A DNA stretch of 32,802 nt from an uncultured Planctomycetaceae bacterium (GTDB taxonomy: Bacteria; Planctomycetota; Planctomycetia; Planctomycetales; Planctomycetaceae): positions 1 through 32,802 of the forward strand of contig CALFSX010000032.1 of the NCBI GenBank assembly GCA_937916515.1. The letters run 5' to 3'. The stretch's first letter is position 1. Each line of letters begins with the position of its first letter. Under the pieces are notes generated by a model, which had not been told where the DNA came from, searched no databases, and saw only the letters and a list, made by a program, of their open reading frames with translations. A program made the position numbers and the translations under genes. Positions 1 to 32,802 of this stretch are shown one piece after another.

Positions 1-2
1 TA

Positions 3-614
3 ACTCGCAAGTACGGCGGAACAGGGCTTGGCCTGGCAATTAGTCGGCGCATCGCTACAGCTTAGGGCGGTGGATTATGGGCGTCGAGCTATTTGGGGCG
101 TGGAAGTACGTTTTTTGTTCGCATTGCCACTGGTGACCTGACAGAAGTTCGCCTGATCAGAGAACCGCTGGAAGCGATACGTTCCACTCCCAGCAGAGGG
201 GTGCCTGTTTCCGTCGACCTGCATGAACGTCAAATACTTGTGGTCGATGATGGCGACCTGAATCGCCGGTTGATTCGTGTGATCCTGGAACGTGCTGGGG
301 CCCTCGTAGACGCCGCCGAGAATGGGGTAATTGCTGTTGAGAAGGTGAGTCAAAACCAATACGACGCTGTGTTGATGGATATGCAAATGCCCGTATTGGA
401 CGGCTATTCGGCGACTCGTCAACTTCGTAGTGAAGGGCACAGCTTGCCAATTTTCGCTCTCACCGCGAATGCCATGGCAGGAGATCGCGAAAAATGTCTG
501 GAAGCCGGATGTTCAGGTTATATCAGCAAGCCTGTTGACATGGACGCGCTGGTTAGCACTCTGCACGATGCATTTCAGTCGGAAGTCGCTGAGATGCAGA
601 CGGCAGGGGTCTAG
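3..614 (+). pseudogene. Hybrid histidine kinase/response regulator, C-terminal part, interrupted by in-frame TAG
   Basis: The frame enters from the left edge with a histidine-kinase ATP-binding G2 box (YGGTGLGLAIS, positions 12-44). It meets a TAG stop at 63-65 and then resumes in the same frame with the usual end of the ATPase domain (GRGSTFFV, about 96-119). A receiver domain follows at about 226-570, with the acidic pair VVDD, the phospho-acceptor Asp in VLMDMQMP, the conserved Thr in ALTANAM and the Lys in SKPVD. The protein would autophosphorylate and pass the phosphate to its own receiver. The stop falls where kinases usually read Met-Gly-Gly or Leu-Gly-Gly, and a single A-to-T change would restore TTG (Leu). 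It may be a real nonsense mutation, a sequencing error, or a boundary after which the receiver is translated alone from TTG at 93. The upstream sensor part lies outside the window. Confidence 0.75.
63..65 (+). other. In-frame TAG inside kinase ATPase domain
   Basis: The stop codon sits between the G2 box and the terminal GRGSTFF segment, with clear homology in the same frame on both sides. No frameshift is needed to join the two halves. A TTG codon at this place would give the sequence ATALGGGLW, which is normal for the family. Confidence 0.8.
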
Positions 615-700
615 GGCTGAATCCTCACGACCGCATTTTGGCATGGCCGGTAGCCTCAGGTCCGACGTTTTCCATTCACACCAATGCGAGCCTTATTTGA

Positions 701-1516
701 CTATTCAACTGCTCGCAGGTACTTCGCGAGTCCCGGAAGGTCGTCGGTGTTGATCATATCCACCTGTGCATTGTCGAGCGCTTCCCACATCGCCGGAACG
801 TCTGGTGTGGCCCAGAATCGGATACGTCGGCCAGCGGCGTGAGCCTTTGCGACACAGTCAGTCAGCTTCGCCCGTTCGGGCTCGGGAAACTCGCCGACAC
901 CGCGCCATTTGAAGTGGTTTCGCCAGTTGTCGCTGATGAGGGGCATCAGGTGCGACGAGTGGTGTGTATCCAGATCGCTTAGCCGCCCGTCGATTCCCGC
1001 GAAGCGTTTGCTACTGCCGGAAATGACGTCGAACGCTCGATCGCCGCTGATAACAATGTTAACCGCCTGTTCGTGGAATGTTCCGTTTTCAACATAGGAA
1101 AACACGTCAGCGTACTGTTGTTGCAGCAGCGTATTCAGAGCTGTGTAGGTGTTCGCTCCGTCAGCTTTGATATCAATCAGCAGTGTAAACACGGGGCCAT
1201 TTTTGTGAACTCGCCCGCCGTTTGCTTTGACGCGTTCCCTTAACGGCTTCAAGTACAGATCTTCGAGAGTTCTGTCTGGCGAAAGTTCCAGAAAGCTGTG
1301 AGCGACCAGCAACTTTCCGTTCACCAGAAAAACGTCTGCTTCGACGCTGCAAAATCCCTGCTCAAGAGCATCCAACAGCGGTCGCGTGTGAAGATAGTCG
1401 TTGTGAGCATGAGCACGCAACAGCGGCGCAGCGGCTTCCTCGGCAACTGCCGTTGGGAAATATTGAACGATCGCAAGAACGCAAACAACGTTCAGGCAGC
1501 GTAAGACTTGCGACAC
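701..1516 (-). CDS. Secreted GDPD/PI-PLC-like phosphodiesterase (AIM6-like)
   Basis: The protein resembles the glycerophosphodiester phosphodiesterase/PI-PLC-like TIM-barrel group, in particular the family named after yeast AIM6. The motif HAHNDY at about residue 36, followed by VEADVFLVNGKLLVAH (Glu59, Asp61, His73), matches the metal-binding and catalytic set of the fold. The longer open frame begins at TTG 1576. I prefer GTG at 1516 because GGAG lies 8 nt upstream and because this start gives a clean signal peptide (about residues 5-25, cleavage after AVA). It is therefore probably exported to the periplasm or cell surface. The substrate is unknown: a phosphodiester is expected from the fold, but this subfamily is poorly characterised. 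It is convergent with the kinase remnant and lies downstream of epmB on the same strand. Confidence 0.75.
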   Translation of the reverse strand: MSQVLRCLNVVCVLAIVQYFPTAVAEEAAAPLLRAHAHNDYLHTRPLLDALEQGFCSVEADVFLVNGKLLVAHSFLELSPDRTLEDLYLKPLRERVKANGGRVHKNGPVFTLLIDIKADGANTYTALNTLLQQQYADVFSYVENGTFHEQAVNIVISGDRAFDVISGSSKRFAGIDGRLSDLDTHHSSHLMPLISDNWRNHFKWRGVGEFPEPERAKLTDCVAKAHAAGRRIRFWATPDVPAMWEALDNAQVDMINTDDLPGLAKYLRAVE

Positions 1517-1615
1517 GGATTGTGCTCCAGAAGTAAGAGGTGAAGAATTGAATAGAGGGTGGTTGGCCAACACCAAGGCCGAAACTGCAGTGTCGCGACT
1601 TCCGATTGCCCAATT

Positions 1616-2683
1616 TCAAAACAGGCTTGTCTTGTTTGGCTGGCCCGGGATTTCCTGAACGAATTTTGGTACTGCATAACCGGGCAGTCGAGCTGCCAGT
1701 TCTGTTATCAATCGGCGACCGGTGGCAACATCGACCTCAAAGTGGGCGGCCCCGGTGATTCGATCCAGTTGGTGCAGATAGTATGGCATCACGCCAATGT
1801 TGGTCAGGCGTCGGCACAGTTCTTCCAGAGCATCTGCACAATTGTTGATGTTCCGCAACAGCACTGCCTGGTTCAGCACGGGAACGCCCGCCCGCACGAT
1901 TCGTTGCAACGCCTGTTGGCAGTCGTCCGCGATTTCGTTGCCGTGATTGGCGTGAACAATCACCAGCGGTTGAGCTCTAAGTTCTTTCAACAGCCTGATA
2001 AAGTTGTCGGTGACTCGTGACGGCAGCACAATTGGCAGTCGAGTGTGGAAGCGGATGCGTTCGATATGCGGAATGGCGTCCAGCTTCTGGCAGAGTTCTG
2101 TAAGGCGGATATCGGTCAGCATCAGCGGATCGCCGCCGCTAAGGATGACTTCTGTTATTGACGAATCTTCAGCAAGGGCGTCGATGGCGGGCTGCCAGTC
2201 ATCCATCCGGCGAGGTTCGTTTTGGTAGGGGTATTCTCTGCGAAAGCAATAACGGCAGTGAACGGCACACGCTCCGGTTGCCACCAGCAGGGCTCGACCG
2301 GCGTACTTTTGCAGCATTCCGGGGGCTTTGCGTGCCGCCGTATCGCCCACCGGGTCAGCCACAAAACCGGCTACGGAATTTGATTCTTCGGGGCCGGTCA
2401 GCACCTGCAGCAGCAGCGGATCATGTGGATTCGCTGGCTGCATTCTTCGCAAAAAACTTTCCGGAACCAGAGTCGGAAAGCCTTCGCTGCCAGTCAATTC
2501 GGCCTCAATTGCGGGCAAGCCCAGGCGTTTTCGCAGTTCAGCCGGGTCGCGAATTGCGGCGGCAAGCTGTCGTTGCCACGATTCCGTTGGCGGATTCTCA
2601 GGCACAACGTCGCGTTCCGGTTCTTCGGACGACGCCTGGGGAACTGCGGTTCTCAGCAAATTTGCTGCCGGAACAATCGACAT
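1616..2683 (-). CDS. epmB: EF-P beta-lysylation protein EpmB (lysine 2,3-aminomutase family, radical SAM)
   Basis: This is a KamA-family radical SAM enzyme. CxxxCxxC (Cys139, Cys143, Cys146 in ACAVHCRYCF) binds the 4Fe-4S cluster. The SAM-binding ILSGGDPL follows, and the C-terminal PGQPNKTSLF contains Lys351, which by analogy with lysine 2,3-aminomutase should carry PLP. At 355 residues it is the length of EpmB rather than of the longer catabolic aminomutases. EpmB converts (S)-alpha-lysine to (R)-beta-lysine for attachment to EF-P. The gene is divergent from efp with 128 bp between start codons, which strongly supports the assignment. The ATG start has a short GAG 9 nt upstream. No epmA ligase is visible in the window, so it must lie elsewhere or be missing. 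Confidence 0.93.
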   Translation of the reverse strand: MSIVPAANLLRTAVPQASSEEPERDVVPENPPTESWQRQLAAAIRDPAELRKRLGLPAIEAELTGSEGFPTLVPESFLRRMQPANPHDPLLLQVLTGPEESNSVAGFVADPVGDTAARKAPGMLQKYAGRALLVATGACAVHCRYCFRREYPYQNEPRRMDDWQPAIDALAEDSSITEVILSGGDPLMLTDIRLTELCQKLDAIPHIERIRFHTRLPIVLPSRVTDNFIRLLKELRAQPLVIVHANHGNEIADDCQQALQRIVRAGVPVLNQAVLLRNINNCADALEELCRRLTNIGVMPYYLHQLDRITGAAHFEVDVATGRRLITELAARLPGYAVPKFVQEIPGQPNKTSLF

Positions 2684-2811
2684 CTGGTTTCACTCGGCAA
2701 TGGGGTTGTGTTAGACTTCGCCGCGGCTTACGCATTTACCTATGACTCAAGCTCCGGCAACTTTGCCGCTTTGGGCAACCTTCAGAATATCAGAAGCAGA
2801 GAAGACCACCA
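2684..2811. promoter_or_regulatory. Divergent intergenic region epmB/efp
   Basis: These 128 bp separate the start codons of epmB (minus) and efp (plus), so both promoters must lie here or run into the neighbouring coding sequence. I could not identify convincing -35/-10 pairs by eye. The purine-rich AGAAG and GAGAAG just upstream of 2812 are the likely ribosome-binding sequence of efp. Confidence 0.5.
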
Positions 2812-3378
2812 ATGGCCTTACCCATTGAGAAGCACAAGAAGGGCAGCAAAATCCTTTTGAATGAGGATCCCTACGAAATTGTGGAAGTTAACTTCGTGAA
2901 GCCCGGCAAAGGCCAGGCTCTTTACAAATGCCGGCTTCGCAACCTGCTAAAAGGTGGCATGCTGGATCGAACATTCCGCAGCGGCGACAGTCTGGAAGAA
3001 GCCAACGTTCATCGCAGCGACGGAGCGTATTCGTACCGCGACGGCGAGAACTTCTACTTTCTGGACAACGACTCCTTTGAGCAGTTTGGCATGGCGGCTG
3101 ACGTGGTTGCCGATCAAATGACCTTTCTGATGGAAGGTTCGCCCGTTCAGTTACTGTTTTGGAATGGTCAGCTGATCAGCATCACTCCACCGCAGTACGT
3201 GGTAATGGAAGTCACCTACACAGAACCAGCGGCCAAGGGCGACACCGCCACCAACGTCACCAAGGCAGCTCAGTTGGAATGCGGTGCTGAGGTGCAGGTA
3301 CCGTCGTTTATTCGAGTCGGCGACAAAATCAAAATTGACGTCGAATCCGGCAGCTACTCTGAACGAGTTGCGTCGTAG
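2812..3378 (+). CDS. efp: Translation elongation factor P
   Basis: EF-P binds between the P and E sites of the ribosome and relieves stalling on polyproline. The 188-residue length is standard. The N-terminal KOW-like domain contains the loop VKPGKGQA, in which Lys33 is the equivalent of E. coli Lys34, the residue that receives beta-lysine. The two OB domains follow, with the signature WNGQLISITPPQYV at about 119-132 and the conserved VPSFIRVGDKIKID near the C-terminus. A Lys at position 33 together with the adjacent epmB indicates the beta-lysylation route rather than rhamnosylation at Arg. The ATG at 2812 is the family-typical start. A 12-bp hairpin lies 16 bp after the stop codon. Confidence 0.97.
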   Translation: MALPIEKHKKGSKILLNEDPYEIVEVNFVKPGKGQALYKCRLRNLLKGGMLDRTFRSGDSLEEANVHRSDGAYSYRDGENFYFLDNDSFEQFGMAADVVADQMTFLMEGSPVQLLFWNGQLISITPPQYVVMEVTYTEPAAKGDTATNVTKAAQLECGAEVQVPSFIRVGDKIKIDVESGSYSERVAS

Positions 3379-3394
3379 GTACCGGTATTGTTTT

Positions 3395-3423
3395 GTAGCG
3401 AAGGTCATCACGACCTTCGCTAC
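3395..3423. repeat. Perfect 12-bp palindromic hairpin downstream of efp
   Basis: GTAGCGAAGGTC at 3395-3406 and its exact reverse complement at 3412-3423 flank a 5-nt loop. There is no following T-run, so it is not a textbook intrinsic terminator. It could act as an mRNA 3' end stabiliser or be a dispersed palindromic repeat. Confidence 0.7.
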
Positions 3424-3461
3424 TGCTTGTTGATCCGTTAAACAACCTGCAACACCCCGTA

Positions 3462-3483
3462 GTGGATCTTTAACAAGATCCAC
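3462..3483. repeat. GTGGATCTT-N4-AAGATCCAC hairpin
   Basis: A perfect 9-bp stem (3462-3470 and 3475-3483) encloses a TAAC loop. Its core GGATCTT-N4-AAGATCC occurs twice more at 10785-10830, so it belongs to a dispersed palindromic family within this genome. It sits in the 201 bp between efp and miaB. Confidence 0.75.
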
Positions 3484-3579
3484 GACTGCATCAGTGAAAT
3501 TGAAGTTTCGCCCCATCCTCAAAAACGTTCAGCCATTTTTCAGCCAACAGTTTTGTTGCGATCTTAAGTAAACGAAATC

Positions 3580-5064
3580 ATGTCTTCGTCTCCAGACGGC
3601 CACAACGGCAAATTGTATATCGAAACCGTCGGCTGCCAGATGAATGTGCTGGACAGCGAACTGGTCGTTGCCGCGCTACGCAAAGATGGTTACGAACTGA
3701 CAGATGACCCCAAAGCTGCCGACACGCTGCTGTTTAATACCTGCAGTGTTCGCGAACATGCTGAACATAAAATCTATAGCTCATTGGGGCGTTTGAAGTA
3801 CGCCAAACGCACGGCTCCTCAGAAAGTGATAGGAGTTCTGGGCTGCATGGCTCAAAAGGATCAGGATCTGATTTTTGAGCGTGCTCCACATGTCGACATT
3901 GTCGTCGGAACCGGTCAGCTGGCTGAGATTCCTCGGCTAATCAAAGAAACTCGTAGCGCTGAAGCTCGCCAGCAGCAAAAAGCCGTCAGTCTGGGCCGAC
4001 GCGATGGTTCTGTTCTGGAAATTTCCAGCAGCTTCCAAAGTTACGACCCACTGCGTGACCCGGAAATGCGCCCGACCCCGTTTCAGGCCTTTGTTCGCAT
4101 CATGATTGGCTGCGACAAGTTCTGCACGTATTGCGTGGTTCCCGCTACTCGCGGCCCCGAACAAAGTCGTCCACCGTCGCACATCTTAAGCGAAGTCAAA
4201 GTGCTGGCGGATCAGGGCGTTAAAGAAATCTGCATGCTGGGGCAGACCGTTAACAGCTATAAGCATACAGAAGATGGTCGCACTCATCGGCTTTCTGATT
4301 TGATGTACGCGATCAACGAAGTGCCGGGCATCGAACGAATTCGCTTCGTGACCAGCTATCCGAAAGACATGACGGATGATCTGCTGCACGCTGTGCGAGA
4401 CCTGCCGAAGGCTGTGAAATACCTGCACGCTCCATTGCAGCACGGTTGCAACGATCAACTGAAGCTGATGAAACGCGGCTATACGGTTGAAGATTACAGA
4501 GAAATGATGCATCGTATCTGGGAGACCATTCCCGGCTGCAGCGTCAGCAGCGACTTTATCGTCGGCTTCTGTGGCGAGTCGGAAGAATCGCATCAGCTTA
4601 GCATTGCTTCCATTCGCGAATTTCGATTCAAGAACAGCTTCATTTTCAAGTACAGCGAACGAGGTGGCACCAAAGCCGCATCGCTGATGAAGGACGATAT
4701 TCCGGAAGACGTTAAGAAACGCCGCAACAACGAAATGCTGGCCGTTCAGAATGAAATCAGCGAAGAAGACAACGCGGAATTCATTGGTCGCCGAGTTTCT
4801 GTGTTGGTGGAAGGTCAAAGCAAAACCGCAGAACGCAAGGCGGCTCGAGGAGAAGACGCTTCCGCTCCCGGAGACCCTTTGGCAACTCAGTTGATGGGCC
4901 GTTCTGAGTGCGATCGCATTGTGGTATTCGACGGAAATCCCCGGTTGGCCGGTTCAACGTGCGAAGTTGAAGTTCACGATTGCACAGGAACCACCTTGAT
5001 TGGTTCCATCGTCACTAAAGAAGTCCAACACGGATCGTCCGGCATCCTGCCAATTCTGTCGTAA
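3580..5064 (+). CDS. miaB: tRNA-2-methylthio-N6-dimethylallyladenosine synthase MiaB
   Basis: MiaB adds the 2-methylthio group to i6A37 of tRNAs that read UNN codons. The N-terminal MTTase domain carries the three cysteines of the auxiliary 4Fe-4S cluster: Cys19 (VGCQMN), Cys55 (NTCSVRE) and Cys89 (LGCMAQ). The radical SAM domain has Cys178, Cys182 and Cys185 in IGCDKFCTYC, followed by VVPATRGPEQSRP. A C-terminal TRAM domain, expected to bind tRNA, lies at roughly residues 400-480. The length of 494 residues is slightly above the usual 440-475, partly because of extra sequence at about 125-165 and 418-440. The start ATG at 3580 has only a weak Shine-Dalgarno-like TAAG. The gene lies 201 bp after efp, so a link in translation fidelity is plausible, but an operon is not demonstrated. 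Confidence 0.95.
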   Translation: MSSSPDGHNGKLYIETVGCQMNVLDSELVVAALRKDGYELTDDPKAADTLLFNTCSVREHAEHKIYSSLGRLKYAKRTAPQKVIGVLGCMAQKDQDLIFERAPHVDIVVGTGQLAEIPRLIKETRSAEARQQQKAVSLGRRDGSVLEISSSFQSYDPLRDPEMRPTPFQAFVRIMIGCDKFCTYCVVPATRGPEQSRPPSHILSEVKVLADQGVKEICMLGQTVNSYKHTEDGRTHRLSDLMYAINEVPGIERIRFVTSYPKDMTDDLLHAVRDLPKAVKYLHAPLQHGCNDQLKLMKRGYTVEDYREMMHRIWETIPGCSVSSDFIVGFCGESEESHQLSIASIREFRFKNSFIFKYSERGGTKAASLMKDDIPEDVKKRRNNEMLAVQNEISEEDNAEFIGRRVSVLVEGQSKTAERKAARGEDASAPGDPLATQLMGRSECDRIVVFDGNPRLAGSTCEVEVHDCTGTTLIGSIVTKEVQHGSSGILPILS

Positions 5065-5069
5065 CCAAC

Positions 5070-5128
5070 GTAGGCCCGGTTCCCACCGGCCACGTCGACC
5101 ACGGGCGGCCGGTAGGGACCGGCCCAAC
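5070..5128. repeat. Palindromic element GTAGG(G/C)CCGGTT, copy 1
   Basis: The left arm is 5070-5091 and the right arm 5107-5128, with the outer right arm partly decayed (GGCCCAAC in place of GGCCCTAC). It is the most degenerate of the four copies in the window. Confidence 0.8.
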
Positions 5129-5218
5129 AGGATTCATGTCGTTCAGACGTTTTCCGTCGTCCACTTCCCGTCAACTCGACGCCAGATTCCGGCTGGATTG
5201 CTGTCCTGCAAATCAAAT

Positions 5219-5277
5219 GTAGGGCCGGTTCCCACCGGCCACGCCGAACACGGACGGCCGGTAGGAAGCGGCCCTAC
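5219..5277. repeat. Palindromic element GTAGGGCCGGTT, copy 2
   Basis: The left arm is 5219-5240 and the right arm 5256-5277, with mismatches inside the right arm (GGAAGCGG in place of GGAACCGG). It is part of the 149-bp array. Confidence 0.85.
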
Positions 5278-5367
5278 AGGATTCATGTCGTTCAGGCGTT
5301 TTCCGTCGTCCACTGCCAGTCAACTCGGCGCCAGATTCCGGCTGGATTGCTGTCCTGCAAAGCGAAT

Positions 5368-5426
5368 GTAGGGCCGGTTCCCACCGGCCACGTCGACCAC
5401 GGGCGGCCGGTAGGAACCGGCCCTAC
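5368..5426. repeat. Palindromic element GTAGGGCCGGTT, copy 3
   Basis: The left arm is 5368-5389 and the right arm 5405-5426, complementary at 21 of 22 positions around a 15-nt loop. It lies directly downstream of the dehydrogenase stop codon, where it could stabilise or end the minus-strand transcript. Confidence 0.88.
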
Positions 5427-5440
5427 AGAATTCATGTTGT

Positions 5441-7012
5441 TCAGACGTTTTCCGTCGTCCACTTCCCGTCAACTCGACGCCAGATTCCGGCTGGATTGCT
5501 GTCCTGCAAAGTGGCGGGCAGTCGAGCTGGGCGAACGTTGTCATAGCATTGCAGCATGGCGAAGCGAGCGGCGGAACCAGGAAGCCCCACGGCCGTAAAG
5601 CCTGGATGACAGGTTGCCGGAAACGGGCCGCCGTGGTTCATTGCTGGCGATACTGCGACGCCGGTTGGCATCTTGTCGTTCAGCAGACGCCCAACCTTTG
5701 TTCGCAAGGCAGGTTCAATGACGTTGTAAGCTTCGTCGTCGTTGCCGGTGGTGTCCGAGTAGATACAGCCGGTCAAATTGCCTTCCAACGATTCGGCGAT
5801 GGCTGCCATTTGTTCGACGCTGTCTGCTAACACAATCAACGATCCGTTTCCAAAGGCTTCCGTTTGGAAGATTTCGGGATCGCTCAGGAACTGTGTTCCG
5901 CTGACTGTCATCAGTGTGTTGCTGAAGCTGACTCCTTTGCCACCACCAGCGGTGCCTCCAGCAAGCACTTTCGCACCGGCTTTCTGAATCGTGGCGACAC
6001 CAGCCGCGAAGCTTTGCTGAACACTGGCACTCAACATCGTTCCGACAGACGCTTTTCCGAAACGTGCGGCGACTGCTTCCACAAATTGCTGACCGGCACC
6101 TGTGTTGGGGACAATGACCAAGCCTGGATTAGTGCAGAACTGACCGGTTCCCATCAGGCAGCTTCCGGAAAACTCATCCGCCAATGCTTCTGATCGTTCG
6201 GCCAATGCTCCGTCTAATACGAACACTGGATTGATACTGGATAGTTCCATGTAGATCGGCTTGCCGACGGCATCGGCAGCAGCCTTCAGCTTCAGGCCGG
6301 TATGTCGAGCTCCCGTATAGCCCGCCGCACCGATGCGTGAATCCGAAACCAGCTTGTAGCCGTCTTCGTGGCTGGTTCGGTAAACCAGTTGTACCAGACC
6401 AGCAGGCATGTTGGTTGCGGTAATTGCGGCAAGCGCCGCTTCTGCAAAGATTCGAGTTGTCTTGGGGTGGCTGGAATGACCTTTGGCGATCACTGGATTT
6501 CCGGCAGCGATGGCAGCCGCAAAGTCGCCTCCCGCAATACCGTTGAAGGCGAACGGAAAGTTGTTTGGGCCAAACACAACGACCGGGCCAATCGGTCCCA
6601 GAATAGAACGAATACCGGTGGCCGTATCGATGACAGGATTCCGCCACGATTCTGTGCGAGCCGCTTCGGCAGCCTGTCGCAGCTGATTGGTCGTGCGAGG
6701 CAGTTCGCCGTCTTTCAGTCGCGGCGAAACAGGAAGTCCGGTTTCTTCGTGAGCGGCGGCGACCAAAGCGTCGGCTCTGGCTTCAATTTCGGTGGCGTAA
6801 GCTTCCAGAAATTCGGCGAAACGACTTCCTGACCAGCCTCGCATTTCTTTAGCGGTATCAGCCGCAACCTGCAGCATTTCGTCAATTTCAGACCACGGAC
6901 TGACGGGGTATTCGCCGGGCAGTGTTTCTTCGGTGGCAGGATTGACTGCTTGAAATGTCTTTGTGGCTGACGAAGCAATCCATTGACCGTTAATCAGAAT
7001 TGGGTGAGGCAT
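5441..7012 (-). CDS. Aldehyde dehydrogenase, 2,5-dioxovalerate (alpha-ketoglutaric semialdehyde) dehydrogenase type
   Basis: This is an NAD(P)-dependent aldehyde dehydrogenase of 523 residues. The Rossmann-domain segment FGPNNFPFAFN (about 147-157) and Lys177 in VIAKGHSSHP bind the cofactor. Glu256 (YMELSSINPVF) is the general base and Cys293 (GTGQFCTNPG) the nucleophile. The SSINPVFV and GQFCTNPG sequences are those of the alpha-ketoglutaric semialdehyde dehydrogenase group, which makes 2-oxoglutarate at the end of oxidative sugar-acid or pentose pathways. Specificity is inferred from family resemblance only. A KDG kinase gene 3.9 kb away fits sugar-acid use. The start ATG at 7010-7012 has a weak upstream GGT. 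The last 22 codons are copied twice in the adjacent tandem array. Confidence 0.88.
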   Translation of the reverse strand: MPHPILINGQWIASSATKTFQAVNPATEETLPGEYPVSPWSEIDEMLQVAADTAKEMRGWSGSRFAEFLEAYATEIEARADALVAAAHEETGLPVSPRLKDGELPRTTNQLRQAAEAARTESWRNPVIDTATGIRSILGPIGPVVVFGPNNFPFAFNGIAGGDFAAAIAAGNPVIAKGHSSHPKTTRIFAEAALAAITATNMPAGLVQLVYRTSHEDGYKLVSDSRIGAAGYTGARHTGLKLKAAADAVGKPIYMELSSINPVFVLDGALAERSEALADEFSGSCLMGTGQFCTNPGLVIVPNTGAGQQFVEAVAARFGKASVGTMLSASVQQSFAAGVATIQKAGAKVLAGGTAGGGKGVSFSNTLMTVSGTQFLSDPEIFQTEAFGNGSLIVLADSVEQMAAIAESLEGNLTGCIYSDTTGNDDEAYNVIEPALRTKVGRLLNDKMPTGVAVSPAMNHGGPFPATCHPGFTAVGLPGSAARFAMLQCYDNVRPARLPATLQDSNPAGIWRRVDGKWTTENV

Positions 7013-7149
7013 ATCGATAGGTACCAGTTTTCAAGTGAAGACAAGAATGCCGCGCGGCCGAATGTCTGGCGGCGGACAGGATTGGTTGATTTCAGGTTTG
7101 CGATGGTGAAGTTGGGCAGAACACGCTCTGTTCAGGTGCGAGACGTGAA

Positions 7150-7593
7150 CTAAAAAATGCCCAGTTCATCGCGGGCGTCATCTGTCATGCGTTCCGGCGA
7201 CCACGGAGGCGACATCACGATGTTAATGGCTGCTGTATCGACATCGTGAAGTCGTTCCAATGCCATTTTGGCCTGCTGAACCAACTGCGGTCCGGCGGGG
7301 CACGACGGGCTGGTGAGCGTCATGTCGACCTTGACCTTCCGGTCGTTTTCTTCGTCCTGTTCGATTGAGTAGATCAGGCCAAGGTCAACGATGTTGACGA
7401 ACAGTTCCGGGTCGATCACCTGTTTCAGTGCTTCGATATAGTCCAGTTCTGTGCTCGCCGCTTTTTCATCGGTGCTGGCTGAATCTGCGGCAGCCTCAAC
7501 TTCGCCGGCCGGGTTTTCCGATGCCGCAACTTCTGCTGCTGGTGAATCCTGTGGCTGTTCAACCTTGTCGGTTGTGTTTTCTTCGCTCGACAT
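7150..7593 (-). CDS. sufT: SufT/MIP18-type iron-sulfur cluster assembly factor (DUF59) with acidic N-terminal extension
   Basis: Residues 49-147 form a MIP18/DUF59 domain: YIEALKQVIDPELFVNIVDLG, with DPE at 61-63, and the conserved TSPSCPAGP with Cys98. The C-terminal SPPWSPERMTDDARDELG is the usual family end. Such proteins help insert Fe-S clusters, and SufT is the form associated with the SUF pathway. The first 48 residues are unusual for the family: rich in Ala, Glu, Asp and Ser, without hydrophobic segments, and probably disordered. The start ATG at 7593 has a strong AGGAG 7 nt upstream, so the extension is probably really translated. The Rieske gene lies 127 bp upstream on the same strand. 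MiaB and EpmB, also in this window, are Fe-S enzymes. Confidence 0.82.
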   Translation of the reverse strand: MSSEENTTDKVEQPQDSPAAEVAASENPAGEVEAAADSASTDEKAASTELDYIEALKQVIDPELFVNIVDLGLIYSIEQDEENDRKVKVDMTLTSPSCPAGPQLVQQAKMALERLHDVDTAAINIVMSPPWSPERMTDDARDELGIF

Positions 7594-7670
7594 TTTGTTA
7601 CTCCTGAATATTCCGGCACTCAGCGCGAGTACACGCGGCGTCCGGGTGATTGAGCTTTTGAATTCTTTTT

Positions 7671-7691
7671 GAGCATCGTATTTAGATGCTC
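7671..7691. repeat. Small hairpin between Rieske and sufT-like genes
   Basis: GAGCATC at 7671-7677 pairs with GATGCTC at 7685-7691 around a 7-nt AT-rich loop. The T-run lies on the plus-strand 5' side, so for the minus-strand transcript it is followed by A residues and is not an intrinsic terminator. Confidence 0.45.
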
Positions 7692-7720
7692 GTCAGATGG
7701 TCTTTAAAGTGGGGTCGCCT

Positions 7721-8023
7721 TTAAACGGGCTTTGCCCAGACAGCGCCATCTTTGATTTCTGTTTCGAAGGTTCGGATCGCCTGAGTGGCGGGCATGCACA
7801 GTGCGGCACCGGTGTTCAGGTCGAACTTGGCGCCATGTCGAGGGCACGCGATTGAACAATCGACGATCGGGCCGTCGGCTAAAGGCTGTCCATCGTGAGA
7901 ACAGACGTCTTCGATAACGTAATAGGAATCACCAATGCGGACGACCAGGGCGGGAATATCGTCTACAAAAACAGAAGCTCGCCCGCCCGGCTCAAGCTCG
8001 TCAGTACCAATCACGCGTTCCAT
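7721..8023 (-). CDS. Rieske 2Fe-2S ferredoxin-like protein
   Basis: This is a compact 100-residue Rieske protein. The cluster ligands are Cys41 and His43 (CSHDGQPLADG) and Cys60 and His63 (ACPRHGAKFD). Length and sequence resemble NirD/HcaC-like small ferredoxin subunits, which are often found with SUF genes and thought to carry electrons. There is no signal peptide or membrane helix, so it should be cytoplasmic. The downstream SufT-like gene on the same strand suggests a joint role in Fe-S metabolism. The redox partner is not visible here. The ATG start at 8023 lacks a good Shine-Dalgarno sequence. Confidence 0.88.
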   Translation of the reverse strand: MERVIGTDELEPGGRASVFVDDIPALVVRIGDSYYVIEDVCSHDGQPLADGPIVDCSIACPRHGAKFDLNTGAALCMPATQAIRTFETEIKDGAVWAKPV

Positions 8024-8590
8024 GTTGCTGATTACTTATTATAAAGATTTTGGGAGTATTTAGAAATTTGCCATCCCAACAGGGGCTTCGCCCTTGACCG
8101 AGTGGCGTGGCGTTCAGAAGGACATGGAACGCTCGAATTGCCGAGTCGCTCCGTTGTCGCTACGGCCAAAATGACGCGCGCACCGTGCACGCATCATTTT
8201 AAGCAAGCCCGTGACGCTGTTTCAGCTCGAACCGGTTTGCCCAGTTGCGTGAGTGCTGCCGCAGTCGCCACGTTTTGATGGTTTCATACAGTTTAGACAG
8301 GCGAGCTTCAGAATGTAGTCTGCAACAACGTTATCTGTTCGGAAAAACAGGGCAAGGCAGCTTTGAGAACGATTCAGGCCGAGAATTCCGATTTCTGTGC
8401 AGGATGCTTTCAATATCCAAATAACGGAGGCCGCTGATTGACGACGCGGCGGCACCAGAAGCCAAAGTGGGCTGAGTCCGAACGGCGACAATTCTGTGGG
8501 ATTGCGTTCTCAGGCACCGCGGGTTTCGGTATGATTTGTGAAGTGAAAGTCTTAAAGCCAGAGGGGCGTTCAAATAGTAAGAGAGGCAGC
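8024..8590. other. 567-bp intergenic region holding a dispersed repeat
   Basis: No convincing gene is present. Positions 8073-8200 match the sequence at 13642-13770 over about 130 bp, with an AGGGGCTTCGCCCTT hairpin at one end. The remainder, about 8200-8590, must contain the ECF sigma promoter and leader. Open frames upstream of GTG 8591 run back to 8438 but carry no family similarity. Confidence 0.6.
8073..8200. repeat. Dispersed ~130-bp repeat, copy 1
   Basis: The sequence runs from CCCAACAGGGGCTTCGCCCT through GAGTGGCGTGG, TGGAACGCTCGAAT and GCGCGCACCGTGC. It matches 13642-13770 block by block at roughly three quarters identity by eye, with one small gap. Both copies lie upstream of a gene start in noncoding DNA. 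Confidence 0.75.
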
Positions 8591-9223
8591 GTGTCACATA
8601 CTGAACACGATCAGGAATTGATTGACCGCGTGATTAATGGCGACGAAAACGCTCTGGCAGAGCTGTTTTCTCAACACCGTGATCGTCTGTGGCGCATGGT
8701 CAACTTTCGCATGGATCCCCGTTTGCACGGTCGAGTCGATGCGGACGACGTGCTTCAGGAAGCGTGGCTTTCTATGGTTCAGCGCATCAGCCATTTTCTG
8801 TCTGATGCGTCGCGTTCCATTTTTGTCTGGTTCCGACTCATCACCAGCCAGACGTTGATTGATATTCACCGCCGTCACCTTGGGACTCAAAAACGCAACG
8901 CGGGGATGGAGTTTTCCATTCACAAAGGCTGGAGTTCTGAATCGACATCGTTCTCGCTGTCGTTTCACCTGCTGGGACACTTAACTTCGCCAACGCAGGC
9001 CGCTTTGCGAGAAGAACTTTCCCAGCAGTTAAAGGCCGCTCTGTCTTCAATGAACGAAATCGACCGTGAAGTTCTGGCACTGCGGCATTTTGAACAGCTT
9101 TCGAATCGCGAGACAGCTCAGATACTCGGAATTTCCGATCAGGCATCCAGCGATCGATACATGCGAGCGCTTGCCAGACTGAAGGGCGTTCTGCAGGCGT
9201 TGCCTGGCTTTTCTGAAATGTAG
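8591..9223 (+). CDS. ECF-type RNA polymerase sigma factor (planctomycete Ser/Thr kinase-linked type)
   Basis: Region sigma-2 lies at about residues 8-95 and includes VDADDVLQEAWL (50-61), the core-binding helix. Region sigma-4 lies at about 140-205 with a helix-turn-helix around NRETAQILGISDQASSDRY. The DIHRRHLGTQKRNAG segment between them is typical of planctomycete ECF factors encoded next to protein kinases. I chose GTG 8591 because the family starts just before the DQELIDRVINGD segment and AGAGG lies upstream. ATG 8531 (20 residues longer) is the main alternative. No anti-sigma factor is adjacent. The Ser/Thr kinase 139 bp downstream is the obvious candidate to control activity or to be controlled. 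Confidence 0.88.
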   Translation: MSHTEHDQELIDRVINGDENALAELFSQHRDRLWRMVNFRMDPRLHGRVDADDVLQEAWLSMVQRISHFLSDASRSIFVWFRLITSQTLIDIHRRHLGTQKRNAGMEFSIHKGWSSESTSFSLSFHLLGHLTSPTQAALREELSQQLKAALSSMNEIDREVLALRHFEQLSNRETAQILGISDQASSDRYMRALARLKGVLQALPGFSEM

Positions 9224-9362
9224 CCGGACCAGGCCATTGGGAAAACGTTTCGACATTGATGTCCTGCTTCCTGATTTGCGTAGCGGTGAGCCACGTTTGT
9301 GAACCATCATTCTAATGCGACAACACGCGCTAAGTTCCGGCGACTGAATTGAACTTAACTTC

Positions 9363-10691
9363 ATGAGCGACGAAGAAACAGATTTCGTTTTGCAGGGATT
9401 TCCTCAGCACAGTGATGATGTGGACCTTCGCGCTCGGCAGCCGGTTGAAATTCTGGCGACGCAGTTTGTGGAAGAGCTAAGAGCTGGCAAGCGGCCATCT
9501 GTGGAAAGTTATGCTCAGAAGTTTCCGGTGCATGCCGCCACCATTCGCGAATCGTTTCCCGTGCTTGCTCTTCTGGAACAAACTCGAATTCAAACCGAAG
9601 CCGCTGCGTTTCGAACCAACATGCCGGAAAAGTTTCCCTTCAAAAAACTGGGACGCTGCGAACTGTTGTGCGAAATTGGTCGTGGAGGAATGGGGGTTGT
9701 CTTTCAGGCCAGGGAAGTTGATTCGAACCATATTGTCGCCGTCAAACTTCTGCCGTGGCGAGTATCCGTGGTGCCGGAATGGCAAAAGCGATTTGAAGAA
9801 GAAGCTCGCACAACTGCGAAGCTGCGACATCGGAACATCGTGCCCGTGTTCCGGTTCGGACAGGAACATGGCTTTTGCTACTTCGTTATGCAGTTTGTTA
9901 ACGGCATTGGCCTGGATGTCATTATCCGCCGCCTGCGAGAAGTTGACGGCGTGCTGTATCAGGACGAAATTGAACGCATGGAATCTGCAAAGCCGGCCGG
10001 CTTTGTTTCCAGCGTCGCGATGACCGCGATTCGACCGGAAACAGACATCGACAACATTGAGGAGCCTCGACGAAAACGGTTAACTCGCACTTCGTGGAAA
10101 AGCTTCACGCAAATTGCCATTCAAACCGCTCAGGCATTACGACACGCTCACAATGAAGGAATTCTGCACAACGACATCAAGCCCGGCAATGTGTTGTTAG
10201 ACGGTGGCGGGCGAGTTTGGATTACTGACTTTGGCTTGTCGCAACCGATCAATTCCAACGGCAGTGAAACCGCTCGCGTTATGGGAACGTTGCGCTATAT
10301 GGCTCCCGAAAGACTGCTGGGATCCCACGATGCTCGCAGCGACATCTATTCTCTGGGCATCACTTTGTACGAATTGCTGACCTTGAGGCCCGCGTTTGCT
10401 GCCGGAAACGAAGACGACATGATGTCGCAGATTCTGGACAAAACGCCCGTTCCTCCGCGAGAAATCGAAAAGCAGATTCCCAAAGGGCTGGAAACGATCG
10501 TTCTGAATTGTATCTCGCCCAACCCGATGCACCGATATCCCCACGCTGAAGCATTGCTGACAGACCTGCTGAAATTCAGCAACGATCAGAAAGTGGCTTC
10601 GTTGCGCCCATCGCGGCTGGCCAATTTTGTTTCGCGAATGAAAGGCGAAGAGAAGGCTCCCCGGCTGCGAGATTACTTTGACGAGCAATAG
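9363..10691 (+). CDS. Ser/Thr protein kinase with planctomycete N-terminal extension
   Basis: Residues 30-73 form the helical extension common in planctomycete kinases (FVEELRAGKRPSVESYAQKF). The kinase domain spans about 98-405: glycine loop IGRGGMGVVF (105-114), Lys128 in VAVKLL, DFG at 289-291 and MAPE at 313-316. The catalytic loop reads LHNDIKPGN, so the usual HRD is HND (269-271): Asp271 is kept but Arg is replaced by Asn. An insert of about 50 charged residues (194-243) sits between the N-lobe hinge and the catalytic loop. There is no transmembrane helix or C-terminal sensor domain, so the kinase should be cytoplasmic. It probably acts with the ECF sigma factor immediately upstream. 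Substrates cannot be read from the sequence. Confidence 0.9.
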   Translation: MSDEETDFVLQGFPQHSDDVDLRARQPVEILATQFVEELRAGKRPSVESYAQKFPVHAATIRESFPVLALLEQTRIQTEAAAFRTNMPEKFPFKKLGRCELLCEIGRGGMGVVFQAREVDSNHIVAVKLLPWRVSVVPEWQKRFEEEARTTAKLRHRNIVPVFRFGQEHGFCYFVMQFVNGIGLDVIIRRLREVDGVLYQDEIERMESAKPAGFVSSVAMTAIRPETDIDNIEEPRRKRLTRTSWKSFTQIAIQTAQALRHAHNEGILHNDIKPGNVLLDGGGRVWITDFGLSQPINSNGSETARVMGTLRYMAPERLLGSHDARSDIYSLGITLYELLTLRPAFAAGNEDDMMSQILDKTPVPPREIEKQIPKGLETIVLNCISPNPMHRYPHAEALLTDLLKFSNDQKVASLRPSRLANFVSRMKGEEKAPRLRDYFDEQ

Positions 10692-10784
10692 GCACGACGG
10701 TAGATGTGCGAACGTTCGCTGTTCCGCTACATCACGGTTGCGAATTCAAGCTGCTGCTGGCTCACAGTTCAATCTTCAAGTAAT

Positions 10785-10830
10785 GGATCTTGTTAAAGAT
10801 CCTGCGACGCCGGGATCTTTAATAAGATCC
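10785..10830. repeat. Two adjacent GGATCTT-N4-AAGATCC hairpins
   Basis: The first hairpin is 10785-10802 (loop GTTA) and the second 10813-10830 (loop TAAT), each with a perfect 7-bp stem. A third copy lies after efp at 3462-3483. They fall in the 236-bp gap between the kinase and kdgK. Neither has a T-run typical of an intrinsic terminator. Confidence 0.75.
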
Positions 10831-10927
10831 ACTATCAGATTACCCATATTATTTGCGATGATGCAGCGGCACTCACTAATGAACGCAACCACTTCAAAGT
10901 CCTGATTTTTAGTCACAAAGAACAGCT

Positions 10928-12019
10928 ATGCCAAAATTCATCACCTTCGGCGAAATTATGATGCGGATGGCCCCTCCCGGGTTTCTGCGGATTCAGCAGG
11001 CATTGCCTGGAGCATTGGACGTTACGTTTGCGGGAGCCGAAGCGAACGTTGCTGCGTCGCTGGCTGTTTTGGGAGCGGACGTCGGTTTTGTGACGGCGTT
11101 GCCTCACAACACGCTTGGCGAAACCTGCATTCACACGCTGCGAGGACTTGGCGTTGATACGTCGCGCGTGTTGAAGTCTGAACACGGTCGATTGGGGATC
11201 TACTTTGTGGAGACAGGTGCCAACCAACGCCCCAGTCGAGTGATTTACGATCGAGCCGCTTCTGCAATCAGCATGACTCAACCGGACGCCTACGACTGGC
11301 GGGCCATTCTGCACGGCGCTCATTCACTGCACGTTACGGGAATTACTCCCGCGTTGTCCCACGAAGCGGCGGCGTCCACCATCGCCGCTGTCAGCAGTGC
11401 GCATTCGCTGGGTGTGCAAGTGTCGTGCGATTTGAACTATCGCGCCAAACTATGGAACTGGCGTCCGGAAACGGATCGAAAGCATCTGGCAGCGGAGATC
11501 ATGAACCAGGTGCTGCCGTTTGTTGATATTCTGATTGCCAATGAAGCCGATTGCGGCGACGTACTTGATATTCACGCCGGCGGCAGCAACGTGGAATCCG
11601 GAAATGTCGACGTCGCTGCTTATCCCGATGTTGCTCGGCAAGTTGCACACCGATTTCCAAACCTGAAGCTGATCGCGACAACTCTGCGAGAAAGCTATTC
11701 GGCAAGTCACAACAACTGGGGAGCCATGTTGTTTGACGTGGCCGCAGACAAAGCCTGCTTCGCTCCGGAAGTGAACGGCGAATATCAGCCGTACGAAATC
11801 AAAAACATCGTGGATCGAGTTGGCGGAGGCGACGCGTTTGCGGCGGGATTGCTGTTTGCTCTGAATCACGAAGACTACTCGACCGCTGAACAGGCCTTGA
11901 AGTTCGCGACCGCCGCGTCCTGCCTTGCTCATTCCGTTCACGGAGACTTCAACTTCAGCAACCGTGCCGAAGTTGACGCTCTGATGCAAGGATCCCAGTC
12001 TGGCCGCGTCGTTCGCTGA
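10928..12019 (+). CDS. kdgK: 2-dehydro-3-deoxygluconokinase (PfkB family)
   Basis: This is a PfkB/ribokinase-fold sugar kinase of 363 residues. The N-terminal FGEIMMRMAPP and FAGAEANVAASLAVLGA (35-51) match the KDG kinase pattern, and VGGGDAFAAGLLFAL carries the anion hole and catalytic Asp302. The enzyme phosphorylates 2-keto-3-deoxygluconate to KDPG, a step shared by hexuronate and polyuronide breakdown. The family assignment is firm and the substrate is the most likely of several (other 2-keto-3-deoxy acids are possible). At 363 residues it is longer than typical KdgK (about 310), with an extra stretch at about 205-225. No KDPG aldolase or dehydratase is adjacent. It is convergent with the sulfatase gene that ends at 12143. 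Confidence 0.85.
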   Translation: MPKFITFGEIMMRMAPPGFLRIQQALPGALDVTFAGAEANVAASLAVLGADVGFVTALPHNTLGETCIHTLRGLGVDTSRVLKSEHGRLGIYFVETGANQRPSRVIYDRAASAISMTQPDAYDWRAILHGAHSLHVTGITPALSHEAAASTIAAVSSAHSLGVQVSCDLNYRAKLWNWRPETDRKHLAAEIMNQVLPFVDILIANEADCGDVLDIHAGGSNVESGNVDVAAYPDVARQVAHRFPNLKLIATTLRESYSASHNNWGAMLFDVAADKACFAPEVNGEYQPYEIKNIVDRVGGGDAFAAGLLFALNHEDYSTAEQALKFATAASCLAHSVHGDFNFSNRAEVDALMQGSQSGRVVR

Positions 12020-12142
12020 CGGCCTTTGCCCCATGGTTCACACGTTGTCGGGCGGCACGACCAACTTTAATTTGACTGAAGTGGGACGCGAGTCGCAGGT
12101 TTTCTGCGAATCACGTCTTCCGCCTTCAGATTCTGAGCCAAC

Positions 12143-13555
12143 CTATTTTGCCTTCCGCTTTTTGGGCGGTTGCTTATATGTGGCTCCGTTATCCGGTGGC
12201 AGACTGTTGTGCCAGGTGACCACCAATTCTGTTAACTCTGCCACGATCTTCGGATTGTCTGCTGCGACGTCGGTTGTTTCCGCACGATCTGTGTTCAGGT
12301 TGTAAAGCTGAGCGTCAGAACCATCGTATTCGCATAACAGTTTCCACTCGCTCTTCCGCACTGCCAGGTCCGGTAGGTCGTCAATTTCGTAAAACGAATC
12401 TCGGTCTGGTGGACGCCTGAAACAGATGGGGGCTTTGCGAGAACCACCGTCGCCGAGTAAGGTGCCAACCAGTGCTTCGCCGTCGAATGTGACTCCTTCC
12501 GGAAACGGAGTGCCGGTTAACGTCAGCAATGTGGGAGCCAGATCGATGGCGGAGAAGACTGATTCTGTATCCACGTGACCGCTTTTGTGGACCAGTTTCG
12601 GGCCCCAGGCAATCAAAGGTGAACGAAGCCCGCCTTCGTACAGGTGAGTCTTATAGCCACGAAATGGGCCCGCTTCGCCCGCTCCGGGTTCTGGGCCATT
12701 GTCTGAACACACAAGCACTAACGTGTTGTCTTTCAGTGTTGGGTCGTTGCGGATTCGGTCGAAAAGTTTGCCAAACTGCTTGTCCATCGCTTCCAGCACG
12801 GACAAATACAGCCGTCTTTTGGAACCATCGCCCCACTTGGCCACGGGCGGCCAGAATGGCGAATGGACGTCGTCCGGCCACAGGTTGATGTAGAATGGCT
12901 TCCTGGCAGCTACGGACTTGTCGATAAACGGAAGCGCGGCATCCACAAAACCGGTTGTGATCTCTGAACGCTGCATCCATCGATAGCCGTCACCAAGATT
13001 GACGGCGTCTTCCCAGATGCGTCCCGGAAGCGGTTGACCAGGGCGAAGTGTTTCCGGCAGCAGTTTTGGCCCCATGCCTTCAAAGTTCGTCAACGATTCA
13101 TCAAAGCCATAATCAGTAATTGGCGGAGCATCATTCACATCGCGTTGTCCGCCCATGTGCCACTTCCCAAAATGTCCAGTGGCATAGCCGGCTGATTGCA
13201 GAGAGCGTGCCAGCATCGGCGCCTTGGGGTCCAGCCACTGAGCCATGCCGCGGTCTGTGTTGTTTTTGCGATTGTTCAGGAATGATGTGATCCGCCAGCG
13301 CTGAGGATACTGTCCGGTGGACAACGCTGTTCGTGATGGCGAACAAATGGGAGAGTTCACATAAAACTGTTCGAAACGAACACCTTCGGCGGCAAGGCGG
13401 TCGATATTCGGCGTTTGTGCGTCGTGGTTGCCAAAGCACGAAAAATCGCCCCAGCCCATGTCGTCAATAAACACCATGACAATGTTGGGACGATCGTCCG
13501 CAAGAGTCATGCTTGGTAGTATCAACGCTGCGACGGCAAACAGGGCAAGTCGCAT
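12143..13555 (-). CDS. Secreted type I sulfatase
   Basis: This is a formylglycine-dependent S1 sulfatase. A signal peptide (residues 1-19, cleavage after LA) precedes NIVMVFIDDMGWGDF, where the paired Asp residues bind calcium. The signature CSPSRTALSTG starts at Cys71, which should be converted to formylglycine by a separate maturing enzyme. GKWHMGG and VCSDNGPE supply further active-site residues. The open frame extends to TTG 13741, but ATG 13555 gives 470 residues with a clean signal peptide, and the upstream part overlaps a dispersed repeat. The short basic C-terminal tail (PPKKRKAK) is odd but is a minor feature. Substrate is unknown. It is the first gene of a minus-strand block rich in sulfatases. 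Confidence 0.9.
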   Translation of the reverse strand: MRLALFAVAALILPSMTLADDRPNIVMVFIDDMGWGDFSCFGNHDAQTPNIDRLAAEGVRFEQFYVNSPICSPSRTALSTGQYPQRWRITSFLNNRKNNTDRGMAQWLDPKAPMLARSLQSAGYATGHFGKWHMGGQRDVNDAPPITDYGFDESLTNFEGMGPKLLPETLRPGQPLPGRIWEDAVNLGDGYRWMQRSEITTGFVDAALPFIDKSVAARKPFYINLWPDDVHSPFWPPVAKWGDGSKRRLYLSVLEAMDKQFGKLFDRIRNDPTLKDNTLVLVCSDNGPEPGAGEAGPFRGYKTHLYEGGLRSPLIAWGPKLVHKSGHVDTESVFSAIDLAPTLLTLTGTPFPEGVTFDGEALVGTLLGDGGSRKAPICFRRPPDRDSFYEIDDLPDLAVRKSEWKLLCEYDGSDAQLYNLNTDRAETTDVAADNPKIVAELTELVVTWHNSLPPDNGATYKQPPKKRKAK

Positions 13556-13641
13556 GAAACAAAGATTTCTTCCGTGGTTACAGTAAACGGGAGTCGTCAC
13601 CGGACGTGACATCAAGTGGCTCAGCAATTTCATACTATTAT

Positions 13642-13770
13642 TTCCCAACAAGGGCTTCGCCCTTGACCCAGTGGCGTGGCACGCAGAAATACGTGGAACG
13701 TTCGAATCGCCGAACCGCTCCGCTGTCGCTACGACCAACATGCGCGCACCGTGCGAGCATCAGTTTCAGT
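13642..13770. repeat. Dispersed ~130-bp repeat, copy 2
   Basis: It begins TTCCCAACAAGGGCTTCGCC and runs through CAGTGGCGTGGC, GTGGAACGTTCGAAT and GCGCGCACCGTGCGAGCATC, in the same order as copy 1 at 8073-8200. The AAGGGCTTCGCCCTT core is a perfect palindromic hairpin. Confidence 0.75.
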
Positions 13771-13913
13771 AAGATTCCAACAAGGCCGTGCCTCAGACAA
13801 CTTTGAGCTTCCGCTCAGAAACGCGACTACGTCGCTCTGAAAACTTGACTCAACATGAACAAATTTCGCTGCTTTAAGAAGTCAACAACGGCCGTGCCCT
13901 GCGATGTTTGTAT

Positions 13914-14100
13914 TAGTCGCGGAGCGACGGCATGTGATAGCCTCGGACTTTATTCCGAGGTGCTAAACCGGTTTTATTAAAAGTCGCGGAGCGACGACAT
14001 GTGAAGATGCCACATTTCTCCGCTCTGCGGCTTTCCATCACTTCACAGCATAACCTCGGGTTAAAACCCAATGCTGACACATTCCGTCGCTCCGCGACTA
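13914..14100. repeat. Repeat cluster TAGTCGCGGAGCGACG, two direct and one inverted copy
   Basis: Direct copies start at about 13914 and 13982 and continue identically into ACATGTGA/GCATGTGA. The inverted copy CGTCGCTCCGCGACTA lies at 14085-14100. The second and third copies can pair over about 15 bp and enclose about 90 nt. A CCTCGG/CCGAGG mini-hairpin lies at 13941-13960. No reading frame explains the pattern. Confidence 0.75.
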
Positions 14101-14372
14101 AATCAATAGGTCACTTCACCAAAAGTGAAACTGATGCCTGGATACGCTCCACTGTCGCTTTGAAGGCATTACCTGAATTTAGACAAGTTCCGTTCGTCTA
14201 TGAAGTCCAACGCGCAAGGTCGGCGATGTAGTTTGTGTATCAGCAAACTCTAGCGGAACATTCGCCGAAACCAAAGTCTCCGGTTGTGATCGGATTAATG
14301 TACACGTCGGCAACCGCACCGATCTGCTGCGATGTCAACCGCCGGGCAAAGATTCTCTCCGCAGAACTTTTG

Positions 14373-17300
14373 CTATTCTGTTGCGTCGTCGAAATAGAAG
14401 TCGTACCACTTGCGTTCGCGCATTTTGTTGCCGGTTGGAAGTCCGGCGGGCTTCAGTTCGGCACACCAGCTTTTTAACGAGTCGTGCATCTTATTGGTCA
14501 GTTCGGGATGTTCCGACGCAAGATTCTGGTGTTCGTGCTGGTCGCCTTCCAGATCGAACAGATAACGCCGACCGTCGCCCACGAAAATGTGTTTCCATTT
14601 TCCTTTTCGAATCGCGGCCTGATCCCAGAAGCGAAAGAACAGCGTTCTGGTGGACGGATTCTGAATGTCATTCATCAGTGTAATCTGATCCACGCCATCA
14701 AACCGATTGGCTTCGTCCAGCATGGCTGCCGCCAGGTCGCCACCGGCAAGTTGCAGCATGCTGGGAGCAATGTCCAATGTGCTGACGGGCCAATGATAGG
14801 TCTTGCCACTGGGCAATTGACTGGGCAGACTCCAGATCATCGGTACTCGAATACCACCTTCGCTTAACATTCCTTTTTCGCCGACCCACGGATCATTCAG
14901 CGAACCATCCCAACCGCACGGGTCACCATTGATGGGCGTGTCCGGCTTTGTCATTTTCAAAGGAGCACCGTTGTCGCTGGTCATGACGATCAAGGTGTTG
15001 TCCAGCAATCCGTGTTTGGTCAGTGTCTCAACAACTTGTCCAACTCCGTCGTCGATCGCGGAAATCATCGCCAAAGCGTAACGCCGCCGAACGGGCATGT
15101 CAGCAGGGAAGCGGTCGAGGTATTTCTGAGTTGCTTCGAGAGGCGTATGCGGCCCATAGTAATTCAGTTGCAGATAAAAAGGAGTTGCGTGGTTGCGATC
15201 AATAAAGCTCACAGCGGCTTCGGTTTGCACGTCAATTCGGAAATCGTTGTTCTGAATCTGCTTCATCTGCGGCAGCGTAGTCGGTTGAACGGAATCGCTG
15301 CTGCTAAGCTCATAGTTGACTCGATAGCTTCTCAGTTCGCCCCAAAAGTATTCGTCAAAGCCCTGAGCCGCCGGAGAATACGGGCGAATCCTGTCCCACG
15401 GAATCCGCACCTGAGCTCGTGGCTTGTTGGCCATCGCGGGCAATTCGCGTGCTATCCAGTCAATGCAGGTGACGTTCGGTTCCAGATGCCATTTGCCGAC
15501 AAAGCCTGTGCGATAGCCCAGCGGTTGCAGACGTTCAGCGATGGTGACAGCGTCCACCGACAGCGGCATGTCGGGAATGGTATCAATTCCGAATCGCTGC
15601 TGATGCCGCCCCGTCATCAATCCAGCGCGCGAAGGACTGCACTGCGGCGAAGTCACGTATCCCGCCGTACATCGGACGCCTCGTTCAGCCAACGCGTCAA
15701 TGTGGGGAGTCTTCACGTCGGAATTCTGTCCCTGACAGCTTAAGTCGCTGAAGCCTTGATCGTCCGTTAGAATCACAACCACGTTTGGTTGATTTGCGGG
15801 GATGACAGCCTGAGCAGTTCGATCGCCAATGACAAAGTGTCCCAGTATTTTATCTGATTCCACTTTGCTGACTGCCCAGACGGCTCCCGGGCGAGTTTTT
15901 TGAGTCTTCGTTCGCCCAGCGTCGATGGAACCGTAAGACTTCGGCTGCCCGTTTGAGTCTATCCAGAACAGTTCCACCGCCTGGCGTTGCTTGTTGATAA
16001 AATGAACCGGAAAAGGATTTCCATCCGGCCTGGAAGTGGGCACTTTGTTGCCATCTGTCGCCGGATGCCACGTCAATTTTGCCAGAGACTTAACAGATGG
16101 TTCAATTCGTTCGGCAAATTCGCGCGGTGCGGTGCTGCGAAAATCTGCCAGCTGTGGCTGTGATTCGGAAACAGCGGCCAGGTTGGTCCATTCGTAGGGA
16201 TCCGTGCGAATGTCGTACAGTTCTTCAGTGCCATCCGCGTAATGAATGTAACGATGATTGCGCCCGCTGATTGCATAAGTGTCAGGCTTCGACAGAAAGG
16301 TGACCGATTCGTGGTTCCAGTCTTTCGCACCCGCATCGTTCAGCAACGGCAGCAGGCTTGGTCCATCGTTGTCAGGCTTGGCGGGCAGTTGACAAAGGTC
16401 CAGCAATGTCGGAAACAGACTCAGCAGGTTCACGGGCGCTTCGCAGACACTTCCGGCTGATGTGCCTTCCGGCAGTGCCGCACTGATGCCGCTGGGAACT
16501 CGCACCATCAATGGAATTCGCGTGACGGCTCGCCATGGAGTGAACTTTTGCCAGTGCTCTTTTTCGCCCAGCTGCCAGCCGTGATCAGACCATAGCACGA
16601 CAATGGTGTTGTTTGCATTAGGGCCAGATTCCAACGCGGTGAGCACTCGGCCTAACATCGCATCAGCAAAGTGAATCGATGCCAGATAGCCCTGAATTCC
16701 CCGCTTCCACTGGTCCTGCTGTTTGATGTGATCGAAGTAGCGATTACGAGCCACTTGCTGCCCCGCTTGCGGAACATCGTCCAGATCGTTGGGGTGGTAG
16801 CCTGGTGGCAGCTGGATACTTTCCAGCGGAAATGGTTCGAAGTATTTCTTCGGCACAAACCATGGTTCGTGCGGTCGATAGATGCCGCATCCCAGAAAGA
16901 ACGGCTTGTTGTGTTTGCGTCCAAGCTGTTCACCAATCCACTTGCTAACCGCCCAGTCTCCACCGAATTCTTCGTCCGTCACATCCAGCGCTGCCCAGTC
17001 CGTTTCAACGTACTGCCACGGCCCGCCGCGCTTCAGGTTGACAGGGCGATTGGCGGGATAAAAAGTTTGAGGAAACGGATTTTCAGATTCCGCTTTGGGG
17101 AAGTATTCATCCCACGACTTTGCGTCAATGAAATAGTGCAACAGTTTTCCCGATCCCGCCGCGTGATAGCCGTGATTGCGGAAGTACTGAGGAATGATGA
17201 CATCATTCGGCATGAGCTCACGCATTTGCTGGCGATTGTCGTACAGCCCGGATCTGTTGGGAGCACGCCCCGTAAAGATGGCTGATCGACACGGATTGCA

Positions 17301-17540
17301 GGCCGGTGCCGGACAGTGAGCGTTCGTAAACAAAATTCCGCTGGCCGCCAGTCGATCCAGGTTCGGCGTGATCGTTTGCGGATGCCCACTCATGCAGCCG
17401 ATCCAGTCGTTCAGGTCATCCATTGAGATGAACAAAACGTTCGGACGTTGAGTGCCGGTGATTGGATCGGTAGTTGGATCGTCTGCGAAAACATGGCAGC
17501 AGCCCAAAGCAACAGCCAGTATGGAAAGCACAATTTTCAT
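14373..17540 (-). CDS. Secreted double sulfatase with central VHL-beta-like domain
   Basis: This 1055-residue protein contains two complete S1 sulfatase domains. After a signal peptide (1-19), domain 1 (about 32-490) resembles iduronate-2-sulfatase: FISMDDLNDWIG, formylglycine motif CNPCRSAIFTG at Cys81, GKLLHYF, and WSDHGWQLGEKEHW at 317-330. Domain 2 (about 584-1045) is arylsulfatase-like: ILTDDQGFSD, CSPSRAGLMTG at Cys634, GKWHLEP, and TSDNGAP at 854-860. Between them, residues about 508-572 read like a VHL beta domain (AVELFWIDSNGQPKSYGSI, then TRPGAVWAV). Both catalytic centres look intact, so two successive desulfations by one secreted polypeptide are plausible. It is convergent with nothing and is followed on the same strand by the CSPSR sulfatase. 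The ATG start at 17540 has no clear Shine-Dalgarno sequence, but the signal peptide fixes it. Confidence 0.93.
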   Translation of the reverse strand: MKIVLSILAVALGCCHVFADDPTTDPITGTQRPNVLFISMDDLNDWIGCMSGHPQTITPNLDRLAASGILFTNAHCPAPACNPCRSAIFTGRAPNRSGLYDNRQQMRELMPNDVIIPQYFRNHGYHAAGSGKLLHYFIDAKSWDEYFPKAESENPFPQTFYPANRPVNLKRGGPWQYVETDWAALDVTDEEFGGDWAVSKWIGEQLGRKHNKPFFLGCGIYRPHEPWFVPKKYFEPFPLESIQLPPGYHPNDLDDVPQAGQQVARNRYFDHIKQQDQWKRGIQGYLASIHFADAMLGRVLTALESGPNANNTIVVLWSDHGWQLGEKEHWQKFTPWRAVTRIPLMVRVPSGISAALPEGTSAGSVCEAPVNLLSLFPTLLDLCQLPAKPDNDGPSLLPLLNDAGAKDWNHESVTFLSKPDTYAISGRNHRYIHYADGTEELYDIRTDPYEWTNLAAVSESQPQLADFRSTAPREFAERIEPSVKSLAKLTWHPATDGNKVPTSRPDGNPFPVHFINKQRQAVELFWIDSNGQPKSYGSIDAGRTKTQKTRPGAVWAVSKVESDKILGHFVIGDRTAQAVIPANQPNVVVILTDDQGFSDLSCQGQNSDVKTPHIDALAERGVRCTAGYVTSPQCSPSRAGLMTGRHQQRFGIDTIPDMPLSVDAVTIAERLQPLGYRTGFVGKWHLEPNVTCIDWIARELPAMANKPRAQVRIPWDRIRPYSPAAQGFDEYFWGELRSYRVNYELSSSDSVQPTTLPQMKQIQNNDFRIDVQTEAAVSFIDRNHATPFYLQLNYYGPHTPLEATQKYLDRFPADMPVRRRYALAMISAIDDGVGQVVETLTKHGLLDNTLIVMTSDNGAPLKMTKPDTPINGDPCGWDGSLNDPWVGEKGMLSEGGIRVPMIWSLPSQLPSGKTYHWPVSTLDIAPSMLQLAGGDLAAAMLDEANRFDGVDQITLMNDIQNPSTRTLFFRFWDQAAIRKGKWKHIFVGDGRRYLFDLEGDQHEHQNLASEHPELTNKMHDSLKSWCAELKPAGLPTGNKMRERKWYDFYFDDATE
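15816..16028 (-). other. VHL-beta-like domain between the two sulfatase domains
   Basis: Residues about 505-575 of the double sulfatase align without gaps to the human VHL beta domain as I recall it: W526, G531, Y536, G542, G552 and W555 fall on VHL W88, G93, Y98, G104, G114 and W117. VHL uses W88, Y98, S111, H115 and W117 to hold hydroxyproline. Here the first, second and last are kept, S111 is Thr549 and H115 is Ala553. Such domains occur in planctomycete secreted proteins, but their ligand is not known to me. Confidence 0.8.
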
Positions 17541-18049
17541 GGGTACACCGTTCGCATGGAAGTTGGCAGCTGAGGCGAAGCGAGACCAGATAGCGCAATA
17601 TCAGTATGATCCTGCGGGACCATTGTAACGGAACATCACCCAGGTTTAGCGTTGGTCGAACAAGTTTTATTCCCCCAAACTTGCGAATGACCGCATCGGG
17701 TTTTATAAAACAGGCCGGATCAAGCGGGCGACGCATGCCGGAACGGCGCAAACCTTGACTGGAACTTTTGGATCGGTGAATGCTTCGAAGCAATGTCGGC
17801 CGCATTCGCGGCTCCGCCAGAATGACGGTTCGCCTGGTCCGGCCTACTTACACTGGCGTTTATCCAAAACGCCGGGCGGCCACTGCGGCATGACGACACA
17901 ATGGTTGCGTTCTGAAGGACTTGTTTTCCTCAGATACCTGTGAGGAGATCTGGCTTCTGTTCGTCGAACCGCCAGATGCGGTCCCGCATCTCAGGATGTG
18001 TGGGAGGGAAACCGAAGAAATCCGGTCCTCTATCCCGATTTGTCCGCCG
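17541..18049. other. 509-bp intergenic region, no gene seen
   Basis: This lies between the start of the double sulfatase and the end of the small membrane protein gene, both on the minus strand. The promoter of the double sulfatase is expected within the first 150 bp. Short open frames on either strand are overlapping shadows without recognisable motifs. No strong hairpin stood out. Confidence 0.5.
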
Positions 18050-18451
18050 CTACGTGATAAGTTCCATAGTTGCGACGGCTAGTGCAGAGGCGAGCAAACC
18101 GACAGCCAACGCATAGAGGCCGGCGACACCTTGTGATGGCCAACCACGTGCGATGTAAGTGAAGTGAAAAACGGAGGTGAATCCACCAGCAACGCCGTAG
18201 AAGATCATGAACGCAAACGAAAACCAGCCAACGGTGCTGTAGTTTGACAACAGTATGGTAACGCCGTGGCCAAACACCGCGTAGAGGCTGGCGACACAGA
18301 AGAACGCGCCAACTACGATCATGAGTATCGACATTGGAATGCCATCTCGGCGTGGCGATGTTGCGCTGACGTCCCCAGTCGACTCCGGTGATCGGTATGG
18401 GTTGGGATCATCGGTCACGCTGGGTCCCCCAACATCGGGATTGTCTGACAT
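18050..18451 (-). CDS. Small membrane protein with N-terminal NPYRSP motif
   Basis: This is a 133-residue protein of unknown function. The soluble N-terminus is rich in Asp, Pro and Ser and contains DPNPYRSPES (residues 15-24). The NPYxSP pattern recurs at the N-termini of many small planctomycete membrane proteins. At least three hydrophobic segments follow at about 40-61, 73-98 and 107-130, so it should span the cytoplasmic membrane with a cytoplasmic or periplasmic N-tail. A 7-bp hairpin ends 3 nt before the ATG on the mRNA. The flanking genes are secreted sulfatases, but nothing in the sequence ties it to their function. Confidence 0.75.
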   Translation of the reverse strand: MSDNPDVGGPSVTDDPNPYRSPESTGDVSATSPRRDGIPMSILMIVVGAFFCVASLYAVFGHGVTILLSNYSTVGWFSFAFMIFYGVAGGFTSVFHFTYIARGWPSQGVAGLYALAVGLLASALAVATMELIT

Positions 18452-18454
18452 GTC

Positions 18455-18476
18455 GTCGCAGAAACGGTCCTGCGAC
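18455..18476 (-). promoter_or_regulatory. Leader hairpin just upstream of the NPYRSP gene start
   Basis: On the minus strand GTCGCAG (18476-18470) and CTGCGAC (18461-18455) form a perfect 7-bp stem with an 8-nt loop, and the ATG begins 3 nt later. The stem occupies the position where a ribosome would bind, and no Shine-Dalgarno sequence is seen, so a translational effect is possible. Confidence 0.45.
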
Positions 18477-18763
18477 GGCAGAGGAACGGGACGATGGGGA
18501 ATTCAGTGCGGGGGCGTAGTTGCTGGCCTGTTGGCGGTTGGTTCAAGATCCATTGGGTGGTCTGGATTGTTTGCGAACTATTGGGCCGCAAGGAACATGA
18601 CGGTTGGTCGATGGTCTGCCAGAAACAGATCGGTTTGGAAGACTGTTCCATTGTCACAAGTCAGGCTGTGCCGTCAACGTTTGCCGCCGTTCGGTTTGCT
18701 TTGAACGACGGCTCACGTGAAGTTTCGATTCAGTCACTTAGGAACGGTCCTGAAACAACCTCC

Positions 18764-18822
18764 GTAGGGCCGGTTCCCACCGGCCGACACCGCGAACAGT
18801 GGCCGGTAGGAACCGGCCCTAC
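18764..18822. repeat. Palindromic element GTAGGGCCGGTT, copy 4
   Basis: The left arm is 18764-18785 and the right arm 18801-18822, complementary at 21 of 22 positions around a 15-nt loop. The arms equal those of copy 3 at 5368-5426, 13 kb away, while the loop sequence differs. As at 5368, it lies downstream of a minus-strand gene. Confidence 0.88.
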
Positions 18823-18885
18823 ATTGGACGCAGATCGGCAGGTTAATTCGAGACAGTTCCTTAACGCCGCACGACAACGAATGCA

Positions 18886-20280
18886 CTATTCAAACGTTGT
18901 CACAACTTTGCGTTCCGTGACTTTCCACCAGCCATCAAGTTTGGCGGCCAGACGTGCGACAACTTCTGGATTATCTTTTGCCAGGTTGTGTTCTTCCAGA
19001 GGGTCGGCAATCAGGTCGAATAACTGTGGTCGCGGATCTGTACGTGGATGCACAGACTTGTAGCGATTGACTTTGCCGTCATAGGTTAGCAACAGTTTCC
19101 ACTTGTCCTGAATAACCCAGCGGTACAGCAAAGTTTCCTGGACGTTGTCCAGATCGGCGACATCGTGAGCAAAGCTTTCGCCGAAGATTTCTGTCCGCTG
19201 CAGTTCGGTCTCGTTTGTCACCACCGGCAACAGGTTTACTCCCGGAAGCTTTTCAGAAGCCTTGATTCCTGCGGCCGCCAGCATGGTTGGGAGCAGGTCA
19301 ATGCTGCTGACAAGTTCCGGACGGTCGGCTGGTTGAATATGACCTGGCCAGGAAATCATAATTGGTGTTCGTGTTCCGCCATCGTAAGGAGATTGCTTCG
19401 ACTTCGGAGCGAAGGAGGAATTCCATCCGGCTGCCAGCTTCATATCCGGCGTTCGTTGAATCCAGCCGTTGTCTGTGACGTAAAAAATCACGGTATTGTC
19501 AGCGACGCCTTCCTTTTCCAGTTCATCCATCAACTGACCGCAGGTTTGGTCGAACCATTCACACATGGCGTAATATTTGGCCAATGCTTCCGGGCGTCCT
19601 TCTTTTGTGTACTTTGCCAGAATTTCGGCAGGGGGATTGTGGGGCGTGTGAGGCAGAAACGGAGCGTACCACATAAAGAACGGCTTCTTTTCTGCGGCCG
19701 CCGTGTGAATGAAGTCGGTGACTGCTTTCATCCCCTTGCGACCGATGTCCAGTCCGTCGTCTCCATGACGCCCGCCGCGTTCTGGGAAACCTCGTGTCAT
19801 TCCGTGAGTAAACCCGCCTCGCGCGAAGCTGCCTTCCCACCATTTTCCGCTTTGATGACTGATGTAGCCCTTCTGCGCCAGCAGTTCCGGAGCAGTATCC
19901 AATTTGTCAAGCTTCGAAATCAGCTGTTCGCATTCATCGTTATACTGTTTGGGCGACTTTGAGCTGTCCTTCCACGGGTCGTTGCCGATGATTCCGTGCT
20001 GATGCGGGTACAGTCCCGTGATCATAGTGGCCAGCGAAGGGCGGCACAAAGCCACAGGGACATAACCGCGTCGAAACACGGCACTGCGGGCAACCAGCTT
20101 GTCCAGATGGGGCGTCTTGATATCCGGATGCCCCATAAAGCTGTAGTCTGTCCACGTTTGATCGTCGCTGATCAGCATGACGATGTTTGGTGGAGCGTCT
20201 GCAGCCGTCAGAAATTGCGTGGCCCCAAACGATAGAAGCATCAGCAGTGCACAACGGAATATTGTCATATGGTGTCGCAT
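18886..20280 (-). CDS. Secreted sulfatase family protein with variant CRPSL motif
   Basis: This is a 464-residue S1-type sulfatase-fold protein. The signal peptide (about residues 1-27, ending TAA) is followed by NIVMLISDDQTWTDYSF with the calcium-binding Asp pair. The formylglycine site reads CRPSLATMITG from Cys79, so the Arg of the standard CxPxR is Leu. Cys, Pro and Ser are kept. SGKWWEG and VTDNGW supply other active-site positions. Activity therefore depends on whether the host maturing enzyme accepts CRPSL; it may be a normal variant for this sulfatase subgroup. Two ATG codons (20280 and 20268) compete as start and neither has a clear ribosome site. Its upstream neighbour on the same strand is the FG-GAP/sialidase fusion. 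Confidence 0.88.
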   Translation of the reverse strand: MRHHMTIFRCALLMLLSFGATQFLTAADAPPNIVMLISDDQTWTDYSFMGHPDIKTPHLDKLVARSAVFRRGYVPVALCRPSLATMITGLYPHQHGIIGNDPWKDSSKSPKQYNDECEQLISKLDKLDTAPELLAQKGYISHQSGKWWEGSFARGGFTHGMTRGFPERGGRHGDDGLDIGRKGMKAVTDFIHTAAAEKKPFFMWYAPFLPHTPHNPPAEILAKYTKEGRPEALAKYYAMCEWFDQTCGQLMDELEKEGVADNTVIFYVTDNGWIQRTPDMKLAAGWNSSFAPKSKQSPYDGGTRTPIMISWPGHIQPADRPELVSSIDLLPTMLAAAGIKASEKLPGVNLLPVVTNETELQRTEIFGESFAHDVADLDNVQETLLYRWVIQDKWKLLLTYDGKVNRYKSVHPRTDPRPQLFDLIADPLEEHNLAKDNPEVVARLAAKLDGWWKVTERKVVTTFE

Positions 20281-20650
20281 AAATTTTACAAACTTGTCAG
20301 TTTAGAATGAGTGATACCCGGCATGTCGCTGGAAAGCGTCGGAATCAGTTTTAGAATTTTAAAGGTGCGAACAACAGACTGCAAGGGGCAGCTGCAGAAC
20401 GCGAATTGGCTGCGATCAAGTAGCTTTGGTGATAACGGTACAGTGCCAGGTTTCAATCAGCGGCAGGGCCTTAGTCCTTGTTTTTTATGTGATATTCACA
20501 AACCGGTGCGAACGCCCTGTGGCTGACAGAGATACTCATGTTTCATGCAACTTGCCGCTGTTCAATTCAGTTTTCAAGTGGCCAACCGGCCAGATAGCTT
20601 CAGCGTGAAGATGGCTTATTACTTTGAAAGCTAAGGTCAGCAACGTTAAA
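20281..20650. other. 370-bp intergenic region, no gene seen
   Basis: This lies between the CRPSL sulfatase start and the end of the FG-GAP/sialidase gene on the same strand. Only short open frames without recognisable motifs are present, and no strong palindrome was found by eye. The sulfatase promoter is expected near 20281-20400. Confidence 0.5.
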
Positions 20651-23600
20651 CTACTCCGCCTGCCAGCTGTCTTTGGTCAGGACGTCGCCGACTTCGATGC
20701 TTGCTGGATCGATGACGACATGTTTCACTCGCTGACGCTTCCACGTGTAGCTCATGTGCACCAATCCATCGTTGGTTTGAATGATGGCCGGATAACTGAA
20801 TTCGCCGCCTTCCTGCTGTTCCAGCGTGGCGACTTTTCGCCATGTCAAACCGTCATCAGAAATGGCAAGATTCAACAGTCCTCGACGACCCCAACCAGTT
20901 TTGCCGCTGCCAAGGTGGTTGTAAATCAGCAGATGGCGGCCGTCTTTTAGCGTGACGACTTCGATTCCGGAGTTCGGATTCGGCAGGTCTATCGGTTCCA
21001 GCTTGCTCCAGGTTTTACCGCTGTCTGCTGAAAAACTGCTGACAATGACGCTTTCTTTGGTGCGACACAGCACCTGCAAACGACCGTCTGCGTGAGTCAA
21101 AATCGTTGGCTGAATGGCGTTGAATTCTTTTCCATCGTTGATTGGCCCAATTCGCTGCCAGATGCCGCGAGGTTCGCCGTTTTCCAGCTGAGTGAGTTCG
21201 AAGTGAATTCTCCAGCCGTCGTATTCTGTGGATGAACCGCACAGCAGAGTCTTTCCGTCGGCCAGAAACAGCGGCTTACATCGCACCGGACCGTCGATAC
21301 CTTCCGGCAATCGGCGGCGATCTGTGAACGTGCGTCCTCGATCGTAGCTGACCATCATTTCTCCCCACCATTCGCGAGGATTGGGGCCAACCTTAAAGAA
21401 CAGCAATGTCGGGCCGTCTCCTGGTGGCTGATACAGCACGGGGTTCCAGCAGGGATATCGCAGCTTGTCGTGTTGTACGCCATCGGCAACCTGCCGGGGC
21501 GACGTCCAGCCAGATCCGTCATGATAGCTGGTCCAGATACCCACGTCAGTCTTGCCTTCTTTTGTACCGCCGAACCACGCCGTCACAAGTCCTCGACTGG
21601 TTTCGCAGATTGTGGAGGCGTGGCATTCTGGGAAGCTGGCTTTTGTATAGACGAAGTCTTCGCTGACGAAGCCGGGGAACTTCGGTTTCGGTGCAGGCTT
21701 TGGCTGGGCGGCCACCAGTTGGTCTGCCGGGTAGGTAATGCAGTCATCGTGAACTGCGAAATACAGGCGACCATTTTCCGCGCCCACCAGCAGGTCTGGC
21801 TTGCCGTCGTTGTTGAAATCGCAGGCGGCGGGGCTGGACGTATGGCCGGCCACGTTGCGTTTGGCCAGATTACCGATTTTCTTCAACACAATTTTTCCGT
21901 CGCGGTCTTCGCAATTGCGGTACCATGTGGCATTTTCTGAATTGGTGAGTACATCCAGACGTGAATCTCCGTCCCAATCAACGACTTCCAGTTTGACTCG
22001 CCCGGAACTACCGCACGACTTTGTGTTCAGCTGTAACGGCTGATTGTTTTCGTCCACGAAAATTCTTGCAGCAGCTTTGCCCGCTGATCGCAGAGTCAAG
22101 TAACCTTCCTGGTCCAGCATCACAAGATCAAGCTTGCCGTCGGCATCGAAGTCCGTCGCTACGGGCGTTGTTCTCCACTGAGTCAACGCGGAGGAGGCTT
22201 CAGTTTCCCACCAGTACCATTTGGGAGGAGCTTCGGTTAGCCCTGTATCCAGCGAAGTGTCAACCAGCGCGCCGTTGTCGTTACGTAGAACGCCTACTCT
22301 GGAAAGAATTGAGTTGTAGATGATGTCCGGATCTTTGTCGCCGTCCCAGTCGGCGACTGTCAATGTGGTGTAGCCCCACTTGGCTTCACACGGGCCCTGG
22401 ATTGAACCGTTTTCTCCCGCCAGAATTCGGAAGGGAGATGACGAGCCATCGGAACCGGTGCCACTCACTTCCAGCAGTTTAGGTGCGTCCCATTTGGGAA
22501 GTCCGTTGGCGGCAGTACCGAGGTTCTGAAAATACCCGATGTATCCTGCCGTATTTCCACAAAGAATGTCCTCGTCGCCGTCGTTGTCCCAGTCGTAAGC
22601 ATACGGTGTCGCCAGTGCTCCAAATTTCAGAGTGTCGGCTTCCTGTTGAAAGTAAACTGGCGTTTTAAAGACCGGCTGTCGAGCACGAAGTTTTCCCGTG
22701 TTTTCCACAAAGGCGACTCGCCCATCTTCGTCGCCCACAATCAGGTCAAGGTCGTTGTCGCCGTCCCAGTCGATGGCGGTGGGCGTGATCATTTGCAGAT
22801 CCATCACCAACGGCTGTCCCGCGTCGTTGTTCAGCTTTTGGCCAGCGGCGTATTCCGGGTTATTGCGGCTGCCCACGTTTTCGAAGTACGTGAAGCCGTC
22901 CATGAATTCACCGCACAACAGGTCAAGGTCGCCGTCGCCGTCGAAGTCGGCAAAGTTGGGAGACGGCCAGCCGTAAACATCGATATCTCCACCGGCGGCC
23001 TGCAGCTTTGTGGGACTTGCAGAATACTTTGGCTGGTTGTCGGAACCGTCGTTCACAATCAGATACACGTTGCCGTGCAGTCGACCGTTTCGCCAGCGGC
23101 CATGGTTATCGTAGGCGTGGTCCCAGCCGTATTCTGTCCAGTCGCCTGTGCCTGAAATGATGTCCTGATCGCCATCACCATCGTAGTCGACATAGCGCCA
23201 CATGTCGGCTCGCACACGATTTTCGTGGACGTTATCTTTGGGGTAGATGCGAGTTCCGTGGTCGAAGTCAAACTTGCCACTTTGGGGATCTCGTTTGTGT
23301 TCGAAGCAGGTTCGTAAAATGCGGGGTTCGCCATTTACATAGCTGACCTGCATATTGGATGAAGTCTTTCCGATCCGGATTCCCGCTTTGAACACCGGCA
23401 GTTTCACGCTGGTATCCTGAGTCGGGTTTTCGAAAAAGTAGACTCCGTTGGAAGGTTTGTCGGGGCACGAAACCAGCAGGTCCATGTCTCCGTCGCCATC
23501 GTAATCCATCGGTAATGGCCACGCCCATAGCCCGACTCCCAAATCAACCTTCAATCCGGGATTGTTGTACTGCAGCGGCAGCAGCTTCCAATCTGTTTCC

Positions 23601-23674
23601 TGAGCCGACGTATAACCGGCTGTTGCGATCAGCATCAGCATTGAAAAGAAAATCACACGACAGGTTCTGGGCAT
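20651..23674 (-). CDS. Secreted FG-GAP/VCBS repeat protein fused to a sialidase-like domain
   Basis: The signal peptide (residues 1-24, ending TSA) follows ATG 23674, which has GGAAG 7 nt upstream. The longer open frame to 23764 would bury the signal, so I use the inner start (1007 residues). The N-terminal two thirds carry about nine calcium-binding DxDxDGDxD-like loops (for example DYDGDGDMDLLVS, DFDGDGDLDLLCG, DWDNDGDEDILCG), which are FG-GAP/VCBS repeats forming a beta-propeller. A Pro/Lys-rich linker (about 655-668) leads to a sialidase-like six-blade domain (about 674-1007) with Asp boxes SYDRGRTF (776), SADSGKTW (882) and SDDGLTW (939). It probably binds or cleaves an extracellular glycan. 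True sialic acid specificity is unproven, since many BNR proteins act on other sugars. It lies beside the sulfatases. Confidence 0.87.
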   Translation of the reverse strand: MPRTCRVIFFSMLMLIATAGYTSAQETDWKLLPLQYNNPGLKVDLGVGLWAWPLPMDYDGDGDMDLLVSCPDKPSNGVYFFENPTQDTSVKLPVFKAGIRIGKTSSNMQVSYVNGEPRILRTCFEHKRDPQSGKFDFDHGTRIYPKDNVHENRVRADMWRYVDYDGDGDQDIISGTGDWTEYGWDHAYDNHGRWRNGRLHGNVYLIVNDGSDNQPKYSASPTKLQAAGGDIDVYGWPSPNFADFDGDGDLDLLCGEFMDGFTYFENVGSRNNPEYAAGQKLNNDAGQPLVMDLQMITPTAIDWDGDNDLDLIVGDEDGRVAFVENTGKLRARQPVFKTPVYFQQEADTLKFGALATPYAYDWDNDGDEDILCGNTAGYIGYFQNLGTAANGLPKWDAPKLLEVSGTGSDGSSSPFRILAGENGSIQGPCEAKWGYTTLTVADWDGDKDPDIIYNSILSRVGVLRNDNGALVDTSLDTGLTEAPPKWYWWETEASSALTQWRTTPVATDFDADGKLDLVMLDQEGYLTLRSAGKAAARIFVDENNQPLQLNTKSCGSSGRVKLEVVDWDGDSRLDVLTNSENATWYRNCEDRDGKIVLKKIGNLAKRNVAGHTSSPAACDFNNDGKPDLLVGAENGRLYFAVHDDCITYPADQLVAAQPKPAPKPKFPGFVSEDFVYTKASFPECHASTICETSRGLVTAWFGGTKEGKTDVGIWTSYHDGSGWTSPRQVADGVQHDKLRYPCWNPVLYQPPGDGPTLLFFKVGPNPREWWGEMMVSYDRGRTFTDRRRLPEGIDGPVRCKPLFLADGKTLLCGSSTEYDGWRIHFELTQLENGEPRGIWQRIGPINDGKEFNAIQPTILTHADGRLQVLCRTKESVIVSSFSADSGKTWSKLEPIDLPNPNSGIEVVTLKDGRHLLIYNHLGSGKTGWGRRGLLNLAISDDGLTWRKVATLEQQEGGEFSYPAIIQTNDGLVHMSYTWKRQRVKHVVIDPASIEVGDVLTKDSWQAE

Positions 23675-24151
23675 GAGCAACTTCCAGGATTGAATTCGGG
23701 AGGGATATGTTGGGGGAAGTATCGAGGTCGATTTTTGCAACCGGATCATTGTTTCAGAGTTCAAGCATCGGTGGCATGTGAGCTGCGTTCGAATAGATCA
23801 TTGGCAAAATGGGAACGCGACGGGCGGCCGGGGTTGGAGCCAGACGCCAGCGCCCCCGGGGTTTCCTTTGCAAGCTCAGTCCAACCGCAGATGGTATGAA
23901 AGGCCAACCGCGTAAAAACTACGTTTTCATTTTGGTGCGGAGCTATTTTACTGCAAGCTTTCGGACGTTTCTCGTACTGGTGAGCAAATGACGTTGTTTA
24001 GCGGAGTTAGCTTAACGGCAGGAACAAAGCGAATCCACCATGTCGCGTTTTTGGCGGCTGCGTGTATGGCTGTTGCAGTTTGCTTTGCGAATGATGTTGC
24101 AGCAACGTTCAGTCAGGTGGATGCGTCCTGTCGAAGAGTTCCGACGCTGGA
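23675..24151. other. 477-bp intergenic region, no supported gene
   Basis: The region separates two minus-strand genes. A plus-strand frame from 23988 contains a hydrophobic stretch resembling a signal peptide, but it runs antisense into the oxidoreductase gene and ends without a domain. The segment 23815-23870 is GC-rich. The promoter of the FG-GAP/sialidase gene is expected near 23675-23800. Confidence 0.5.
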
Positions 24152-25345
24152 TCATTTTTCAGCCAGCATCAATTCCAGTGGGTGCTGGCGTTGTTTTAGT
24201 GGCAGGTTCACCGTCTTTCCGCCAAGACGATGTGATTCGAAGATCGCGCACGTCATTTCAACGGTGGCAGCAGCTGCGTGGCCGTTGCATAGTGGGGGGC
24301 GATTGTTGTCGCAGGCGTCGATCAGATCTCGAACGGCAACGACGTGATTGTAGACTTCTTCCACCAGTTGACTGCGGGTTTCCGGTTCGCCGACTCCACT
24401 TGTGGTAATCGGTTGCCAGGTGCGTGGCGAGTTGGCCGGATCATACGGATTGCCGGCAGTGAAGTGAGCGACGGGTCTTCGGTCAATATGCAATGTGACC
24501 ATGCCCATGCTGCCAATAAGCTGCAGGCAATAGGCGTTGCCTGCGGTTCCGTCGTTGGCGATGGAATCATAGTACGCGACGACACCACTGGTTGTTTCGT
24601 ACCGAGCGTGGACTTCGTTGGCTGCCAGCAGGCCCAGACCTTCGGCACCGGGCTTGATATCTTTGGCTGTCACATGCTGACCATCTTTGAGCATGACGGC
24701 GGAACACGAAGTGATGCTGCCTGCGAAGTATTCAAACAGGTTGAAGACATGAGTGCCAAGCACCCATGCATCTTCGTCACCTCCACGGCGATCGCCTTTT
24801 CCTCGACCACGAATCTGCAGCAGCTTTCCCAGTTGGCCGGATTCAATCAGGGTATCAATCTGCTTCAGCGCTGGGTGGTACCGATTGCGGTGAGCGACGG
24901 CGATTCTTGCACCGCTCTTTTCTGCAGCGGCCAGCAACGAATCTGCTTCGGCGGGCGTGCGGCAGAATGGTTTTTCAACGTAAAGCCCTTTTACACCGGC
25001 TTCGATGGCTGCCATGGCCATGTCGTGATGCTGGTCGATGTGGCGAGGGCACACGGAAACAAATTCCGGTCGGACTTCCTGCAGCATTTGGCGATAGTCA
25101 GTATAGCCGCGGTCGATCTTCAGAATCTTCTTCTGTTTCGCTAGCCCTTCGGGATTGCCGTCTGATACGGCCACGATTTCCGTTTCAGGAAGTTTCAACC
25201 AGACGGTGTCTAATCCGTGTCCAAAGTTTCCTCTTCCAGTGTGCCCTATGACGGCGACTTTTCGACGCGGTTTTACTTCATCGGCCTGGGCGAAACCTGA
25301 GGCAAGCAGTGCGGATGATGCAGCAAGAAAAGAGCGGCGTTGCAT
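24152..25345 (-). CDS. Gfo/Idh/MocA-family oxidoreductase with Tat-like signal
   Basis: This is an NAD(P)-dependent oxidoreductase of 397 residues. ATG 25345 gives an N-terminus MQRRSFLAASSALLASGF with a twin-arginine motif and a signal ending AQA, so export in the folded state is expected. The Rossmann fold starts at KVAVIGHTGRGNFG (29-42), and EKP at 124-126 holds the catalytic Lys typical of the family. HRNRYHPALK and WVLGTHVFNLFEYF match the C-terminal domain. The longer frame from 25414 would hide the Tat motif and overlap the acyltransferase gene. These secreted members are abundant in Planctomycetota and act on sugars or inositols, but the substrate here is unknown. Its place beside the sialidase-like and sulfatase genes suggests glycan catabolism. 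Confidence 0.87.
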   Translation of the reverse strand: MQRRSFLAASSALLASGFAQADEVKPRRKVAVIGHTGRGNFGHGLDTVWLKLPETEIVAVSDGNPEGLAKQKKILKIDRGYTDYRQMLQEVRPEFVSVCPRHIDQHHDMAMAAIEAGVKGLYVEKPFCRTPAEADSLLAAAEKSGARIAVAHRNRYHPALKQIDTLIESGQLGKLLQIRGRGKGDRRGGDEDAWVLGTHVFNLFEYFAGSITSCSAVMLKDGQHVTAKDIKPGAEGLGLLAANEVHARYETTSGVVAYYDSIANDGTAGNAYCLQLIGSMGMVTLHIDRRPVAHFTAGNPYDPANSPRTWQPITTSGVGEPETRSQLVEEVYNHVVAVRDLIDACDNNRPPLCNGHAAAATVEMTCAIFESHRLGGKTVNLPLKQRQHPLELMLAEK

Positions 25346-25410
25346 GGGGCAGGTTCCGAACAGAAATTGAGGAGTTGCAGTTGGTTGCGTTAATCGCCAT
25401 CGGTGGGAAG

Positions 25411-26664
25411 TCAATCAGCAGGCTGTGGCGGGGCAGGGCAATTCGTAATTGGCTGCGTAGGCCAGCGGTCTTCCACGCCCAGCATTTTCAGCATACGGCT
25501 GCGAAGTTCTTTCATAATTGGATCACCTTCTCGCGACTTCACGCGTTCCGGCGGAACGGGGATGGCCTCGTCGACCATAATGTCAACATGAAGATCGTGA
25601 TAAACCGTCATGTTGTCGGTCAGATCTTCCTCAATACGTTCGACTGCTTCAAACATGTGATGCTTGAGACGATCGGGTGGCAGATCTTCATCCAGATATC
25701 CGGGAACCTGCAGAGAAAACGATTGAGCGTAATACACGTCTGCCAGATGCTGCCAGCGACGGTGTCTTTCTTTCGCATCGACTTTGTTAGCAACCATGTC
25801 AGTCAGAATTGCGATTCTTAGGTCTTTGACTCGCCCAATCGTGTCTCCCGTACGTTTGCGGCCAAGCCATTCCTGTTCGTGTTTCTGTAGAATCAAATTC
25901 ACCAGTTGCTGAACTCGATCTTCAATCCTGCCAGTTAGCGATTCTCCCAGCCACTGAATTTCGCGAGCACACTGTAACGCCGCCTGCAGTGTCTTGATGC
26001 GTTGAAGCATGGGGCGACCGGCTTGTGAGATCCTGAAGATGCGATCTTCCAGGCGTTCCATTACCGGGGCCAGCAAAACTTCCGGATCACCCTGATGTTG
26101 ATACTTCAAAATCACGGGATGCACGACGACGCTGGAATCCGGGTGAGTTTTTGCTCGATGCTTTGCGGCAGTTCTGGCGATAAATGCAGTGCCATCCATT
26201 AGCTGCATCAGGCGATCGTTCGCTCCGGAGATGACGCCTTCAGAAAAGATCATCAGCGGACGTTCGGCAGTGGCCACAATATCAACGGCGGTGTCCAGAG
26301 CTTTACGGTCCATGCCTTCGCGATAAACGCTGAACGCTCCAATGCGGCGACTGACAAAGGTTTCCAGCCAGCTTTGCTTGAACACGTGCCAGCTGGCCAT
26401 GGCGTACGAATGCACGGGCGTGTCGGTAACAATCGCCCCGCACATCAGTGGATCCGATGCTCGACTATGATTGGGGCAGAGGATGATGCCGTTCTTCTGC
26501 CGCAACGAGTCTCGAAGATGGTCCAGCCCGATGGTTGTCCAGCTATTGACGCCGCATCGCTTTCGCACCAAAGTCGGCAAATATTTCCCCACCGCCCACG
26601 ACCAGAACGTGCCGCGATAAGGCGGAATAAACGTGTATTTTTCGTCAAAGACGACCTTTTGCAT
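25411..26664 (-). CDS. PlsC-type glycerophospholipid acyltransferase-like protein
   Basis: The acyltransferase core occupies about residues 45-190. The catalytic NHxxxxD motif is NHSRASD at 65-71 and the substrate-binding block is IFSEGVISG at 139-147 (the FPEGTRS position). Such enzymes acylate lysophosphatidate or related acceptors at the membrane. About 200 further residues with charged helices (RIEDRVQQLVNLILQKHEQ and neighbours) follow, more than in ordinary PlsC, and have no assigned role. The longer frame starts at TTG 26733. I use ATG 26664, although no good ribosome site precedes either. The gene lies 65 bp upstream of the oxidoreductase start on the same strand and is divergent from the LOG-family gene. 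Confidence 0.82.
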   Translation of the reverse strand: MQKVVFDEKYTFIPPYRGTFWSWAVGKYLPTLVRKRCGVNSWTTIGLDHLRDSLRQKNGIILCPNHSRASDPLMCGAIVTDTPVHSYAMASWHVFKQSWLETFVSRRIGAFSVYREGMDRKALDTAVDIVATAERPLMIFSEGVISGANDRLMQLMDGTAFIARTAAKHRAKTHPDSSVVVHPVILKYQHQGDPEVLLAPVMERLEDRIFRISQAGRPMLQRIKTLQAALQCAREIQWLGESLTGRIEDRVQQLVNLILQKHEQEWLGRKRTGDTIGRVKDLRIAILTDMVANKVDAKERHRRWQHLADVYYAQSFSLQVPGYLDEDLPPDRLKHHMFEAVERIEEDLTDNMTVYHDLHVDIMVDEAIPVPPERVKSREGDPIMKELRSRMLKMLGVEDRWPTQPITNCPAPPQPAD

Positions 26665-26910
26665 TCCGTTGATCTTAAAGTCGAATGACGAAAGGGTTCC
26701 AAGTCTTGCGGAACCTGAAGATGGGGCGGTCAATAGAAGTGGGAACAGTGGTGAAAGTGACAGATATTCCGCAACTTCCCGTACATTGGAGTGTAGGTCT
26801 TCTTACCGACTTTGGAAACTCAACCGCATTTACCTGCTGCAGACTTCTTTGATATCCTTGCCATTTGTTTGTGATTCATGCTTCTCGACAGCTGCTAAGA
26901 TATTCGCACA

Positions 26911-28059
26911 ATGTTGGAAATTGACTCAATTGACTGTTTTTACGGCTGGCTCGGGTCAATGCCGGCTCGCTGTCCCGCGGCGATTCAGAATCTTGATCTT
27001 GGCGAATGGTCGGAACAAATGCGGAGGCACACTTATGCGGGCTCCGTCTTTCTGGGGTGTACGCTGGAAGCCGACGTCGCGGGACTTATCGCATCCACCG
27101 GTGGAATCGTGATTCCCAACCTGAACGAATTTCGGTTTCAGCTGCATCGAACTCACTTGTATTCGCCCGACGAAATCTTCGCAGGTTTCGATCCTTCAGG
27201 CTGCAACGGGTATCAAAACACGTTCGACTACCAAGTGTATGAACAGTACATCAAACAGGGAAAACGAAGCACGCGAATCAACATCAGCCTTGCAAGAGCT
27301 CTGCACGACCATTCCATCACCGATGCACTGGACGAATTGATCAAGGGACGCAAAGTTGTGGCGGTGATGGGAGGTCACGGCATGGAACGCGGTGAAGCGT
27401 TCTATAAAAAGATCGCTCTGATGACGAGAACGCTGACTCAGGAAAAGTTTCTGGTGGCGACGGGGGGCGGCCCGGGTGCAATGGAAGCCGCTCATTTGGG
27501 AGCCTACTTTGCAACTCGCGACGAGTCTGAACTGCTGGAAGCGATAGAGATTTTGAAAGTGCGACCGGCCGGGGCTCCGACTGGCAAAGAGTACGCCGAC
27601 GCCGATTGGCTGCATAGAGCGATGAAAGTTCGGAGTCTGTACCCAATACCCGAAAACGAATTGCGCAGCTGCACCAGTGTGGGAGTTCCGACCTGGTTTT
27701 ACGGTCACGAACCGCCGGCCGCCTTTTCGACTCACATCGCCAAATATTTTGCCAACAGCATTCGTGAAGACGGACTTCTTGAGATCGCTCGCCACGGAAT
27801 TGTGTTCGCTCCTGGCAGTGCTGGCACAACGCAGGAAATATTTCAGGACGCAGCTCAGAACCACTACGGAACTGTTGGGGTTGTTTCGCCTATGATTTTG
27901 TTTGGAGTCGACCATTGGACGAACGTTCGCCCGGTGTGGCCGTTATTGAAGTCTGTGGCCACAGGTCTGCCTTACGGCGAACTTCTGGCGTTGACGGATG
28001 ATTCTGATGAAATTCTGAACCGGCTGCGAGACTTCACGCCTGTGAAGTTTGCGACGTAG
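26911..28059 (+). CDS. LOG-family (lysine decarboxylase-like) nucleotide-binding protein
   Basis: This is a Rossmann-type protein with the two LOG signatures. VATGGGPGAMEAAHLGA (182-198) is the nucleotide-binding loop and PGSAGTTQEIFQ (301-312) the variant of PGGxGTxxE. LOG and PpnN proteins cleave nucleoside 5'-monophosphates to base and ribose 5-phosphate. At 382 residues it is longer than plant-type LOG (about 200) and has an N-terminal extension of about 140 residues (VFLGCTLEADVAGLIASTGG and onward) of unknown role. Function is inferred from motifs only. A purine nucleoside phosphorylase gene lies tail to tail 21 bp away, which may be coincidence or may point to base salvage. The ATG at 26911 is the first clear start. 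Confidence 0.78.
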   Translation: MLEIDSIDCFYGWLGSMPARCPAAIQNLDLGEWSEQMRRHTYAGSVFLGCTLEADVAGLIASTGGIVIPNLNEFRFQLHRTHLYSPDEIFAGFDPSGCNGYQNTFDYQVYEQYIKQGKRSTRINISLARALHDHSITDALDELIKGRKVVAVMGGHGMERGEAFYKKIALMTRTLTQEKFLVATGGGPGAMEAAHLGAYFATRDESELLEAIEILKVRPAGAPTGKEYADADWLHRAMKVRSLYPIPENELRSCTSVGVPTWFYGHEPPAAFSTHIAKYFANSIREDGLLEIARHGIVFAPGSAGTTQEIFQDAAQNHYGTVGVVSPMILFGVDHWTNVRPVWPLLKSVATGLPYGELLALTDDSDEILNRLRDFTPVKFAT

Positions 28060-28080
28060 CACCAGTTGGTCGCCCTATGG

Positions 28081-28887
28081 CTATGCCAGTTGGTGCAGCA
28101 CTTGGGTCAGCCAACTGGTGAATTCGTGTTCGACGTTGGCCGCGGTTTCACTTACTTCCGCATGATCAAGCGGTTTGTCGGATAGACCGCTGGCGATATT
28201 GGTGATACACGAAACGCCCAGCACGTCGATGCCCCGCCTGGCCGCCGCCAGAGCTTCAGGCACGGTGCTCATGCCGACAGCGTCGACACCCAGATGGTGC
28301 AGCATGCGCACTTCTGCGGGAGTTTCGTAATTGGGGCCGGACATCATCGCGTAAACGCCTTGATGCACGTTCAGGCTGGTGTCAACCTGTTTGGCGATGT
28401 CAACCAGACTCTGATTCCAAAGGTGGGCAGCGGCTGGTGTTCGTCCGGAGTTGTGGGCGTCTTCGCTGACTTTTAAGAAGGTCCAGTGTCCATTAATCAG
28501 CATCAGATCGCCGGGCTGAAATCCACTGGTGATTCCTCCAGCTGCGTTAGTGACTATCAGTCGTTTCACGCCCAATTCATGAAGCAGTTTTACGGCGAAC
28601 AACATGCGATCCAACGAATGACCTTCGTAATAGTGCACTCGACCCTGCAAAAACAGAACGCCGTCAAATTCGCCTTTTCCGATGATCAGGCGGCCAGCAT
28701 GCCCAGCGACCGCGGGCTGCGGCATTCCTGGAATCTGTTCGTACCCAATCACCACGCCTCCCGCATCCAGCGCCAGCTGACCGGCAGCACCCAGCCCGGA
28801 TCCCAGAATAACGGCGGTGCGAAACTTAGACAGTATGAACTCGCCGTTCGCGCATTGACGAATCAAATCGGCGGCTGGTTGAATCAT
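28081..28887 (-). CDS. Purine nucleoside phosphorylase
   Basis: This is a trimeric-type purine nucleoside phosphorylase of 268 residues, which splits inosine or guanosine with phosphate to base and ribose 1-phosphate. The motifs are VILGSGLG (26-33), GHAGR, GRVHYYEGH for phosphate and ribose, VTNAAGGI, and MMSGPNYETPAEVRML with the purine-site Glu, followed by AVGMSTVPE and CITNIASG. The open frame extends to 28965, but that ATG lies inside the terminator hairpin of the upstream Hsp70 gene and precedes an unrelated 26-residue leader, so the Met at 28887 is preferred. It is convergent with the LOG-family gene. Confidence 0.93.
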   Translation of the reverse strand: MIQPAADLIRQCANGEFILSKFRTAVILGSGLGAAGQLALDAGGVVIGYEQIPGMPQPAVAGHAGRLIIGKGEFDGVLFLQGRVHYYEGHSLDRMLFAVKLLHELGVKRLIVTNAAGGITSGFQPGDLMLINGHWTFLKVSEDAHNSGRTPAAAHLWNQSLVDIAKQVDTSLNVHQGVYAMMSGPNYETPAEVRMLHHLGVDAVGMSTVPEALAAARRGIDVLGVSCITNIASGLSDKPLDHAEVSETAANVEHEFTSWLTQVLHQLA

Positions 28888-28943
28888 GTCGGAGTTGATA
28901 AGAATGCTCGCGAATCGAAAATCAGAGATGCACTTTGGCCTAC

Positions 28944-28980
28944 AAAAAAACACCGCGTTGAACATGTCAACGCGGTGTTT
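28944..28980 (-). terminator. Intrinsic terminator downstream of the Hsp70 gene
   Basis: On the minus strand a perfect 14-bp stem (AAACACCGCGTTGA and its complement, arms 28980-28967 and 28961-28948) encloses a 5-nt loop and runs into seven T residues (complement of A 28944-28950). It begins 64 nt after the Hsp70 stop codon and should separate that transcript from the purine nucleoside phosphorylase. Confidence 0.92.
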
Positions 28981-29043
28981 GGGATTGTACCTGAATCGGC
29001 GTCTGCCGTCAGGTGATTTTGTGAACTGGTCTTTGCGGAAGGC

Positions 29044-30621
29044 CTACTCGATATCGTAGTCTGCGGTCAGCACTTCCAGAGCATCGACGATGGCCTTGTC
29101 GTCCATTCCGGAATCACGAATAATTTCGGCAGTGGCTTCAACGTTGCCGGTCAGTTCTTTTGCCGTTGCGCTGATGCGGCCCGAACTGTCGTACGCGTAG
29201 GTGATTTCAATCGGTGAACCTTTCGGCAGACTTGCTGGCAGGTTGAAGACTCGGAAGTCACCGATCAGTTCGCATGCTGCTGGATCGACCGCATCACCTT
29301 CCAGAATCTCCACGTGCACGCGAGACTGGCCGGCTGTGTTCGTTCCAAACCGCTGCTTAACATTGTGCGGTACTGGCGTGTTTTTCGGGATCATGATGTG
29401 ATTGATCTTGCGAGACCGATCACTTGGGTCTGAAATCTTGATACCCAATGAGTGCGAATTCACGTCGCTGGTGCGAACAGAATTCAAGCGTTTTTGGACG
29501 GAGGCAGCAACCTTGCTGTTACCGGTGTTGTGTCGAGCTTCCAGAATTGCGGCGTGAATCGCGGCTCCTTCAGCAACGGCTCGTTCCGGCATCAGTTCGC
29601 GAGAAGGCTCTCGACCAGTGACTTCGCGAAGCATTTGCTCAACCACGGGCATCAATGTTGAACCGCCAACCAGAATGACTTCGTCCAGAGTACCGGCTCG
29701 CACGCCTGCCTGAGCCATTACCAGTTCGGTGGTATCTTTGGTTCTTTGCAGCAGGTCTGCCGTCATGCGTTCAAATTCGCCGCGACTTAATGAGACCGAC
29801 AGCGTTTTGCCTTTGAAGTAGACGCTGATTGGCACCTGAGACTTTTCTGACAGGTCTCGTTTTGCGTCTTCTGATTCCTGGTTGAAACCCATCATGGTTT
29901 CCGGATCGGTGGATGGGTCTTCGCCGAATTTCTGCTTGAACTGTTCAACCAGGTGGTCAGCCAGTCGCTTACTCCAGTCGAGTCCGCCCAGCATGACGTC
30001 GCCGTCTGTTGCCAGAACGCGGAAGTTGGTTGGTGTATACCGAACCACGGTCACGTCGAATGTACCGCCGCCGAGGTCGTAGACCAGAATCGTCTTTTCT
30101 TCGTTACTTAGGTCGGTCCGACCCAGTTCGCCTTTTTGCCACGCATAGGCCAATGTAGCGGCGGTTGGCTCGTTGATAATGTCAATGACGTTCAGGCCGG
30201 CAATACGTCCTGCGTCCTGAGTTGCTTTGCGGCGTACATCGTTGAAGTAATAAGGAACTGTAATGACGGCGTTGGAAATCGGGCCAATTTCCTCTTCTGC
30301 ATCCTGCTTCATCTTTTTCAGGATCAAGGCAGAAATGAATTCCGGAGTCAGTTTCTTACCCTGATATTCAACATGATAGTCCTTGTTGCCCATCTCTCGC
30401 TTAACGGCTTCGATGATCTGGTCAGGAGACGCGACTGAAATTCGCTCAAAGGACGGCCCAACAACAACACGGTCCTCGTCCAGAAGCACAACCGATGGAG
30501 TAATTGGTCGTCCGTCAGCATTGTTGGCAACGACCGGGTTGCCGTCGTCGTCCAGATAAGCAATCGCCGAATACGTGGTACCCAGGTCAATTCCGACCGT
30601 TCTGCCTTCAAGAAACTTCAT
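29044..30621 (-). CDS. Hsp70 family chaperone lacking the C-terminal lid (DnaK/HscC-like)
   Basis: The ATPase domain is complete: VGIDLGTTYSAIAYL (9-23), NAVITVPYYFNDVRRKATQD, INEPTAATLAYA, LVYDLGGGTFDVTVV and VILVGGSTLMPVVEQ. A beta-sandwich substrate domain follows (about 390-490; HSLGIKISD, IPKNTPVP, RVHVEILEGD, ASLPKGSPIEITYAYD). After it only about 35 residues remain, whereas DnaK has about 130 more forming the helical lid. Total length is 525 against about 638 for DnaK. It therefore resembles HscC-type or planctomycete paralogues with fast, lidless substrate exchange. No grpE or dnaJ is adjacent and no CIRCE operator is visible upstream, so it is unlikely to be the main heat-shock DnaK. 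The start ATG has AAGG 7 nt upstream. Confidence 0.92.
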   Translation of the reverse strand: MKFLEGRTVGIDLGTTYSAIAYLDDDGNPVVANNADGRPITPSVVLLDEDRVVVGPSFERISVASPDQIIEAVKREMGNKDYHVEYQGKKLTPEFISALILKKMKQDAEEEIGPISNAVITVPYYFNDVRRKATQDAGRIAGLNVIDIINEPTAATLAYAWQKGELGRTDLSNEEKTILVYDLGGGTFDVTVVRYTPTNFRVLATDGDVMLGGLDWSKRLADHLVEQFKQKFGEDPSTDPETMMGFNQESEDAKRDLSEKSQVPISVYFKGKTLSVSLSRGEFERMTADLLQRTKDTTELVMAQAGVRAGTLDEVILVGGSTLMPVVEQMLREVTGREPSRELMPERAVAEGAAIHAAILEARHNTGNSKVAASVQKRLNSVRTSDVNSHSLGIKISDPSDRSRKINHIMIPKNTPVPHNVKQRFGTNTAGQSRVHVEILEGDAVDPAACELIGDFRVFNLPASLPKGSPIEITYAYDSSGRISATAKELTGNVEATAEIIRDSGMDDKAIVDALEVLTADYDIE

Positions 30622-30660
30622 TTGCTGGCCTTAATGCTTCGAATCTTAAGTTTTCGAACT

Positions 30661-30690
30661 ACCAAGGGCATAACGCCCTTGACCCAAAGT
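30661..30690. repeat. Short relative of the dispersed AAGGGC...GCCCTTGACCC repeat
   Basis: AAGGGC and GCCCTT form a hairpin and continue into GACCCAAAGTGG, close to the GACCCAGTGG of copy 2 at 13642. The rest of the 130-bp unit is absent, so this may be a remnant or a minimal form. Confidence 0.5.
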
Positions 30691-31016
30691 GGAGCTGATG
30701 CACCGGTTATGCTTTGATGCCGTCTGAAAAAGATACAACAACGAATGGAATGCGATTCCACTGTTACAAAAATAAATACTTAAAGATCAATTCCAGACGA
30801 AAGCCAGCAGCTGAAAAAACAGCACTGGCACAATCAAAGTTGGCTGCGCGTAACACGTTACGTACTACAGGCAACTCATTCCACGCAAGTTGGCCATTTT
30901 GATCATGGAATTCGACCGATGCAAGCAGTCCGAACACCGAAACGCCTGTACAGCCCCATTTAAATAGAGCCGGCCTACGGAATCAGACAGGCAGTGCCGG
31001 CTGCCGCCTGAGGTGC

Positions 31017-31055
31017 AAAAAAGGCCACGAACGGTACGAAATCGTTCGTGGCCTT
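31017..31055 (-). terminator. Intrinsic terminator downstream of the second Gfo/Idh/MocA gene
   Basis: On the minus strand a perfect 13-bp stem (AAGGCCACGAACG and its complement, arms 31055-31043 and 31033-31021) encloses a 9-nt loop and is followed by TTTTTT (complement of A 31017-31022, partly overlapping the stem). It starts 39 nt after the stop codon at 31094. Confidence 0.92.
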
Positions 31056-31093
31056 GTAATTGCCTCAACAATGGAATGATGTTCCAGAGTCGA

Positions 31094-32473
<1,380 letters not shown>

Positions 32474-32802
32474 ACCGATTGTCTCTCCAGAAAAAGGTTA
32501 AGGTGATTTGGCAGGGTTTCTAACTGTGTTTCTTTGAAGTCAGTGTTCGGCAGCTAATGCATAACGCCGTTAGCGTTCCAGCTTCTCATTTGAATCTCTC
32601 GTGTCAAGTTACCCGACCATTACAGTCGATCCGGTTGATCCAGATTAACGCCACCTTTTTGCTGTTTTGCGGCAGTTTTTCAAAATGAAGGCTGGCCGAT
32701 CCCAAATTTTTCGTATCTCGCAAACATTCCAGCGAACATGAAGCGCCGGAATTCGGGGTTCCGCACAGATGCCGGATTTCGAGTGGTGTGATCGGCTTGC
32801 CC
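32474..32802. other. Right-edge 329 bp, upstream region of the oxidoreductase gene, no gene called
   Basis: The oxidoreductase promoter is expected here, and GGAGAG near 32485 is its ribosome site. A minus-strand open frame runs from the window edge to a stop at 32604-32606 (about 65 codons, including RHLCGTPNSGASCSLE). Another minus-strand frame over the same DNA is also open for 40 codons. I recognise neither and cannot decide whether a gene enters from the right. Confidence 0.4.

Follow-up and report, generated by a model that had tools for sequence, protein, structure and literature searches.

Two different sulfatases fused in one planctomycete protein around a VHL-beta domain with an altered hydroxyproline pocket

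A single gene in the window (the whole 32,802-nucleotide stretch of Planctomycetaceae DNA analyzed here) encodes two sulfatases of different types in one reading frame, with a domain homologous to VHL-beta between them; both the fusion and the altered pocket of this domain are conserved in relatives. The best explanation, which we consider fairly probable, is a bifunctional sulfatase produced by in-frame fusion of two genes, in which the VHL-beta domain is a repurposed accessory binding module of the first sulfatase. The features discussed below, all on the minus strand, are the following.

14373..17540, minus: whole gene, export signal, sulfatase 1, VHL-beta and sulfatase 2 (ORF, Pfam; same architecture in the orthologs L182 and L198)
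17484..17540, minus: likely signal peptide, residues ~1-19 (translation judged by eye; N-termini of the orthologs also hydrophobic)
16101..17453, minus: sulfatase 1, residues ~30-480, iduronate-2-sulfatase/choline-sulfatase type (Pfam, PDB matches)
17298..17300, minus: Cys81, predicted formylglycine site, CNPCR (residue check, motif count)
15813..16037, minus: VHL-beta domain, residues 502-576 by local profile, Pfam stretch 511-564 (Pfam, genome search, local profile)
15963..15965, minus: W526, equivalent of VHL W88 (alignment, residue check)
15933..15935, minus: Y536, equivalent of VHL Y98 (alignment, residue check)
15876..15896, minus: loop T549-R550-P551-G552-A553-V554-W555, with S111 replaced by Thr, Y112 by Arg and H115 by Ala, and W117 kept (alignment, residue check)
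15786..15803, minus: fusion junction IPANQP, residues 580-585 (alignment of window, L182 and L198)
14421..15788, minus: sulfatase 2, residues ~585-1040, arylsulfatase/carrageenan-sulfatase type (Pfam, PDB matches)
15639..15641, minus: Cys634, predicted formylglycine site, CSPSR (residue check)
12143..13741, minus: single sulfatase, 532 aa, 631 bases downstream of the fused gene (ORF, Pfam)
18886..20280, minus: single sulfatase, 464 aa, 1345 bases upstream of the fused gene (ORF, Pfam)

The open reading frame extends from the ATG at 17540 to the stop at 14373 and encodes 1055 aa, about 118 kDa before processing, with no internal stops; in the Pfam search, PF00884 was matched twice (whole-protein E 3.8e-92), and the domain order is PF00884 sulfatase, VHL-beta, PF00884 sulfatase. 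An earlier sequence-only reading had given exactly these coordinates and proposed a sulfatase, a VHL-beta-like domain and a second sulfatase of another subtype; the intact frame, the Pfam matches and the PDB matches of the two halves bear this out. The fused protein is probably exported. At the junction, few residues separate the end of the sulfatase-VHL part from the start of sulfatase 2, and no second signal peptide is present at residues 580-585 in the alignment of the window protein with L182 and L198.

Both halves have the features of S1 formylglycine sulfatases. The first half, which matches 6hhm (E 3.6e-49) and the IDS structure 5fql (E 5.2e-41), scores above the PF00884 cut-off and contains the CxPxR motif (C81-R85) and the metal-binding residues D41, D42, D319 and H320, along with K132, H135, H224 and K327. 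The second half, which matches 6prm (E 8.1e-60), also exceeds the PF00884 cut-off and contains C634-S-P-S-R638 and metal-binding D593, D594, D856 and N857, along with K683, H685 and H798. The predicted formylglycine cysteines are those previously pointed out, C81 in C-N-P-C-R and C634 in C-S-P-S-R. The former motif has Cys instead of Ser in the fourth position, with the CxPxR core intact, and CNPCR was found in 9 of the 111 alignment rows of N-type sulfatases, a count that includes repeats of one gene and 12 rows without a pattern-matched motif. Formylglycine activation appears possible, given that the window's genome yields 13 matches (E <= 1e-10) to PF03781 (FGE-sulfatase family), a broad family that also has matches in 4 of 14 control genomes. 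The same formylglycine Cys and metal-binding residues are found in the solved S1 sulfatases 6hhm and 5fql (first half) and in the kappa- and iota-carrageenan sulfatases 6prm and 6b0j (second half), from which the window protein differs in joining its halves in a single chain. The similarity is too low to transfer a substrate from any of the four, so that substrates suggested by these distant relatives are guesses.

The PF01847 family matches residues 511-564 with profile positions 11-64, that is, over an equal length on both sides. The score was 20.0 bits (E 7.2e-4) for the 1055-aa protein, against a Pfam cut-off of 21, and 24.4 bits, above the cut-off, in the whole-genome search; the CA13 ortholog scored 23.9 bits, and the SJ293 ortholog, with no PF01847 match at E <= 0.001, had its VHL domain detected by the local profile. 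When a profile of 41 bacterial domains was compared with the PDB, human VHL was retrieved with E 1.2e-8 (best non-VHL sequence, 0.0024) in a nearly gap-free alignment across 64-65 residues; for the window domain as a single sequence, no match was significant (VHL E 0.59, behind Caprin at 0.24). Judged by sequence profiles, the VHL homology of the bacterial domain, proposed earlier with a VHL-family profile search as its check, is firm. Human VHL shares the W88, Y98 and W117 aromatics with the window domain, whereas its His115 and Tyr112 are replaced there, and it is part of a ubiquitin ligase rather than of a probably exported enzyme. In the window protein, the beta domain is followed by a sulfatase and not by a VHL alpha domain, unlike in an E3-ligase subunit; no alpha domain is among the 8 Pfam families listed for the 1055-aa protein at E up to 1.

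Stand-alone sulfatase-VHL proteins, with the VHL domain C-terminal, are encoded in Planctomycetota and Verrucomicrobiota (those from Verrucomicrobiota and Kiritimatiellota were collected in a sulfatase-based scan, not a VHL survey, in which the 80 top-ranking of 564 confirmed stretches were retained). Identity to the window protein is 60-70% in 21 of the 22 aligned relatives and 34% in the other one (L091). Because the same sulfatase-VHL protein occurs alone, the VHL domain can be assigned to sulfatase 1. A rigid spacer between the sulfatases, the fallback offered by the sequence-only reading, was rejected: the stand-alone relatives carry one sulfatase and end in the VHL domain, with nothing beyond it to space.

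The fixed location at the C-terminus of sulfatase 1 is also what would be expected of a structural or dimerization domain that packs on this sulfatase and stabilizes it, its conserved residues forming the core or an interface, and S65, P67, G69, N78, G114, G129, F131, D135 and R136 (VHL numbering), which belong to the most strongly conserved columns of the domain, indeed lie outside the five pocket residues. We nevertheless regard this explanation as rather unlikely because 16 of the 71 rows of the sulfatase clade (2 of these cut by a contig end) lack the domain, which indicates that it is dispensable for stability, and because VHL-beta is also combined with S9 peptidases, a SASA-type esterase, a MORN-repeat kinase and F5/8C-domain proteins (9 proteins examined), as would a mobile binding module. 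On the sulfatase tree, presence and absence of the domain switch at least 10 times (8 without three rows cut by contig ends), so that sulfatase activity does not require it. Even so, the conserved Thr, Arg and Trp of the domain may be there to pack onto the sulfatase and not to bind a ligand.

If the domain is a binding module, as we prefer, its ligand is constrained by the pocket. Among the five VHL pocket residues (W88, Y98, S111, H115 and W117), the window domain retains three identical ones (W526, Y536 and W555, the same equivalents named in the sequence-only reading), one is conservatively replaced (S111 by Thr549), and one is lost (H115, Ala553), leaving an incomplete hydroxyproline pocket. 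According to PMC9528729, His115 is one of the two VHL side chains that bind the hydroxyproline hydroxyl. In 57 distinct VHL domains on N-type sulfatases, W117 is kept in 57, Ser or Thr at 111 in 53, W88 in 51 (lost in 6) and Y98 in 43 (lost in 14); 56 lack a His115 equivalent, 47 having Ala at that site, and 54 have Arg where VHL has Tyr112. It had been suggested that the domain may dock on hydroxyproline glycoproteins, for example collagen or proteins of algal walls, and so bring both sulfatases to them. The retained aromatics, the Thr in place of S111 and the complete pockets of related S9 peptidase domains are compatible with this suggestion, but loss of the hydroxyl-binding His together with the Arg in place of Tyr112 leaves it unsupported for the window domain, and we consider it improbable. 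Seven VHL domains are located on other sulfatases, and five of these keep His115, without Y98 and W117; the altered pocket of the window type is therefore not universal for sulfatase-linked VHL domains.

In the VHL domains of DPPIV-like (S9) peptidases, W88, Y98, S/T111, H115 and W117 are kept in 65 of 65, and one such peptidase is encoded on contig C308 of the window's own genome, which thus offers a natural comparison of a complete pocket (peptidases) with an altered one (sulfatases). The hydroxyproline idea would fit these peptidase domains. As a check for Pfam-model bias in the pocket count, the peptidase part alone was used as the query and gave matches in 85 of 170 genomes; of 20 peptidase loci inspected outside the list of Pfam VHL matches, 19 have no VHL domain by the local profile, and the remaining one, L295, has a domain missed by Pfam that retains W88, Y98, T111, H115 and W117 (eight further peptidase matches outside the list, in G009, G048, G115, G140, G147, G157, G168 and G169, were left out of this check). 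A broader proposal, to which we assign quite a slim chance, is that VHL-beta domains are extracellular readers, in PVC bacteria, of hydroxyproline and its glycosylated forms. The peptidase domains would read free peptidyl-hydroxyproline through the complete pocket; in the sulfatases, loss of His115 would open a cavity at the hydroxyl site, with Arg in the place of Tyr112, and the domain would read hydroxyproline bearing a sulfated or acidic O-glycan, anchoring at least one sulfatase there.

The same three-part protein is encoded in at least two other genomes at 72-77% identity (among the 80 top-ranking stretches of the sulfatase-based scan): in SJ293 (L182), the halves are 80% and 78% identical to those of the window, and in CA13 (L198), where the gene lies on an 8.58-Mb contig, 74% and 75%. 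In both sulfatases dN is 0.13-0.17, and synonymous change is saturated, so no dN/dS ratio is claimed. In the tree, which was built by a quick method, leaves 37 of 98 inner branches open and carries a long-branch warning, the three proteins form one clade (SH-aLRT 90) beside a stand-alone sulfatase-VHL protein of Rhodopirellula sallentina. No recognizably shared gene surrounds the fused gene in the stretches compared from the window, L182 and L198, so the fused gene itself is the conserved unit, and a shared operon as the cause of conservation is unsupported. A missed stop codon, which would have undone the sequence-only reading, or an assembly artefact is very unlikely, to the point of being negligible: adjacent sulfatase genes elsewhere can be in frame with each other and separated by just one stop codon (L066, TAG at 4257-4259), but the junction is stop-free in three assemblies and conserved at the protein level, and the same core recurs in other fused forms (G050, G052 and Mariniblastus bin94s). 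Elsewhere, other sulfatases have been joined to the sulfatase-VHL core in separate fusions.

Under the preferred two-gene fusion, the first parent would have been a planctomycete or verrucomicrobial S1 sulfatase already bearing a C-terminal VHL-beta domain, and the second, a different S1 sulfatase of the carrageenan/arylsulfatase type, would have given up its signal peptide on joining. From this we infer one probably exported enzyme, in which formylglycine formation at the Cys of each half would activate that half, and the two halves would desulfate different positions of a single sulfated polysaccharide or glycan of a glycoprotein. The VHL-beta domain would most likely serve sulfatase 1 as an accessory binding module. 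A ligand other than hydroxyproline is expected, given that the W/Y/W wall and the Thr in place of Ser111 are kept while His is changed to Ala and Tyr112 to Arg; most simply, it would be an anionic sugar of the substrate.

Sulfatase fusions are already known in planctomycetes. In isolates from Porphyra, single genes with two unrelated sulfatase domains, one arylsulfatase-A-like and the other iduronate-2-sulfatase/choline-sulfatase-like, were attributed to fusion of adjacent genes (PMC4807772). The window protein conforms to this description, with two different domains in one frame in three genomes; the domain order is the opposite, and the available text mentions no VHL domain. Formosa agariphila P36 is likewise a multimodular sulfatase, whose partner is a glycosidase (GH78) instead of a second sulfatase; its two enzyme domains act consecutively on one polysaccharide, and VHL is not mentioned in the accessible part of that report (PMC8511951). 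In the open PubMed Central papers searched, we found no description of a VHL-type domain serving degradative enzymes of bacteria as an accessory module. The present case links a domain familiar from oxygen sensing in eukaryotes to bacterial sulfatases and peptidases. The fusions themselves are a further, clear instance of sulfatase genes being joined repeatedly to the same core protein.

The fused gene is a single ORF, and Pfam places a VHL beta domain between two sulfatase domains in its product. The sequence-only reading of a sulfatase, a VHL-like domain and a second sulfatase in one protein proved right.

14373-17540, minus strand: fused gene, single ORF, 1055 aa

The nearest solved structures to the first half (the N-type sulfatase) are 6hhm (E 3.6e-49), a SulfAtlas S1_7 ulvan sulfatase, and then iduronate-2-sulfatase (E 5.2e-41); those nearest to the second half (sulfatase 2) are kappa- and iota-carrageenan sulfatases (6prm, E 8.1e-60). 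The predicted formylglycine Cys and the usual active-site residues are present in both halves. The N-terminus, judged by eye, suggests that the protein is exported. Adjoining the sulfatases, the minus strand at 20651-23764 encodes a protein of 1037 aa that combines FG-GAP repeats with a BNR (sialidase-like) domain.

The sulfatase-VHL-sulfatase fusion is real. A genome contig collection in which 84,980 species are represented by a single genome each was scanned with a sulfatase-VHL alignment, and among the 80 best stretches of the 564 confirmed the same three-part protein was found in two other genomes. These are Pirellulaceae bacterium SJ293 (locus L182; 1065 aa aligned to the window protein at 77% identity) and Planctomycetes bacterium CA13 (L198; 1090 aa at 72% identity), the latter on a contig of 8.58 Mb. 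The junction reads VIPANQPN, VIPATQPN and VIPATKPN in the window, L182 and L198, respectively, and a stop or second signal peptide is absent there in all three. None of the flanking genes in the stretches compared is recognisably common to these loci. A tree of 101 sulfatase domains groups the three fusions in one clade (SH-aLRT 90), adjoined by the stand-alone sulfatase-VHL protein of Rhodopirellula sallentina SM41. The search also covered seven further genomes from the window's genus: five have the stand-alone sulfatase-VHL gene in complete form (L036, L038, L040, L042, L044), one has a copy whose 5' end is truncated by the contig end (L046), and in one (G014) a sulfatase-VHL gene was not found.

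The VHL beta domain was detected at residues 511-564 (E 7.2e-4, 20.0 bits, Pfam cut-off 21), and the same stretch scores 24.4 bits in the genome search. A profile of 41 bacterial domains matched human VHL nearly gap-free at E 1.2e-8; the window's domain as a single query gave no significant match to solved VHL. Of 170 genomes in the window's family, 75 have a PF01847 match at E up to 0.01, and of 392 in its phylum, 56 have one at E up to 0.001; neither threshold gave a match in 14 control genomes (at E up to 1, four of the 14 matched, none above the cut-off). Across the sampled Planctomycetota and Verrucomicrobiota, the sulfatase-VHL protein has a wide distribution. Within a 71-row clade of the N-type sulfatase the VHL-beta domain is present in 55 rows and missing from 16, two of which end at a contig edge. 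The domain is mobile. Nine further proteins examined add other hosts: S9 peptidases, a SASA-type esterase, a kinase with MORN repeats and, with scores below Pfam's cut-off, F5/8C proteins, which have it at their end; one of the nine has a weak LRR match, also below cut-off. Among the papers listed from the open PubMed Central literature, none was found on VHL in planctomycetes or prokaryotes, bacterial homologues or PF01847; one that came up deals with Toxoplasma kinases. Individual architectures include a protein kinase domain with MORN repeats and then VHL-beta behind it (L171 4433-6154, genome G271), a protein of 981 aa in which two VHL-beta domains are the sole Pfam matches at E up to 0.01 (L106 4012-6954, G149), and a 1574-aa fusion of a DPPIV-like peptidase carrying a VHL domain with a C-terminal DUF885 (L175 4635-9356, G285).

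According to the review PMC9528729, the hydroxyproline site of VHL comprises W88, Y98, H110, S111, H115 and W117, of which S111 and H115 bind the hydroxyl of hydroxyproline. Pocket residues were counted in an alignment of 158 distinct bacterial VHL domains to a single model, with host-protein classes assigned by BLAST against two reference proteins; the counts are not independent, because the rows are related by descent. The 57 domains on N-type sulfatases, 30 from the sulfatase-based scan (best 80 of 564 stretches) and the rest from Pfam-model or sulfatase 2 genome loci, retain W117 (57/57), S/T111 (53/57), W88 (51/57) and Y98 (43/57), whereas H115 is kept in 1/57, with Ala there in 47/57, and Tyr112 is replaced by Arg in 54/57. 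Hydroxyproline docking by the VHL domain of this sulfatase, suggested from the sequence alone, is not supported, given these changes at H115 and Tyr112. In contrast, W88, Y98, S/T111, H115 and W117 are all present in 65/65 domains on S9/DPPIV-like peptidases (64 traced to the Pfam model, one to the sulfatase-based scan), and H110 in 57/65; the mean pairwise identity of these domains is only 36%, and their invariant columns are N78, W88, Y98, H115 and W117. Seven domains lie on other sulfatases, five with H115 but without Y98 and W117 and two without H115; in the 29 on other or cut-off proteins, the five residues are complete in 11 and only H115 is missing in 15. A search with the peptidase part as the sole query added, in 20 loci read, one extra VHL domain, which retains the pocket; in the peptidases of the other 19 none was detected. 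The window's own genome encodes one peptidase of the pocket-keeping kind:

L034 197-2932, contig C308: S9 peptidase with N-terminal VHL-beta, five pocket residues kept

DPPIV-like S9 peptidases with an N-terminal VHL-beta domain are predicted to be hydroxyproline readers; hydroxyproline reading, unsupported for the fused sulfatase, has a strong lead in the S9 peptidases.

For the VHL-beta domain, given its mobility, a role as a binding module fits better than one as a structural part. In the N-type sulfatases the pocket is remodelled, with the aromatic wall and Thr mostly kept, the hydroxyl-binding His lost and an Arg gained, and the simplest reading is that its ligand would be an anionic sugar in the substrate. 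The fusion would join two sulfatases of differing specificity on one chain, which by analogy could take off sulfate in consecutive steps, the model being the Formosa agariphila sulfatase-GH78 enzyme (PMC8511951).

The same sulfatase-VHL core has been the site of repeated fusion. The sulfatase-VHL-sulfatase of Mariniblastus bin94s (L185) differs in its second sulfatase, which shares 57% identity with a separate sulfatase ORF of genome G160. A sulfatase-sulfatase-VHL protein of 1072 aa (G050) and a sulfatase-sulfatase-sulfatase-VHL protein in one 1506-aa ORF (G052; L067 1189-5706) probably stem from one event, since their first sulfatases are 89% identical. The sulfatase 2 type also takes part in other fusions, with another sulfatase in G080 (1087 aa) and with an esterase domain in G118, G126 and G128. 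For 22 of the 61 ORFs with N-type sulfatase and VHL, a further sulfatase ORF lies in the same orientation no more than 1 kb away; a few genes appear twice among the 61, and the window's own is included. In G051, neighbouring sulfatase and sulfatase-VHL ORFs are in frame and separated by just one TAG, and the upstream sulfatase differs from that fused in G050 and G052. Fusion of adjacent sulfatase genes in planctomycetes is already described (PMC4807772). An open-ended ORF of 1716 aa in a Rubripirellula MAG (L257 5585-10732) has three sulfatase matches and lacks a VHL match.
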